NCBI RefSeq assembly: GCF_014197795.1 | Contig: NZ_JACIGI010000001.1 | Span: 48,120-112,119 of the forward strand | Length of the DNA: 64,000 bases | Source of the DNA: Roseospira goensis | GTDB taxonomy: Bacteria > Pseudomonadota > Alphaproteobacteria > Rhodospirillales > Rhodospirillaceae | Direction of reading: 5' to 3' | In this document: piece after piece, positions 1 to 64,000 of the stretch | Layout of the letters: each line of letters opens with the position of its first letter | Position numbering within the stretch: the first letter of the stretch is position 1 | The notes under the pieces: model-generated | The model's database searches: none | What the model was told of the DNA's origin: nothing | Seen by the model: the letters and a program-made list of their open reading frames with translations, nothing else | Position numbers and translations under genes: made by a program

Positions 1-1019
1 AGGGGGTGGTGTTCGTCATCGCGCCCTGGAACTACCCCTACATGACCGCCATCAACACCGTCGCCCCGGCCCTGATCGCCGGCAACGCGGTGGTGCTCAA
101 GCACGCCACCCAGACCCTGCTGGTGGGCGAGCGGATGGTCCGGGCCTTCGTCGAGGCCGGGGTGCCCGAGGACGTGTTCCTGAACCTGGTCCTCGACCAC
201 GCCACCACCGAGCGGCTGATCGCGGACCGGTCCTTCAACTTCGTCAACTTCACCGGCTCGGTGGCCGGCGGCCAGGCCATCGAGCGCGCCGCCGCCGGCA
301 CCTTCACCGGCCTGGGGCTGGAGCTGGGCGGCAAGGACCCGGGCTATGTGATGGAGGACGCCGACCTGGACGCCGCCGTGGCGGTGCTGATGGACGGCGC
401 CATGTACAACGCCGGGCAGTGCTGCTGCGGCATCGAGCGCCTCTACGTCACCGCGTCGCTCTACGACGCCTTCGTCGAGAAGGCCGTGGCCGAGGTCAAC
501 AAACTCACCCTGGGCAACCCGCTGGAGGAGGCGACCACGCTCGGCCCGATGGCCAACGCCCGCTTCGCCGCCACGGTGCGGGGCCAGATCGCCGAGGCGG
601 TGGCCGCCGGCGCGACCCCGATGATCGACCCGGCCGGATTCCCGGCCGACGACGGCGGCACCTATCTGGCGCCGCAGATCCTGACCGACGTCACCCACGA
701 TATGCGGGTGATGCGCGAGGAAAGCTTTGGTCCGGTTGTTGGGATCATGAAGGTCGAGAGTGACGACGAGGCCATCGCCCTGATGAACGACAGTCCGTTC
801 GGCCTGACCGCCTCGCTGTGGACCCGCGACGCGGCGCGCGCCGAGCCCCTGGGCGACCGCATCGAGACCGGCACGGTGTTCCTGAACCGCGCCGACTACC
901 TGGACCCGGCCCTGTGCTGGACCGGCTGCAAGGACACCGGGCGGGGCGGGGCGCTGTCCGTGATCGGCTACCACGCGCTCACGCGGCCGAAGTCCTACCA
1001 CCTGAAGAAGGCCCCCTGA
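1..1019 (+). CDS. aldehyde dehydrogenase, 5' end outside the window
   Basis: NAD(P)-dependent aldehyde dehydrogenase of the large ALDH superfamily, oxidising an aldehyde to the acid. About 338 residues are visible, so roughly the first quarter of a usual 460-490 residue enzyme is missing; the reading frame is open back to base 3 and the GTG at 6 is internal. Visible motifs in order: the APWNYP segment, the FTGSVAGG nucleotide loop, the general base Glu in LELGGKDPGYV, the nucleophile in the cysteine run GQCCCG, and the C-terminal EESFGPVVGI segment. An iron-dependent alcohol dehydrogenase follows after about 40 bp on the same strand, so the pair may carry out alcohol-aldehyde-acid conversion. 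The substrate cannot be told from the sequence. Confidence 0.93.
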   Translation, partial: GVVFVIAPWNYPYMTAINTVAPALIAGNAVVLKHATQTLLVGERMVRAFVEAGVPEDVFLNLVLDHATTERLIADRSFNFVNFTGSVAGGQAIERAAAGTFTGLGLELGGKDPGYVMEDADLDAAVAVLMDGAMYNAGQCCCGIERLYVTASLYDAFVEKAVAEVNKLTLGNPLEEATTLGPMANARFAATVRGQIAEAVAAGATPMIDPAGFPADDGGTYLAPQILTDVTHDMRVMREESFGPVVGIMKVESDDEAIALMNDSPFGLTASLWTRDAARAEPLGDRIETGTVFLNRADYLDPALCWTGCKDTGRGGALSVIGYHALTRPKSYHLKKAP

Positions 1020-1058
1020 ACAGGGTTTGAGAGCCCCCTTGAAGAAGGCTTTTGAGAC

Positions 1059-2204
1059 ATGAGCCCGACCGCGAACTGGAGCTATCCCACCGCCATCCGC
1101 TTCGGCGCCGGCCGCATCGAGGAACTGGCCGAGGCGTGCCGCAGCCTGGGCATGACCCGGCCGCTGCTGGTCACCGACGCCGGCCTGGCGGCCCTGCCGA
1201 TCACCCAGGGCGCCCTCGATGTGCTGGACGCCGCCGGCCTCAAGCCCGGCCTGTTCAGCGAGGTGCAGCCCAACCCGACCGAGGCCAACCTCGCCGCCGG
1301 CGTTGCCGCCTTCAAGGCCGGCGGTCACGACGGCGTGGTGGCCTTCGGCGGCGGCTCGGGCCTGGACCTGGGCAAGCTGGTCGCCTTCATGCACGGCCAG
1401 ACCCGGGCGGTGTGGGACTTCGAGGACATCGGCGACTGGTGGACCCGCGCCGACGCCGACGCCATCGCCCCCATCGTGGCGGTGCCGACCACGGCCGGCA
1501 CCGGCTCCGAATTCGGCCGCGCCGGCGTGGTCACCAACAGCGAAACCCACGTCAAGAAGATCATCTTCCATCCGAAGATGTTGCCCGGGATCGTGATCTG
1601 CGACCCTGCGCTGACCGTCGGCCTGCCGCCGGCCCTCACCGCCGGCACCGGCATGGACGCCTTCGCGCACAGCCTGGAAGCCTACTGCTCGCCGCATTTC
1701 CACCCCATGTCCCAGGGCATCGCGCTGGAGGCCATGCGGCTGGTCAAGGACTACCTGCCGCGGGCGCATGCGGACGGCAAGGACATCGAGGCCCGCGCCC
1801 ACATGATGGCCGCGTCCGGCATGGGGGCGGTGGCGTTCCAGAAGGGCCTGGGGGCGATCCACGCGCTGTCGCACCCGGTGGGGGCGCTCTACAACACCCA
1901 CCACGGCACCACCAACGCCTGCGTCATGCCGGCGGTGCTGCGCTTCAACCGGCCGGCGATCGAAGCCCGGATCGACCGCCTGGCCGCCTACCTGGGGCTG
2001 GCCGGCGGCTTCGACGGCTTCCTGACCTATGTCCTGGGGCTGCGCGCGGCGCTGCACATCCCCGAACGCCTGAGCGACATGGGGGTGACGGCCGACCGCC
2101 TGGACGAGATGGCCGCCATGGCCGCCGAGGATCCGAGCTGCGGTGGCAACCCGGTGCCGCTCAGCGCGGAGACGCTGATGACGCTCTACAAGGCCTGCCT
2201 GTAG
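1059..2204 (+). CDS. iron-containing alcohol dehydrogenase
   Basis: Group III (Fe-ADH) NAD(P)-dependent alcohol dehydrogenase, 381 residues, the normal family length. The N-terminal half is the nucleotide-binding part with the GGGSGLDLGK loop near residues 97-106; the PTTAGTGSE motif follows. The C-terminal helical domain carries the metal ligands expected for the family: Asp and His in GMDAFAHS and the two histidine sites in GAIHALSHPVGALYNTHHG. The ATG at 1059 starts a frame that covers the complete family fold. It lies just behind an aldehyde dehydrogenase on the same strand, which suggests an operon for oxidising an alcohol via its aldehyde. The physiological alcohol is unknown. Confidence 0.93.
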   Translation: MSPTANWSYPTAIRFGAGRIEELAEACRSLGMTRPLLVTDAGLAALPITQGALDVLDAAGLKPGLFSEVQPNPTEANLAAGVAAFKAGGHDGVVAFGGGSGLDLGKLVAFMHGQTRAVWDFEDIGDWWTRADADAIAPIVAVPTTAGTGSEFGRAGVVTNSETHVKKIIFHPKMLPGIVICDPALTVGLPPALTAGTGMDAFAHSLEAYCSPHFHPMSQGIALEAMRLVKDYLPRAHADGKDIEARAHMMAASGMGAVAFQKGLGAIHALSHPVGALYNTHHGTTNACVMPAVLRFNRPAIEARIDRLAAYLGLAGGFDGFLTYVLGLRAALHIPERLSDMGVTADRLDEMAAMAAEDPSCGGNPVPLSAETLMTLYKACL

Positions 2205-2338
2205 AGCCGGCTTTGGGGGGGTGCGGGGCCGGGGCCGGGTGACAGAACGCTGACGGGTCCTCTCAGGCGGGCATCAGCGGGTCCCTGGTAAAGGTCGGGT
2301 GTCGTTGAACACACCGTCCAGTCAAGGGACCCCACGCC

Positions 2339-2539
2339 ATGAACACGCCGGAAACCGTGACCAGCATTCTCTCCGTCGCCCACCTGCTTGCCATCGGGAC
2401 CGGCGACAACGCCCTCGATCTGGCGCGCCGCCGGACCTGGCTCGACGGCCGCGGCCAGCCCACCCCCGCCGGCCGCGACGTGGTCGCGGCGATGCGGACC
2501 CAGCGCGGCACCCGCAGCGTCTTCTTCGGCGCCGCGTGA
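2339..2539 (+). CDS. small hypothetical protein (66 aa)
   Basis: Short ORF with an ATG start, closing 10 bp before the stop of the convergent radical SAM gene. The product is soluble-looking and has a basic middle with the phrase DGRGQPTPAGRDVVAAM, reminiscent of the tail of small winged-helix proteins, but I do not recognise a family. The ribosome-binding site is weak (AAGGGA about 10 bases upstream). It could be a real small gene or chance; codon use is like its neighbours. No function assigned. Confidence 0.45.
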   Translation: MNTPETVTSILSVAHLLAIGTGDNALDLARRRTWLDGRGQPTPAGRDVVAAMRTQRGTRSVFFGAA

Positions 2540-2549
2540 GCCGGCACCG

Positions 2550-4052
2550 TCACTCGGCGGCGGTTCGCGCCGCCCCCGCGCGGGTGGGACTGCGCGGCTT
2601 CAGCACCTGCGCCAGGGCGCGCAGGAACACCGCCCGGTCGTCCGAGCGCAAGGCGTCCGCCACCTCGCCCAGGACGGCCGCGATCAGGGTCTTCTGGACC
2701 GCGCAGAACCAGGCCGGCGGCTTGTCGATGCGCTGGTCCAGCAGGAACGACGATCCCAGGCAGGACTGGCAGATCTCGTTGGCCCAGCACTCCCGGCACG
2801 GCGCGTGGTGGGACTTGCCGTTGGCCCGGAAGCGGTCCGAGACGGCGGCGTAGCGGTCCTGCGACCAGTCCCCGCCGAGGACGCCGTAGCGCGTCTCCGC
2901 CGACTGCAGCAGGTAGCAGGGATAGGCCGTGCCGTCGGCGTTCACCGCCATGAAGGTGCGCCCGGCGCCGCAAACGTGGCCGCGCCGCTCGCGCTTGACC
3001 AGGCCGTCGAGCACGAAGTGGATGCCGCGCAACAGGAACGGATCCGCCGTGCGCAGGGACCGCACGCAGGCCCGGGCGACCGCGACGAACGACTCGGTGA
3101 CCGCCTCCAGTTCGGCGCGGCAGTCCTCGCCGTGCCAGGTCCCGAGGGCGAGGGTGATCTGCATCTCCGTCACCCCCAGCGAGCGGATGTGATCGGCCAG
3201 ATCCCGCACCGACAGGCCGGCCTGGGCATGGGTGCGGGTGTAGACCGCCTCCACCGCCCCGTCGACGCCGGCCGCGCGCAGGCGCCGAACGGTCTCGCTG
3301 GCCCGGTGGTACGAGCCGCGCCCGCCGGCGAACGGGCGCAGGGTGTCGTGGACCGCCGGCGGGCCGTCCAGACTCACCAGGACGTAGAAGTCGTGCTCCC
3401 GGAAGAAGGCGATCATGGCATCCGTGACCGCCGTGCCGTTGGTGACCACCACGAACACCGGGAGCGGCCAGCCGGCGGCCGGCCAGCGCCGCTCCACCGC
3501 CGCCACGACGTGGCGGATGGTCTCGAACGCCAGCGTGGGTTCGCCCCCCAGGAACTTGATGCTGCCGATGCCCGACCGCGACAGCGCCATGGCCGCGTCC
3601 AGGATGGTGTCGGCGGTGTCGGGCCGCATGCGGGTACCGGCGCTGTTGAGATCCTCGGCGTAGCAGTAGGCACAGGCCAGGTTGCAGAGCTGGCTGACGT
3701 TCAGCACCAGGTCCTTGAGGTCGGGCACCGGGTCGGGATCGGCGGGCGGCAGCGGGGCGGCGGTGTCGGCATGCGCGGCGATCACCGCCCGCATGGCCGC
3801 GCGGACGCCGGCCTCTCCGGGCCGCAGGCCGGGCAGGTTGTCCGAGACGGTGCCGGCCCCGAAATCCGACAGGGCCTCCCGGACCGCGTCCGGGATGTCG
3901 AACAGCCGGTAGAGCTCGGGCAGGAACAGGAAGGAGCGATCGCCCCCGTCGACGACGGCGAAGCGGCCGGGCGTGGGCGGGGCGGCGGCGCCCGAACAGC
4001 CCGTGCAGGCGGTGGACGCGGGTGCGGGTGCGGGTGCGGGTGCGGTGGCCAT
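2550..4052 (-). CDS. radical SAM/SPASM peptide-modifying enzyme
   Basis: Probable maturase of the peptide encoded just upstream. With the ATG at 4052, preceded by GGGGAGGAC nine bases away, the protein has 500 residues; the frame is open further upstream but without a better start. After an Ala/Pro-rich leader with CTGC comes a region near residues 30-60 that looks like the N-terminal domain of peptide maturases, then the radical SAM motif CNLACAYC (Cys123, Cys127, Cys130) and GGEP near 169-172. The C-terminal third holds SPASM-type cysteines: CGAGRTF...YPC, then CRECWANEICQSC and a last Cys in WFCAVQ, enough for auxiliary iron-sulfur clusters. Such enzymes install thioether, C-C or epimer modifications in ribosomal peptides; which one applies here is not visible. 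Confidence 0.85.
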   Translation of the reverse strand: MATAPAPAPAPASTACTGCSGAAAPPTPGRFAVVDGGDRSFLFLPELYRLFDIPDAVREALSDFGAGTVSDNLPGLRPGEAGVRAAMRAVIAAHADTAAPLPPADPDPVPDLKDLVLNVSQLCNLACAYCYAEDLNSAGTRMRPDTADTILDAAMALSRSGIGSIKFLGGEPTLAFETIRHVVAAVERRWPAAGWPLPVFVVVTNGTAVTDAMIAFFREHDFYVLVSLDGPPAVHDTLRPFAGGRGSYHRASETVRRLRAAGVDGAVEAVYTRTHAQAGLSVRDLADHIRSLGVTEMQITLALGTWHGEDCRAELEAVTESFVAVARACVRSLRTADPFLLRGIHFVLDGLVKRERRGHVCGAGRTFMAVNADGTAYPCYLLQSAETRYGVLGGDWSQDRYAAVSDRFRANGKSHHAPCRECWANEICQSCLGSSFLLDQRIDKPPAWFCAVQKTLIAAVLGEVADALRSDDRAVFLRALAQVLKPRSPTRAGAARTAAE

Positions 4053-4149
4053 GCCTCGTGTCCTCCCCGAGGGATCCTGGTGGCCGGAGGCCGGCGCCGC
4101 CATCGGCGCATCCGGGCCGGCCGCGCCCGGATGCGCCCGCGCCGGGGCC

Positions 4150-4353
4150 TCAGCCGCAGCCGATGCCGCCGCAATTGGCACGCGAGGCGGCGGCCAACTC
4201 GGCCAGCTTGTTGACGTCCTCCACGGCCAGGGCGGCAATGGCGTCCTTGTTGGCCATCAGGGCGCGGATCGGGCCGGCGCCGATGGCTTCCGCCACCTTC
4301 TCCATGTCGCGTCCGGACAGGTGGGACAGGTCGGGGGTCTCACGGCTTGGCAT
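4150..4353 (-). CDS. probable RiPP precursor peptide (67 aa) with Cys-Gly core
   Basis: Small ORF directly upstream of the radical SAM/SPASM gene and on the same strand, 97 bp between stop and next start. The ATG at 4353 follows a strong GAGGAG at seven bases. The 60-residue leader is helical and charged, without a signal peptide (segments such as GRDMEKVAEAIGAG and VEDVNKLAELAAAS). The C-terminus is NCGGIGCG with Cys61 and Cys66, a typical short modifiable core. The combination of leader, Cys/Gly tail and adjacent SPASM enzyme is the known layout of ribosomally made, radical-modified peptides (thioether-type peptides being one option). I recall Haft-type SPASM/precursor pairs with similar cores but cannot verify family membership. 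Confidence 0.75.
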   Translation of the reverse strand: MPSRETPDLSHLSGRDMEKVAEAIGAGPIRALMANKDAIAALAVEDVNKLAELAAASRANCGGIGCG

Positions 4354-4804
4354 GGTGATGCTCCTCGCAGGGGAGAGGGAAGGGTGGGACGGATCCTGAA
4401 CGGGCCGGACCGCGCGACGGTCCCGGGATCCGCGGCGGCGCGGGGCCCGTGGCGTCCGGGGCGGCTCCCGGTCGGGAGTGCAGGCCCGGACGTTGCTTAA
4501 CCGTAATGGAGTCGGCGGGGGATGTAAAGCTGGTGCGTGCAATGGGCGTTACAAGACTTTTTTGGTTGTATTTGACGCGATTTCGCAGTCAACCGCACGG
4601 ACCGTCCCTCGCCCCCCCGGTTCGGGTCCCGGCCCCAGCGGCGCGAGTCGCCCGCCGCCGCCGGCGGACCACCCGGCGGACCACATTGCCGCGCCCTGTC
4701 GACATCGTGGCCGACGTCATCATCGACATCATCCGCGGCGTGGTCTAAACGCGGAGGGATCGCATCGCGTCTTCCGTCAACCACTCCCGTCCGCGTCGCC
4801 GCTC
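4354..4804. other. 450-bp divergent intergenic region
   Basis: Non-coding stretch between the RiPP precursor (minus) and the pseudouridine synthase (plus). Its middle, 4490-4600, is clearly richer in A and T than the surroundings and holds a promoter candidate for the peptide operon. If that promoter is right, the peptide mRNA has a leader of about 200 bases, containing GC-rich inverted repeats such as GGACCG-CGCGA-CGGTCC around 4408-4424. I see no recognisable riboswitch. Confidence 0.5.
4565..4592 (-). promoter_or_regulatory. candidate promoter of the RiPP operon
   Basis: On the minus strand TTGACT (4592-4587), a 16-bp spacer, and TACAAC (4570-4565), inside an AT-rich island. The -35 matches the sigma-70 consensus at five of six positions, the -10 at four of six. 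The predicted start is near 4557, giving a leader of about 200 bases before the precursor ATG. Confidence 0.4.
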
Positions 4805-5680
4805 ATGGTCCCTCCGCCGTCCGACTCCCCGCCGTCCGCCCCCACCGCGCCCGCCGGCGACCGCGTCGCCAAGGTGCTGGCGCGCGCCGGCGTCTGCTCG
4901 CGCCGCGACGCCGAGCGCCTGATCGCCGCCGGCCGGGTGGCCGTGAACGGCCAGGTGCTGGACAGTCCGGCGCGCAACGTCGCTCCCCGCGACCACGTGA
5001 CCGTCGACGGCGCCCCCATTCCCGAGCCCGAGGACACCCGGCTGTGGCGCTTCCACAAGCCGCCGGGACTGGTGACCACCACCCGCGATCCGCAAGGGCG
5101 CCCGACGATCTTCGAGCATCTGCCGGACACGCTGCCGCGGGTGATCACCGTGGGCCGACTGGATCTGAACAGCGAAGGGTTGCTGCTGCTGACCAACGAC
5201 GGCGCCCTGGCCCGCCACCTGGAACACCCGGAGACCGGCTGGGTGCGGCGCTACCGGGTGCGGGTGCACGGGCGGGTGGTGCCCGAGCGCCTGGCCGAAC
5301 TGGACCAGGGGGTGACGGTCGAGGGGGTGCGCTACGGCCCCATCAAGGCCGCCCTGGAGCGCCAGCAGGGCAGCAACGCGTGGCTCACGGTGGCCCTGCG
5401 CGAGGGCCGTAACCGCGAGGTCCGGCGCGTCATGGAGCATCTGGGCCTGCCGGTCACGCGGCTGATCCGCGTCGGCTACGGACCGTTCATCCTGGGGGCG
5501 CTGCCGCGTACCGGGGTCGAGGAGGTGCCGCGGCGCCAGATGCGCGATACCCTGGGCACGGCCTGGCGCCAGGGCGGCGGCACCGACGGCCGCAAGACCG
5601 GCAAACAGGGCGGCGGGCGCCGCCGTCACCGGGGCGGCACGGCCGCCCCCGACACCACGACGACAGGAGGGGCCGCATGA
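4805..5680 (+). CDS. RsuA/RluB-family pseudouridine synthase
   Basis: RNA pseudouridine synthase of the RsuA/RluB/RluE/RluF family, 291 residues, cytoplasmic. An N-terminal S4 RNA-binding domain (DRVAKVLARAGVCSRRDAER) is followed by the catalytic domain with GRLDLNSEGLLLLTNDG, which carries the catalytic Asp, and the NREVRRVMEHLG motif typical of this branch. The tail is basic and Gly-rich, as in many RluB proteins, arguing for a 23S rRNA target, but target choice is inferred. The ATG at 4805 lies at the family start although its ribosome-binding site is poor; GGAGGG at 4751 is too far away. The stop overlaps the next start (ATGA), so the two genes are translationally coupled. Confidence 0.88.
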   Translation: MVPPPSDSPPSAPTAPAGDRVAKVLARAGVCSRRDAERLIAAGRVAVNGQVLDSPARNVAPRDHVTVDGAPIPEPEDTRLWRFHKPPGLVTTTRDPQGRPTIFEHLPDTLPRVITVGRLDLNSEGLLLLTNDGALARHLEHPETGWVRRYRVRVHGRVVPERLAELDQGVTVEGVRYGPIKAALERQQGSNAWLTVALREGRNREVRRVMEHLGLPVTRLIRVGYGPFILGALPRTGVEEVPRRQMRDTLGTAWRQGGGTDGRKTGKQGGGRRRHRGGTAAPDTTTTGGAA

Positions 5681-6186
5681 AGCTGATTGCCCTGCCGCCG
5701 GATGTCGCGGCCCGGGTCGCCGGGGGCGACCTCTCGGTCCTGCCGACGGATATCATGCTCGGCGGCGTCGCCGACCTGGTGTCGGCCATGGCCGCCGGCC
5801 ACACCGCCCTGTACGCGGCCACCGGGGCCGTCGCGCCCTGGATCGGGTATCTCGCGGCCGAGCCGCGCGGCGCCCAGGTGGTCGGCGCCTGCGGGTTCAA
5901 GGGGCCGTGCCGGGGCGGCGTGGTCGAGATCGCCTACTTCACCTTCCCGCCGTTCGAGGGCCGGGGCCACGCCAGCGCGATGGCCGGCGCCCTGCTCGAC
6001 CTGGTCGCCGGACGGCCGGAGGTGCGGGAGGTGATCGCCCACACCCTGCGCCAGGACGGCCCGTCGGTGCGGGTGCTGGTGGCGCATGGCTTCCGGCGCC
6101 TGGGCGAGATCGACGACCCGGAGGACGGGCGGGTCTGGCGCTGGACCCGCCCGTGCACCGAAAGCGCCGACCGCGCCGCCGATTGA
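5677..6186 (+). CDS. GNAT-family N-acetyltransferase
   Basis: 169-residue acetyl-CoA-dependent acetyltransferase. The acetyl-CoA loop is visible in FPPFEGRGHASAMAGALL (the family Q/RxxGxG/A pattern), followed by the conserved strand-helix with LRQDGPSVRVLVAHGFRRLG, where the substrate moiety FERNP-type Asn is replaced by QDGPS. This layout resembles RimJ-like or small-molecule GNATs. The ATG overlaps the stop of the pseudouridine synthase gene and has a good AGGAGG site. The substrate is unknown. Confidence 0.85.
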   Translation: MKLIALPPDVAARVAGGDLSVLPTDIMLGGVADLVSAMAAGHTALYAATGAVAPWIGYLAAEPRGAQVVGACGFKGPCRGGVVEIAYFTFPPFEGRGHASAMAGALLDLVAGRPEVREVIAHTLRQDGPSVRVLVAHGFRRLGEIDDPEDGRVWRWTRPCTESADRAAD

Positions 6187-6196
6187 AGCCCGATGC

Positions 6197-7063
6197 CTAC
6201 AGCCCGGCGTCGGCGGCGGCACGGGTCACGGTCGGGATGGCGTCCGGGGTGGCCGCCGATTCGGCCGCCTTGTCGCCCATGTCGTAGACCCGGTCCTCGT
6301 CCAGGGGAACCCGTTCCAGGTGGATCATGGTTTCGCCGTCGGCGATCTCCACCACCGCATAGCCGGGCGAATCGAAACAGCCCAGGACGGTGGGATCGGA
6401 ACTCAGGCGCAACGCCACCTGGTGGTTGGGGGACGGCACGCTGGACAGCGGGATGCCGCGCCAGGTGCCCCAGAGCGGCCGGTGCACGTGGCCGTGGAAC
6501 AGGTGGCGCACGCGGCCGTGCCCCGCCAGCAGCTCGCCGAGCAGATGGTCGCCCTGGGTCAGGCGCTGGCGGTCCATGGCGCGCAGGCCGCAGCCGCGCG
6601 GCGGATGGTGCAGGCCGATGTAGACGTCGCGGTCGGCATGCTCGCCCAGCCGGGCCTCCAGCCAGGCCAGCCGGGTGGCGTCGAGGCGGCCGCTGCTCAG
6701 GCCCGGTTCCAGGGTGTCGAGCATGAGGAACACCCCCTCGGGCGTGTCGACCGCGTACTGAAGGTAGTCCGGATCGCCCATCGGGGCTTCCGGGAACACG
6801 CGGTGGAACGGCGCCCGGGCATCGTGGTTGCCCAGGCCGGGGTGGACGGTGACCCGGCAGCCGGCGAGGATGTCCTTCAGGGCCTGATAGTCGTCGTCAT
6901 CGCCGTCGTGGGTCAGGTCGCCGGTCAGCCACACGAACGCCGCGTCGGCGTGATGCCGGTTGATGTGGGCGACGGCCAGGGCCAGACGCCGGCGCGGGTC
7001 GGTGCCGTACAGGGCGCGGGGGGCGGCTACGATGTGCGGGTCGCTCAGGTGGATGATTTTCAT
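6197..7063 (-). CDS. CpdA-type metallophosphoesterase
   Basis: Calcineurin-like phosphoesterase, 288 residues, of the class III cyclic-nucleotide phosphodiesterase type. The di-metal motifs appear in order: DPH in HLSDPHIV at the N-terminus, GD in LTGDLTHDGD, GNHD in GLGNHDAR, a His in IGLHHPP, and GHVH in FHGHVHRP. The length agrees with CpdA-like enzymes, which hydrolyse cAMP or related phosphodiesters in the cytoplasm; the natural substrate cannot be proved here. It is transcribed convergently with the acetyltransferase gene, with only 10 bp between the stops. Confidence 0.88.
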   Translation of the reverse strand: MKIIHLSDPHIVAAPRALYGTDPRRRLALAVAHINRHHADAAFVWLTGDLTHDGDDDDYQALKDILAGCRVTVHPGLGNHDARAPFHRVFPEAPMGDPDYLQYAVDTPEGVFLMLDTLEPGLSSGRLDATRLAWLEARLGEHADRDVYIGLHHPPRGCGLRAMDRQRLTQGDHLLGELLAGHGRVRHLFHGHVHRPLWGTWRGIPLSSVPSPNHQVALRLSSDPTVLGCFDSPGYAVVEIADGETMIHLERVPLDEDRVYDMGDKAAESAATPDAIPTVTRAAADAGL

Positions 7064-7180
7064 GGCACGGTCCGGTTGCTGCGGGTCGGACGGCGCGGGC
7101 GCCCAGCCGGGCGCCCGGGTCGCCGGGTCAGGGGTGGTGCGGCGCGCCGCCCGTCCAGCGACCGTTTCGCGACCGCCGCT

Positions 7181-7651
7181 TCAGGGCGTGCCGGTCGCGG
7201 GCACGATGACGTCGCCGGCCCAGAACAGCGCCAGGTCGTCGCGCTCCAGGGCCAGCGGCGGTGCCGGGCCGCGATCGGCCGCGCCGTCATCGCGCAGCAG
7301 CACCCGCGCCGGCGGCGTGCCGGGGGGCGGGACGGCCGGCTCCAGTCCGTCCAGAATGGCGGTGGCGCCATCGCGGAAGATCAGCAGCGCCGGCAGGTGG
7401 TCGGCGAGCCCCGCCAGCCCGGCCCAGGAGAGTCGCGTGTGACGGGCGGCGAGACCCAGATCGTCCGCCACCGCGAGCACCGTGTCCAGGGTGAAGCCGT
7501 CGCCGCGCACCCCGTGGGCGCTGGCCAGCCGGTCGCGGTCGCCGCCCAGGCCGCGCTCGGCCGCGAGGCGCAGCAGGCGGTCCAGGAAGCAGCCGTTGAC
7601 CAGGGGCACGGCGGCCGCCGCGGCGGCAGTGTCGGGTCCAGGCATCATCAT
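7181..7651 (-). CDS. stand-alone C39-like peptidase domain protein
   Basis: 156 residues that look like the N-terminal C39-like domain of type I secretion ABC ATPases (LapB-type): helix RLLRLAAERG, then GFTLDTVLAVADDLGLAAR, LPALLIFRDGATAILDGLE and the closing LFWAGDVIVP strand. The catalytic Cys-His of true C39 peptidases is not in place, as in substrate-holding C39-like domains. No transmembrane or ATPase part follows; the stop comes at the natural domain edge. It may be an independent small protein or the remnant of an exporter gene. Start chosen at the first of three consecutive ATG codons (7651, 7648, 7645); no strong ribosome-binding site. Divergent from the DUF1848 gene. Confidence 0.6.
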   Translation of the reverse strand: MMMPGPDTAAAAAAVPLVNGCFLDRLLRLAAERGLGGDRDRLASAHGVRGDGFTLDTVLAVADDLGLAARHTRLSWAGLAGLADHLPALLIFRDGATAILDGLEPAVPPPGTPPARVLLRDDGAADRGPAPPLALERDDLALFWAGDVIVPATGTP

Positions 7652-7730
7652 GGCGCCGATATGGACGCATCCTGACCGGCGGGCAAGGCCGGTGTGGACC
7701 CGGCTGCGCCCGCGCCCGCCCTGGAGAGCC

Positions 7731-7785
7731 CACGGGGAGACCACGGGGAGACCACGGGGAGACCACGGGGAGACCACGGGGAGAC
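7731..7785 (+). repeat. five perfect 11-bp tandem repeats at a start codon
   Basis: The unit CACGGGGAGAC occurs five times without change at 7731, 7742, 7753, 7764 and 7775. The last copy ends 7 bases before the ATG at 7793 and its GGGGAGA serves as the ribosome-binding site. The other copies provide further Shine-Dalgarno-like sequences upstream. Perfect identity suggests recent slippage; the unit is not a multiple of three but lies outside the coding region. Confidence 0.9.
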
Positions 7786-7792
7786 CGCATCC

Positions 7793-8725
7793 ATGATCGT
7801 GTCCGCCAGCTACCGCACCGACATCCCCGCCTTCTACGCCCGCTGGTTCGGCGCCCGGCTGGCGGCCGGCGAGGCCTGGGTCGCCAATCCCTACGGCGGC
7901 CGGCCGACCCGGGTGGCGCTGACGCCGGGGGCGGTGGACGGCTGGGTGTTCTGGACCCGCAACCCGCTGCCGTTCCGCGACGCGCTGGCGGCGGTGGCGG
8001 CGCGCGGCGAGCCGTTCGTGGTGCAGATGACCGCGCTGGGCTATCCGCGCGCGCTCGACCGGGCGGTGATGGCGCCGGAGCGGGCGCTGGCGGCGATGGC
8101 GGATCTGCGCCGGCGCTATGGGCCGAAGGCGGTGGTGTGGCGCCACGACCCCATTGTGGTCAGTTCCCTGACGCCGCCGGCCTGGCACCGCGAGACCTTC
8201 GCCCGCCACGCCCGGGCGCTGCGCGGGGTGGTCGACGAGGTGGTGGTCTCCCTGTTGCAGGTCTACGCCAAGAGCCGGCGCACCCTGGACGCCCGCGCGC
8301 GCGACCATGGGTTCACCTGGCGCGACCCGCCGGAGGACGAGAAGCGCGCGCTGCTGGCCGATCTGGCCGGGATCGCGGCCGAGGCGGGCCTGCGGCTTTC
8401 GCTGTGCGGCCAGGCGGCACTGGGCGCCGGGCTGCCCGGGGTGGGGGCGGCCGCCTGCGTGGACGCGGCCCGGCTGTCCGCCGTCGCCGGCCGCCCGATC
8501 GCGGCCCGGCCCAAGCCGCACCGGTCCTGCGGCTGCGCCGAGAGCCGCGACATCGGCGCCTACGACACCTGCCCGCACGGCTGCGCCTACTGCTACGCGG
8601 TGCGCGACCGCGACCGGGCCCGGCGGCGCCACGGGGCGCACGACCCGGCGGCCCCATTCCTGGCCCGCCCGGACGCCCCGCCGACGGCCCCGACGCCGGC
8701 GCCCGCCCAGGGCCGGCTGCTGTGA
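7793..8725 (+). CDS. DUF1848 family protein
   Basis: 310-residue protein of the DUF1848 family, a group with a radical-SAM-like barrel whose biochemical role is unknown. Characteristic features: the N-terminal SASYRTDIPAFY, GWVFWTRNP near residues 43-51, WRHDPI, and the C-terminal cysteine motif CGCAESRDIGAYDTCPHGCAYCYA, which would bind an iron-sulfur cluster. The ATG at 7793 is directly behind the 11-bp repeats that supply the ribosome-binding site. The Pro/Ala-rich tail is unremarkable. Divergent from the C39-like gene with a shared upstream region of about 140 bp. Confidence 0.85.
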   Translation: MIVSASYRTDIPAFYARWFGARLAAGEAWVANPYGGRPTRVALTPGAVDGWVFWTRNPLPFRDALAAVAARGEPFVVQMTALGYPRALDRAVMAPERALAAMADLRRRYGPKAVVWRHDPIVVSSLTPPAWHRETFARHARALRGVVDEVVVSLLQVYAKSRRTLDARARDHGFTWRDPPEDEKRALLADLAGIAAEAGLRLSLCGQAALGAGLPGVGAAACVDAARLSAVAGRPIAARPKPHRSCGCAESRDIGAYDTCPHGCAYCYAVRDRDRARRRHGAHDPAAPFLARPDAPPTAPTPAPAQGRLL

Positions 8726-8752
8726 CCGCCGGATCCGGCGCGGCGGGCGGGT

Positions 8753-10213
8753 CTACTTGTCCACCCCGCCCATGCACAGGTATTTGATCTCGACGAAGTC
8801 GTCGATGCCGTACTTGGAGCCCTCGCGGCCCAGGCCGGATTCCTTGACCCCGCCGAAGGGGGCGACCTCGGTGGAGATGATGCCCTCGTTGATGCCGACG
8901 ATGCCGTACTCCAGCCCTTCGGAGACGCGCCAGACGCGCCCGATGTCGCGGGCATAGAAGTAGGCGGCCAGGCCGTACTCGGTGTTGTTGGCCATCTCGA
9001 TCGCCTCGGCTTCGGTCGAGAACCGGTACAGCGGGGCGACGGGGCCGAAGATCTCCTCCGAGAACAGCCGCATGGACTCGCTGACGTCGGCCAGGATCGT
9101 GGGCTCGTAGAAGGTCCCGCCCAGGGCGTGCGGCTTGCCGCCCAGGACCACCCGCGCCCCCTTGCCGACGGCGTCGCCGACCAGCTCCTGCACCTTGTCC
9201 AGCGCGGCCGTGTCGATCAGCGGCCCCTGTTGGGTGTCGCCGGCCAGGCCGTCGCCCACCGTGAGCGCCTGCACGGCCGCCGCGAGCTTCTCGGCGAAGG
9301 CGTCGTAAACGCCGTCCTGCACCAGCAGGCGGTTGGCGCACACACAGGTCTGGCCGGTGTTGCGGTACTTGGAGGCGATGGCGCCTGCCACCGCGGCGTC
9401 CAGATCGGCGTCGTCGAACACGATGAAGGGCGCGTTGCCGCCCAGCTCCAGCGAAATCTTGGTGACGTGCTCGGCGCACTGGGCCATCAGTTTCTTGCCG
9501 ATCTCGGTCGAGCCCGTGAACGAGAGCTTGCGCACCAGCGGGTTGCGCGTCATCTCCGCGCCCATGGCCGACGACCGCTTGGTGGTCAGCACGTTCAGGA
9601 CCCCGCGCGGCAGACCCGCCTGTTCGGCCAGTTCGGCCAGCGCCAGCGCCGACAGCGGGGTCAGCGCCGCCGGCTTGATCACCACCGGGCAGCCGGCGGC
9701 CAGCGCGGGCGCGCACTTGCGGGTGATCATGGCGCTGGGGAAGTTCCACGGCGTGATGGCGGCCACGACGCCGATCGGCTGCTTGATGACCACGATGCGC
9801 TTGTCGGGGCCGTGCGCCGGGATGACGTCGCCGTAGATGCGCTTGCCCTCCTCGGCAAACCACTCGATGAAGCTGGCGCCGTAGGCGATCTCGCCCCGGG
9901 CCTCGGCCAGCGGCTTGCCCTGCTCGGCGGTCATCAGGACCGCGAGGTCCTCCTGGTGTGCCATGATGAGCGAAAACCACTGGCGCAGGATGGTGGCGCG
10001 CTCCTTGGCGGTCTTGGCGCGCCAGGCCGGCCAGGCGGCGTGGGCGGCCTCGATGGCGCGGCGGGTCTCCTCCACGCCCATGTCGGGCACGCGCGCGATT
10101 TCGGCCCCGGTGGCCGGGTTGGTCACTGCGACGGTGCCGCCGGCGTCGGCGTCGCACCACTGGCCGTCGATGTAGCCCTGCTGGCGCAGCAGGCGGTTCT
10201 CGGTCAGTTTCAT
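8753..10213 (-). CDS. gabD: succinate-semialdehyde dehydrogenase
   Basis: 486-residue NAD(P)-dependent aldehyde dehydrogenase of the GabD group, converting succinate semialdehyde to succinate in 4-aminobutyrate breakdown. The N-terminus GYIDGQW, the APWNFP-like TPWNFPSAMITRK, FTGSTEIGKKL, the general base in SLELGGNAPFIV and the nucleophile in GQTCVCANR are all present, as are SEEIFGPV and the PFGGVKESGLGREG segment typical of GabD. The second Cys near the nucleophile is also usual for GabD. AGAGGAC lies upstream of the ATG. No gabT aminotransferase gene is adjacent, so the assignment to GABA use rests on family resemblance. Confidence 0.88.
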   Translation of the reverse strand: MKLTENRLLRQQGYIDGQWCDADAGGTVAVTNPATGAEIARVPDMGVEETRRAIEAAHAAWPAWRAKTAKERATILRQWFSLIMAHQEDLAVLMTAEQGKPLAEARGEIAYGASFIEWFAEEGKRIYGDVIPAHGPDKRIVVIKQPIGVVAAITPWNFPSAMITRKCAPALAAGCPVVIKPAALTPLSALALAELAEQAGLPRGVLNVLTTKRSSAMGAEMTRNPLVRKLSFTGSTEIGKKLMAQCAEHVTKISLELGGNAPFIVFDDADLDAAVAGAIASKYRNTGQTCVCANRLLVQDGVYDAFAEKLAAAVQALTVGDGLAGDTQQGPLIDTAALDKVQELVGDAVGKGARVVLGGKPHALGGTFYEPTILADVSESMRLFSEEIFGPVAPLYRFSTEAEAIEMANNTEYGLAAYFYARDIGRVWRVSEGLEYGIVGINEGIISTEVAPFGGVKESGLGREGSKYGIDDFVEIKYLCMGGVDK

Positions 10214-10481
10214 CGGTCGAGTCCTCTGGTCGGACGAAGCAAGTGGTCGGACGAAACGAGGGCGGGCCGCGTGAACGGCACGCGATGATGCGGACTCTAC
10301 CCGTTCGCCCCGGCGGCGTCATCCCGGGGCGCGACGAGGCCCGTTCGCGCGGCGCGGCGGTCGGCTCCCGCGTCCCGGCCCGCGGGTGGTTGCGGCGCCC
10401 GCGGACAGGGTCTCGGCCCCCGCGACGCAGCCATGCACGCGGCCCCTGTCGCCGGCCGCCGGCTTCGGTATACTGCCCGCC

Positions 10482-11402
10482 ATGACGACCCTCTCTTCCG
10501 CACGCGCCGCCGCCCCCGCTTCCGCGACCCCCGAGACGCCGCCCGAGACGCCGCCCGAGACGCCGCCCGAGACGCTCCCCGGGGCGGACCGTCCCGCCCT
10601 GCTGGACCGGGGCGAGCCGGGGCCGTTCGAGGTGCTCAACCCCGACGCCACCCGGCCCGTTCTGCTGATCTGCGACCATGCCAGCCGCCGCATCCCGCGT
10701 GCCCTGGGCAGCCTCGGCCTCGACAACGCCGACCTGCACCGGCATATCGCCTGGGACATCGGCGCCGCCGCTGTGACCCGCCATCTGGCGCACCGGCTCG
10801 GCGCCTGTGCCGTGCTGGGGACCTATTCGCGGCTGGTCATCGACCTCAACCGGGCGCCCGGGGCGCCGGAGTCGATCCCGCCGGTCAGCGACGGCACCCC
10901 GGTGCCCGGCAACACGGACCTGGCCGAGGCCGACGAGGATGCTCGCATCGCCGCCCTGTTCGAGCCCTACCACGCCGAGGTGACGCGCCGCCTGCACCAT
11001 CTGTGGCGCATCAGCGGACAGGCGCCGGTGCTGTTCTCGGTGCACTCCTTCACCCCCACCATGCGCGACGGCGGCCAGCCGCGGCCCTGGCACGTGGGCG
11101 TGCTGTGGGACCGCGACGGGCGCGTGGCCGAGCCCCTGATGGCCCGTCTGGCGGCCGAAGACGGCCTCGTGGTGGGGGACAACGAGCCGTATTCGGGCTG
11201 GGTCGTGGGCTACTCCGTGGCGGCGCACGCCGGCAGCGCCGGCCTGCCCCGGGCCGCGGTGGAGATCCGTCAGGACCTGATCGCCGGCGACGCCGGCGCG
11301 GCCGCCTGGGCCGGGCGCCTCGCCGAAGCCCTGGACGGCATCCTGGCCGACCCGGCACTCTATACGGTCGAACCGGCGGCCCTGTCCGACGGACAGGAGT
11401 AA
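10482..11402 (+). CDS. N-formylglutamate amidohydrolase family protein
   Basis: 306-residue zinc hydrolase of the FGase family (PF05013), which removes formate from N-formyl-L-glutamate or related N-acyl amino acids. The family motifs are visible: LLICDHASRRIP, HIAWDIGAAAV, YSRLVIDLNR, VLFSVHSFTP and GYSVAAHAGSAGLPRAAVEIRQDL read in pieces through the protein. The first 50 residues are a variable leader containing the repeat ETPP four times. The frame is open further upstream to 10386, but the ATG at 10482 gives a sensible N-terminus. No hut genes are nearby, so a role in histidine breakdown is not supported by context. Confidence 0.85.
   Translation: MTTLSSARAAAPASATPETPPETPPETPPETLPGADRPALLDRGEPGPFEVLNPDATRPVLLICDHASRRIPRALGSLGLDNADLHRHIAWDIGAAAVTRHLAHRLGACAVLGTYSRLVIDLNRAPGAPESIPPVSDGTPVPGNTDLAEADEDARIAALFEPYHAEVTRRLHHLWRISGQAPVLFSVHSFTPTMRDGGQPRPWHVGVLWDRDGRVAEPLMARLAAEDGLVVGDNEPYSGWVVGYSVAAHAGSAGLPRAAVEIRQDLIAGDAGAAAWAGRLAEALDGILADPALYTVEPAALSDGQE
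10533..10580 (+). repeat. 12-bp coding tandem repeat (ETPP x4)
   Basis: Unit GAGACGCCGCCC three times plus a fourth variant copy, inside the N-terminal leader of the N-formylglutamate amidohydrolase gene. In frame, so copy-number change would only lengthen or shorten the leader. Confidence 0.85.
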
Positions 11403-11438
11403 CACCACCGCCGGACGGACAAGGGGGAGGGGTCCGCC

Positions 11439-12584
11439 ATGGCGTGCGCCAGCAATACCGAACCGGCCTTCACCATCGGGGTGGAGGAGGAGTACCTGCT
11501 GGTCCACCCGGAGACCGGCGACCTGGTCGGCGACGTGCCCGAGACCCTGATGGCGCGCTTCGACGACATGGCGACGGGCACCGCCAGCCCCGAGTTCCTG
11601 CGCAGCCAGATCGAGGTCGGCACCCGCAAATGCGAGACCGTCGCCGAGCTGGGCCAGTGCCTGCGCGACCTGCGGCGCACGGTGCGCGACGTGGTGGCCG
11701 AATACGGCATGGCCCCGATCGCGGCCTCGACCCATCCCTTCGCCCAATGGGATGTCCAGAAGACCACCCTCAAGGACCGTTACACCGCCCTGGCCAAGGA
11801 CTACCAGGCGGTGGCCCGGCGCCTGCTCATCGGCGGCATGCACGTGCACGTGGGCATCGAGGACCCCGACCTGCGCATCGACCTGATGAACCAGTGCGCC
11901 TACTTCCTGCCGCACCTGCTGTCGCTGTCGACCTCCTCGCCGTTCTGGCGCGGCCTCGACACCGGTCTGAAGAGCTACCGGATCAGCGTGTTCAACGAAC
12001 TGCCGCGCACCGGCCTGCCGGGGCGGTTCGACTCCTATGCCGATTACCAGCGCCATATGGACATCATCGTCCAGGCCGGGTTGATCGAGGACGCCAGCAA
12101 GATCTGGTGGGACCTGCGGCCGTCGGCGACGTTTCCGACGCTGGAGATGCGCATCACCGACATCTGCACCCGGGTCGAGGACACCATCGCCCTGGCCGCG
12201 GTCTATGTGTGCATCCTGCGCATGCTGTGGCGGCTGCGCCGCTCCAACCAGCGCTGGCGCATCTATGCCCGCATGCTGGTCGAGGAGAACCGCTGGCGGG
12301 CACAGCGCTACGGCTACGACGACGGCCTGGTGGACTTCGGCGTCGGCCGGGTGGTGCCCATGGCCGACCTGATCGAGGAACTGATCGACCTGACGCGCGA
12401 AGACCAGAAGGTGCTGGGCTGCCGCCACGAGGTGGAGCACCTGCGCGAGATCATCCGCCGCGGCACCAGCGCCCACAGTCAATTGCGGGTCTACCACGAG
12501 TCCCTGGCCGCCGGGGCCACCTCGGAGGAGGCTCTGCGCGCGGTCGTCGCCATGCTGCGCGAGGAGACCATGGCGGGGGTGTGA
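11439..12584 (+). CDS. YbdK-type carboxylate-amine ligase (GCS2 family)
   Basis: 381-residue ATP-dependent carboxylate-amine ligase of the glutamate-cysteine ligase type 2 family. The signature FTIGVEEEYLLV at the N-terminus, the metal/glutamate-site segment GGMHVHVGIEDPD near residues 130-142, and LEMRITDICTRVED near 240 are all present, and length is normal. E. coli YbdK has weak glutamate-cysteine ligase activity; many relatives have unknown amine acceptors. The ATG at 11439 follows GGGGGAGGGG at a suitable distance. It lies 36 bp behind the N-formylglutamate amidohydrolase gene, so both glutamate-related enzymes may be co-transcribed. Confidence 0.87.
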   Translation: MACASNTEPAFTIGVEEEYLLVHPETGDLVGDVPETLMARFDDMATGTASPEFLRSQIEVGTRKCETVAELGQCLRDLRRTVRDVVAEYGMAPIAASTHPFAQWDVQKTTLKDRYTALAKDYQAVARRLLIGGMHVHVGIEDPDLRIDLMNQCAYFLPHLLSLSTSSPFWRGLDTGLKSYRISVFNELPRTGLPGRFDSYADYQRHMDIIVQAGLIEDASKIWWDLRPSATFPTLEMRITDICTRVEDTIALAAVYVCILRMLWRLRRSNQRWRIYARMLVEENRWRAQRYGYDDGLVDFGVGRVVPMADLIEELIDLTREDQKVLGCRHEVEHLREIIRRGTSAHSQLRVYHESLAAGATSEEALRAVVAMLREETMAGV

Positions 12585-12598
12585 CGGTGGTGGCGGGA

Positions 12599-13089
12599 GC
12601 GCCCACGCAGGAGCGTGGGCGCGAGATCCCCTCGCTTCTCGGTCCCACGCTCCCGCGTGGGACCGGTCCACACCGCGCGGCGCCCACGCAGGAGCGTGGG
12701 CGCGAGATCCCCTCGCTTCTCGGTCCCACGCTCCCGCGCGGAACCGGCCCGCCCCGCGCGGCGCCCACGCAGGAGCGTGGGCGCGAGACCCCTGAACCGT
12801 CTCTCTCGGTCCCACGCTCCCGCGGGGGACCGGTCCGCCCCGCACGGCGCCCACGCAGGAGCGTGGGCGCAAGATCCCCTCGCTTCTCGGTCCCACGCTC
12901 CGGCGTGGGACCGGTCCGCCCCGCACGGCGCCCACGCAGGAGCGTGGGCGCGAGATCCCCTCGCTTCTCGGTCCCACGCTCCGGCGTGGGACCGGCCCAC
13001 ACCGCGCGGCGCCCACGCAGGAGCGTGGGCGCGAGATCCCCTCGCTTCTCGGTCCCACGCTCCCGCGTGGGACCGGCCCGCCCCGCATC
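12599..13089. repeat. six-copy tandem array of a double-hairpin repeat
   Basis: Fills the gap between the ligase and MATE genes. Units start at 12599, 12680, 12761, 12847, 12928 and 13009, a period of 81 bp (86 once). Each unit has two hairpins with four-base loops: GCGCCCACGC-AGGA-GCGTGGGCGC (10-bp perfect stem) and, 18 bp later, GGTCCCACGC-TCCC-GCGTGGGACC (10-bp stem). Copies 2 and 3 have damaged second hairpins; copies 4 and 5 have loop TCCG. Long ORFs in several frames here are artefacts of the repeat. It resembles a REP/BIME-type intergenic element. Confidence 0.93.
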
Positions 13090-13202
13090 CCGGTGGTAGG
13101 CGCCGGCGGGTCGGTGGCGTATGCTGCTGCCGGTTTCCCCCAGATACCCGCACCACCCGCCGGCCCTGTCCGGCGGTCGGTCCCTCTCGCGCCGAGGCCC
13201 CC

Positions 13203-14600
13203 GTGTCCACCCCTGGCCGCCCCTACGACCACCGCCTGAGCCACCACGTTCGCCGCACCGTCGTTCTGGCCGGCCCGGTCGTGCTGGCGCGCCTCGGCTT
13301 CATGGCCTTCACCAGCGTCGACGTCATCGTGCTGGGTCGGGCCGGCGCCGAGCCCCTGGCCGAGTACGTGCTGGGCGCCGCGGTGGTCGACGGTCTGCTG
13401 GCGACTCTGGCCGGGCTGCTGATGGGCGTGCCGGTCTTGGCGGCGCAGGCCGACGGGGCGGGCGCCCGGGGCGGTGTGGGCCGGATCTGGCGCCAGGGCG
13501 TGGCCTACGGCCTGGTGGTGGGCGCTCTGCTGGGCGTGCTGCTGGCGCTCTGCGCCGAACCCCTGTTCCTGCTGGCCGGCCAGGACCCGGACCTCGCGGC
13601 GCGGGCGGCGACGGTGGCGGCGATCATGGCCCTGGGCCTGCCGTCGCTGGCGGTGGTCCTGGTCGGCGCGACCTTCCTGGAGGCGCTGAGCCGGCCTCTG
13701 CCGGGCATGTTGGCGGTGCTGCTGGCGAACCTGTCCAACCTGGGGCTCAACATCGTCCTGGTGTTCGGCTGGGGGCCGATCCCGGCCCTGGGTGCCCTTG
13801 GCTGCGCGCTGGCGACCGCGATCAACGCGCTGCTGCTGGCGGTCGGGATCAGCCTTTACGTGCGCTACGGCCTGCGTGACCGCGTCCACCTGGGATTGGC
13901 CGGGGACGCCGCCGCGGGCGCGCCGCTGTGGAGCCCGGCCCCGTGGCGCGGGGCCGGCCGCCTGCGCGGCATCGGCTATGCCGCCGGCGTGGCGCAGGGC
14001 CTGGAGGCGGGGTCCTTCACCGTGCTGACGCTGCTGGTGGGCCTGCTGGGGTCGCTGGCGCTGGCGGTCCACGGGGTCATGTTCCAGTTCGTCGGCCTGA
14101 CCTTCATGATCGCCTTCGGGCTCGCCACCGCGACCCAGGTCCGGGTGGGCAACGCAGTCGGGCGCCGCGATCCGCGCGGGGTGGCGCTGGCCGGATGGGT
14201 CGGCCTGGGGCTGTCCACCGTGGTCACCGGCGCCGCCGCGGTCGCCTACCTGCTGTGGCCGGAGGCGCTGCTGCGCGTCTTCACCACCGACGAGGCGGTG
14301 CTGGCGGCGGCCGTGCCGGTGATGCTGTGGGCGGCGCTGGCGCTGGTCTGCGACGGCGGCCAGTCGGTGATGAACCACGCCTGCCGTGGCTGCGGCGATA
14401 CCTGGACGCCGACCGGGCTGCACGTGCTCAGCTACTGGGTGGTGATGGTCCCGGTGGCGGCGCTGCTGGCGCTGCCGCTGGGTCAGGGCGTGTCCGGCGT
14501 GTTCCAGGCCATCGCGCTGGCCAGTGTGGTATCCATGGCGGTGCTGATGGTGCGCTTCGCGGTGCTGGCCCGGCGGCCGCTGGCGGCCCCGCCGGGGTGA
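13203..14600 (+). CDS. MATE-family efflux transporter
   Basis: 465-residue inner-membrane exporter of the MATE family (NorM-like), driving out cationic compounds with Na+ or H+. Twelve hydrophobic segments can be traced in two halves; the first half has LAGPVVLARLGFMAFTSVDV and AEYVLGAAV, the middle a loop of about 35 polar residues near 220-250, and the second half GFGLATATQVRVGNAVGRR, the repeated family motif. The GTG at 13203 is the first start giving a normal N-terminus; longer frames upstream run through the repeat array and are not real. Substrate is not predictable. Confidence 0.9.
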   Translation: MSTPGRPYDHRLSHHVRRTVVLAGPVVLARLGFMAFTSVDVIVLGRAGAEPLAEYVLGAAVVDGLLATLAGLLMGVPVLAAQADGAGARGGVGRIWRQGVAYGLVVGALLGVLLALCAEPLFLLAGQDPDLAARAATVAAIMALGLPSLAVVLVGATFLEALSRPLPGMLAVLLANLSNLGLNIVLVFGWGPIPALGALGCALATAINALLLAVGISLYVRYGLRDRVHLGLAGDAAAGAPLWSPAPWRGAGRLRGIGYAAGVAQGLEAGSFTVLTLLVGLLGSLALAVHGVMFQFVGLTFMIAFGLATATQVRVGNAVGRRDPRGVALAGWVGLGLSTVVTGAAAVAYLLWPEALLRVFTTDEAVLAAAVPVMLWAALALVCDGGQSVMNHACRGCGDTWTPTGLHVLSYWVVMVPVAALLALPLGQGVSGVFQAIALASVVSMAVLMVRFAVLARRPLAAPPG

Positions 14601-14783
14601 CGCGGGCGCCGCGCGTCACCGAACCGCGGCTTGACAACACCCGCCCCCCCGCTCACGTTGACGTCGATTGGGGATGCAAAACGGGATGCCCGCGCGCCCG
14701 GCGGAGCGTGCGGCGGTCGCGCCGACGCCCGGGCATCCCGGACACGACTGAGGACGCGGTTGCGACCGCGCGAACGATTCGCC

Positions 14784-16163
14784 TTGGCGACGAAGAAGCT
14801 CTTTATCAAGACCTACGGCTGCCAGATGAACGTCTACGATTCCGCCCGCATGGCGGACGTCCTGGCGCCGCTCGGGTACGGTCCGACCGACGATCCGGCC
14901 GAGGCCGACATGGTCCTGCTCAACACCTGCCACATCCGCGAGAAGGCCGCCGAGAAGGTGTTCTCGGAGCTGGGCCGGCTGCGCCGGATCCGCGCCGCCC
15001 GCGAGGCCCGCGGCGAGGGCCGCACCGTGCTCGGCGTGGCCGGCTGCGTGGCCCAGGCGGAGGGCGCCGAGATCCTGGCCCGGGCGCCATTCGTCGACCT
15101 GGTGCTGGGGCCGCAGGCCTACCACCGGCTGCCCGAGATGGTGGCCCGCCTGGCCCGCGCCGGCGAAGCCCAGCTCGACACCGATTTCCCGGCCGATCCC
15201 AAGTTCGACCACCTGCCGGCCCCGGGGGTGCGTGGGCCGGCCGCCTTCCTGTCGGTGCAGGAGGGTTGCGACAAGTTCTGCACCTTCTGCGTCGTGCCCT
15301 ACACGCGCGGGGCCGAGTACTCACGCCCGGTGACGGACATCCTGGCCGAGGCGCGCGCCCTGGTGGCGGCGGGGACGGTCGAGATCACCCTGCTGGGCCA
15401 GACCGTCAACGCCTATCACGGCGAGGGTCCGGACGGGTCCCCCTGGGGACTGGGCCGGCTGATCCGGGCGCTGGCGGAGATCGACGGCCTGGACCGCATC
15501 CGCTACACCACCAGCCACCCGCGCGACGTGGACGACGATCTGATCGCCGCCCACGCCGAGGTGCCGGCGCTGATGCCGTTCCTGCATCTGCCGGTGCAGG
15601 CGGGCTCGGACCGCATCCTGAAGGCCATGAACCGCGGCCACGACGCCGCCGCCTACCGCCGCATCGTCGAGCGGCTGCGGGCGGCGCGGCCGGATCTTGC
15701 GCTGTCGTCCGATTTCATCGTCGGCTTTCCGGGCGAGACCGAGGCCGATTTCGCCGACACCCTGGCCCTGGTGGACGAGATCGGGTTCATCCAGGCCTAT
15801 TCCTTCAAGTACAGCGTCCGGCCGGGGACGCCCGCGGCGGGCCTGCCCGGGCAGGTGGCGGAGGACGTCAAGGCCGAGCGGCTGGCCCGCCTCCAGGCGC
15901 TGCTGAACGCCCAGCAGGTGGCGTTCAACCGGGCCTGCGTCGGCCTGGAGATGGACGTGCTGCTGGACCGCACCGGCAAGAAGCCGGGCCAGCTCGTCGG
16001 CCGCAGCCCGTTCATGCAGCCGGTGCACGTCAGCGCCCCGGCCGAGATGCTGGGGACGGTGCGGCGGGTGGTCATCGACGCCGGTCAGCCCAACAGCCTG
16101 GCGGGCCGCCTGGTGGCGTGCCCGGGGGGCGCTCCCCAGGGTCCGCAGAGGGTCCCCGCGTGA
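14784..16163 (+). CDS. miaB: tRNA-2-methylthio-N6-dimethylallyladenosine synthase MiaB
   Basis: Radical SAM methylthiotransferase that turns i6A37 of tRNA into ms2i6A37. From the TTG at 14784 the protein has 459 residues and begins [15 protein letters not shown], the usual MiaB N-terminus. The three auxiliary-cluster cysteines lie in [16 protein letters not shown] and VAGCVAQ; the radical SAM motif is CDKFCTFC, followed by VPYTRG; a TRAM-like domain ends the protein. The frame is open to 14631, but that part is Arg-rich and its first codon sits in a TTGACA promoter-like box. The stop overlaps the GTG of phoH. First gene of a coupled miaB-phoH-ybeY-corC-lnt operon. Confidence 0.92.
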
Positions 16164-17182
16164 CCGAGGATACCGTGCAGGAGGTCCGCACCTACGCGGA
16201 CAACGGCGCCCTTCAGGTCGTGTTCGGGCCCGGCAGCGAGAACATGGAGCATCTGGAAGGCCGGCTCGGGGTGTCGCTGCCGACGCGCGGCAACGAGGTG
16301 ACGCTGGTGGGCACGGCCGACGGCGTGGCGGTGGCAGCGCGGGCGCTGGACGCGCTCTATGCGCGCGCCCGCGCCGGTCAGGACGTCAGCAAGGCCGACG
16401 TCGACGCCGCCGTGCGCATGGGCCTGGAGCCGGACGCCCTGTCCGGTCCGGCGCCGGTGCTGCGCACCCGCAAGCGCGTCATCGAGGCGCGCTCGCCCGG
16501 TCAGGCGCGCTATCTGAACGCCCTGGCGCGCAACGAGCTGGTGTTCGGTCTCGGGCCGGCGGGCACCGGCAAGACCTACCTCGCCATCGCCCACGCGGTG
16601 ATGCTGAAGATGACCGGCGTGGTCGATCGCCTGATCCTGTCGCGCCCGGCGGTGGAGGCGGGCGAGCGCCTGGGCTTCCTGCCCGGGGATCTGCGCGAGA
16701 AGGTGGACCCCTACCTGCGGCCGATGTACGACGCGCTCTATGAGATGCTGCCCGGCGACGAGGTCATGCGCCGCCTGGAGGCGGCCGAGATCGAGGTCGC
16801 GCCGCTGGCCTTCATGCGCGGGCGCACGCTGGCCAACGCCTGCATCATCCTGGACGAAGCCCAGAACACGACGCCGACCCAGATGAAGATGTTCCTGACC
16901 CGCATGGGCGAGCACTCGCGCATGGTGGTGACCGGCGACATGACGCAGATCGACCTGCCGCTGGGCGCGCGCTCCGGGCTGCGTGACGCCCTGGAGACCC
17001 TGGAGGGCATGGAGGGGGTGGCGGTGTGCCACTTCACCCACCGCGACGTGGTGCGCCACGACCTGGTCACCCGCATCGTGCGCGCCTACGAGGCGCGCGA
17101 CCGCCAGCGCGCCTCCAAGACCCCGGCGGCGGCGGAGTCGGCCCCGAGCCCGGCCCAGACCGGGCGGGAGACGCGGCGATGA
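16160..17182 (+). CDS. ybeZ: PhoH-family ATPase (YbeZ)
   Basis: 340-residue PhoH/YbeZ-type NTPase with an N-terminal KH-like region. Walker A is [11 protein letters not shown], followed by [18 protein letters not shown], Walker [11 protein letters not shown] and the [10 protein letters not shown] motif, all family hallmarks. Works with YbeY in ribosome maturation and quality control by current understanding. The GTG start at 16160 overlaps the miaB stop (GTGA) and the stop overlaps the ybeY ATG, so expression is translationally coupled. The tail after about residue 315 is Ala/Pro-rich and variable. Confidence 0.93.
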
Positions 17183-17877
17183 GCGTCCCCCCCGTGTCGG
17201 CCGCGGCCGACCTTGATGTGACGGTCGACGTGACGGTCGACGTGGTGGTCGAGGCGCCGGCCTGGCGCAAGGCGGTGCGCGGCCCGGTGGCCCTGAGCAC
17301 GCGCGCAGCCCGGGCCGCGGTGGCGGCGGCGTTGCCGGACTCGCCGCTGGCGCCGCTGGCCGCCGCCGGGGTGCCGCTGGCGCTGTGTGTGGCGCTGGAG
17401 GACGACGCCGCGGTGCAGGCGCTCAACCGCGACTTCCGGGGGCGGGACGCGCCGACCAACGTGCTCGCCTTCGCCGCCCTGGAGGACGCGGCGGGCCGCG
17501 TGCTGGCGCCGCCCGCCGAGACCTGGGGCGGCGACCGCGACGACGACGACGAGCCGGAAACGCTGGGCGACGTGGTCGTCGCCCTGGAGACCACGCGGGA
17601 TGAGGCCGCCCGCGCGGGCAAGACCCTGGCCGACCACCTCAGCCACCTGGTGGTGCATGGCGTGCTACACCTGCTCGGCCACGACCACCAGGACGACGCC
17701 GAGGCGGCGGTCATGGAAGGCCTCGAGACCCGCATTCTGGCCGGGCTCGGGATCGCGGATCCCTACGCCGAGTCCGATGCCGATGCCGATGCCGATGGCG
17801 CGGGCGAGGGGCGGGCCGCACGCCCGGCCATGCGGGACCCTGGGACTGGAGACGATGACGGACCCGACGCAGAGTAG
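17179..17877 (+). CDS. ybeY: endoribonuclease YbeY
   Basis: 232-residue zinc endoribonuclease YbeY, needed for 16S rRNA 3' end maturation and ribosome quality control. The zinc motif HGVLHLLGHDH near residues 158-168 and FRGRDAPTNVLAFA near 88-101 identify it. The protein is longer than the usual 150-170 residues, with a Val/Asp-rich N-terminal extension, an acidic insertion (DRDDDDEPETLGD) before the active site and an acidic tail rich in Asp-Ala. ATG overlaps the phoH stop; the 3' end overlaps corC by 23 bases in another frame. Confidence 0.92.
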   Translation: MSVPPVSAAADLDVTVDVTVDVVVEAPAWRKAVRGPVALSTRAARAAVAAALPDSPLAPLAAAGVPLALCVALEDDAAVQALNRDFRGRDAPTNVLAFAALEDAAGRVLAPPAETWGGDRDDDDEPETLGDVVVALETTRDEAARAGKTLADHLSHLVVHGVLHLLGHDHQDDAEAAVMEGLETRILAGLGIADPYAESDADADADGAGEGRAARPAMRDPGTGDDDGPDAE

Positions 17878-18898
17878 CCGGCCGGGCGTCCCCCCCGCCT
17901 CCGGGGGTGGGGCCGCACGCGGTCCCGACGCGGACGACCCGGCGCCCGACCGACCCGATCGCGCCGCACCGCCCGATCGGTCCGAGCCCCATCCGCACAC
18001 CGAGGCCCCGCCGCTGCCCGGCGACGGCGGCGCCGAGTCGCTTGGCGACTGGCTGCGGGCGCTGTTCCGCGGCCGCACCAACGGCGAGGGCTCGGTGCGC
18101 GACACGCTGGAAGAGATCATCGAGGAGCGCGACGAGGCCGAACTGCCCATCGACGCCCACGAACGGCTGCTCATCACCAACGTCCTGCATCAGCGCGACA
18201 TGACCGCCGAGGACGTGATGGTGCCGCGGCCCGACATCGTGGCCCTGGGCGAGGACGCGACCCTGGCCGAAATCGCGGCGCTGATGGCCGAGAAGGGCCA
18301 TTCGCGCATGCCGGTGTTCCGCGAGACCCTCGATACCATCATCGGCATGGTCCACATCAAGGACCTGATCCCGTACCTGCACCGCGGCGAACGCGCCGAT
18401 CTGGCGGCGCTGGCGCGGGCGGTGCTGTTCGTCTCGCCGTCGATGCGGGTGCTCGACCTGCTGCTGGAGATGCGCCTGAAGCGGACCCATATGGCGCTGG
18501 TGGTGGACGAGTACGGCGGCATCGACGGCCTGGTGACCATCGAGGACCTGGTGGAACAGATCGTCGGCGAGATCGAGGACGAGCACGACGTCCAGACCGA
18601 ACCCGAACTGGTCGTGCACGACGACGGATCGGTGGTCGCCGACGCCCGGCTCGACCTGGAGGACTTCGAGGGCCGCTTCGGGGCCTTTCTGTCCGACGCC
18701 GAGCGCGAGGAGACGGACACCCTGGCCGGGCTGGTGTTCCGCCTGGCCGGGCGGGTGCCCGGGCGCGGCGAGCTGATCGTGCACGACAGCGGCATGGAGT
18801 TCGAGATCATGGAGGCCGACCCGCGGCGCATCAAAAGGTTGCGGTTGCGCAACCTGCCGACCGAGGCGGTGACCGGCACCGGGACCGGCGCCCCGTGA
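17855..18898 (+). CDS. corC: CorC/TlyC-type hemolysin-family protein with CBS domains
   Basis: 347-residue cytosolic CBS-pair protein of the CorC/YbeX family. A Pro/Asp-rich leader of about 60 residues precedes the two CBS domains (MTAEDVMVPRPDIVALG and MALVVDEYGGIDGLVTIEDL) and the C-terminal CorC_HlyC transporter-associated domain with DTLAGLVFRLAGRVPGRGE. Known relatives are tied to Mg/Co handling and ribosome function; always found in the ybeZ-ybeY-corC-lnt cluster, as here. The ATG at 17855 has GGAG five bases upstream, inside the end of ybeY. Its stop overlaps the lnt GTG. Confidence 0.9.
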   Translation: MTDPTQSSRPGVPPASGGGAARGPDADDPAPDRPDRAAPPDRSEPHPHTEAPPLPGDGGAESLGDWLRALFRGRTNGEGSVRDTLEEIIEERDEAELPIDAHERLLITNVLHQRDMTAEDVMVPRPDIVALGEDATLAEIAALMAEKGHSRMPVFRETLDTIIGMVHIKDLIPYLHRGERADLAALARAVLFVSPSMRVLDLLLEMRLKRTHMALVVDEYGGIDGLVTIEDLVEQIVGEIEDEHDVQTEPELVVHDDGSVVADARLDLEDFEGRFGAFLSDAEREETDTLAGLVFRLAGRVPGRGELIVHDSGMEFEIMEADPRRIKRLRLRNLPTEAVTGTGTGAP

Positions 18899-20514
18899 CC
18901 GTCGCCGCGCGGGCGGCGGCCGCCCCCGGCCGGATCGCGGCGGCGGTCGCCGGCCTGCGCGGGGCGCGGCGCCACGGCGTCGCTTTGGGCCTGGGCATGC
19001 TGGCGGCCTTCGCGCTGCCGCCGGTCCATGCCGTGCCGCTGCTGCTGGTGGCGCTGGTCGGCCTGGTGTGGCTCCTGGACGGGGTGGTCCGGCGCCACCG
19101 CGGCAGCTTCGCGGTGGGCTGGTGGTTCGGCCTGGGCCATTTCGCCGTCGGCATCCACTGGATCGCCAACGCGTTGCTGGTGGACGCCGCCGCCTTCGGC
19201 TGGATGATTCCCTTCGCGGTGTTGGGGCTGGGCGGTGTGCTGGCCCTGTTCACCGGGGCCGCGACCTGGCTGGCGGGCCTGATCTGGCGGCCCGGACGGC
19301 CGGGGCGGGTGCTGGCGCTGGCCGTCGCCTGGCTGCTGGCCGAATGGCTGCGCATGTGGGTGGCCACCGGCTTTCCGTGGAACATGGCCGCCACCGTCTG
19401 GATGCCCTGGCCCGCGATGCTGCAAAGCGCCAGCGTGGTCGGCGCCCTGGGCCTGGGCGGTCTCACCGTCTACGCCCTGACGGCGCCGGCGGTGCTGGCC
19501 GATCCGGGGGGCGGCCGGGTGAAGACGGCGGTGCTGGTCCTGGCCGCTCTGGCCCTGGCGGTGCCGGCGGGCTGGGGGGCGTGGCGGCTGGCCACCGTCG
19601 ACGTCGGGGTGGTCGAGGGGGTGCGGCTGCGCCTGGTCCAGCCCAACCTGAGTCAGGCCGAGAAGATCAACCCGGACCTGCGTCACGTGAACCTGATGGA
19701 CCATGTGGCGCTGACCCGCGAGGCGGCGGGATTCGACGGCCTGACCGCCGTGATCTGGCCGGAGACCGCCTCGGCCTTCCCGCTCAACGCCGATCTGGGG
19801 CGCCGTGTCCTGGTGGCCGACGCCGCCCCCACCGGGGGTGTGCTGATCACCGGTGCCCCGCGCATCACCGCGCCCGGCGAGACGCCGTTCCAGGTCTGGA
19901 ACAGCCTCTATGCCATCCGTCCCGACGGGTCGCTGGCCGGGCTCTACGACAAGGCGCACCTGGTGCCGTTCGGCGAATACGTGCCGTTCGGGGACATCCT
20001 GCCGATCCAGAAGATCACGCCGGGGCGGGTGGATTTCTCGTTCGGCGAGGGGCCGCGGACGCTGCGGCTGCCGGCGCTGCCGCCGGTCTCGCCGCTGATC
20101 TGCTACGAGGTGATTTTCCCGGGGGCGGTGGTCGACGCCGCCGACCGGCCGGCCTGGATGGTCAACCTGACCAACGACGGCTGGTACGGGTTGAGCCCCG
20201 GACCGTTCCAGCACTTCGCCACCGCCCGGCTGCGCGCGGTGGAGGAGGGGCTGCCGCTGGTGCGGGTCGCCAACACCGGCATTTCGGGGATCGTCGACCC
20301 CCTCGGCCGGGTCACGGGGCGGCTCGACCTGGGCACCCGCGGGGTGCTGGACGGCGCGCTGCCGGTGGCGTTGCCGCCGACGATCTTCGCGCAGACGGGG
20401 AATACCGGCGCGGTCGGTGCAGGTCTCGCCGTGTTCCTGCTGCTCGCCGTACAGCACTGGCGCGGGCGTCGCGAGACGAGAGCGGCCTCTTTTTCTCGAG
20501 ACCGCCCGCAGTAG
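18895..20514 (+). CDS. lnt: apolipoprotein N-acyltransferase
   Basis: 539-residue inner-membrane enzyme that adds the third acyl chain to the N-terminal cysteine of lipoproteins. About six N-terminal hydrophobic segments are followed by the periplasmic nitrilase-fold domain; the catalytic Glu, Lys and Cys are visible in VIWPETASAFP, LYDKAHLVPFGEY and LICYEVIFPG. WMVNLTNDGWYG and RVANTGISG are further family signatures. GTG start overlapping the corC stop. Last gene of the miaB operon; downstream a T-rich stretch (20552-20559) separates it from the next promoter. Confidence 0.94.
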   Translation: MTVAARAAAAPGRIAAAVAGLRGARRHGVALGLGMLAAFALPPVHAVPLLLVALVGLVWLLDGVVRRHRGSFAVGWWFGLGHFAVGIHWIANALLVDAAAFGWMIPFAVLGLGGVLALFTGAATWLAGLIWRPGRPGRVLALAVAWLLAEWLRMWVATGFPWNMAATVWMPWPAMLQSASVVGALGLGGLTVYALTAPAVLADPGGGRVKTAVLVLAALALAVPAGWGAWRLATVDVGVVEGVRLRLVQPNLSQAEKINPDLRHVNLMDHVALTREAAGFDGLTAVIWPETASAFPLNADLGRRVLVADAAPTGGVLITGAPRITAPGETPFQVWNSLYAIRPDGSLAGLYDKAHLVPFGEYVPFGDILPIQKITPGRVDFSFGEGPRTLRLPALPPVSPLICYEVIFPGAVVDAADRPAWMVNLTNDGWYGLSPGPFQHFATARLRAVEEGLPLVRVANTGISGIVDPLGRVTGRLDLGTRGVLDGALPVALPPTIFAQTGNTGAVGAGLAVFLLLAVQHWRGRRETRAASFSRDRPQ

Positions 20515-20560
20515 TGAGGGTCATCAGGGGTCCATCTTGTATAAACGTATAGGTTTTTTG

Positions 20561-20589
20561 TTGACCGACTGCCGAGCCGGCCCTAGAGT
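20561..20589 (+). promoter_or_regulatory. sigma-70-type promoter of the XRE regulator gene
   Basis: TTGACC at 20561-20566, a 17-bp spacer, and TAGAGT at 20584-20589. Optimal spacing and good boxes; predicted start near 20596, about 90 bases before the ATG. Immediately upstream lies the imperfect palindrome GTATAAACGTATAG (20539-20552), a possible operator. Confidence 0.6.
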
Positions 20590-20688
20590 CGTCACAACGC
20601 AGCGCGCGTATTTTCTGAACGAGTGGGCGCCCGCTACGCGCACCGGTTCAGCCTCCCCCTCAAGGCGCCCATCATCAAGGCAATGCCC

Positions 20689-21186
20689 ATGGCGGACAGG
20701 TCGGCCCCGCAGCCCCGACGCTCCAACCGTGGACGGACCGCGTCCGGAAAACCCAACCCCGTGGACGTCCACGTCGGCGGCCGCGTGCGGCTGCGGCGGA
20801 CATTACTCGGTCTGAGTCAGGAGCGTCTGGGCGAGGCGATCGGGCTGACCTTTCAGCAGGTACAGAAGTACGAACGCGGCGCCAACAGGATCGGGGCCAG
20901 CCGGTTGTGGGACCTCAGCCGCGTCCTCGACGTGCCCATGAGCTATTTCTTCGAGGACATGGACGAGGACGTCTCCAACCTCAGTCCGCGCAACATCGCC
21001 GGGGCCGCGCTCGACGCCGAGGTGCCGGCCGTGTCCGATCCCCTGACGAAACGGGAAACCCTGGAACTGGTGCGGGCCTATTACCGCATCGCGGACCCGC
21101 AGGTCCGCCGCCGGGTGTTCGACCTGACCAAGACGCTGGGAGCGGCCAATCCGGCGAGCGAGGCCGGCGATGAGCCGCCCGCCTGA
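20689..21186 (+). CDS. XRE-family transcriptional regulator
   Basis: 165-residue Cro/C1-type regulator of a form widespread in alphaproteobacteria. The helix-turn-helix covers about residues 20-75: GGRVRLRRTLLGLSQERLGE, IGLTFQQVQKYERGANRIG and ASRLWDLSRVLDVPMSYFFE. The C-terminal part (LTKRETLELVRAYYRIADP) is conserved in this group. In many relatives it sits next to metK and lnt; here only lnt is adjacent. Of the starts at 20623 (GTG), 20683 and 20689 (ATG), the last has AAGG at the best distance. Target genes are unknown. Confidence 0.88.
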   Translation: MADRSAPQPRRSNRGRTASGKPNPVDVHVGGRVRLRRTLLGLSQERLGEAIGLTFQQVQKYERGANRIGASRLWDLSRVLDVPMSYFFEDMDEDVSNLSPRNIAGAALDAEVPAVSDPLTKRETLELVRAYYRIADPQVRRRVFDLTKTLGAANPASEAGDEPPA

Positions 21187-21458
21187 CGCGGCCTGACGGG
21201 ACCTGAGGGGGAGCAGGACGGTTTGCCGCGCTGCGGCTAATGGGCGTGCCGCCTTTATTGATGCGCGCCCGCAAACTGCCTATGCTGAATTGAATTGCCG
21301 ACGGAACGGATCGCGGGCGATGCGAGGCGGCGTCGGCGATGCAGACGGCAACGATCGGTCAGGACGTGCGGCGGTTCGAGGGGGCTGTGCGCGAGTCCGG
21401 AGGCGCACGGCAGCGCGAGACCGTCCCACCTGGCCGGCATCAGGCAGGCGAGGCGGAC

Positions 21459-22754
21459 ATGATCCTGCGGATGATTCTCCAACAGGCCCTGCGTGACGGA
21501 TCGCTGACGCTGATCGACCACGCCGGGCGTCGCCGCGTCTTTGGCGGGGCCCCCTTCGCCGAGACCGGCACCGGGCCGGCGCCCGACCCCGTCACGATTC
21601 GCATCTCCGACCCGACCTTCGGGCGCCGCTTCCTGGCCGGGCCGGAACTGGCGGTCGGCGAAGCCTACATGGACGGGACCCTCACCATCGAGGAGGGGAC
21701 GCTCTACGACATGCTGGCCCTGATGGTGGCCAACATGCACCGGCACAGCCGGGGGGCGACGTTCTTCCGCCTGCACTGGTTCGTGAACTGGGGTTTGCGG
21801 TGGCTGCATCAGCACAATCCGGTCGGGCGCGCCCATAAGAACGTCGCCCACCACTACGACCTGTCCGAGGCGCTCTACCGCCTGTTTCTCGACGACGACA
21901 TGCAGTACTCGTGTGCCTACTGGCCACCCGGGGTGACGGACCTGGAGGTGGCGCAACTCGCCAAGAAGCGCCACATCGCGGCCAAGCTGCGGCTCTCCCC
22001 GGGCCTGCGCGTGCTGGACATCGGATGCGGCTGGGGGGGGCTTGCGCTGCACCTCGCGCGCGAGCACGGCGTGCGGGTGGTCGGCGTGACGCTGTCGCAG
22101 GAGCAGCTTCGGGTGGCCCGCCAGCGCGCGGCCGAGGCCGGGCTGGAGGACCTGGTGGAGTTCCGCCTTCAGGACTATCGCCAGGTGCCGGAGACCTTCG
22201 ACCGCATCGTCTCGGTCGGCATGTTCGAGCACGTGGGCGTCAACCACTACGTCGAGTTCTTCCGCAAGACCCGCGCGTTGTTGAATCCGGATGGCGTGTT
22301 CCTGCTGCACACCATCGGCCGCGCCGAGGCGCCCGGCGGCACCAACGCCTGGCTGCGCAAGTACATCTTCCCCGGCGGTTACACCCCGGCGCTGTCGGAG
22401 TTGACCGAGGCCGTGGAACACGCGGACTGGATCCTGACCGACCTGGAGGTGCTGCGCCTGCACTATGCCGAGACCCTGCGGCACTGGCGCGACCGCTTCC
22501 AGGCGCAGCGCGATCACGTCATCAACGACCTGTACGACGCGCGGTTCTATCGGATGTGGGAGTTCTACCTGGCCGGCTGCGAGGCGGTGTTCCGGTTCGA
22601 CCGTCAGGTGGTGTTCCAGGCCCAGCTTGCCCGCTCCCTGGGGGCGCTGCCGGTCACCCGCGACTACATCACCGACGACGAGCGGGCGGCCGAGGACGTG
22701 GCCCGGCGGGCCGACGGCGATTGGGCGCCGGCCCCTATGCGCGAGGTCGGGTAG
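21459..22754 (+). CDS. cfa: cyclopropane-fatty-acyl-phospholipid synthase
   Basis: SAM-dependent methyltransferase that converts double bonds of membrane phospholipid acyl chains into cyclopropane rings; membrane-associated. From the ATG at 21459 the product has 431 residues. An N-terminal lipid-binding part (FLAGPELAVGEAYMDG) precedes NVAHHYDLSEALYRLFLD, MQYSCAYW and the SAM site VLDIGCGWGGLALHLA; FPGGYTPALSE and LRLHYAETLRHW close the fold. The frame is open to 21339, but the extra 40 residues are not family-like and the GAGGCGGAC site favours 21459. Convergent with mlaA. Confidence 0.92.
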   Translation: MILRMILQQALRDGSLTLIDHAGRRRVFGGAPFAETGTGPAPDPVTIRISDPTFGRRFLAGPELAVGEAYMDGTLTIEEGTLYDMLALMVANMHRHSRGATFFRLHWFVNWGLRWLHQHNPVGRAHKNVAHHYDLSEALYRLFLDDDMQYSCAYWPPGVTDLEVAQLAKKRHIAAKLRLSPGLRVLDIGCGWGGLALHLAREHGVRVVGVTLSQEQLRVARQRAAEAGLEDLVEFRLQDYRQVPETFDRIVSVGMFEHVGVNHYVEFFRKTRALLNPDGVFLLHTIGRAEAPGGTNAWLRKYIFPGGYTPALSELTEAVEHADWILTDLEVLRLHYAETLRHWRDRFQAQRDHVINDLYDARFYRMWEFYLAGCEAVFRFDRQVVFQAQLARSLGALPVTRDYITDDERAAEDVARRADGDWAPAPMREVG

Positions 22755-22785
22755 GGCAGATCGTGATCAATCTGACTCACAGCGT

Positions 22786-22885
22786 GGTTGTGATTGATTA
22801 TGAGACTCTGCCCCAGATCAAAATCACATGGTTGGGGCGGAGTCTCGCACGGCATTGGACTCCAGGAGTGGGGCCAATGCCGTGC
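22786..22885. terminator. nested inverted repeats between convergent cfa and mlaA
   Basis: Two strong inverted repeats fill the gap: GAGACTCTGCCCCA (22802-22815) with TGGGGCGGAGTCTC (22833-22846), one mismatch, and GCACGGCATTGG (22847-22858) with CCAATGCCGTGC (22874-22885), perfect. A weaker AT-rich repeat lies just before. As the flanking genes converge, this probably ends transcription from both sides; the low GC of the first part is unlike its surroundings and could also mark the remnant of a small mobile element. Confidence 0.55.
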
Positions 22886-22893
22886 AATCCGCC

Positions 22894-23937
22894 CTAGGGG
22901 CCGGCGCCGGGCGCGGCGCCGGCTTCGGTCATCGGGGTGGGCGCCGCGGCCGGCCGGGCGGCCGCCTCCAGCGTCGGCGGGGACACGGTGTCGGCCTTCG
23001 GTCCGGTCTCGGACAGGGACGGGGCGGAGGCGGCGGGGTTGCCCTCGTCGTTGGCGATCGCGGCGCGGCGGGACTGGATGTAGAGGCTGCGCACCGCGGC
23101 GTAGAAGTCGATAGAGGTTTCGCGCAGCTCCTCCATGCGGTTCACGTTCCCGCCCACCTGGCTGGAGACCGAGGCGTAGGTGCGGGCGTTGACCGCGGCC
23201 TCCCCGCTGGGACCGGCGAGCCAGAACAGCGGGTCAGTGACCATGTCCACGGCGCGGCCGATGCCGTCGCGTGGGTTGCCCGGACCGAACAGCGGGAAGA
23301 CGATGTACGGTCCGTCGCCCACGCCCCAGACCCCGAGGGTCTGGCCGAAGTCCTCGTCGTGCTTGGGCAGGCCCATGTCCTCCGCCGCGTCCCAGAACCC
23401 GAGGCCGCCGGCGGTGGAGTTGATGGCGAAGCGCTGGGTGGTGACCCAGGCCCGGTCCGTTTCGCCCTGGAGCAGATCGTTGAGCAGGATGACCGGTGTC
23501 GACAGGTTGTGCAGGAAGTTGTCGACGTTCTCCTTGCGCTCGTCGGGCAGCACCCCGTAGGGCGCAATCACGGGCTGGATGAACATGTAGATCAGGCTGT
23601 TCAGATCGAACACGAAGCGATTCCAGTCCTCCAGCGGATCGGCGACCAGGGTATCGTCCACGGAGTCGGGATCGTCGATATCGGGGGCGGACTGCGCCAG
23701 AGCGGCGAGTTGTGCCCCGTTGCCGGCCGAGGGCGGCGCGATCGCCGGGGCGGTGGTGGTGCGGGCGCCGGCGGACGGCGGGGCCGGATCGGTGTCCACC
23801 GTGCTGAGCGCGGCGCAGCCGGTCAGGGCCAGGCCTGCCACGGTGACCGCCACGGTGCCGGCCACGGCGCCCCTCACGGTCCGGGCCGCGCCCCGGCCGA
23901 ACATGCGCGGGAGAGTCGGTGTCGCCTTGGTCGTCAT
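22894..23937 (-). CDS. mlaA: MlaA-family outer-membrane lipoprotein
   Basis: 347-residue lipoprotein of the MlaA/VacJ family, which takes misplaced phospholipids from the outer leaflet of the outer membrane and hands them to MlaC. The signal peptide ends in the lipobox LTGC with Cys41. After an Ala/Pro-rich linker the core begins at DPLEDWNRFVFDLN and contains PDERKENVDNFLHNLSTP, QRFAINSTAGGLGFWD, EDFGQTLGVWGVGDGPY and PLFGPGNPRDGIG, all family signatures. ATG at 23937 with AGGCGAAG upstream. The Ala/Pro-rich tail of about 50 residues is variable. No mlaBCDEF genes are adjacent. Confidence 0.92.
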   Translation of the reverse strand: MTTKATPTLPRMFGRGAARTVRGAVAGTVAVTVAGLALTGCAALSTVDTDPAPPSAGARTTTAPAIAPPSAGNGAQLAALAQSAPDIDDPDSVDDTLVADPLEDWNRFVFDLNSLIYMFIQPVIAPYGVLPDERKENVDNFLHNLSTPVILLNDLLQGETDRAWVTTQRFAINSTAGGLGFWDAAEDMGLPKHDEDFGQTLGVWGVGDGPYIVFPLFGPGNPRDGIGRAVDMVTDPLFWLAGPSGEAAVNARTYASVSSQVGGNVNRMEELRETSIDFYAAVRSLYIQSRRAAIANDEGNPAASAPSLSETGPKADTVSPPTLEAAARPAAAPTPMTEAGAAPGAGP

Positions 23938-24853
23938 GCTTCGCCTGCCGCCCCTTGTTCCGGTCGGGTCCCCGGGTCCGGAGCCCGTCGCTTGGTTTCT
24001 CGTCTGATCGTCCGCCTGTCTGTCCTTCGGTGGCCGCCCGACCGCGGAGCGCGCCCCATCCCGCATCCCGGCGGACCATGCCACCCCCGCCGGACCCGCC
24101 CCCATCCGAACCGAGGCGATCGAGGCGATCGACCACGGCGCGGCCGGCCCACCCATCGTACGCGTCGGCGCCGGTCCAGGCGAGCCCCCGTTTCGGGCCC
24201 CCGTTTCCGGCCCCCGTTTCCGGCCCCCGTTTCCGGCCCCGGTTTCGGAAACCGGTTTCAGACCCCGTCGCGGTTCCGGCCATGGGTCATGGCCGCCGCT
24301 GCCATGGCGCGTCGCCGCGGCCGGTCGCGCGCGGCGCGCGGGTCGGGGCGTGCCGGCGCACCGAACGCCCGGACGCCTGACCCGTGTATGGTGATACCCG
24401 GACCGGCGATCGCGCGCAACGGCGCCCGCAGCCGGGGCCTTCGCCCCGGCCGGCCCCGACCGAACCCCGGGTCGCGCCCCTGCCGCACAAAAAGGTCATT
24501 TAAAACAGTGGGTTACCGGGGCGCCCGCCCGCCGGTCGCGGGGCGGCCGGGGTCGCGCCTGGGGGCCTCCGGCCCGTCCCGGTGCGGCCGGGCTGCGTTT
24601 CGCGCGCGCGCGTGGCGACGCTGCAACAGGCGCCGAAAGTTGTTTTTCCTGAAGGGGTTTTGCATCGGCGCGGCGCTCGGAAAGGTCCCGGCGCGGGGTC
24701 CATGGGGTGCCAGCGGTGTCAAGCACGCTTGAAACATGTCGGAAATGAGACACACTGCCCCGGACACGATGTCAGGCTACGTTGACGCTTCGTCGGGCGC
24801 CGCCGGGCCGGCGCACCGGGACGGGGCGGACCAGAACAAAGGGGGGAAACACG
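23938..24853. other. 0.9-kb non-coding region between mlaA and fadL
   Basis: Divergent intergenic region without a credible gene; the ORFs here are Arg/Pro-rich and unlike proteins. It holds the 13-bp tandem repeats at 24185-24250, an inverted sequence GAAACCGGTTTC (24248-24259), and two A/T-rich islands at 24485-24515 and 24635-24665 that may carry promoters. TTGAAA at 24728 upstream of fadL has no convincing -10 partner. Confidence 0.6.
24185..24250. repeat. 13-bp tandem repeat upstream of mlaA
   Basis: The unit CCCCCGTTTCCGG starts at 24185 (last bases varied), 24198, 24211, 24224 and, degenerate, at 24237. Four good copies plus one partial copy, about 250 bp upstream of the mlaA start. 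Confidence 0.85.
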
Positions 24854-26128
24854 ATGACCATCCGTCAGTGCCGGGCCGGCGCGGCCGGGCTCGCGGTGAC
24901 CCTGATGGCCGGCGTCGCGGCCGGGCCGGCCGTCGCGTCGGGCTTCCAGCTCAAGGAGCAGGGCGCGGAGGGGCTGGGCAACGCCTACGCTGGTGCCTCG
25001 GCGAAGGCCTACGACCCGAGCACGGCCTTCTTCAACCCGGCCGGCATGACGCGGCTGTCGGGGACCCACGTCGGGGCCAGCGGCGCATACATCATGCCGT
25101 CGGCCCGCTTCAGCGGCGGCGCCACCTCGGCCTTCGGGACCCCGATCGCGGGCGGCAGCGGCGGCGATGCGGCCGTCGACGCCTTCATCCCCTCGGTCTA
25201 CGGCGTCACCGAACTGACCGACGACCTGCGGCTCGGGCTCGCCATCAATGTGCCGTTCGGGCTCAGCACCGAGTACGACGCCGGCTGGGTGGGCCGGTAC
25301 CAGGCGCTGGACTCCTACCTGGAGTCGATCAGCCTGATGCCGAGCCTGGCCTACCGCATCACCGACGGCCTGTCGGTGGCCGCGGGCCCGGTGTTTCAGT
25401 ACACGTCGGTGCGGTTGACGACGGCGATCAATAACCTGGGCCTGCTGCCGCACGATGGTCTCCAGAAGCTGACCGGTCAGGATCTGGGCTTCGGCTTCAA
25501 TGTCGCCGCCCTCTACGAGTTCAACGACACCACCCGCATCGGCATCAACTACCGCTCTCGGGTGCATCACACCTTCGACGGCAAGAGCGAGTATGCGAAC
25601 GTCCATCCGGTCCTGGCGGCGCGCGGCGGGCTGGTGGACAGCGACGCCGAGGCCGAACTGACCACCCCGGATACGCTCAGCGTCGGCGCCTATCACGAGG
25701 TCTCGCCCGAATGGGCGATCATGGGCGAGGTGGCGTGGACCAACTGGTCGCTGTTCGACGAGCTGGCGGTGGACGCCGAGGTCGGCGCCGACAGCCGCAC
25801 CGTCGAGAACTGGCACGATACGGTGTTCGCGTCCATCGGCGCCCTGTGGCGGCCCAACGAGCACTGGACCTTCCGCGCCGGCGTGGCCTACGACATGTCG
25901 CCGATTCCGGACGAGCACCGCACCGCCCGCATCCCGGGCGAGGACCGCTATTGGCTGGCCGGCGGCGTGTCGTACAATTTCGAGGATTGGCTGACCGTCG
26001 ACGTCGGGTACACCCACATCTTCGTCAACGAGTCCAGCATCGACGAGACGACCAGCCAGGGCCGGCTGGTGGGCGAGTACGAGAACGGCATCGACATCGT
26101 CTCGCTGGGCGGCACGCTGCGGTTCTGA
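24854..26128 (+). CDS. FadL-family outer-membrane transport protein
   Basis: 424-residue beta-barrel of the FadL/OmpP1/TodX family, which carries long-chain fatty acids or other hydrophobic compounds across the outer membrane. A signal peptide of about 28 residues ends near AVASGF; the mature N-terminus GFQLKEQGAEGLGNAYAGAS and STAFFNPAGMTRL contain the family's hatch-domain motif with NPA. The barrel ends in an aromatic residue (LRF), as needed for barrel assembly. The ATG at 24854 follows AAAGGGGGG. A 15-bp repeat includes the stop codon. Specific cargo is unknown. Confidence 0.9.
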   Translation: MTIRQCRAGAAGLAVTLMAGVAAGPAVASGFQLKEQGAEGLGNAYAGASAKAYDPSTAFFNPAGMTRLSGTHVGASGAYIMPSARFSGGATSAFGTPIAGGSGGDAAVDAFIPSVYGVTELTDDLRLGLAINVPFGLSTEYDAGWVGRYQALDSYLESISLMPSLAYRITDGLSVAAGPVFQYTSVRLTTAINNLGLLPHDGLQKLTGQDLGFGFNVAALYEFNDTTRIGINYRSRVHHTFDGKSEYANVHPVLAARGGLVDSDAEAELTTPDTLSVGAYHEVSPEWAIMGEVAWTNWSLFDELAVDAEVGADSRTVENWHDTVFASIGALWRPNEHWTFRAGVAYDMSPIPDEHRTARIPGEDRYWLAGGVSYNFEDWLTVDVGYTHIFVNESSIDETTSQGRLVGEYENGIDIVSLGGTLRF

Positions 26129-26160
26129 GGGCTGCGGTTCTGAGGGCTGCGGTTCTGGGG
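26116..26160 (+). repeat. 15-bp triplication spanning the fadL stop codon
   Basis: GCTGCGGTTCTGAGG at 26116, 26131 and (last bases GGGG) 26146. The first copy encodes the C-terminal residues and the stop of the porin; because 15 is a multiple of three, each copy repeats the same codons, and the second repeats the stop. Confidence 0.9.
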
Positions 26161-26173
26161 AACGGCCGGCTTG

Positions 26174-26203
26174 GACCGCCGCGCGGTCACCCGCGCGGCG
26201 GTC
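26174..26203. terminator. terminator-like hairpin after fadL
   Basis: GACCGCCGCGCGG (26174-26186), loop TCAC, CCGCGCGGCGGTC (26191-26203): a perfect 13-bp stem between convergent fadL and the minus-strand membrane protein gene. No T-run follows on either strand, so it may act with Rho or protect 3' ends. A 17-bp direct repeat TACCAGACGGCCTTACG (26210-26226 and 26227-26243) lies next to it. Confidence 0.6.
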
Positions 26204-26221
26204 ATGCCTTACCAGACGGCC

Positions 26222-26563
26222 TTACGTACCAGACGGCCTTACGGCCTTACCGGCGGGTCTCGCGCCCGGCCCGGGCCGGGGGCGGCCGGCGCGCCAGCGT
26301 AGCGCCACGTCGACGCCGTGGCCGACCAGGGCCGCCACCAGCCACCCCCCGATCACCGGCCAGGCGGCGCCGCGCAGCGCCGCGCCCAGGGCCAGGACCA
26401 GCGCGGCGCCGGTGGCCAGGTTGACGAGGAGGCCCCAGGGCAGACCGGGCCGGCCGGCGCGGCGATGCAGCCACGCCAGCCCGAGGGCTTCGAGCGCGAT
26501 CAGGGCCACCAGCAGGTCGGCGACCCGGCCGGAGGTGTACAGATCGGCCAGCAGGTCCGTCAT
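26222..26563 (-). CDS. small hypothetical membrane protein (113 aa)
   Basis: Three to four hydrophobic segments (VADLLVALIALEALGLAWL, GLLVNLATGAALVLALGA, WPVIGGWLVAALVGHGVDV) with a short basic tail. I do not recognise the family. It follows tspO by 13 bp on the same strand and so is probably the last gene of the bchG-pucC-bchP-tspO unit. Its stop lies within a short direct repeat. Function unknown; a role next to TspO in the membrane is only a guess from position. Confidence 0.65.
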   Translation of the reverse strand: MTDLLADLYTSGRVADLLVALIALEALGLAWLHRRAGRPGLPWGLLVNLATGAALVLALGAALRGAAWPVIGGWLVAALVGHGVDVALRWRAGRPRPGPGARPAGKAVRPSGT

Positions 26564-26576
26564 CGGTCGCGCCGGC

Positions 26577-27107
26577 TCAGGCCGGGCTCGCGACGCCGGG
26601 GAAGGGCGCGTTCATCCACACCACGGCCGCATTCAGGGTCAGCGCGAAGGTCACCCAGGCGATGTAGGGCAGCAGCAGCCACGCCGCCAGGCGGTCGCAC
26701 CGACGCGTGACCACGATCAGCCACGCCACCGAGGCCCACAGGACCACGTTCTCGATCAGCGACCAGTCCGGCCGCTGCAACACGAAGAACAGGTAGCTCC
26801 ACCCGATGTTGATGGCGGCGCTGATCAGGTGCACGGTCAGCAGCCAGCCCTTGGCCGCGCGCGTCGGTCCGCGCTGCCAGGCCAGCACGCCCGAGGCCGC
26901 CGTGAACAGGTAGATCACGCTCCAGCCGATGGGAAAGGCCCAGTCGGGCGGCTTGAAGGCCGGCTGGTCGAGCGACTGATACCACGGTCCCAGGACCGTG
27001 AACTGATCACCCACCCCGCCGACGACGGCGACGATCAGGGCGGCGACGGCGATAGGTTTCCAGAGCGGCCCCGGGCGGGGCCGGACGTCTTCGGCGGTAT
27101 CCGTCAT
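26577..27107 (-). CDS. tspO: TspO/CrtK tryptophan-rich sensory protein
   Basis: 176-residue outer-membrane-associated protein of the TspO/MBR family, which binds tetrapyrroles and in Rhodobacter tunes photosynthesis gene expression to oxygen. Five hydrophobic segments are visible; family motifs include WYQSLDQPAFKPPDWAFPIGW, here best seen as PAFKPPDWAFPIGWSVIY, and NIGWSYLFFVLQRP. The protein starts with a short hydrophilic leader. The ATG overlaps the bchP stop (ATGA), so tspO is coupled to bacteriochlorophyll synthesis. In Rhodobacter tspO lies in the crt region; here it is tied to bchP. Confidence 0.92.
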   Translation of the reverse strand: MTDTAEDVRPRPGPLWKPIAVAALIVAVVGGVGDQFTVLGPWYQSLDQPAFKPPDWAFPIGWSVIYLFTAASGVLAWQRGPTRAAKGWLLTVHLISAAINIGWSYLFFVLQRPDWSLIENVVLWASVAWLIVVTRRCDRLAAWLLLPYIAWVTFALTLNAAVVWMNAPFPGVASPA

Positions 27108-28309
27108 GTTGCCTTCACCAGTCCGAGCAGATGCGCCATGTCCTTGAGGAAGATGCGCACGTGCGCCAGCGGGCTCGACCGGACCAGAGCCTTGTTCATG
27201 TACGCCTCCCACGTCAGCCGCTGGACGTCGGGGTCCTCGCACATGGAGACGAAGCGCTCGCGGCGCTTGTCGTTCTTGTACCAGAAGTCCTGCAGCAGGC
27301 CGAGGATCCAGAACACCCGGCCGTGCTCCTTCATGAACCGCTTGCGGGCGTCGGCCAGATGCGCGGCCTTGCCGGTGCGCAGCATGGCGTCGACCGCCTC
27401 GCCGGCCAGCCGGCCGCCGCACATGGCGTAGTAGATGCCTTCGCCGGAGGCCGGGGCGACCACCCCGGCGGCGTCGCCGGCCAGCACGATGTCCTTGCCG
27501 TTGTCCCACTTCTTCAGGGGTTTGAGCGGGATCGGGGCGCCCTCGTAGCGCAGCGTCTCGGCCTGGGCCAGGCCGCAGCGGCGGCGCAGCTCGGCGGTGG
27601 CGGCGCGCAGGTCGACGCCCTTCTTCTCGGTGCCCATGCCGATGCTGACGGTGTCGCCGTGCGGGAACACCCAGCCGTAGAAGTCGGGCGAGATGGTGCC
27701 GTCATACCAGACGTCGCAGCGTTCGGGGTCGTAACCGGGCACGGTGCCGGGCTCGGGGGCGCGCACGATCTCGTGGTAGGCCAGCACGACCGGGCGGTCC
27801 TCGCCGCCGGGCACCTGGGTCTTGGCGACGATGGAGCGGGCGCCGTCGGCGCCGATGATGGCGCGGGCGCGCAGGCGCACCGGCTCGGCGTCGTTGGCCG
27901 CGCCCTGGGGCTTGTAGACCACGACCGCGGTGCCGTCGGGGTCGCGCTCGATGCGCTGCACGGTGCCGATGCGGCGCTCGGCGCCGGCCTCGGCGGCGCG
28001 CTCGCGCAGCCAGGGGTCGAACGACTTGCGGTCGACCATGCCCACGTAGCCGCTCAGGATCGGCATGTCGACCATGCGGGCGGTCGGCGAGACGATGCGC
28101 GCGCCGCGCACCTTGCAGACCAGCCGGGACTCCGGGATGGCGAAGTCCCGCATGGCGCGCGGCGGGATGGCGCCGCCGCAGGGCTTGATGCGGTTCTCGC
28201 GGTCGAGCAGCACCACCGAGCGACCCTTGCGGGCCAGGTCCGTCGCCGCGGTGGCCCCGGCGGGCCCGCCGCCGACGACGACCACATCCACCGTGTCCAT
28301 GGGTTCCAC
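27104..28309 (-). CDS. bchP: geranylgeranyl reductase BchP
   Basis: Flavin-dependent reductase that turns the geranylgeranyl tail of bacteriochlorophyll into phytyl by three reductions. About 401 residues with an N-terminal dinucleotide-binding motif VVVGGGPAGATAA, IKPCGGAIPPRAM shortly after, GADGARSIVAK near the middle and LAGDAAGVVAPASGEGIYYA, all characteristic of BchP/ChlP. Several starts are possible: TTG 28312, GTG 28309 and ATG 28300; GTG 28309 has GGGGGAGA at the best distance and is used here. Overlaps tspO downstream; lies 109 bp behind the PucC-family gene in the same direction. Confidence 0.93.
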   Translation of the reverse strand: MEPMDTVDVVVVGGGPAGATAATDLARKGRSVVLLDRENRIKPCGGAIPPRAMRDFAIPESRLVCKVRGARIVSPTARMVDMPILSGYVGMVDRKSFDPWLRERAAEAGAERRIGTVQRIERDPDGTAVVVYKPQGAANDAEPVRLRARAIIGADGARSIVAKTQVPGGEDRPVVLAYHEIVRAPEPGTVPGYDPERCDVWYDGTISPDFYGWVFPHGDTVSIGMGTEKKGVDLRAATAELRRRCGLAQAETLRYEGAPIPLKPLKKWDNGKDIVLAGDAAGVVAPASGEGIYYAMCGGRLAGEAVDAMLRTGKAAHLADARKRFMKEHGRVFWILGLLQDFWYKNDKRRERFVSMCEDPDVQRLTWEAYMNKALVRSSPLAHVRIFLKDMAHLLGLVKAT

Positions 28310-28417
28310 CAAGACCGTCTCCCCCGTTCGTGTTGACCGGACAGGCGCGGGCCCCTCCCAGCGGCGGGCGGCCCGCTCCCACTTGCTCGACCGCGCGCCG
28401 ATGGCGTGCGGCCGGCT

Positions 28418-29866
28418 CTAACGCGTTCCCAACTGTTGCTCCGCCGTGGCCGCCAGCACGGGGGCGCCCCGCTCGGCGGGCGCGGTCTCGGGGTCGGCGG
28501 ATCCGCGCACCGCCGCCACGCCACCGATGCGCGCGGCCAGGCCGGCGGCGACCAGGAACAGCACGGCCTCGACGGCGAACACCAGGCCATAGGCGTCGGC
28601 CTTGGCGTCCAGGACCAGATGCGAGGCGTCCGCCGCCAGGGTGCCGAAAAAGCCGCCCGCGGCGAAGGCGACGGCCTGGGCCGCGCCCCACACGCCCATG
28701 CGGATGCCCTCGCGGTTCCGGGTGCCGGCACCGGCCAGGCCCATCATCGAACTGATGGCGGCGACCGTGAAGGCGCCGGTGGCCACCCCCATCAGGATGA
28801 CGTTCAGGCGCAGCGGCCAGACCTCGATGAACTGGCCCGACAGCGCCAGCCCGGCCAGGGTGAACGCGGAGGCGATGCAGCCGGCGACGGTCCACAGCTT
28901 GAGCGCGGCCGGGCGGCCGCCGCCGATGCGGCTGGCCAGGATGCCGACCACCAGCATGCCGACCAGGGCGCCGCTGTGCTGCTGGCTGGTCAGGCTGGTG
29001 GACTCGCCCACCGTGAACCCGAAGGCGGCGCCGGCGAACGGCTCCAGGATCAGGTCCTGCATGTTGTAGGCGAACATGGACACGAACACAAAGATGGCGA
29101 AGCGTCGCGCTTCGTCCTCGCGCCAGACCGCGACCAGGGTGTCGAGGAAGCGCGGCTTCGGGCCCGGATCGCCGCCGCCGGCCGAGGCGCCCGCGACGGC
29201 GGCCTGGGGGGCCGCGCCGGGCCGGCGCTCGACGCCGTACAGGGCCAGCACGGTCACCAGGAAGGCCACCGCGCACACACCGCCGGTCACCAGGATGAGG
29301 CGCTCTGGGTCGTACGCGCCGGCGGCCGCATCGGCAGCCCCGGCGGCGGGCGCGGTGTCGAGCAGGGCGCCGGCGACCGCCGAGGTGATGATGAAGCCGA
29401 CGAACATCATCAGCCACACGATGGTCGCAGCCGGGGCGCGCCGGGCGGGGGCGACCTGCTTGGCCAGCAGCGCCAGCAGGTTGGTGCCGGCGGCGCCGAC
29501 GCCGATGCCGATGACGACATAGGAGAGCACGGCCCCGGTCAGGCCGGCGGAGACGCTGGTGCTCATCCACGCCGTGGACACGCCGGCGCCGAACACGCCG
29601 AGCGCCAGCAGCGCCATGCCGCCGACGATCCAGGGGGTGCGCCGCCCGCCCACGTCGGAGCCGTGGCCCCAGCGCGGCCGCAGGAACTGCAACACCTCGC
29701 GCAGCATGACCAGGGCGCCGGGCACCATGGCGGCCAGCGCCAGTTCCACCACCATCACCCGGTTGAAGGTCGAGGTGGTCAGGATGACCATGGCGCCCAG
29801 CGACGCCTGCACCAGACCCAGGCGGACAATCGACAGCCAGCCCAGGTGCGACTCCGTCCTCGTCAT
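28418..29866 (-). CDS. PucC-family membrane protein between bchG and bchP
   Basis: 482-residue major-facilitator-like membrane protein of the PucC/LhaA/Bch2 family, with about twelve hydrophobic segments. LVQASLGAMVILTTSTFNRVM and PGALVMLREVLQFLRPRWGHGSD near the N-terminus and FAYNMQDLILEPFAG in the second half match the family; genes of this type lie between bchG and bchP in many purple bacteria. Relatives deliver or place bacteriochlorophyll during light-harvesting complex assembly. The ATG overlaps the bchG stop (ATGA) and has AGGAG at five bases. The plus-strand paralogue at 43.1 kb is the LhaA type. Confidence 0.9.
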   Translation of the reverse strand: MTRTESHLGWLSIVRLGLVQASLGAMVILTTSTFNRVMVVELALAAMVPGALVMLREVLQFLRPRWGHGSDVGGRRTPWIVGGMALLALGVFGAGVSTAWMSTSVSAGLTGAVLSYVVIGIGVGAAGTNLLALLAKQVAPARRAPAATIVWLMMFVGFIITSAVAGALLDTAPAAGAADAAAGAYDPERLILVTGGVCAVAFLVTVLALYGVERRPGAAPQAAVAGASAGGGDPGPKPRFLDTLVAVWREDEARRFAIFVFVSMFAYNMQDLILEPFAGAAFGFTVGESTSLTSQQHSGALVGMLVVGILASRIGGGRPAALKLWTVAGCIASAFTLAGLALSGQFIEVWPLRLNVILMGVATGAFTVAAISSMMGLAGAGTRNREGIRMGVWGAAQAVAFAAGGFFGTLAADASHLVLDAKADAYGLVFAVEAVLFLVAAGLAARIGGVAAVRGSADPETAPAERGAPVLAATAEQQLGTR

Positions 29867-30765
29867 GGCGCTCCTGCCAGCAGTGCGTCCGCGCGCAAGG
29901 CGAAGGCACTGATCATCATGCCCGACACGTAGAAGGGGACGCCGAGGCCGCTGTACCAGCGCGCATGCCGCACCGGGTCGCGCAGGAAGCGGATCATGAG
30001 CAGGCCCTGCACCACCAGCAGGCCGACCACCGCGAGCGCGTACCAGGGATGGCCCCACAGCAGCAGCAGGGCGATAACCACGACCTGCGGCACCGCCATG
30101 ACCCAACAGGCCAGCCGGGCGGCGCCATCGGCGCCGAGTTGCACCGGCAGGGTGCGCACGCCCATCTGGGTGTCGCCCTCGATGGCCTTGAAGTCGTTCA
30201 GGGTCATGATGCCGTGGGCGCCGGCGCCGTACAGCAGCGCGAGGGCGATGATCGCCCCGTCCGGCAGGGCGGTGACCATGACGGCCGCGCCGGTGAACCA
30301 GGGCAGGCTCTCGTAGCACAGGCCGACCGCGCCGTTGCCCCACCATCCGTTGAGCTTGAGCCGGAACGGCGGCATGGAGTAGGCCCAGGCCAGCGCCAGC
30401 CCGAACACCGCGGCCCAGAACACCCAGATGCCCAGTGCCCAGGCCAGGGCCAGCGAGAGGCCGGTCATGATGAGGGCGATGTACAAGCCCCAGCGGCCGG
30501 GGATGCGGCCCGACGGGATCGGCCGGTCGGGCTCGTTGATGGCGTCCACGTGGCGGTCGAACCAGTCGTTGACCACCTGACTGGTGCCGCACACCAGCGG
30601 CCCGGCGAGCACGATGCCGCCCAGGATGACGAGCCAGTGGGACAGCACCGGCTGGCCCGACGAGACGATGCCGCAGGCGAACGCCCACATCGGGGCGAAC
30701 CAGGTGACGGGGTGCATCACCTCCAGGAGGGCGGCCGGCTGGAAGCCCGGAGATTTGGTCTGCAT
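29863..30765 (-). CDS. bchG: bacteriochlorophyll synthase BchG
   Basis: 300-residue membrane prenyltransferase of the UbiA family that esterifies bacteriochlorophyllide a with geranylgeranyl or phytyl diphosphate. The N-terminal LEVMHPVTWFAPMWAF and the Mg-diphosphate motif VNDWFDRHVDAINEPDRPIP near residues 69-88 are typical; the second motif appears as NDFKAIEGDTQMGVRTLPV. About nine hydrophobic helices. The ATG at 30765 fits known BchG N-termini; an in-frame ATG at 30822 would add 19 residues, but a promoter-like sequence and PpsR site lie there. No clear ribosome-binding site precedes 30765. Confidence 0.92.
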   Translation of the reverse strand: MQTKSPGFQPAALLEVMHPVTWFAPMWAFACGIVSSGQPVLSHWLVILGGIVLAGPLVCGTSQVVNDWFDRHVDAINEPDRPIPSGRIPGRWGLYIALIMTGLSLALAWALGIWVFWAAVFGLALAWAYSMPPFRLKLNGWWGNGAVGLCYESLPWFTGAAVMVTALPDGAIIALALLYGAGAHGIMTLNDFKAIEGDTQMGVRTLPVQLGADGAARLACWVMAVPQVVVIALLLLWGHPWYALAVVGLLVVQGLLMIRFLRDPVRHARWYSGLGVPFYVSGMMISAFALRADALLAGAP

Positions 30766-30771
30766 GGGCGG

Positions 30772-30800
30772 ACAGTAGGCGCGAGCGTCGGATGCGTCAA
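30772..30800 (-). promoter_or_regulatory. candidate bchG promoter
   Basis: On the minus strand TTGACG (30800-30795), 17-bp spacer, TACTGT (30777-30772). The -35 is good, the -10 moderate. The predicted transcription start falls on or next to the bchG ATG at 30765, which would make the message leaderless. The -35 box is part of the PpsR palindrome. Confidence 0.4.
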
Positions 30801-30812
30801 TTGGAACTGACA
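30795..30812 (-). promoter_or_regulatory. PpsR/CrtJ-type operator upstream of bchG
   Basis: Minus strand TGTCAGTTCCAATTGACG, i.e. TGTC-N10-GACG, one base from the TGTC-N10-GACA form of the PpsR/CrtJ consensus (TGT-N12-ACA). It covers the -35 box, the right place for repression, and matches the bchF site at 33730 in 15 of 18 bases. The ppsR gene is next to it. Confidence 0.65.
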
Positions 30813-30884
30813 CATCCGCCATAGGGGTATCGGCGGCCGGTCGGCCAGAGGGTCGGCCAGAGGGCCTGACGGGGTGGCCGGCGG

Positions 30885-32312
30885 TCATGACGTGCCGGCC
30901 GAGGACAGGTCGCCGAGGTTGTAGCGGCGCAGCTTGACGTAGAGGCTCTGGCGGCTCAGGCCGAGCATCTCGGCGGCCGAGGCGCGGTTGTCCCCGGTCA
31001 GTTCCAGGGCGGCCTGAATGCACAGCTTCTCGATCATGTCGTTGGTCTCGCGGATGATCTCCTTGAGCGAGACGCGGCCCACCAGTTCGGTGAGCTGCTC
31101 CACCGAACGCGGCGCGGTGACCGCGGTCACGCCCGAGCCCTCGCCCTCGTCGCGTTCGCCGACGGCGCGCAGGATGAAGCCCAGGCAGGGCCGATCGGCA
31201 TGCGGCACGGCGACCGCGGAGATCTCGACCGTCGTGCTGCCGCCGACGTCGCCGTGGATGACGGTGGTGAACTGGCGCACCGTCTCCAACTCGCGCAGGT
31301 TGGCGATCAGCGGCGTCATGTCGACGCCGGGCCGGCCGATGAACCGGCCCAGCGGGCGGCCGCGCACCTGGGCCTCGGTGGCCACCTGCACGAAGTCCAG
31401 GAAGGCGGTGTTGGCGGACAGGATGGTGCCGTCCATGTCGGTGACGACGACGCCGTCGGGGACGTTGTCCACCACCTCCAGCAGGCGGGCGCGGGTATGC
31501 GTCACCAGGGTGCCGTCGGCGTCGGCGCCGTGCGGCGACAGCCGCACCAGGAACTGGACGTTGCGTTCGAACCGGAACAGGGCGGCGGAGACCATCACCT
31601 CGCGCCGGGCCGGTCCCAGCCGGGCGGTGACGTCCTCGGCGCGGCCGATGGCGCGCACGCTGGCGAGCTGGGTCTCCAGCGCGTCGGCGTCCTCGGTTTC
31701 GAGGCCGTGGGGGAAGACGCGGCCGACCAGGGACTTGCCGGCGTCGCCGAACAGGGCGGTGGCGGCCGGGTTGGCCTCGACGATCTTGCGCGAGGCCGAG
31801 TCGATGAACAGCACCGCCTCGGACGACAGCTTGAACAGCAGGCGGTAGCGGGTCTCCAGGTGGCGCAGCCGGGCGTAGTCGCGCTCCACCGTCTGCTGCG
31901 CCAGCAGCAGGCGTTGCTGCATGCTGGCGACCGAGCGCAGGTCCCGGCCGACCGCCACCACGCGGCCGCCGGCGCCGACCTTGACGGCGGCGTACAGCAC
32001 CGGGATGTCGGCCGCGCCCTCGGGGCCGGGGTAGCTGACCTGGCGCCATCCGGTGGGGATGTCGGCCAGGGCGTCGTGCATCAGGGCCTGGATCTTGGGC
32101 CGGCTGTCGTCGGTGACGGTCTCCGCCCAGGGGCGACCGAGCCACGCGCCCGCGCCGCCCAGGCCCAGGTCGGCCTTGGCCACGGCCACGTCGCGCACCA
32201 CGCCATGCGCATCCAGGACCAACGCGATATCGGCCGCCGCGCAGATGACGCGGGCGGCCTGGTCGGCGTCGAGGTCCCCCAAGGAGGTTCTGGGTGCGCT
32301 GAACTGCTGCAC
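30885..32312 (-). CDS. ppsR: transcriptional repressor PpsR (CrtJ)
   Basis: 475-residue aerobic repressor of photosynthesis genes. An N-terminal Q-linker/PAS-like region is followed by two clearer PAS domains (about residues 155-270 and 275-385) and a C-terminal FIS-type helix-turn-helix, ELTGDNRASAAEMLGLSRQS to SLYVKLRRYNL. Cys431 lies in the helix-turn-helix region at the place of the redox cysteine Cys424 of Rhodobacter sphaeroides; no Cys is found near position 251, where the partner cysteine sits in that protein. The other cysteines are Cys24 and Cys376. GTG at 32312 has GAGGGGAG upstream. Follows aerR by 43 bp in the same direction. Confidence 0.93.
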   Translation of the reverse strand: MQQFSAPRTSLGDLDADQAARVICAAADIALVLDAHGVVRDVAVAKADLGLGGAGAWLGRPWAETVTDDSRPKIQALMHDALADIPTGWRQVSYPGPEGAADIPVLYAAVKVGAGGRVVAVGRDLRSVASMQQRLLLAQQTVERDYARLRHLETRYRLLFKLSSEAVLFIDSASRKIVEANPAATALFGDAGKSLVGRVFPHGLETEDADALETQLASVRAIGRAEDVTARLGPARREVMVSAALFRFERNVQFLVRLSPHGADADGTLVTHTRARLLEVVDNVPDGVVVTDMDGTILSANTAFLDFVQVATEAQVRGRPLGRFIGRPGVDMTPLIANLRELETVRQFTTVIHGDVGGSTTVEISAVAVPHADRPCLGFILRAVGERDEGEGSGVTAVTAPRSVEQLTELVGRVSLKEIIRETNDMIEKLCIQAALELTGDNRASAAEMLGLSRQSLYVKLRRYNLGDLSSAGTS

Positions 32313-32355
32313 AACTCCCCTCGCCCTAGCGGGCCCTCGACCAGGACCCGCCCGC

Positions 32356-33501
32356 TCAGTTGGGCTCCACCGGTCGGCCGAGCAGGCACTCCGCCCGCGC
32401 GACCGCCTCCGGAGCGGTTTCGGCCAATGCGTCGGCGCCGAGCGCCGCGCCATCCGACGCGGGCGCCGCACAGGGCGGCCCCGCGACCAGAATCCGGGCT
32501 TCCGGGTGGGCCGAGGCGCGGCGCAGGGCGTCGATGCCCGTGGCCACACCGGGCAGGCGGCAAGGACCGCCGACCCACAGCCCGATGAGGGGGAAGGGAT
32601 CGTCGCGCACCTGCGCGACGAGATCCTCGAACGACTCGACCACCAGCGCGTCGGTGACGTGCCACCCGGCGCGCTGGAACAGGGCGGACAGCATGGACAC
32701 CCCGAAGGTGTGCTGCTCGCCCGGCACCGCCGACACCAACACGCGATGGTTCAGGTCGCACAGCGCGCGCTCCGGTGCCACCTCGTGGTCGAGGTCGTGC
32801 AACAGGCGCTGCAGGCGGCCCAGCCCCACCGTCAGGTCGGTGAAGTCGCAGGCGTCCCCACTCCAATAGGCCTCCAACAAGCGCGCGGTCGGACCCAGCA
32901 CGGAGGCGCATAACCCCTCGAACGTGGCCCCGCGCGCCCGCCGGTCGTCCAGCAAGGCGACGGCCCGGTCCATGTCGTTGCTGAGGATGAGATGGGCGAA
33001 GGTCTCGACGTCGGCATCGGGCCGCGCGGCCTCGAAGGCCGTCATCCCGTCCCCCGGTCTGTTCACCGGTCCGCCCCCTGGCCCGCCGGCATTCCCACCC
33101 AGCGCCCCGGAGCGGCCGTCCAGGTCGCATCGCGGGTCGCGCTGGCCATGCGGCCGGCCGGCGGCGACGACACCGCCCGCGGCGACCGCAGCCCGTCGGT
33201 GGGCCAGGACCAGCCGCGGGATCACGTCCCCCTCGATCACGCTCGCCAAGGCTTTGCCCTCCCGAGCTATCGGCGCCCGCCGCTGCCGTTGCAGATCGGC
33301 TTCGCCCGTTTCGGGCTCCCCCGTCTGCCGCGGTCCCCATCCGCGGTGGGCCTCCTGCATCGCAGCGGAGACGGTCGAGTCGGGCTGCCTGATCCCCCAG
33401 GTACCATCGGTGCGAGACCGCACCCTCGGCCATCCCGTCCCGGGTGTTTCCGACGGCTGCCAGACACCCGGGTCCACATCAACGCGCCTTGAACCAGCCA
33501 T
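32356..33501 (-). CDS. ppaA: AerR/PpaA-type cobalamin-binding antirepressor
   Basis: 381-residue regulator of the AerR/PpaA family, which in relatives binds hydroxocobalamin (and in some cases heme) and counteracts PpsR/CrtJ. The cobalamin-binding fold begins after about residue 155; the diagnostic motif VPGEQHTFG places the axial ligand His at 264, and GVSMLSALFQRAGW, LIGLWVGGPCRLP complete the domain. The first 150 residues are low-complexity and unconserved in style, but the ATG at 33501 has an excellent GGGAGGGG site, so the long form is plausible. Pairing with ppsR 43 bp downstream is the standard arrangement. Confidence 0.9.
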   Translation of the reverse strand: MAGSRRVDVDPGVWQPSETPGTGWPRVRSRTDGTWGIRQPDSTVSAAMQEAHRGWGPRQTGEPETGEADLQRQRRAPIAREGKALASVIEGDVIPRLVLAHRRAAVAAGGVVAAGRPHGQRDPRCDLDGRSGALGGNAGGPGGGPVNRPGDGMTAFEAARPDADVETFAHLILSNDMDRAVALLDDRRARGATFEGLCASVLGPTARLLEAYWSGDACDFTDLTVGLGRLQRLLHDLDHEVAPERALCDLNHRVLVSAVPGEQHTFGVSMLSALFQRAGWHVTDALVVESFEDLVAQVRDDPFPLIGLWVGGPCRLPGVATGIDALRRASAHPEARILVAGPPCAAPASDGAALGADALAETAPEAVARAECLLGRPVEPN

Positions 33502-33729
33502 GGCGCAGCCCCTCCCTCGATGATACCCTTACGCCGCATCCGGTTATTGGGCGGGCGATGACGACCCCGTGCACGTGCGCGACGCGCTTGTCAATCGGTG
33601 TCGTTCCCCTTTGTCTGGACGTTGGATCGGCCTTCGAACCGGACGCCGGGTAGTTCATCAAGAAACGGGTCTGGACGCAACCGGATCGGACCCCGGAAGC
33701 CCGTCTACCTCATCGCAGGCCGCCGCCTT

Positions 33730-33747
33730 TGTCAATAGCAATTGACG
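33730..33747 (+). promoter_or_regulatory. PpsR/CrtJ-type operator 1 of bchF
   Basis: TGTCAATAGCAATTGACG, TGTC-N10-GACG, just upstream of the -35 box. Near-identical to the bchG site (15 of 18 bases). Confidence 0.7.
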
Positions 33748-33763
33748 TCTTGTTTGGTTGACA
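33746..33763 (+). promoter_or_regulatory. PpsR/CrtJ-type operator 2 of bchF
   Basis: CGTCTTGTTTGGTTGACA, CGTC-N10-GACA, again one base from TGTC-N10-GACA. It abuts operator 1 with a two-base overlap and its right half is the -35 box TTGACA, so a bound PpsR tetramer would block RNA polymerase. Confidence 0.6.
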
Positions 33764-33786
33764 CGTTCCCCCCATCCCCATAGAGT
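33758..33786 (+). promoter_or_regulatory. bchF operon promoter (sigma-70 type)
   Basis: Perfect -35 TTGACA at 33758-33763, 17-bp spacer, -10 TAGAGT at 33781-33786; predicted start near 33793. Drives the long plus-strand transcript bchFNBHLM-lhaA-puhABCE. Overlaps PpsR operator 2. Confidence 0.7.
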
Positions 33787-33973
33787 CAGCGAGGATGGAG
33801 AGGACAGGCGGGGATGGTCGGAACCGGTGGGAGGACTGGGCACGGCCGCGCAGGGTCAGCGTTTCGGACCCCACCCCCCTCGCAACACGTCTGACGGCGC
33901 CCGTCGCCGGCCGCGGCCCATCGTTCGACCGCCGGTCTGCGCGCGTGGCACTCACAGGAGGGTTGGCAGACCG

Positions 33974-36018
<2,045 letters not shown>

Positions 36019-36022
36019 CGCC

Positions 36023-37681
36023 ATGCGGCTGACGGTGTGGACATACGAGGGTCCGCCGCACGTGGGCGCCATGCGCGTCGCCACCGCCATGGAGGGTGTG
36101 CATTACGTCCTGCATGCGCCGCAGGGCGACACCTACGCCGACCTGCTGTTCACCATGATCGAGCGCCGTCCGGCCCGGCCGGCGGTCAGCTACACGACCT
36201 TCCAGGCGCGCGACCTGGGGCGCGACACCGCCGCCCTGTTCAAGGACGCGGTGCACGATGCCTACGACCGCTTCCGGCCGGACGCCCTGATGGTCGGTGC
36301 CTCCTGCACCGCCGAACTGATCCAGGACGATCCCGGCGGCCTGGCCGAGACCCTGGGCCTGCCGGTGCCGGTGGTGCCGCTGGAGCTGCCGTCCTACCAG
36401 CGCAAGGAGAGCTGGGGCGCGGCCGAGACGTTCTACCGGATCGCGCGCGCCCTGGCCGGCCCGCACGCGCCGCCGCCCGGGACCGCGCGCCCGCCGCGCG
36501 CCGCCGGGGCCGCGCCCACCTGTAACATCTTGGGGCCGACCGCGCTCGGCTTCCGCCACCGCGACGACGTGCAGGAGGTCACCCGCCTGCTGGCCGACCT
36601 CGGCGTGACCGTCACCGTGACCGCCCCGCTGGGCGCCACCCCGGCCGATCTGGCGCGGCTGGGCGAGGCCGACTTCAACGTGGTGCTGTATCCGGAGTTC
36701 GCCGAGACCACGGCGCGCTGGCTGGAGAAGACGTTCGGCCAGCCCGCGACCAAGACCGTTCCCATCGGGGTTGGCGCCACCCGCGACTTCGTGACCGAGG
36801 TGGCGGGCCTGGCCGGGGTCGACCCGGCGCCCGTGCTGACCCGGCTGGCGCCGCGGCTGCCGTGGTACTCGCGCTCGGTGGACAGCACCTACCTGACCGG
36901 CAAGCGCGTGTTCATCTTCGGCGACGCCACCCATGCCCTCGCGGCCGCCCGGGTGGCGGCCGAGGAAATGGGCTTCGAGGTGGTGGGCCTGGGCACCTAC
37001 GCCCGCGAGTTCGCCCGCGACGTGCGCGCCGCGGCCAAGCACTACGGCGTCGAGCCGCTCATCACCGACGATTACCTGGAGGTGGAGGCCACCATCGCCG
37101 CGCTGCACCCCGACCTGGTGCTCGGCACGCAGATGGAGCGCCACATCGCCAAGCGCCTGGGTGTGCCCTGCGCCGTCATCTCGGCGCCCGTACACGTGCA
37201 GGACTTCCCGGCCCGCTACGCCCCGCAGATGGGGGTGGAGGGCGCCAACGTGCTGTTCGATACCTGGGTCCATCCGCTGATGATGGGCCTGGAGGAACAC
37301 CTCCTGGGCATGTTCCGGGAGGACTTCGAGTTCCACGCCGAGGCCGGTCCCTCCCATCTGGCGTCGGCGTCCTCCGGCCGTCCGGCGGCGGCGGCCGTCC
37401 CGCCCTCCGATCCATCCCCCGCCCAGCGGGCCGGCGCCGAGGTGGCCGCCGGTGCCGCCCCCGCTGGCGATCCCGCCGTCCCTGCGTCCTCCTCCTCCCC
37501 GTCTCCGTCCGCGTCAGCGGGCCCGGTCTGGACCGCCGAGGCCGAACGCGAGTTGCACAAGATCCCGTTCTTCGTTCGGGGCAAGGCCCGCCGCAATACG
37601 GAGCGGTTCGCCGCCGAACGGGGTGTCTCCACGATCACCATCGAGACCTTGTACGATGCCAAAACATACTACAGCCGGTGA
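36023..37681 (+). CDS. bchB: dark-operative protochlorophyllide reductase subunit B
   Basis: 552-residue BchB of DPOR. It starts [18 protein letters not shown], and Asp36 (APQGDTYAD), the unusual fourth ligand of the NB iron-sulfur cluster, is conserved. [25 protein letters not shown] and [15 protein letters not shown] are family signatures. The C-terminal PCP-reductase-type domain ([21 protein letters not shown]) is joined by a low-complexity Ala/Pro/Ser linker of about 60 residues, longer than normal. The 3' end overlaps bchH by 26 bases in another frame. Confidence 0.96.
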
Positions 37682-40600
37682 GGACACGCCCATCCGGGTC
37701 GTGATCGTGACCCTGGACGGTCATTTGTCGGGGGCCACGGAGCGGGCCGCGCGCACGTTGCGCGAGGATCTGCCCGGGCTGACCCTGACCCTGCATGCCG
37801 CCTCCGAGTGGGGCGACGACGACGACGCCCTCGGCCGCTGCCTGCACGACATCGAGCGCGGCGACATCATCATCGTCACGATGCTGTTCATGGAGGACCA
37901 TATCCAGGCCGTGCTGCCGGCGTTGCAGGCGCGCCGGGAGTCCTGCGACGCCATGATCGGCGCCATGTGCGCCGGCGAGGTGGTGAAGCTGACCAAGCTC
38001 GGCCCGCTGCGCATGGACGCCAAGCAGGGCGGCGTCATGGCGCTGCTGAAGAAGCTGCGCGGCAGCATGAAGAAGAAGGACGACAAGGCCGCCGACTCCG
38101 GCGCCGGCCAGATGGCGATGCTGCGCCGCATCCCGCAGATCCTGCGCTTCATCCCGGGCAAGGCCCAGGACCTGCGCGCTTATTTCATGACGCTCCAGTA
38201 CTGGCTCGCCGGCTCCGAGACCAACGTGGAGAACATGGTCCGCTTCCTGGTCGACCGCTACGCCGACGGCGAGCGCCGGGTGTTACGCGGCCAGACCCAG
38301 CCCGAGGCGCCGGCGGAATACCCCGAGGTCGGCCTCTACCATCCCCGCATGCCCGGCCGCATCGGCGAGGATCCGGCGCAGCTTCCGATGCCGGACGGCG
38401 CCATCCGCGGCACCGTCGGTGTGCTGGTGATGCGCTCCTACATCCTGGCCGGCAACACGGCGCACTACGACGCGGTCATCGGCGCCCTGGAGGCGCGCGG
38501 CCTGCGCGTCATCCCGGCCTTTTCCAGCGGCCTGGACGCGCGCCCGGCGATCGACACCTATTTCGTCAAGGGCGAGCGCCCGGTCATCGACACCCTGCTG
38601 TCCCTGACCGGCTTCTCGCTGGTCGGCGGTCCGGCCTACAACGACGCCCGCGCCGCCGAGGACCTGCTGGCGCGCCTCGACCTGCCGTACATGACCGCGC
38701 ATGCGGTGGAGTTCCAGTCCCTCGACCAGTGGCGGACGTCCGACCGCGGACTGCTGCCGGTCGAATCGACCATGATGATCGCGATCCCCGAGCTGGACGG
38801 CGCCACCGCCCCGTTGCTGTTCGGCGGCCGCACCGACGACGCCGAGGGCGAGGCGGCCCGCGACATGTTCCCCGAGCCGGAGCGTGTCGAGGCCCTGGCC
38901 GCCCGGGTTCACCGCACCATCGCCCTGCGCCGCGCCGAGCGGGCCGAGCGCCGGGTGGCCCTGGTGGTCTTCAACTTCCCGCCCAACAGCGGCGCGGTCG
39001 GCACCGCGGCCTACCTGTCGGTGTTCGAGTCGCTGTTCAACACCCTGAAGGCCATGGCGGCCGCCGGCTACACCGTCGAGGTGCCGGACAGCGTCGAGGA
39101 CCTGCGCGACCGCCTGCTGACCGGCAACGCCGCCCAGTATGGCGCCCAGGCCAACGTCCTGACCCGCATTTCCGTCGACGACCACGTCAAGGGTCAACGC
39201 TGGCTGAGCGAGATTGAGGCCCAGTGGGGGCCGGCCCCGGGCCGGCAGCAGAGCGACGGCCAGTCCATCCACGTGCTGGGCATCCAGCTCGGCAACGTGG
39301 TGATCGCGGTGCAGCCCGCCTTCGGCTACGAGGGCGACCCCATGCGGCTGCTGTTCGAGAAGGGCTTCACCCCGACGCACGCCTTCACGGCCTTCTACCG
39401 CTGGATCAGCGCCAGCTTCGGCGCCCACGCGGTGGTGCACTTCGGCACCCACGGTGCCTTGGAGTTCATGCCGGGCAAGCAGACCGGCCTGTCGGGCAAG
39501 TGCTGGCCCGAGCGGCTGATCGGCGACCTGCCGAACTACTATCTTTATGCCGCCAACAACCCCTCCGAGGGGGCCATCGCCAAGCGCCGCTCGGCCGCCA
39601 CCCTGATCAGCTACATGACCCCGCCGGTGTCCCAGGCCGGGCTGTACAAGGGCCTGTCGGAGCTGAAGAGTTCGGTCGAGCGCTGGCGCGCCCTGCCGCC
39701 GGACGACGCCGCCGAGCGGGCCCGCCTGATCCCGCTGATCCAGGCCCAGGCCGCGGAACTGGAACTGGCGGAGGCCGAGCCGGCCTGGCAGGACAGCCTG
39801 GAGCCGAAGGCCCTCGACGACCGCATGGAGGAGCTGCGGGTCGCCCTGCTGGAGCTGGAGGAGACCCTGATCCCGCACGGCCTGCACGTCATCGGGCGCG
39901 GCCCCTCGATGGAGGAGCGGGTCGACCTGCTGGTGGCGCTGGCCGAGGCGACGCGCGAGGTGACCCTGGACCGCGTGGTGGTCGAGACCCTGCTGGAGAC
40001 CGGCGACCCCAAGGCCGCGCTGACCCGGGCGCGCTACGCCGCCGGGATCGTGGACGAGGAGGCCGCGGCCGAGGCCGGCCTGGACATGGCGCTGTTCGAG
40101 GAGTTGGCCCGGATCGACGGCCTGCTGACCACGGATGCGGAGATTCCGGCGCTGCTGCACGCCCTCGACGGCGGCTTCGTGCGGCCGGCGCCGGGCGGTG
40201 ACCTGCTGCGCACGCCGGCGGTGCTGCCGACCGGGCGCAACCTGCACGGCTTCGACCCGTTCCGGCTGCCGAGCCCGTTCGCGGTCAAGGACGGCGCCCT
40301 GCAGGCCCGGATGGTGCTGGACCGGCACGTGGCGGAGGGCAATCCGTACCCCGAAACCATCGCCATCGTGCTGTGGGGCACCGACAACCTGAAGACCGAG
40401 GGCGGCCCCATCGGCCAGGCCCTGGCACTGATGGGGGCGCGGCCGCGCTTCGACGGCTACGGCCGCCTGGCCGGGGCCGAGCTGATCCCGCTGGCGGAGC
40501 TGGGGCGGCCGCGCGTCGACGTCATCATGACGCTGTCCGGCATCTTCCGCGACCTGCTGCCGTTGCAGACCCGGCTGCTGGCCGAGGCCGCCTACCTGGC

Positions 40601-41435
40601 CGCCGCCGCCGAAGACGAGCCGGTGGAGCAGAACTTCATCCGCAAGCACGTGCTGGCCTACATGGCCGCGCACGGCTGCGATCTGGAGACGGCGGCGCTG
40701 CGGGTGTTCTCCAACGCCGACGGCGCCTACGGCTCCAACGTCAACATGCTGGTCGACTCCGGCGGCTGGACCGAGGAGGACGAGCTGGCCGAGACCTACA
40801 CCCGGCGCAAGTGCTTCGCCTACGGCCGCGCCGGCACGCCGACCCCGCGCGCCGAGCAGTTGGGCGAGATCCTGTCGGGGGTCGACCTGGCCTATCAGAA
40901 CCTCGAGTCGATGGAACTGGGTGTGACCACCGTCGATCACTACTTCGACACCCTGGGCGGCATCAGCCGCGCGGTGTCGCGGGCCAAGGGCGACGGGTCG
41001 GCGGTGCCGGTCTACATCGGCGACCAGACCATGGGCGAGGGCAAGGTGCGGACCCTGGCCGAGCAGGTGGCGTTGGAGACCCGCACCCGCATGCTGAACC
41101 CGAAGTGGTACGAGGGCATGCTGGAGCACGGCTACGAAGGCGTGCGCCAGATCGAGGCCGCCATCACCAATACCCTGGGCTGGTCGGCGACGACCGGTCA
41201 GGTGGCGCCTTGGGTCTATGATCAGCTCACCGAAACGTTCATGCTCGACGAGGAGATGCGCAAGCGCCTCGCCGACCTGAACCCGATGGCCTCGGCGCGG
41301 GTGGCGAACCGCCTGCTGGAGGCGCACGAGCGCAACTACTGGAGCCCTGACGAGTCCGTGCTCGAAACCCTGCGCAACGCGGGCGAGGAGCTGGAGGACC
41401 GGCTGGAGGGTGTGTCGGAGGGCGTCGCGGCCTGA
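37656..41435 (+). CDS. bchH: magnesium chelatase subunit H
   Basis: 1259-residue porphyrin-binding subunit of Mg-chelatase, inserting Mg into protoporphyrin IX together with BchI and BchD (not in this window). CobN-like fold; recognisable segments are [17 protein letters not shown] at the start, [60 protein letters not shown] and [18 protein letters not shown]. The ATG at 37656 lies inside the end of bchB, giving strong coupling. Length matches other BchH. Confidence 0.96.
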
Positions 41436-41456
41436 GCGACGCCGTCCCCAGCTTAG

Positions 41457-42373
<917 letters not shown>

Positions 42374-42374
<1 letters not shown>

Positions 42375-43075
42375 TGCCGACCGTTTCGTATCAGGATCGC
42401 CGCGGGGAGATCGAGACCTACTTCGACCGCACCGCGGTGGAGGCGTGGAAGCGCCTGACCTCCGATGCCCCCGTCAGCGGCATCCGCGCCACCGTGCGCG
42501 CTGGCCGCGACACCATGCGCGGGATTCTGCTGTCCTGGCTGCCCGAGGACCTGACCGGTCGGCGCGTGCTGGATGCCGGCTGCGGCACCGGCGCGCTGGC
42601 CACCGAGGTGGCCCGGCGCGGCGCCGAGGTGGTGGCCATCGACCTGTCGCCCAAGCTGGTGGATCTGGCGCGCGAGCGTCTGCCGGCGGACCTGGGGCCG
42701 GGCTCGGTCGACTTCCGCGTGGGCGACATGCTGGATCCGGCGCTCGGCACCTTCGACCATGTCGTGTCGATGGATTCCGTGATTCACTACGAACGCGACG
42801 ATGCGGTCGGGGTGCTGGCCGGGCTGGCGGCGCGCACGCGCCACTCGATCGTGTTCACGTATGCGCCGCGCACGCCGATGCTGGCGACCATGCATGCCGT
42901 CGGCAAGCTGTTCCCGCGCGGCGACCGCTCGCCGGCCATCGTGCCGTTGCCGACGCGGCGCTTCACCAAGCGGCTGCGCAAGGACCCGGCCCTGAGCGGT
43001 TGGACCCCGGCGCGCACCGAGCGGGTGAGCAATGGGTTCTACATCTCCCAGGCCCTGGAGCTGGTCGCGACATGA
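42374..43075 (+). CDS. bchM: magnesium protoporphyrin IX methyltransferase
   Basis: 233-residue SAM-dependent enzyme that methylates the C13 propionate of Mg-protoporphyrin IX. SAM motif VLDAGCGTGALA at about residues 65-76, followed by VVAIDLSPKLVDLARERLP; YFDRTAVEAWKRLTSD near the N-terminus and RVSNGFYISQALELV at the end are typical of BchM. Start overlaps bchL and stop overlaps lhaA, so the genes are tightly coupled. Confidence 0.95.
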
Positions 43076-44568
43076 GCGCAGGCGACGACAGACGGGCGGA
43101 CAAACGGGCCGATGGGCGGGCCGACGGGCGGACCGGCGGGGCACCGTTGGCCACCGCAACGCAGGTGCTGATGCGGATCGCGCCGCGCTACCTGCCGTTC
43201 GCCGACGCGGCGTCCGACCAGTTGCCGTTGGGCCGCCTGCTGCGCCTGGCGCTGTTCCAGATCTCGGTCGGCATGGCGATGGTGCTGCTGACCGGCACCC
43301 TGAACCGGGTGATGATCGTCGAAATGAGCGTGCCGGCCTGGCTGGTGGCGGTGATGGTGTCGCTGCCGGTGCTGTTCGCGCCCTTCCGGGTGCTGATCGG
43401 CTACCGGTCCGATACCCACCGCTCGGTGCTGGGCTGGCGCCGCGTGCCCTACATCTGGTTCGGCTCGCTCATGCAATTCATGGGCCTGTCGTTCATGCCG
43501 TTCGCCCTCATGCTGCTGGCGAAGGGCGGCCCCGACCCGGCGATCGCCGGCCAGATCGGGGCCGCACTGGCCTTCCTGCTGGTGGGGGCCGGGCTGCACA
43601 CCACCCAGACGGCCGGGCTGGCGCTCGCCAACGATTTGGCGCCGAACGAGTCGCGGCCGCGTGTGGTGGCGTTGCTGTACGTCATGCTGCTGCTGGGGAT
43701 GGTCATCAGCGCGCTGCTGTTCGGGTGGCTGCTGGCCGACTTCAGCAACGAGCGCCTGATCCGCGTCATCCAGGGCGCCGCCGCCCTGACGATGATCCTG
43801 AACAGCGTGGCCCTGTGGAAGCAGGAACCGCGCAACAAGGCCCTGACCGCGCCGGACCGGGAGCGCCCGTCGTTCCGGGAGTCCTGGCAGGCGTTCGCCG
43901 GTGGCGGCCGCTACAGCCGGCTGCTGGTGGTGGTGGGCCTGGGAACCGCCGCGTTCACCATGCAGGACGTCCTGCTGGAGCCCTACGGCGGTGAAGTGCT
44001 GGGGCTGTCGGTGTCGCAGACGACGCTGCTGACCGCCCTGCTGGCCGGGGGCACCCTGGTCGGCTTTGCCCTGTCCGCGCGGTGGCTGTCGCGCGGACTG
44101 GATCCGTGCCGGATGGCGGCCGCGGGCCTGCTGGTGGGCCTGGTCGCCTTCTCGTGCGTCATCTTCGCCTCGCCCCTGGAGTCCGCGCTGTTGTTCCGCA
44201 TCGGCGCGACCCTGATCGGGCTGGGCGGAGGCCTGTTCGTCGTGGGCACCCTGACCGCCGCCATGGATTTGGCTGACTCGGAGCATGGCGGTCTGGCGCT
44301 GGGGGCCTGGGGTGCGGTGCAGGCCACCGCGACTGGCGTCGCCATTGCCGCTGGCGGCGCCCTGCGCGACACGGTAGCGGCGCTGGCCGAGCAGGGCCTG
44401 TTGGGTCCGGCCCTGCGCGAGACCAGCGTCGGTTATACGGTCGTGTACCACCTCGAGATCGGACTGCTGTTCACGACCCTGGCCGTGATCGGTCCACTCG
44501 TTCGCCTGCGCAGGGAGAGTCGGTCGCGGCCCGACTCGCGGTTCGGCCTGGCCGAATTCCCTGGATAG
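43072..44568 (+). CDS. lhaA: LH1 assembly protein LhaA (PucC family)
   Basis: 498-residue PucC-family membrane protein, about twelve transmembrane segments, needed for light-harvesting 1 assembly and thought to hand bacteriochlorophyll to the antenna peptides. Visible marks: LFQISVGMAMVLLTGTLNRVM, ALYVMLLLGMV-like VALLYVMLLLGM, FTMQDVLLEPYGGEVLGLSV and ALGAWGAVQATATGVA. Its place directly upstream of puhA is the classical lhaA position. The 25-residue leader is Asp/Arg/Gly-rich. ATG overlaps the bchM stop. Confidence 0.94.
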   Translation: MSAGDDRRADKRADGRADGRTGGAPLATATQVLMRIAPRYLPFADAASDQLPLGRLLRLALFQISVGMAMVLLTGTLNRVMIVEMSVPAWLVAVMVSLPVLFAPFRVLIGYRSDTHRSVLGWRRVPYIWFGSLMQFMGLSFMPFALMLLAKGGPDPAIAGQIGAALAFLLVGAGLHTTQTAGLALANDLAPNESRPRVVALLYVMLLLGMVISALLFGWLLADFSNERLIRVIQGAAALTMILNSVALWKQEPRNKALTAPDRERPSFRESWQAFAGGGRYSRLLVVVGLGTAAFTMQDVLLEPYGGEVLGLSVSQTTLLTALLAGGTLVGFALSARWLSRGLDPCRMAAAGLLVGLVAFSCVIFASPLESALLFRIGATLIGLGGGLFVVGTLTAAMDLADSEHGGLALGAWGAVQATATGVAIAAGGALRDTVAALAEQGLLGPALRETSVGYTVVYHLEIGLLFTTLAVIGPLVRLRRESRSRPDSRFGLAEFPG

Positions 44569-44593
44569 TGCACTTGCCCGTGGAGGTTCCGCT

Positions 44594-45412
44594 ATGCCTA
44601 TTGGCGCTCTCACCTCTTACATGGACGTGGCCCAGGTCGCCATCTGGGTCTTCTGGTTCTTCTTCTTCGGCCTCATCTTCTACCTGCGCCGCGAGGATCG
44701 GCGTGAGGGCTACCCGCTCGAGGCCGACACCACCGGGAAGGTCAACAAGCTGAGCTGGATCTGGATGCCGCCGGCCAAGACCTTCAACCTGTTCCACGGT
44801 GGCGAAACCCAGGCCCCGAACTACAAGCGCGACACCCGCCCGGTGAAGGGCAAGCGCGTCGCGTCGTGGTCGGGCGCCCCCTACGAGCCGACCGGTCAGA
44901 ACCCGCTGCTGGACTGCATTGGCCCGTCGGCCTACGCCGAGCGGCCGGACCGGCCGGAACTGGATCTGCACAACGGCCCGAAGATCGTGCCGATGCGCAC
45001 CGACAAGGACTTCACGATGGAGAAGTCCAGCCCCGATCCGCGCGGCATGAAGGTCGTCGGCTCGGACGGCAAGGTCGCCGGCACGGTTTCCGACCTGTGG
45101 GTCGACCGTCCGGAGATCATGGTCCGCTACTACGAGGTCGAGCTGGGCGCCGCGGCCCCGGCAAAGCCGGCCCCGGCCGCCGGCACCGGCCAGGCGGGGG
45201 CGGCCCCGGCGCCGGCCCCGACCAAGAAGCGGGTGCTGCTGCCGGTGAACTACGCCCACGTCAGCAAGACCCGCAACCAGGTCGAGGTTGCGGCCATCCC
45301 GTCGACGCTGTTCGCCCAGATCCCGACCACCAAGAAGCCGGATCAGGTGACCATGCTCGAAGAGGAGAAGATCACGGCCTACTACGGCGGCGGGTTCCTG
45401 TACGCCCAGTAG
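44594..45412 (+). CDS. puhA: photosynthetic reaction centre H subunit
   Basis: 272-residue H subunit of the type II reaction centre. One N-terminal membrane helix (VAQVAIWVFWFFFFGLIFYL, about residues 12-31) is followed by YLRREDRREGYPLE and the cytoplasmic domain that shields the quinone site; KVVGSDGKVAGTVSDLWVDR is the conserved core. An Ala/Pro-rich insertion near residues 184-210 splits the C-terminal barrel between VRYYEVEL and KKRVLLPV; similar loops elsewhere are shorter. GGAGG lies upstream of the ATG. Probably the most strongly expressed gene of the unit; a hairpin follows. Confidence 0.96.
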   Translation: MPIGALTSYMDVAQVAIWVFWFFFFGLIFYLRREDRREGYPLEADTTGKVNKLSWIWMPPAKTFNLFHGGETQAPNYKRDTRPVKGKRVASWSGAPYEPTGQNPLLDCIGPSAYAERPDRPELDLHNGPKIVPMRTDKDFTMEKSSPDPRGMKVVGSDGKVAGTVSDLWVDRPEIMVRYYEVELGAAAPAKPAPAAGTGQAGAAPAPAPTKKRVLLPVNYAHVSKTRNQVEVAAIPSTLFAQIPTTKKPDQVTMLEEEKITAYYGGGFLYAQ

Positions 45413-45502
45413 ACCCCAGGCGGCCGCGCGGGTCCGGTTGGCTGAACGGACCGGCGCACGGCCCCCGGGGTGGTCTGATCTGAGGAATTGCGGCATCATC
45501 TT

Positions 45503-45529
45503 CGCGGGACGGGCCTCCGCCGTCCCGCG
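45503..45529 (+). terminator. hairpin between puhA and puhB
   Basis: CGCGGGACGG (45503-45512), 7-base loop, CCGTCCCGCG (45520-45529): perfect 10-bp stem, not followed by a T-run. A smaller stem GGTCCG/CGGACC lies at 45436-45457. Such hairpins can stabilise the upstream puhA message or reduce read-through, so that PuhA is made in larger amount than the assembly factors. Confidence 0.55.
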
Positions 45530-45574
45530 AGGAGCCGTCTTACCCCCCATCCGAACGCATGCAGGGTCGGTATC

Positions 45575-46276
45575 GTGCACGACGATTTCGCCGTCGAACC
45601 CATCCCCGGACTGCCGGAGCGCCCGCCGGAAGGCGAGCGGGTTCTGTGGCAGGGTCGCCCGCGCTGGTGGAGCCTGTCGAAACGCCTGTTCCTGGTGCCG
45701 GTGATCGGCACCTATTTCGGCATTCTGGCCATCTGGTCCGGGGTGTCCGCCGCCTACGACGGGGCGCCCGCGGGCGCCGTGGCGATGGCGGTCGTCACGC
45801 CCCTTCTCATCGGCGGTGTCGCCGCCGGGCTGCTGATGCTGGTCGCGCTCTGGATCCAGCGCAGCACCATCTACACCATCACCAGTGAGCGGGTGATCGT
45901 GCGCTTCGGTCTCGCCTTCCAGATGACCGTGAACCTGCCGTTCCGCGTCATCAAGGAGGCCCAGCTTCGCGTCTTCCGCGACGGGACCGGCAACATTCCC
46001 CTGGTCCTGATGCCGGGGCAGAGCGTCTCCGGCCTGATGCTGTGGCCGCACGTGCGGCCGTGGCAGTGGGTGCGCCCGCAGCCCATGCTGCGCGCCATCC
46101 CGGTGCCCGAGGCGGTGGCCCGCACCCTGGCCGGGGCGCTCAGCGACCATGCCGCGCGCACCGGCGCCGAAGCGCCCGAGGCGCCCGACGCGGCCTCGAG
46201 GTCCGCAGAGGACGCGGCCGCCGCCCCATCCGTGCGCCCGGCCGGCGCGGCCCCGCTGGCCGACGCCGCCCCATGA
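45575..46276 (+). CDS. puhB: photosynthetic complex assembly protein PuhB
   Basis: 233-residue membrane protein needed for reaction-centre/LH1 assembly in Rhodobacter. It has the bPH2-type layout: an N-terminal GERVLWQGRPRWWSLSKRLF, two membrane helices between about residues 37 and 100, then RSTIYTITSERVIVRFGLAF and a beta-rich domain ending in LWPHVRPWQWVRPQPMLRAIP. The tail is Ala/Pro-rich. GTG start at 45575 with AGGGTCGG upstream; the longer frame from 45488 is not family-like. Confidence 0.92.
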   Translation: MHDDFAVEPIPGLPERPPEGERVLWQGRPRWWSLSKRLFLVPVIGTYFGILAIWSGVSAAYDGAPAGAVAMAVVTPLLIGGVAAGLLMLVALWIQRSTIYTITSERVIVRFGLAFQMTVNLPFRVIKEAQLRVFRDGTGNIPLVLMPGQSVSGLMLWPHVRPWQWVRPQPMLRAIPVPEAVARTLAGALSDHAARTGAEAPEAPDAASRSAEDAAAAPSVRPAGAAPLADAAP

Positions 46277-46367
46277 GGGGCGGACCGGTCCGACGGGGCG
46301 CCAAAGTCCCGGGCGCGCAACACCATGTCCCTTGGCCCGTAAAGCCCTCCAGGAAGGGAGCCGGTGC

Positions 46368-46865
46368 GTGAGCCACACCCGCAATCCCCACGATCTGAGC
46401 CCACCCAAGCCGCTGTTGTATGCCATCTTCGCGATGGTGCTGATCACCGTGTCCCTGGTGGCGGTCTATCGCTTCCTCGGCCTGGAGCCGGAGGGGGCGT
46501 CGCACGGGGCCGTGGTCGAGAGCCTGGACATGCGGCTGGTCACGACGCCGGACGGCGCCGTCGAGGTGCGCCGGCCCGCAGACGGCGGTCTGATCGCGGT
46601 CGTCCCCGAAGCCGAGAGCGGGTTCCTGCGCGGTATGATGCGCAGCCTGGGCCGGCAGCGCCAGGTTGCCGGCGTGCCCGACGACGCGCCGTATCGCGTC
46701 GTGCTGTGGGACAGCGGCCGGCTGACGCTGGGCGATCCCGCCACCGGCGAGGACATCGCCCTGCGCGCCTACGGGGCCGACAACCGAGACCAGATGTTCG
46801 CGCTGATGCGCCGGGTCGCGGATGCGGCCCCGGCGGCCGGCGCGGCCCCGCCGCCCACCCAGTGA
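46368..46865 (+). CDS. puhC: photosynthetic complex assembly protein PuhC
   Basis: 165-residue membrane-anchored protein of the PuhC family. One N-terminal helix (PLLYAIFAMVLITVSLVAVY) is followed by a periplasmic domain with GLIAVVPEAESGFLRGMMRSLGRQR in pieces and RVVLWDSGRLTLGDPATGEDI, typical of PuhC; it is needed for normal RC-LH1 levels in relatives. GTG start at 46368 behind AGGAAGGGAG. Confidence 0.91.
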   Translation: MSHTRNPHDLSPPKPLLYAIFAMVLITVSLVAVYRFLGLEPEGASHGAVVESLDMRLVTTPDGAVEVRRPADGGLIAVVPEAESGFLRGMMRSLGRQRQVAGVPDDAPYRVVLWDSGRLTLGDPATGEDIALRAYGADNRDQMFALMRRVADAAPAAGAAPPPTQ

Positions 46866-46953
46866 TCCGAGGCCGGCGGCACGCCCCCGCCGCCGGCGCC
46901 TCCTGGCCCCCGCCGTCCGCCGCTCGCCGACGGCCCCAGCGGAGACGGAGCCC

Positions 46954-48873
46954 TTGGCCGACTACGCCCTTCCCATCCTCCACGCCGTGTTCGTCTGGTG
47001 GTTCAGCACCGGGGTGATCCTCTACCTCGATGGACTGCCGACCCGCACCTTCAAGTGGAGCATGCTGGGGGCGACCGCCATCTTCGGCGTGGCCTTGTAC
47101 GGCCTGTACACCAACGCCGGCGACGCCACGGTCTCGGGCGCCTATGCCGCCTTCACCTACGGCCTGCTGGCCTGGGGCTGGCAGGAGATCAGCTTTTACA
47201 TGGGCTACGTCACCGGCCCGCGGGCGCGTCCGTGCGGCGCGGACTGTCGCGGCTGGCGTCACTTCTGGCACGCCCTCGAGACCAGCCTGTACCACGAGAT
47301 CTCGATCGTCGTGACGCTGGCGGTGATCGTCGCCCTGACCTGGGGAGAGCCCAACCAGGTGGGGCTGTGGACCTTCGTCACGCTGTGGTGGATGCACGAG
47401 AGCGCGCGGCTGAACGTGTTCCTGGGCGTGCGCAATGTGAACGAGGAGTTCCTCCCCGATCACATGGAGTTCCTCAAGAGCTTCCTGAACAACAGCCGGC
47501 CGATCAACCTGTTGTTCCCGGTGTCGGTGACGATCTCGACCATCGTCACCGTGCTGGTGGCGCAGGCCGCCCTGGCCCCGGCGGCGACCGCGTTCGAGGT
47601 GGTCGGGTACACCTTCGTGGCCACCATGATGGCGCTGGCGATCCTGGAACACTGGTTCCTGGTGCTGCCCCTGCCGGGGGCGGCGCTGTGGAACTGGTCG
47701 CTGCGCTCGCGCACCCCGCAGGCCCCGGCGGTCGATGTCGAGATCGTGGCCGGGTTCCTGGGCGCGGGCAAGACCACCGTGCTGCGTCGTCGGCTGGCCG
47801 CCGCCGGGCCGGACCTGCGCTGTGTCGCCCTCGCCCACGACTGTGCGGCCCTGGCGCCGCCCGGTGTGCCGGTGACCCAGACCGCCAGTGGTGCGCGGGT
47901 CGAGCGGCCGGACGGCCAGCTTTGCCTGGGGCTGCGCGATGATCTGGCGCACCAGCTCAAGGAGGTGATCGCCAGCGAGCGGCCCGACCGCATCGTGATT
48001 GAACCGAACGGCATCGCCGACATCAGCGTGCTGATGCGGGTCCTGAACCGCGCCGACATCAAGCCCTCGATCAAGGCGGTGCGGCTGACGGTGGTGATCG
48101 ACGCCGGGGCCTTCATGGCGGACTACGCCCGTCTGCCCGAGTTCCTGAAGGCCCAGGTGCAGACCCACGGCCGCGCCGAGGACCCCAAGGCGGACGCCCC
48201 GCCGCCGGTGTTCATCATCAACAAGGCCGATCAGGTGGCGGCCGCCGACCTGGCCACGGTGACTCATACCCTGCGGGCGCTGAACCCGTCGGCACGGATT
48301 GTCACTGCCATCCACGGCGTTCCCGAGGGCGCCGCCGCGCCGCCCGCGAGCGAGCGCGCGGCCGCCGCGAGAGACGGCGCGACGCCGGGAGAGCCGCCGG
48401 CGCCGGGGGCGGTCGGGGCGCCGGGGGTGGTTGGGGCGGCCGGCAGCGTCCACCATACCCACCATCACCATCATCACCACCACCATTATCATGGGCCGGT
48501 GCCGGCCGGGGCCGCGACGGGGGGCGGCCCCCAGCCCGGGACGCGCGCCGCCGATGGCGGCGGCGAGGTGATCGTGCTCGACCTGCGCGCCTGGAGCGCG
48601 GACCTGACCGGACGCCTGGATCCGGAGGGCCTGCGCGCGGTGCTGGACGACGTCGCACGCGGGACCTACGGCGAGGTGGACCGGCTGCGCGGCGTGGCCC
48701 GCAGCGGCGACGGCTGGATGCGGTTCGAGGTCGCCGACGGCCGCACCAGTCTGACCGACGGCGGCCCGGCGGACGCGGCCGAGGCGCGCGTGGTCGCCGT
48801 CGGGCGCGCCCTGGACGGGGTCGGCCTGCGCCAGGCGTTCGAAGGCTGCGCGGCGCTCACCCAGCCCGCCTGA
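46954..48873 (+). CDS. puhE: PuhE fused to a COG0523 (CobW-type) GTPase
   Basis: 639 residues in one uninterrupted frame. Residues 1-255 are the photosynthetic complex assembly protein PuhE (DUF3623): about seven membrane helices, WGWQEISFYMGYVTGP, HALETSLYHEI and WMHESARLNVFLGVRNVNEEFLP. From residue 260 a COG0523 metal-chaperone-type GTPase follows: Walker A GFLGAGKTT (267-275), LCLGLRDDL (323-331) where the CxCC motif should be (only Cys324 is left), IEPNG (349-353), NKAD (423-426), a linker with 12 His in 500-513, then a CobW C-terminal domain to 630. TTG start at 46954 with GGAGACGGAG upstream. The usual separate PuhE is about 250 residues. The GTPase half probably handles metal during complex assembly, but this is inference. 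Confidence 0.9.
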   Translation: MADYALPILHAVFVWWFSTGVILYLDGLPTRTFKWSMLGATAIFGVALYGLYTNAGDATVSGAYAAFTYGLLAWGWQEISFYMGYVTGPRARPCGADCRGWRHFWHALETSLYHEISIVVTLAVIVALTWGEPNQVGLWTFVTLWWMHESARLNVFLGVRNVNEEFLPDHMEFLKSFLNNSRPINLLFPVSVTISTIVTVLVAQAALAPAATAFEVVGYTFVATMMALAILEHWFLVLPLPGAALWNWSLRSRTPQAPAVDVEIVAGFLGAGKTTVLRRRLAAAGPDLRCVALAHDCAALAPPGVPVTQTASGARVERPDGQLCLGLRDDLAHQLKEVIASERPDRIVIEPNGIADISVLMRVLNRADIKPSIKAVRLTVVIDAGAFMADYARLPEFLKAQVQTHGRAEDPKADAPPPVFIINKADQVAAADLATVTHTLRALNPSARIVTAIHGVPEGAAAPPASERAAAARDGATPGEPPAPGAVGAPGVVGAAGSVHHTHHHHHHHHHYHGPVPAGAATGGGPQPGTRAADGGGEVIVLDLRAWSADLTGRLDPEGLRAVLDDVARGTYGEVDRLRGVARSGDGWMRFEVADGRTSLTDGGPADAAEARVVAVGRALDGVGLRQAFEGCAALTQPA

Positions 48874-48982
48874 CGCGGACGCGGCGCGCCCCGCCGCCCG
48901 CCGGCCCTTGACGGACCGGCCGCCTCCGGCCATCACTCCGGTCCGCGTCCCCGCCGTGCCCGAACCACAGGATCCCCGCCCG

Positions 48983-49666
48983 ATGTGCGACCTCCGCGAC
49001 CGCGCCGCCGATGCCGACACCTGCCCCGACTGCGCCGCCGCGGGAACCCCGCCGGACGAGGACGCCCGCATCGGCCCCAACAGCATCACCCGCATTGCCG
49101 ACGCCCTGCGCGATCGCCGCGGCCCGGTCGAGACGGCCGCCCTGTTCGCCGCCGCCGGCCTGGCCCACCATGCCGCCCGGCCGCCCGAGAGCATGGTGCC
49201 GGCCGCCGACGTCACGGCCCTGCATGGGGTGTTGCGGGCGCGCCTGGATCACGACACCGTGGTGGCGGTGAGCCGCGCGGCCGGGGTCGCGACGGCCGAT
49301 TACCTGCTGGCCCACCGCATCCCCAAGCCGGCCCAGGCGGTCCTCAGGCTGCTGCCGCCGGTTCCCGCGGCCCGGGTTCTCATCGGGGCCATGGGCCGCC
49401 ACGCCTGGACCTTCGCCGGCGGCGGCCGCTTCGAGGGCCACGCCGGCCGGCCGACCCGCCTGGTCATCGCCGACGGCCCCATCCAGGCGGCGGTTGCGGA
49501 CGCGGAGGCGCCGGTGTGCGACTACTACGCCGCCACCTTCGAGCGGCTGTTCCGCGTTCTGGTGGCGCGCCGCACGCGGGTGCGCGAGGTGGCCTGCCAG
49601 GCGATGGGCGCCCCGGCCTGCGTGTTCGAGGCCGACTGGACGCGGTCCGGCGACGCCCGCTCTTGA
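48983..49666 (+). CDS. bchJ: BchJ, V4R-domain protein of bacteriochlorophyll synthesis
   Basis: 227-residue protein of the BchJ family, once called 4-vinyl reductase and now thought to bind or deliver tetrapyrrole intermediates. GPNSITRIADALRDRRG near the N-terminus and the V4R part at the C-terminus (CDYYAATFERLFRVLVAR, VREVACQAMGAPACVFE) identify it. The N-terminus MCDLRDRAADADTCPDC has three cysteines. ATG at 48983 with AGGA upstream is preferred over an in-frame TTG at 48908 that lacks a ribosome-binding site. Last recognised photosynthesis gene of the unit. Confidence 0.87.
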   Translation: MCDLRDRAADADTCPDCAAAGTPPDEDARIGPNSITRIADALRDRRGPVETAALFAAAGLAHHAARPPESMVPAADVTALHGVLRARLDHDTVVAVSRAAGVATADYLLAHRIPKPAQAVLRLLPPVPAARVLIGAMGRHAWTFAGGGRFEGHAGRPTRLVIADGPIQAAVADAEAPVCDYYAATFERLFRVLVARRTRVREVACQAMGAPACVFEADWTRSGDARS

Positions 49667-49727
49667 CGCTGCGGCCGGGACCCCGACATGGTTGGAACTG
49701 GAAGCAGTCCAATCAGGAGGGCGCGCC

Positions 49728-49973
49728 ATGAGCGAAGCGGCCGCGATCGTCTTCATCGAGGTGTTCATGTGGGCTGGCGGGGCCTTCTTCCTGCTCTGGC
49801 TCGACCGCCGCAACCTCAACAAGGCCAAGGCCGAGACCGCCCGCCGCAAGGCGCTGGAGGCACAGGCGCGCGCCGCGCCGTCACCGGCCCTGGTGCCGAC
49901 GGGCGCCACGGCCGCCGGCAGCGAAGGGGAGGCGGCGGTCCGCCCTACGGCACCAGCCACACCAGGACGGTGA
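49728..49973 (+). CDS. small membrane protein (81 aa) behind bchJ
   Basis: One N-terminal membrane helix (AAAIVFIEVFMWAGGAFFLL) followed by a positively charged amphipathic helix (DRRNLNKAKAETARRKALEA) and an Ala/Pro tail. The ATG at 49728 has a near-perfect AGGAGG at eight bases, so it is very likely translated. Not a family I recognise. The 3' end overlaps the convergent AEC transporter gene by 29 bp. It lies 61 bp behind bchJ and probably belongs to the photosynthesis transcript. Confidence 0.75.
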   Translation: MSEAAAIVFIEVFMWAGGAFFLLWLDRRNLNKAKAETARRKALEAQARAAPSPALVPTGATAAGSEGEAAVRPTAPATPGR

Positions 49974-50871
49974 GGGTGACGACCGACAGCAGGGTCTGGG
50001 TCGTGATGATGCCCGCCACCAGCGGCGCGTCCCCGCCCATACGCCGGGCCAGCACGTAGGACGAGGCCGAGCAGGGCAGGCCGCCGTACAGCACGGCGAC
50101 CGTGGTCGTGACCGCGTCCAGGCCGGCCAGGGCGCACCCGGCCCAGACCAGCAGCGGCACCACCGCCAGCTTGGCCACGCCCGAGACCGCCACCGGCGCG
50201 CCAGCGTGTCGCAGATGCGCGAACGACAACCCAGCCCCCACCGCCAGCAACGCCACCGGCAGGGCGGCGCGGCCCAGGATCTCCAGCGTCGGCCCGATCA
50301 CCGGCGGCAGCCCGAGGCCGGTCGCGTTCAAGGCGATGCCCAGCGCGCAGGCCAGGATCAGCGGATTGGTGACGATGCCGCGCGCCACGCCCCAGGGGCT
50401 GGCCGACTGGCCGGCGCCGAAGCGCGCCATGCAGGTCACCGACAGGACGTTGACCAGCGGCACCACGACGGCGACGCCGATCGCGGTGAGCGTGACGCCG
50501 GTGTCGCCGAACAGCGCCGCCGCCACCGCCAGCCCGATGTAGGTGTTGGGCCGGATCGCGCCTTGAAAGACGCTGGTGAAGGCCGGACCGTCGACGCCCA
50601 ACCGCGCTCCGAGTGTCCGGCGGGCCGCCACCGTCACCGCCGCCACCAGCAGCACCGCCGCCGCCTGGATCGTCATCAGCGGCGCCCAGGCGACCGCGGT
50701 CATGTCGGCCTTGGCGAGGTTGGCGGTCAGCAGGGCGGGGAAGGTGACGGTGTAGGTCAGCGTCTCCGCCGGCCCCCAGAACGCGTCCGGCAGCCAACGC
50801 CCGCGCTTCAGTCCGAAGCCGAGCAGGATGACGAGGAACACGGGCAGCACGGCGGCGAGGGTGTCGGTCAT
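49945..50871 (-). CDS. AEC-family transporter
   Basis: 308-residue inner-membrane transporter of the auxin efflux carrier family (PF03547), with about ten hydrophobic helices. The family opening LPVFLVILLGFGLKRGRWLP and the paired VFQGAIRPNTYIGLAVAAALFGD and CSASSYVLARRMGGDAPLVAGIITTQTL segments are typical. Relatives export or import dicarboxylates, malonate or auxins; the substrate is unknown. ATG at 50871; convergent with the 81-residue gene and divergent from the GcvT-like gene. Confidence 0.88.
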   Translation of the reverse strand: MTDTLAAVLPVFLVILLGFGLKRGRWLPDAFWGPAETLTYTVTFPALLTANLAKADMTAVAWAPLMTIQAAAVLLVAAVTVAARRTLGARLGVDGPAFTSVFQGAIRPNTYIGLAVAAALFGDTGVTLTAIGVAVVVPLVNVLSVTCMARFGAGQSASPWGVARGIVTNPLILACALGIALNATGLGLPPVIGPTLEILGRAALPVALLAVGAGLSFAHLRHAGAPVAVSGVAKLAVVPLLVWAGCALAGLDAVTTTVAVLYGGLPCSASSYVLARRMGGDAPLVAGIITTQTLLSVVTLTVLVWLVP

Positions 50872-51036
50872 GACGGCGTCATTCTACCCACGAGGCGCCG
50901 TCACGGGCAAAGGGCGCGCCCTGGTCGCGCCCTGCGCCGACGACTACACTCGGAAGCGCAGCCATCGCGCGTTCGGCGCCGCCACGCCGGAGCCCGCCGC
51001 GTCACCCAGGGTCCACTCTTATGGGGGCAATGTCAC

Positions 51037-52263
51037 ATGTCGGATGGCCCGCAGACCGTTTCCTTTGCCGTCCTGCCGCTTCCGAGCGACGCGGCAGGCA
51101 GCGGGACCGAGTTCGCCCGCACGCTGGCGGCACACCCCCTCGTCCACCAGGAACTTCCCTACGATCCCCAATACACGGTCTACAATCGGCGGCTGACCGC
51201 GCTCCGCATGACCAGCGGATCGGCCGAAGACGCCTACTGGCGGCTGCGCCGTCACGTGATCCTGCGTCACACCGGGGAACTGCCGATCGAGGTCCGGGGG
51301 CCGGATGCGGTCCGGCTGCTCGATCTCGTCTTTACCCGCGACGTGGCCAAGACCCGGGTCGGACGGTGCAGTTATCAGATCGCCTGTCTGGACGACGGCG
51401 GCATGATCATGGATGGCGTCCTCGTGCGTCTGGCCGAGGATCGGTTCTGGTACGGGCAGGCGGATGGTGACCTGACGCTCTGGCTCAAGGCGCAGGCCCG
51501 TGGCCTGGACGTCGCGGTCGTGGACCCGGGTGTCTGGGTCAGTCAGGTGCAGGGTCCCGACTCGCTGAGGGTCCTGGAGGCCGCGGTGGACGGGCCGTAT
51601 CCCGACCCGTTCCGCTACTTCGATGCCGCCCGGGTTCGGATCGCCGGGCAGGACGTGGTCATCACCCGGACCGGGTTCACGAACGAGCTCGGATGGGAGG
51701 TCTACCTTGAGCCCGGCGGCGATACGCCGGCCGTGGGTGACCGCATCCTCGACGCCGGTCGGCCCTATGGCCTGACCCCGGTGGCGGTGGGCGGCGCGCG
51801 CCGGATCGAGGCCGGGTTGCTCAACGCCGGCTCCGACTTCGACGAGACGGTGACCCCGTTTGCCGCCGGACTGGGGTCCATGGTGGACCTGGACAAGCCG
51901 GCGTTCATCGGAAAGGCCGCGCTGCAATGTGCCGACACGCGCTCCCGCACCTGGGGCCTGCGCGTCCCGGGGGGCGTGGCGCGCCTCGGTCTGACGCTCG
52001 AGACCGAGGGCGCGCCGGCTGGGCGCGTCTGCTCGTCCGCGTGGTCGCCGTTTCTGGGGTGCGGCGTGGCGATCGTGCGGCTCGACGAGGCCGGGCCCGG
52101 TCCGGGCACGCCCATCGCGGTGGTGTGCCATGACGATCGCACCCGCCCCGCCGAGCTCTGCACGCTGCCGATGTACGATCCGCATCGGGAGATCCCGCGC
52201 GGCAAGCGGGTCGATATTCCGACCTTTCCCCGCCCGGAGATGGGGCGCGACGAGGGGGCGTGA
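51037..52263 (+). CDS. GcvT-family aminomethyltransferase-like protein
   Basis: 408-residue protein with the tetrahydrofolate-binding GcvT fold. RHTGELPIEVRGPDAVRLLD, GRCSYQIACLDDGGMIMDGV and VVITRTGFTNELGWEVYLEP match the family; the C-terminal GcvT barrel contains TWGLRVPGGVARLG. No gcvH or gcvP is nearby and the N-terminus is unlike true GcvT, so it more likely belongs to the folate-dependent demethylases (dimethylglycine, DMSP or O-demethylases). ATG at 51037 behind GGGGGCAA. Substrate unknown. Confidence 0.78.
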   Translation: MSDGPQTVSFAVLPLPSDAAGSGTEFARTLAAHPLVHQELPYDPQYTVYNRRLTALRMTSGSAEDAYWRLRRHVILRHTGELPIEVRGPDAVRLLDLVFTRDVAKTRVGRCSYQIACLDDGGMIMDGVLVRLAEDRFWYGQADGDLTLWLKAQARGLDVAVVDPGVWVSQVQGPDSLRVLEAAVDGPYPDPFRYFDAARVRIAGQDVVITRTGFTNELGWEVYLEPGGDTPAVGDRILDAGRPYGLTPVAVGGARRIEAGLLNAGSDFDETVTPFAAGLGSMVDLDKPAFIGKAALQCADTRSRTWGLRVPGGVARLGLTLETEGAPAGRVCSSAWSPFLGCGVAIVRLDEAGPGPGTPIAVVCHDDRTRPAELCTLPMYDPHREIPRGKRVDIPTFPRPEMGRDEGA

Positions 52264-52283
52264 GTCTGGCCGGCCTTGTCAGT

Positions 52284-52344
52284 CCTGACGGGTCAGGATC
52301 ACGGCGGCGCTGCCGGAGGCGATGGACCGGACGCGTCCGGTCCA
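52284..52344. terminator. inverted repeats between convergent GcvT-like gene and glnA
   Basis: A small hairpin CCTGAC-GG-GTCAGG (52284-52297) and a 22-bp perfect palindrome with TGGACCGGACG as its left half (52323-52344). Both lie in the 94-bp gap between converging genes and may end transcription from both sides; no T-run follows. Confidence 0.45.
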
Positions 52345-52357
52345 CCGCCGATCGGCA

Positions 52358-53767
52358 TTACACGCTATAGTACATCTGGAACTCGACCGGGTGCGGGGTG
52401 TGCTCGAAGGCGTACACCTCTTCCCACTTCAGCTCCAGGTAACCGTCGATCATGTCGTCGGTCATGACGTCGCCCTTCTTGAGGAAGTCGCGGTCGGCGT
52501 CGAGCGCCTCCAGCGCGTCGCGCAGGCTGCCGCACACCGTCGGCACGCCGGCCAGTTCCTCGGGCGGCAGGTCGTATAGGTTCTTGTCCATCGGGTCGCC
52601 CGGGTGGATCTTGTTCTCGATGCCGTCCAGGCCGGCCATCATCATGGCGGTGAAGGCCAGGTAGGGGTTCGCCGACGGGTCGGGGAAGCGCACCTCGACG
52701 CGCTTGCCCTTGGGGCTGGCGACGTACGGGATGCGGCAGGAGGCCGAGCGGTTGCGCGCCGAGTAGGCCAGCAGCACCGGCGCCTCGAAGCCCGGGATCA
52801 GGCGCTTGTAGCTGTTGGTCGACGGGTTGGTGAAGGCGTTGATGGCGCGCGCGTGCTTGATGATGCCGCCGATGTAGTACAGCGCGGTGTCCGACAGGTC
52901 GGCGTAGCCGGAGCCGGCGAACAGCGGCTTGCCGTCCTTCCAGATCGACTGGTGGGTGTGCATGCCGGAGCCGTTGTCGCCCATCACCGGCTTCGGCATG
53001 AAGGTCGCGGTCTTGCCGTAGGCGGCGGCGACCTGATGCACCACGTACTTGTAGATCTGCATCTGGTCGGCGGCCTCGATCAGGGTGCCGAACTTGAGGC
53101 CCAACTCATGCTGCGACGGCGCCACCTCGTGGTGGTGCTTTTCCATCGGCAGGCCCATCTCGGCCATCACCGTGACCATCTCGGCGCGCAGGTCCTGGCC
53201 GCTGTCCACCGGCGGCACCGGGAAATAGCCGCCCTTGACGCCCGGGCGGTGGCCGAAGTTGCCCTCCGGCAGTTCGCGGCCGGTGACGTAGGGGCCTTCC
53301 TCGGAGTCCAGCTCGAACATGATGCGGTTCATGCTGACGTCGTAGCGGACGTCGTCGAACACGAAGAACTCCGCCTCCGGCCCGAAGAACGCGGTGTCAC
53401 CGATGCCGGCCGACTGCATGTAGGCCAGGCCCTTCTTGGCCACCGAGCGCGGGTCGCGGTCGTAGGGCTGGCCGGTCGAGGGCTCGATGACGTCGCAGAA
53501 CAGCACCAGCAGCGGCTGGGCGGCGAACGGGTCCATGACCGCCGAGGCCAGGTCCGGCTTCAGGACCATGTCGGATTCGTTGATGGTCTTCCAGCCGGCG
53601 ATGGAGGAACCGTCGAACATGATGCCTTCGGTCAGCATGTCCTCGTCGATGGTCGAGACGTGCTGGGCGGTGTGCTGCCACTTGCCCTTGGGGTCGGTGA
53701 AGCGGAAATCGACATACTTGACGTCGTTTTCCTTGATCATTTCGAGAATAGTGCTGACGTCCGACAT
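52358..53767 (-). CDS. glnA: glutamine synthetase type I
   Basis: 469-residue GSI-beta glutamine synthetase, a cytoplasmic dodecamer that makes glutamine from glutamate, ammonia and [37 protein letters not shown] (read in parts), [25 protein letters not shown] and the adenylylation loop [10 protein letters not shown] with Tyr398 are visible, so it is probably controlled by GlnE and PII. ATG at 53767. It follows glnB in the same direction after 127 bp, the classical glnBA operon of alphaproteobacteria. Confidence 0.97.
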
Positions 53768-53894
53768 TGCCGTTCGTTCCCTTGTCTTGTCTGTCTTTCC
53801 GGGTCCCGTGTGGCGCCGGCCCGGGGCCGGAGCGCCGTCGCGGGGCCGTCCCGCCGGGCGCGCCCCGGCGCGCCCCTTCGGCATTTCCTGGCGC

Positions 53895-54443
<549 letters not shown>

Positions 54444-54533
54444 CTAATTCCTGGGCACAAACGAAGCGGGCCGACCGCCCGGCCCGCCCGCTCCGTCCTG
54501 GCCCCTCTCTCGTCTCCCCGGGGATCGTCGCCG

Positions 54534-54905
54534 ATGTCGCTCAGCCACGCCTTCACCGCCCTGTACGCCGCGCTCGAGATCCTGGCGACCCTGGATGCCG
54601 ACCTGAGCCACCGCCTGTGCGTGGTCTACCGCCGCTGCCTGCGGTCCATCCCGCTGGACGAGGTGGCGTTGCCGGCGGTGCGGACGCAGATCCAGACGGT
54701 GCGCGACCGCCTGGCCGCGCACGATCCCGAGGGCGCGGCCGGCGCCGCCGCCACCCGGACCTCGCGGGTGAGCGACCTGCCCAGCCAGGAGATGGAGGAT
54801 CTGGCGCGCCAGATCGTCGACCTGTACATGGACCTGTTGCTGGGCGCCCGCTCGGGCGCCGACACGACCCGCCACACCCAGGGCGGCGAGTTCCCGCCGA
54901 CCTGA
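54534..54905 (+). CDS. hypothetical helical protein (123 aa)
   Basis: Mostly alpha-helical soluble protein (LYAALEILATLDADLSHRL, VRTQIQTVRDRLAAHD, MEDLARQIVDLYMDLLLGAR). I do not recognise the family. ATG at 54534; the longer upstream frame is non-coding in character. It ends 41 bp before the aminotransferase GTG, so the two may be co-transcribed, divergent from glnBA. No function assigned. Confidence 0.65.
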   Translation: MSLSHAFTALYAALEILATLDADLSHRLCVVYRRCLRSIPLDEVALPAVRTQIQTVRDRLAAHDPEGAAGAAATRTSRVSDLPSQEMEDLARQIVDLYMDLLLGARSGADTTRHTQGGEFPPT

Positions 54906-54946
54906 GCGCCCCTTCCGCCTCCCTCTCGCCAACGGACGAGGTCCCG

Positions 54947-56125
54947 GTGAAACCCGCCAACAGCGTCCTGTCGTCGTACGGCACCACCATCTTTACCGTC
55001 ATGTCCAAGCTGGCCCAGGAGCACGGCGCCGTGAACCTGGGCCAGGGCTTCCCGGAGGGCCTGGAGCCGCCGGCGGTGCTGCGCGCCGCCGCCGCGGCCG
55101 CCGAGGCCGGACCGCACCAGTACCCGCCGATGATGGGCATCCCGGCGCTGCGCCGGGCGGTGGCCGAGCACGACCGCCAGTTCTACGGCCTCGACCTGGA
55201 CCCCGAGACCGAGGTGATGGTCACGTCGGGCGCCACCGAGGCGCTGGCCGACTGCCTGTTCGGCCTGATCGAGCCCGGCGACGAGGTGGTGCTGATCGAA
55301 CCGCTGTACGACAGCTATCTGCCCATCGTGCGCCGTGCCGGCGGGGTCCCGCGACTGGTGCGCATCCAGCCGCCGGACTGGACCCTGCCGCGCGAAGCGC
55401 TGGCGGCGGCCTTTTCCGACAGGACCAAGCTGGTGCTGCTCAACAGCCCCATGAACCCGTCCGCCAAGGTGTTCGACGACTCCGAGTTGACGTTCCTCGC
55501 CGACCTCGTGATCCGCCACGACGCCTATGCGGTCTGCGATGAGGTTTACGAGCATCTGGTGTTCGATGGCCGCCGCCATGTGCCGCTGATGACGCGGCCG
55601 GGGATGCGCGAGCGCTGTGTCCGCATCGGCTCCGCCGGCAAGACGTTCTCGGTGACGAGCTGGAAGGTGGGCTATGTGGTGGCCGCGCCGGCACTGCTGG
55701 CCCCCATCGCCAAGACCCACCAGTTCCTGACCTTCACCACCCCCACCTGCCTGCAGACGGCGGTGGCCTTCGGGCTGGGCCAGGACCCGGCGGTGCTGGA
55801 ACACCTGGCCGTCGATATGGCGGCGCGCCGCGACCGGCTGGCGGACGGACTGCGGGCGCTGGGCTTCGCCGTGATGGACTGTGCCGGCACCTACTTTCTG
55901 ACCGCTGACATCCGCGGCGTCGGATTCGACGGGGGCGACGAAGACTTCTGCCGCCACATCACCACCGAGGCCGGGGTGACGGCGGTGCCGTTCTCGGCCT
56001 TCTACCAGGACCCGGCGGCCGCGCCGCGGCACTACGCCCGCTTCTGCTTCGCCAAGCTGGACAGCGCCCTGGACGAGGCGGTGGCCCGCCTGGCCCGGCA
56101 CTTTGGCGCCCGCGTGCCGGCGTAG
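54947..56125 (+). CDS. class I/II PLP-dependent aminotransferase
   Basis: 392-residue aminotransferase of the aspartate-aminotransferase fold, cytoplasmic. VNLGQGFPEGLEPP and TSGATEALADCLFG near the N-terminus and the PLP lysine in SAGKTFSVTSWKVGYV are visible; NSPMNPSAKVF and YAVCDEVYEHLVFDG carry the Asn and Asp-x-x-Tyr of the cofactor pocket. The pattern resembles YbdL/kynurenine aminotransferase-like methionine or glutamine transaminases. GTG at 54947 with GAGG at five bases. Exact substrate unknown. Confidence 0.9.
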   Translation: MKPANSVLSSYGTTIFTVMSKLAQEHGAVNLGQGFPEGLEPPAVLRAAAAAAEAGPHQYPPMMGIPALRRAVAEHDRQFYGLDLDPETEVMVTSGATEALADCLFGLIEPGDEVVLIEPLYDSYLPIVRRAGGVPRLVRIQPPDWTLPREALAAAFSDRTKLVLLNSPMNPSAKVFDDSELTFLADLVIRHDAYAVCDEVYEHLVFDGRRHVPLMTRPGMRERCVRIGSAGKTFSVTSWKVGYVVAAPALLAPIAKTHQFLTFTTPTCLQTAVAFGLGQDPAVLEHLAVDMAARRDRLADGLRALGFAVMDCAGTYFLTADIRGVGFDGGDEDFCRHITTEAGVTAVPFSAFYQDPAAAPRHYARFCFAKLDSALDEAVARLARHFGARVPA

Positions 56126-56138
56126 CCGGGGAGGTGAG

Positions 56139-56245
56139 CGGTCCCACGCGGGAGCGTGGGACCGAGAAGGGATAGCTCTTGCGCCCTCGCGCCCGCGGGG
56201 ACGCCCGCCTATCGTCTCTCGCGCCCCCGCTCCTGCGGGGGCGCG
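56139..56245. repeat. inverted copy of the double-hairpin element
   Basis: Between the aminotransferase and hrpB (convergent). Hairpin CGGTCCCACGC-GGGA-GCGTGGGACCG (56139-56164) is the reverse complement of the second hairpin of the 12.6-kb array including part of the flank (GAGAAGGG). The second, CGCGCCCCCGC-TCCT-GCGGGGGCGCG (56220-56245), equals the reverse of the first array hairpin with a paired substitution that keeps the stem. The spacer is 55 bp instead of 18 and holds a third, imperfect hairpin. May also end transcription of both genes. Confidence 0.8.
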
Positions 56246-56255
56246 TGGTGCCTCC

Positions 56256-58796
56256 TTATCCCGTGTCCCGTCGCGCCGCCGCCTTGGTGCGGGTGGTCGG
56301 CGGCGCCGTGGTCGGATCCGCCGGCCAGGGGTGCTTGGGGTAGCGGCCCTTCATCTCCTTGCGCACCTCGGCCCAGGCCCCGCGCCAGAACCCGGGCAGG
56401 TCGCGGGTGATCTGCACCGGCCGGCGCGCCGGCGACAGCAGCCGCAGCACCACCGGCACCCGCCCGCTCGCCAGGGTGGGGTGGACGTCGAGCCCGAACA
56501 GCTCCTGCACCCGCACCGCCAGCGCCGGCCCCTCCGGATCGTCGTAGTCCAGCGCCAGACGCGAGCCGGTCGGCACGGTCAGGTGGCTGGGCGCCCGCGC
56601 CTCCAGGTCGCGCGCCCGCTCCCACGGCAGCAGGGCGGACAGCGCCGCCCGCAGGTCCAGGCGCTCCAGGTGGGCGCGCCGGTTCAGGCCGGCGACATAC
56701 GGGGCCAGCCAGTGCTCCAGCGTGGCCAGCAGGGCGGCGTCCGACAGGTCGGGCCAGCCCGCCTGCGGCCCGTCCACGTGAGCCAGGAAGCGCACCCGGG
56801 CGCACCAGCGGGCCGCCGCCGGGGTCCACGGCAGGGCGGCAAGGCCCATCTGTCGCACCCCGTCCAGCAGCGCGGCCGTCACCGCTGCCGGGTCGGGATC
56901 GGGCAGCGGGGTCTCGGTCAGCAACAGGGCGCCCAGGCGGGTGCGCCGCCGCGCCAGCACCGCCGCCTCTCGCGCCGACCAGGCGATCTCGTCCGCCGTC
57001 TCCAGGGCGGCGATGCGGCCCGCCATCACCTCCGCCGCCTCCAGCGGGGCCGCCAGCCGCACCCGCGCTTCCGCGCCCGGCCGGTCGGACAGGTCGGCCA
57101 CCGCCAACCAGTCTGCCGCCGCCAGCGGATCGGCGGGGTCCAGAGTCACCCCGCGCCCGCCCGACAACTGAAAGCGACCCGCCTGCGGTCCGGCCCGGCG
57201 CCGGGCGATGCGGTCCGGGTAGGCCAGGGCGAGCAGGGCGCCGGGGTCGGTGTCGGCCGCCGGCGTCGCCCCGTCACGCCCGCCGGCCAGCCGGCGGATC
57301 TGGCGCGCGGCCGCACGGATCCGCGGCACCGCGCCGGCCTGGGTGCGGTCGGCCGGCCGGCGTCCGGCGAGCAGGTCGAGGCGGTGGCGCAGGTCCGCGT
57401 CCCGTCCCCCGGGCGCGCCCCGCAGCGGGTCGCGCTCGGACAACAGGGCGGCGATGTCAGCAGCCAGCCCGCCCAGACCCCTGTCCACGCCCGTCACCAC
57501 CATGTGCGCGAGGCGCGGGTGCAGCGGCAGCCGAACCAGGGCGCGGCCGTGGGCCGTGACGCGCCCGGCGGCGTCGAGCGCGCCCAGGCCATGCAGCAGG
57601 TCGCGGGCCGCCGCCCAGGCGCCGGCGGGCGGCGGATCCAGCCAGGCCAGGGCCGCCGGGTCGGCGACTCCCCAGGCGGCCAGTTCCAGCACCAGCGGCG
57701 CCAGGTCGGCCTCCAGGAGTTCCGGCCGGGAGAACGGCGGCCGGGCGCCGTGCGCCGCCTGCGGCCACAGCCGGTGGCACACCCCCGGTCCCAGGCGTCC
57801 GGCGCGGCCGGCGCGCTGGTCGGCCGAGGCCTGCGACGCCGGCACGGTGTCCAGCCGGGTCAGGCCGCGCCCGGGGTCGAAACGCGGCACCCGGGCCAGG
57901 CCGGCGTCCACGACGATGCGCACCCCGTCGATGGTCAGGCTGGTTTCGGCGATGGCGGTGGCCAGCACCACCCGGCGGGCGCCGCCCGGGTCGGGGCGCA
58001 GGGCAGCGTCCTGGCGGTCCGCCGGCAGGGCGCCGTAGAGCGGCCGCACCCGCGCCCCGGGGAGCGGTTCCAGGGCGGCGGCGACCGCCCGGATCTCGCG
58101 CTCACCGGGCAGGAAGGCCAAGACGTCGCCGGTGGGCTCGTCCGCCAGCGCGGCGCGCACCCGGGCGGCGACGGCGCGGGCCAGGCCGTCCAGGCCCGGC
58201 GCCGGGGCGGGGTGGTGGTGGATGGTCACGGGGTGCTGGCGGCCGGCACTCTCGATCACCGGGGCGTCGCCCAGCAGGCGGGCCACTGCGGCGCCCTCCA
58301 GCGTGGCCGACATGACCAGCAGGCGCAGGTCCGGCCGCAAGGCGCCCTGGGCGTCGAGGCACAGGGCGAGTCCCAGGTCGGCCTGAAGGGCGCGTTCGTG
58401 GAACTCGTCGAACAGGACGGCGCCGACGCCCTCCAGCGCCGGGTCATCCTGGAGACGGCGGGTCAGGATGCCCTCGGTGACCACCTCGATGCGGGTGCGC
58501 GGGCCAACGGCGCTGTCCAGGCGCACCCGGTAGCCCACGGTCTCGCCCACCGGCTCGCCCAGGGTCGCGGCCATGAAGCGGGCGGCGGCGCGCGCGGCCA
58601 TGCGGCGCGGCTCCAGCATCAGCAGGCGCTGACCGCCCAGCCAGGGCGCGTCGAGAAGGGCGAGCGGCACCCGCGTCGTCTTGCCGGCCCCGGGCGGTGC
58701 GATCAGTACCGCGTTCGGGCCGCGGGCGAGCGCGGTGCTCAGGTCCGGGAGGACGGCCTCCACGGGGAGGGAGAGGCGGGGGGGCAGGATGGACAT
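56256..58796 (-). CDS. hrpB: ATP-dependent RNA helicase HrpB
   Basis: 846-residue DExH-box helicase of the HrpB type. N-terminal motor with Walker A PPGAGKTTRVPLALL, Walker B box LFDEFHERALQ and MSATLEGAAVARLL; RecA-like domain 2 with FLPGEREIRAVAAAL, ATAIAETSLTIDGVR and DQRAGRAGRLGPGVCHRLW; then the helicase-associated and HrpB C-terminal domains ending in PVQITRDLPGFWRGAWAEVR. The usual HrpB length is about 820. ATG at 58796 begins MSILPPRLSLPVEAVL; an in-frame ATG at 58808 is possible. RNA target unknown in this family. Confidence 0.94.
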   Translation of the reverse strand: MSILPPRLSLPVEAVLPDLSTALARGPNAVLIAPPGAGKTTRVPLALLDAPWLGGQRLLMLEPRRMAARAAARFMAATLGEPVGETVGYRVRLDSAVGPRTRIEVVTEGILTRRLQDDPALEGVGAVLFDEFHERALQADLGLALCLDAQGALRPDLRLLVMSATLEGAAVARLLGDAPVIESAGRQHPVTIHHHPAPAPGLDGLARAVAARVRAALADEPTGDVLAFLPGEREIRAVAAALEPLPGARVRPLYGALPADRQDAALRPDPGGARRVVLATAIAETSLTIDGVRIVVDAGLARVPRFDPGRGLTRLDTVPASQASADQRAGRAGRLGPGVCHRLWPQAAHGARPPFSRPELLEADLAPLVLELAAWGVADPAALAWLDPPPAGAWAAARDLLHGLGALDAAGRVTAHGRALVRLPLHPRLAHMVVTGVDRGLGGLAADIAALLSERDPLRGAPGGRDADLRHRLDLLAGRRPADRTQAGAVPRIRAAARQIRRLAGGRDGATPAADTDPGALLALAYPDRIARRRAGPQAGRFQLSGGRGVTLDPADPLAAADWLAVADLSDRPGAEARVRLAAPLEAAEVMAGRIAALETADEIAWSAREAAVLARRRTRLGALLLTETPLPDPDPAAVTAALLDGVRQMGLAALPWTPAAARWCARVRFLAHVDGPQAGWPDLSDAALLATLEHWLAPYVAGLNRRAHLERLDLRAALSALLPWERARDLEARAPSHLTVPTGSRLALDYDDPEGPALAVRVQELFGLDVHPTLASGRVPVVLRLLSPARRPVQITRDLPGFWRGAWAEVRKEMKGRYPKHPWPADPTTAPPTTRTKAAARRDTG

Positions 58797-58993
58797 GGCG
58801 GCCCGCATGCCGCGACCCGGCGCCGGCGTCAAGGCCGGCGTCGGGTCGGGCTGCGATCCGTCGGGATGGGCGGGGCCGGGAGACAGGGCGCCCGTTCCCG
58901 CCGTGGCATGGAACCGGTGCGGACCGGATGGTCCGGGGCCGGGGAACCGCACTCCCTGCCCCGGACCGGACACCCGGACCGCACCACGGTCGG

Positions 58994-61900
58994 CTACAGG
59001 TCCTCGCCGCCGTCGCCCTGTGCGTCGTCCATCAGGTTCGACGCGTCGGCCGGAGCGCCGAGGTCGGGAGCCCCACCCTGCGGGTTAGGCTGTGGCCCGT
59101 CGCCCTGCGTCAACTCCTCGAACGAAACGCCGAGTTCGGTTTCGCCGCCACCGTCGTCGCCACCGTCACCGGTGTCGTCGCCGCCACCGTCGTCGCCACC
59201 GTCACCGGTGTCGTCGCCGCCGTCGTCCTCATCGGCGTCGTCGTCGGCGTCCGCGTGTCCGGCCTCGTCCTCGGCGTCGTCATCACCGCCGTCATCGTCC
59301 GCCTCACCGGTGTCGTTGTTGGCATCGTCATCGCCGTCGCCGTCGTCGTCGCCGGACGGCGGATCGGACGCCTTGGACTGTGGGCCGTCCTCCGGATCGA
59401 CGTCGTCGTCGTCTTCGCCGTCGTCGTCGTCTTCGCCGTCGTCGTCGCGATCGGCATCGTCGTCGCCAGCCGGCGCGTCGACCCAAGCCGCAAGCTCCGG
59501 ACCACCCTCAGGCTCGCCGCCGGTGTCGCCGTCGTCGTCGCCATCGTCGTCGGCGCCGCCGTCGTCGTCATCGGCCTGGCGGTGCGAGTCGGCCGTCGCG
59601 CCGTCATCGGCCTCGTCGTCGGCATCCGCGTCGCCATCCGCGTCGGCATCCGTGTCCGCGTCGCCGTCGCCGTCCGCGGCGCCGCCGACCTGGATCGACT
59701 CGTCGAGGGTGGCTTCGAGGCTCCGCACGCCCCACCAGCCGCCGTCGTCAACGTCGGAGTCGCCGTCGGAGTCCGAGTCTCCGCCGCTGCCGGACCAGCC
59801 GCCATCCCACTGACCGCCGCCGTCGTCGTCGTCCTCGGCACCGCCTTCGCCGCCGTGGGTCCACCACCACCAGCCGCCGCCCGGCTTGCACCCGCCGTCG
59901 TCGTCGGAGTCGTGGTCCCCGTCGCTGTCATGGTCGCCGTCGGAGTCGTGGTCCCCGTCGCTGTCATGGTCGCTGTCGGAGTCGTGGTCCCCGTCGCTGT
60001 CATGATCACCGTCGGAGTCATGGTCCCCATCGGAGTCATGGTCGCCGTCGGAGTCGTGGTCCCCGTCGCTGTCATGATCGCCGTCGGAGTCATGGTCCCC
60101 ATCGGAGTCATGGTCGCCGTCGGAGTCGTGGTCCCCGTCGCTGTCATGGTCACCGTCGGAGTCATGGTCCCCATCGGAGTCATGGTCGCTGTCGGAGTCC
60201 TGGTCCCCGTCGCTGTCATGGTCACCGTCGGAGTCGTGGTCCCCGTCGCTGTCATGATCGCCGTCGGAGTCATGATCGCCGTCGGAGTCATGGTCGCCGT
60301 CGGAGTCGTGATCCCCGTCGCTGTCATGGTCGCTGTCGGAGTCGTGGTCCCCGTCGCTGTCATGGTCCCCGTCGGAGTCGTGGTCCCCGTCGCTGTCATG
60401 GTCACCGTCGGAGTCGTGGTCGCCGTCGGAGTCATGGTCACCGTCGGAGTCGTGGTCTCCGTCGCTGTCATGGTCACCGTCGGAGTCATGGTCCCCGTCG
60501 CTGTCATGATCGCTATCGGAATCTGAGTCGCTATCGGCGTCGGCGTCGGCATCGGCGTCAGCATCGGCGTCCGCATCCGCATCGGCATCCGCGTCGGCAT
60601 CCGCATCGGCATCGGCGTCCGCATCGGCGTCAGCGTCCGCATCGGCATCGGCGTCCGCATCGGCGTCCGCATCCGCGTCCGCATCGGCGTCAGCGTCAGC
60701 GTCCGCATCGGCGTCCGCATCAGCGTCCGCATCGGCGTCGGCGTCCGCATCCGCGTCGGCGTCCGCATCCGCGTCCGCGTCGCAGTCGGCATCCGCATCC
60801 GCATCCGCGTCAGCATCCGCATCGGCGTCGGCATCGGCATCCGCGTCGGCATCCGCATCGGCATCGGCGTCCGCATCCGCGTCAGCGTCGGCATCGGCGT
60901 CAGCGTCCGCATCGGCATCCGCGTCCGCGTCAGCGTCGGCGTCAGCGTCCGCATCGGCATCCGCGTCGGCATCCGCATCCGCATCGGCGTCGGCGTCCGC
61001 ATCGGCGTCGGCGTCCGCATCCGCGTCCGCGTCGCAGTCGGCATCCGCATCCGCATCGGCGTCGGCGTCCGCATCGGCGTCGGCGTCCGCATCCGCGTCC
61101 GCGTCGCAGTCGGCATCCGCATCCGCGTCGGCGTCGGCATCCGCATCCGCGTCGGCGTCGGCATCCGCATCCGCATCGGCGTCGGCATCCGCATCCGCGT
61201 CGGCGTCCGCATCCGCGTCGGCGTCGGCATCCGCATCGGCGTCAGCGTCGGCATCCGCATCGGCGTCAGCGTCGGCATCCGCATCGGCGTCAGCGTCGGC
61301 ATCGGCGTCCGCGTCGGCATCGCAGTCGGCATCCGCATCCGCATCGGCGTCGGCATCCGCATCAGCGTCGGCATCGGCATCCGCGTCAGCATCCGCGTCA
61401 GCGTCCGCGTCGGCATCGGCATCCGCGTCAGCATCCGCGTCGGCGTCCGCATCCGCGTCAGCGTCGGCATCGGCGTCCGCATCCGCATCCGCATCCGCAT
61501 CGGCATCCGCGTCAGCATCCGCATCGGCATCCGCATCGGCGTCGGCATCCGCATCCGCGTCGGCGTCAGCGTCAGCGTCGGCATCGGCATCCGCATCGGC
61601 ATCCGCGTCGGCGTCCGCATCCGCATCGGCGTCCGCATCCGCATCGGCGTCCGCGTCGGCATCGGCGTCAGCGTCGGCATCCGCATCGGCGTCCGCATCA
61701 GCGTCGGCATCGGCGTCAGCGTCGGCATCGGCGTCGGCGTCCGCGTCAGCGTCCGCATCCGCGTCAGCATCCGCGTCGGCGTCGGCGTCGGCATCCGCAT
61801 CGGCGTCCGCATCGGCGTCGGCATCCGCGTCGGCATCGGCGTCCGCGTCCGCATCAGCGTCGGCATCGGCGTCAGCGTCGGCATCGGCGTCCGCATCGGC

Positions 61901-64000
61901 GTCGGCATCCGCATCGGCGTCAGCGTCGGCATCCGCATCGGCGTCGGCGTCGGCATCCGCGTCGGCATCGGCGTCCGCATCGGCGTCGGCGTCAGCGTCC
62001 GCATCCGCATCCGCGTCGGCATCCGCATCCGCATCAGCATCCGCGTCGGCGTCGGCGTCCGCATCCGCATCGGCGTCCGCATCGGCGTCGGCATCCGCAT
62101 CGGCGTCAGCGTCGGCATCCGCATCGGCGTCGGCGTCAGCGTCAGCGTCAGCGTCCGCATCGGCGTCCGCATCAGCGTCCGCATCGGCATCTGCGTCCGC
62201 ATCCGCGTCGGCATCCGCATCCGCGTCGGCGTCGGCATCCGCATCGGCGTCGGCATCCGCATCCGCGTCGGCATCGGCGTCCGCATCGGCGTCGGCATCC
62301 GCGTCGGCATCGGCGTCCGCATCCGCATCGGCGTCGGCATCCGCATCAGCGTCGGCGTCGGCATCCGCGTCAGCATCCGCATCGGCGTCGGCATCCGCAT
62401 CGGCGTCCGCGTCGGCATCGGCGTCAGCATCCGCGTCGGCGTCCGCATCCGCGTCGGCGTCGGCGTCCGCATCGGCATCCGCATCCGCGTCGGCATCCGC
62501 GTCGGCATCGGCGTCCGCATCCGCGTCGGCGTCCGCATCCGCGTCGGCGTCCGCATCGGCATCCGCATCGGCATCGGCGTCCGCATCGGCATCCGCGTCG
62601 GCATCGGCGTCCGCATCGGCGTCAGCATCCGCGTCGGCATCGGCGTCGGCATCCGCGTCGGCATCGGCGTCCGCATCGGCGTCCGCGTCCGCATCAGCGT
62701 CGGCATCGGCGTCAGCGTCGGCATCGGCGTCCGCATCCGCGTCGGCGTCCGCATCCGCATCGGCGTCCGCATCGGCGTCCGCGTCGGCATCGGCGTCAGC
62801 GTCGGCGTCCGCATCGGCGTCAGCGTCAGCGTCCGCATCGGCGTCCGCATCCGCATCGGCGTCCGCATCCGCATCCGCATCGGCATCCGCATCGGCATCC
62901 GCGTCGGCATCCGCATCCGCGTCGGCGTCAGCGTCAGCGTCGGCGTCAGCGTCGGCATCCGCATCCGCGTCCGCATCCGCATCGGCGTCGGCGTCGGCAT
63001 CCGCGTCGGCATCCGCATCCGCATCGGCGTCCGCATCCGCGTCCGCATCGGCGTCCGCGTCAGCGTCGGCATCCGCATCGGCGTCCGCATCCGCATCGGC
63101 GTCCGCATCCGCATCGGCGTCCGCATCCGCGTCGGCATCCGCGTCGGCGTCGGCATCCGCATCCGCGTCAGCATCCGCGTCCGCATCCGCGTCGGCATCC
63201 GCGTCGGCGTCGGCGTCCGCATCGGCATCCGCATCGGCGTCGGCGTCAGCATCGGCGTCCGCGTCGGCATCGGCATCCGCGTCGGCATCCGCATCCGCAT
63301 CCGCATCGGCGTCCGCGTCGGCATCCGCGTCAGCGTCCGCGTCGGCATCGGCGTCCGCATCCGCGTCGGCGTCCGCATCGGCGTCGGCATCGGCATCCGC
63401 GTCCGCATCGGCGTCAGCATCCGCATCGGCGTCCGCGTCGGCGTCGGCATCCGCGTCGGCGTCGGCATCGGCGTCCGCGTCGGCATCCGCGTCGGCGTCG
63501 GCGTCCGCGTCAGCATCCGCATCCGCATCGGCGTCGGCGTCCGCGTCGGCATCGGCGTCGGCATCGGCGTCCGCGTCGGCATCGGCGTCCGCGTCGGCGT
63601 CTGCGTCGGCGTCCGCATCCGCATCGGCGTCCGCATCCGCATCGGCATCCGCGTCGGCATCCGCATCGGCGTCGGCATCCGCGTCGGCGTCCGCATCGGC
63701 ATCCGCGTCAGCATCCGCATCGGCATCCGCATCGGCGTCGGCATCGGCGTCCGCGTCGGCATCCGCGTCCGCGTCGGCATCCGCATCGGCGTCAGCGTCG
63801 GCGTCCGCGTCGGCATCGGCGTCAGCATCGGCGTCAGCGTCGGCATCCGCGTCGGCATCGGCGTCCGCATCCGCATCGGCGTCAGCATCGGCATCCGCGT
63901 CCGCGTCCGCGTCGGCATCGGCGTCAGCATCGGCGTCAGCGTCGGCATCCGCGTCGGCATCGGCGTCCGCATCCGCATCGGCGTCAGCATCGGCATCCGC
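58994..64000 (-). CDS. giant Asp-rich repeat protein, 5' end outside the window
   Basis: One minus-strand frame stays open from the TAG at 58994 to the right edge: at least 1668 residues and no start inside the window. From the edge to about 60530 nearly every codon pair is Asp-Ala (GAY GCN, about 1150 residues), with four Asp-Cys-Asp interruptions. Then about 210 residues of Asp alternating with Ser, His and Gly; then a Cys/Trp/Gly segment ([16 protein letters not shown]), [17 protein letters not shown], more Asp-rich runs, and an end [17 protein letters not shown] with an acidic tail. Variation in the repeats is almost only synonymous in this frame, which shows the coding frame. Extremely acidic, likely extracellular or Ca-binding like other Asp-repeat surface proteins, but that is inference; no known domain was recognised. 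Confidence 0.72.

What the first reader, a model, noticed from the sequence alone, without database searches (positions are those of the whole stretch)
46954..48873. PuhE fused to a COG0523/CobW-type GTPase
A single open frame joins a reaction-centre assembly membrane protein to a metal-chaperone-type GTPase with a C-terminal CobW domain. The fusion places a nucleotide-driven metal handler physically at the site of reaction-centre/LH1 assembly. It could serve Mg-pigment or iron delivery, or sense metal. I know of no description of this fusion, though it may exist in close relatives.
Basis: partly seen in the sequence, partly recalled or inferred. Interest (0 to 1): 0.8.

Follow-up and report, generated by a model that had tools for sequence, protein, structure and literature searches.

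The report
PuhE fused to CobW-type GTPase
In some photosynthetic bacteria a membrane protein thought to help assemble the light-harvesting machinery is one chain with a metal-handling GTPase; the fusion is real, but in this organism the GTPase has lost its usual metal-binding cysteines.

Summary
The fusion is real. One uninterrupted frame (46954-48873) encodes PuhE (DUF3623), a CobW/COG0523 G-domain, a poly-His linker and CobW_C. All 7 genomes of the genus carry it (one split over two contigs). So do 23 of 118 inspected PuhE genomes of a second group (f57: Lichenicoccus, Acidiphilium multivorum, an Acidocella MAG) with the metal motif CxCC intact, and G035, G196 and G1239. No separate cobW frame lies beside unfused puhE in the loci scanned.

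The metal-chaperone reading fails for the window copy: CxCC is QLCL here and absent in 7 of 7 genus copies, while P-loop, hhhExxG, NKxD and the His stretch remain. Three f57 genomes lack both CxCC and the His stretch; 15 keep only CobW_C, closest to the fused kind, so there the GTPase was most simply deleted. The genus lacks acsF, which lies directly upstream in every CxCC-intact locus with upstream sequence.

Best reading: an old PuhE-metallochaperone fusion, in this genus reduced to a nucleotide-binding regulatory or scaffold domain. The intact form in Acidiphilium makes the open question of Zn-bacteriochlorophyll testable. No paper on the fusion was seen in the listings searched.

The parts
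46954..48873 (+). fused puhE-cobW gene, 639 aa from a TTG (start inferred)
   Evidence: same fusion in the genus
46957..47718 (+). PuhE / DUF3623 membrane domain, residues 2-255
   Evidence: PF12291 E 1.3e-110; TIGR03055 330 bits
47737..48303 (+). CobW/HypB/UreG-type G-domain, residues 262-450
   Evidence: PF02492 E 3.5e-20; profile of 32 fusions matches YjiA 1nij E 6.2e-24
47752..47778 (+). P-loop GFLGAGKTT, residues 267-275
47917..47928 (+). QLCL at the place of the CxCC metal motif, residues 322-325 (degenerate)
   Evidence: alignment A1
47998..48012 (+). IEPNG (hhhExxG motif), residues 349-353
48220..48231 (+). NKAD base-recognition motif, residues 423-426
48451..48492 (+). histidine stretch, 12 His in 14 residues (500-513), mixed CAC/CAT codons
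   Evidence: His-rich linker in all 6 complete copies and in G006
48589..48849 (+). CobW_C domain, residues 546-632
   Evidence: PF07683 E 3e-6
44594..45412 (+). puhA, reaction-centre H subunit (context)
   Evidence: PF03967 E 2.4e-49
45488..46276 (+). puhB-like frame, bPH_2 domain (context; start not settled)
   Evidence: PF03703 E 9.5e-5
46149..46865 (+). puhC-like frame (context; no Pfam hit, named by place; start not settled)
48908..49666 (+). V4R-domain gene (bchJ-like) directly after the fusion
   Evidence: PF02830 E 1.2e-13

Best explanation
An old gene fusion joined PuhE, a membrane protein whose C-terminus probably faces the cytoplasm, to a complete COG0523 GTPase (G-domain with CxCC, His-rich linker, CobW_C). 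In its intact form it puts a GTP- and metal-binding (probably Zn2+) module at the membrane site of bacteriochlorophyll synthesis and reaction-centre assembly. It probably reports metal status to PuhE or passes metal to a local client, and so tunes pigment synthesis. In the window's genus the CxCC site is gone while P-loop, hhhExxG, NKxD, His stretch and CobW_C remain under purifying selection; there the domain most likely works as a nucleotide-dependent switch or scaffold on PuhE, with at most weak metal binding by the His stretch. Shown: fusion, domain order, gene context, motif states, the several architectures. Inferred: single origin followed by loss, topology, metal identity, GTPase activity, effect on pigment synthesis.
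For: Domains. Same fusion in the genus, in G035, and in groups f57, f129, f202. It follows puhABC (and acsF where present) in every fusion locus with that much upstream sequence. CxCC (read as CICC, the sorting criterion) in 23 of 118 inspected f57 genomes, G035, G196, G1239. Linker His in the 24 CxCC-intact rows counted: 8-31 in 23, 3 in G196. Window genus: CxCC absent in 7 of 7 copies; P-loop, hhhExxG and NKxD in 6 of 6 complete copies. dN/dS of the genus G-domain 0.15-0.58 in 6 (not independent) pairs. CobW_C-only tails (15 genomes) score 57-107 bits with the fused CobW_C profile, 1-17 with a free-standing one. [quoted passage not shown] Zn/Co preference of COG0523 proteins: PMC7895991 passages.
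Against: No activity, metal or interaction data. PuhE often does without the domain: of 118 f57 genomes 74 have PuhE alone and 15 only CobW_C. In the genus the G-domain's dN/dS is 1.5-2.7 times that of PuhE (6 pairs); intact forms show 1.1-3.8 times (8 pairs with a value), so relaxation is not specific. Switch I also changed in the genus (HDC, HQL, TDC, NDC where intact forms read NDF), so switching may be impaired. No structure model could be made.
Confidence: 0.45

Rival explanations
1. The intact COG0523 domain metallates AcsF, the oxygen-dependent cyclase encoded directly upstream; when acsF was lost the CxCC site decayed.
For: acsF ends 55-121 bp before the matched start of puhE in 24 of 25 CxCC-intact loci (the 25th has no upstream sequence) and lies just upstream in G1239. 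No acsF in 6 of 6 genomes of the window genus searched whole (G006 was not). R. rubrum (G032), G036 and G025 lack both acsF and the CobW domain.
Against: acsF stands there too in 79 of 83 loci classed 'alone', in 24 of 24 unfused loci of the class sample, in 16 of 16 CobW_C-only loci and in 3 fusions without CxCC; puhABC-acsF-puhE is the usual order (PMC6052148, PMC10576062 passages). Only 2 independent pairs on the tree, so no test. AcsF being di-iron is recalled.
Confidence: 0.17
2. In Acidiphilium the fusion supplies Zn2+ for replacing Mg2+ in bacteriochlorophyll.
For: 7 of 7 inspected PuhE genomes of A. multivorum's genus code (g423) carry the CxCC-intact, His-rich fusion. It is stated to be unknown how Zn replaces Mg (PMC7242693 passage), Mg being inserted first (PMC4944227 passage). 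YjiA and YeiR prefer Zn (PMC7895991 passages).
Against: The same intact fusion is in Lichenicoccus, G035, G196, G1239 and others not known (recalled) to make Zn-bacteriochlorophyll; the window genus has lost the site. Acid pH alone could favour Mg loss.
Confidence: 0.07
4. Assembly or sequencing error joining two neighbouring genes.
For: None found.
Against: Same uninterrupted frame in five further genus genomes and in three other family-level groups.
Confidence: 0.01

Closest known systems
PuhE (DUF3623, PF12291; TIGR03055), e.g. Rhodospirillum rubrum ATCC 11170 (G032)
   Same: Whole PuhE domain, place after puhABC
   Different: R. rubrum PuhE carries no GTPase; the window protein has about 380 extra residues
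COG0523 GTPases (YjiA 1nij/4ixm, CobW, ZigA)
   Same: P-loop, hhhExxG, NKxD, His stretch, CobW_C; best profile match in the PDB is YjiA; best NCBIfam profile on the window G-domain is ZigA, 54 bits against a cut-off of 600
   Different: Tethered to a membrane protein; CxCC missing in the window genus, although PMC2770081 (passage) says all COG0523 members have it
M. tuberculosis RV0106 (PMC2770081 passage)
   Same: COG0523-like protein with an altered CxCC motif
   Different: RV0106 also lacks the GTPase motifs; the window protein keeps them and is fused to PuhE
IcmF, a MeaB-family G3E chaperone fused to its target enzyme (PMC9164220 passages)
   Same: A G3E GTPase covalently joined to its presumed client or site of action
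   Different: Different G3E subfamily, soluble partner enzyme, cobalamin delivery
PuhE-V4R fusions in G036, G019, G011 (this work)
   Same: A soluble domain on the C-terminus of PuhE in the same cluster
   Different: The partner is a BchJ-like V4R domain, not a GTPase

Membership tests
PuhE | DUF3623 / TIGR03055 match over the curated cut-off | tested here: met
PuhE | Place in the puh cluster | tested here: met
PuhE | Seven transmembrane helices, C-terminus inside | tested here: inconclusive
   5 hydropathy peaks over the threshold, two more inferred by eye; 7 TM for DUF3623 stated in PMC12423673 (passage); given those, K/R lie only in loops that would be inside
PuhE | Modulates bacteriochlorophyll production | not testable with these tools
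   only the title of Aklujkar 2005, in a reference list
COG0523 / G3E GTPase | GxxGxGKT, hhhExxG, NKxD | tested here: met
   motif definitions from PMC7895991 passage
COG0523 / G3E GTPase | CxCC metal-binding motif | tested here: not met
   QLCL in the window; absent in 7 of 7 copies of the genus; present in 26 relatives of other genera
COG0523 / G3E GTPase | CobW_C domain | tested here: met
   PF07683 27.4 bits against cut-off 22
COG0523 / G3E GTPase | His-rich stretch (about 40% of members, PMC2770081 passage) | tested here: met
   12 His in 14 residues
COG0523 / G3E GTPase | Metal binding and GTP hydrolysis | not testable with these tools
   needs purified protein

The most novel reading that the evidence does not exclude
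The CxCC-intact PuhE-COG0523 fusion is a membrane-anchored, GTP-driven metal loader for the bacteriochlorophyll/reaction-centre assembly site. In Acidiphilium it is the missing factor that lets Zn2+ replace Mg2+ in bacteriochlorophyll, and its metal site decays in lineages that gave up the aerobic (AcsF) pathway, as in the window's genus.
Probability: 0.07. Interest if true: 0.9.

Novelty: new variant of a known kind. Interest (0 to 1): 0.6.

Why it matters
How Acidiphilium gets zinc into its bacteriochlorophyll is stated to be uncertain or unknown in two reviews of which I read passages. A metal-handling GTPase fused to an assembly factor and encoded next to acsF in such organisms gives a named gene to delete. 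The set of states (intact; metal site lost; GTPase gone with CobW_C kept; no domain) is a natural experiment on which part of a COG0523 protein does the work.

Tried and rejected
Frame error: rejected. Separate cobW gene beside unfused puhE: the only cobW frame without a puhE hit at E 1e-4 is G006's other half (loci L112-L137 with 1.5 kb flanks and L185-L320 with 4-7 kb where the contig allowed). PuhE as acyltransferase: DUF3623 was once in Pfam's AT3 clan, withdrawn according to PMC12423673 (passages). CxCC with acsF: all 25 CxCC-intact rows of the tree set have acsF and the 13 rows without acsF have no CxCC, but only 2 independent pairs exist, so it is a lead, not a test. The AU test did not finish and was not repeated; one search puts free-standing CobW_C on one side of a branch from all fused and CobW_C-only ones (SH-aLRT 87, few columns). 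L212 was wrongly among the CobW_C-only tails; one search left out L212, L319 (same genome as L210) and L107_1 (long branch), and all non-alphaproteobacterial free-standing rows. L227 (G006) is labelled 'alone' although it is a fusion cut by a contig end; L220 (G565) is cut too and counted as intact in the tree set but as 'alone'. The phmmer matches of P0001 in the PDB that were listed (60 of 154) look mostly like expression His-tags. Host name: the window's family code holds R. rubrum (G032, by its plasmid); a Roseospira-like genus is a guess from recall, untested.

Full report
Observation. Window frame 46954-48873 is one open frame of 639 codons. Pfam finds DUF3623 at residues 2-255 (E 1.3e-110), cobW at 262-450 (3.5e-20) and CobW_C at 546-632 (3e-6), all over their cut-offs. 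NCBIfam's TIGR03055 names it PuhE at 330 bits, so annotation by that model alone would hide the fusion (inference). It follows bchH, bchL, bchM, lhaA, puhA, puhB and puhC and precedes a V4R gene.

Not an artefact. All 7 genomes of the genus have it: the window, 5 relatives with 65-73% identity over nearly the whole length and no stops, and G006 where contig ends split the gene. In the family code 13 of 74 genomes have PuhE: the 7 of the genus and G035 fused to CobW; G036, G019 and G011 fused to a V4R domain; G032 (R. rubrum ATCC 11170 by its plasmid) and G025 without either.

How widespread. A class sample of 385 genomes holds 27 PuhE over the cut-off; 3 of the 27 carry the cobW domain (window, G430, G196). 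A phylum sample of 398 holds 31; the window, G430 and G1239 carry it. Of these 31, one search gave no locus for 11; G349, G110, G421 and G242 had been read from the class sample, the other 7 were judged by frame length only (263-332 aa, too short for a GTPase). The family of G430 (code f57) was sampled with 397 genomes: 122 have PuhE and 118 were inspected: 23 intact fusions, 1 with the GTPase cut by a contig end, 3 fusions without CxCC, 15 PuhE plus CobW_C only, 1 possible remnant, 74 PuhE alone, 1 PuhE cut by a contig end; 4 were not inspected (G511, G588, G668, G799). f57 holds Lichenicoccus roseus (G577 gives the same protein as L001) and Acidiphilium multivorum AIU301 (12,000 bases of contig C2 of G722 are 100% identical to NC_015179.1); NCBI puts them in Acetobacteraceae and Acidocellaceae. 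All 7 inspected PuhE genomes of G722's genus code are intact fusions. Named fusion hosts: L. roseus, MAG LL2.bin43, an Acidocella sp. MAG.

Metal site. COG0523 proteins share GxxGxGKT, hhhExxG, [NST]KxD and CxCC (PMC7895991, PMC2770081, passages). The three nucleotide motifs are present in all 22 fusions aligned. Twenty-six fusions read CICC (the criterion by which they were sorted). The six complete genus copies read QLCL, HVCF (twice), RTAH and AVCL (twice); G006 lacks CxCC as well. The His-rich linker is kept in the genus (11-13 His in six copies) but not (1 His) in the three f57 fusions without CxCC (G567, G747, G512). The window's His stretch is coded by mixed CAC/CAT codons, so not a plain slippage tract. 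Within the genus dN/dS is 0.15-0.58 for the G-domain and 0.06-0.23 for PuhE in the same 6 pairs (simple counting method, pairs share sequences, one dS elsewhere saturated): constrained but looser; intact forms overlap in ratio.

GTPase missing, CobW_C kept. In 15 f57 genomes PuhE runs directly into a 90-residue CobW_C with no G-domain. These tails score 57-107 bits with a profile of fused CobW_C built without them and 1-17 bits with one of 16 free-standing alphaproteobacterial CobW_C. Pfam's CobW_C model sees them weakly: of five tested, one over the cut-off (L219), three below it, none in L210. The trees have few columns or many weak forks: the PuhE tree needs 12 changes of architecture (shuffled mean 45.1), the CobW_C-only state changes 4 times on it but strongly supported branches force only 1. 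CxCC-less fusions lie in separate places (window genus; G567/G747/G512). The simplest account is one early fusion followed by decay, as CobW_C is otherwise a part of COG0523 proteins; horizontal transfer is not excluded: G035's PuhE groups, weakly, with f57 ones.

acsF. The aerobic cyclase gene lies directly upstream of puhE in 24 of 25 intact-fusion loci (no upstream sequence in the 25th), 16 of 16 CobW_C-only loci (15 genomes), 3 of 9 CxCC-less fusions, 0 of 3 V4R fusions, 79 of 83 loci classed 'alone' and 24 of 24 unfused class-sample loci; also in G1239. Whole-genome searches find no acsF in G000-G005, G032, G036 or G025, but find it in G035, G722, G577, G857, G430 and G196; bchE is over its cut-off in G000-G005. 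Intact CxCC was never seen without acsF where acsF could be looked for, but acsF often occurs without the GTPase, puhABC-acsF-puhE being the usual order (passages), and 2 independent pairs are too few for a test.

Topology and PuhE. Five hydropathy peaks pass the threshold; with two more helices inferred, K/R lie only in loops that would be inside, which puts the GTPase in the cytoplasm (inference). H114, E115, E232, H233, W15, T19, W74, G84, G88 and G158 are each conserved in at least 138 of 139 PuhE rows, a possible pigment or metal site (inference). No structure model was possible. The closest solved structure by profile is YjiA (E 6.2e-24).

Function. [quoted passage not shown] Acidiphilium makes Zn-bacteriochlorophyll (PMC12654162 passage); Mg chelatase inserts Mg and Zn is proposed to follow (PMC4944227 passage); how is unknown (PMC7242693 passage). 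A G3E GTPase fused to its target enzyme has a precedent in IcmF (PMC9164220 passages). I favour a metal-reporting or metal-passing module on PuhE in the intact form, and in the window genus a nucleotide-binding regulatory or scaffold domain without the high-affinity metal site. The AcsF-client, zinc-loading and decaying-passenger readings stay open.

Literature. Searches for puhE with CobW, DUF3623, puhE alone (40 of 29,911 listed, mostly unrelated text), CobW with photosynthesis gene cluster, puhE with puhB, Acidiphilium with puhE (none), and COG0523 with fusion terms (10 of 1,073 listed) showed no paper about this fusion. Passages of the 2 papers and the 4 were read and do not mention it. 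Haas 2009 (PMC2770081) holds none of 'fused', 'fusion', 'photosyn', 'bacteriochlorophyll' in its main text. Only open-licence PMC papers are held.

Noticed in passing
L232 (G036), L231 (G019), L233 (G011): PuhE fused at its C-terminus to a BchJ-like V4R domain in three genomes of the window's family code, none with acsF in the locus; in R. rubrum and the window genus the V4R gene simply follows puhE.
   Followed up: partly
L206, L210, L219, L255, L260, L263, L266, L269, L270, L279, L296, L301, L302, L304, L305: PuhE carrying only the CobW_C domain: a C-terminal domain that seems to have outlived its GTPase.
   Followed up: yes
L321 (G1239) and L185 (A. multivorum): Very long His/Asp-rich linkers between G-domain and CobW_C.
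   Followed up: no
window 46954-47718 and the 139 PuhE rows: Conserved HE (114-115) and EH (232-233) pairs in or near predicted membrane helices of PuhE, a possible pigment or metal site.
   Followed up: no
L281 (G594): PuhE tail of about 50 residues that may be a deleted CobW_C remnant (5.8 bits, weak); next to the CxCC-less G512 in the PuhE tree.
   Followed up: partly
L202, L204, L205 (genus code g395, which holds the Acidocella MAG): A bchH-like frame (50-54% to window bchH) follows the fused puhE in these three loci.
   Followed up: no
window 50206-52263: GCV_T/aminomethyltransferase-type protein a little downstream of the puh cluster.
   Followed up: no
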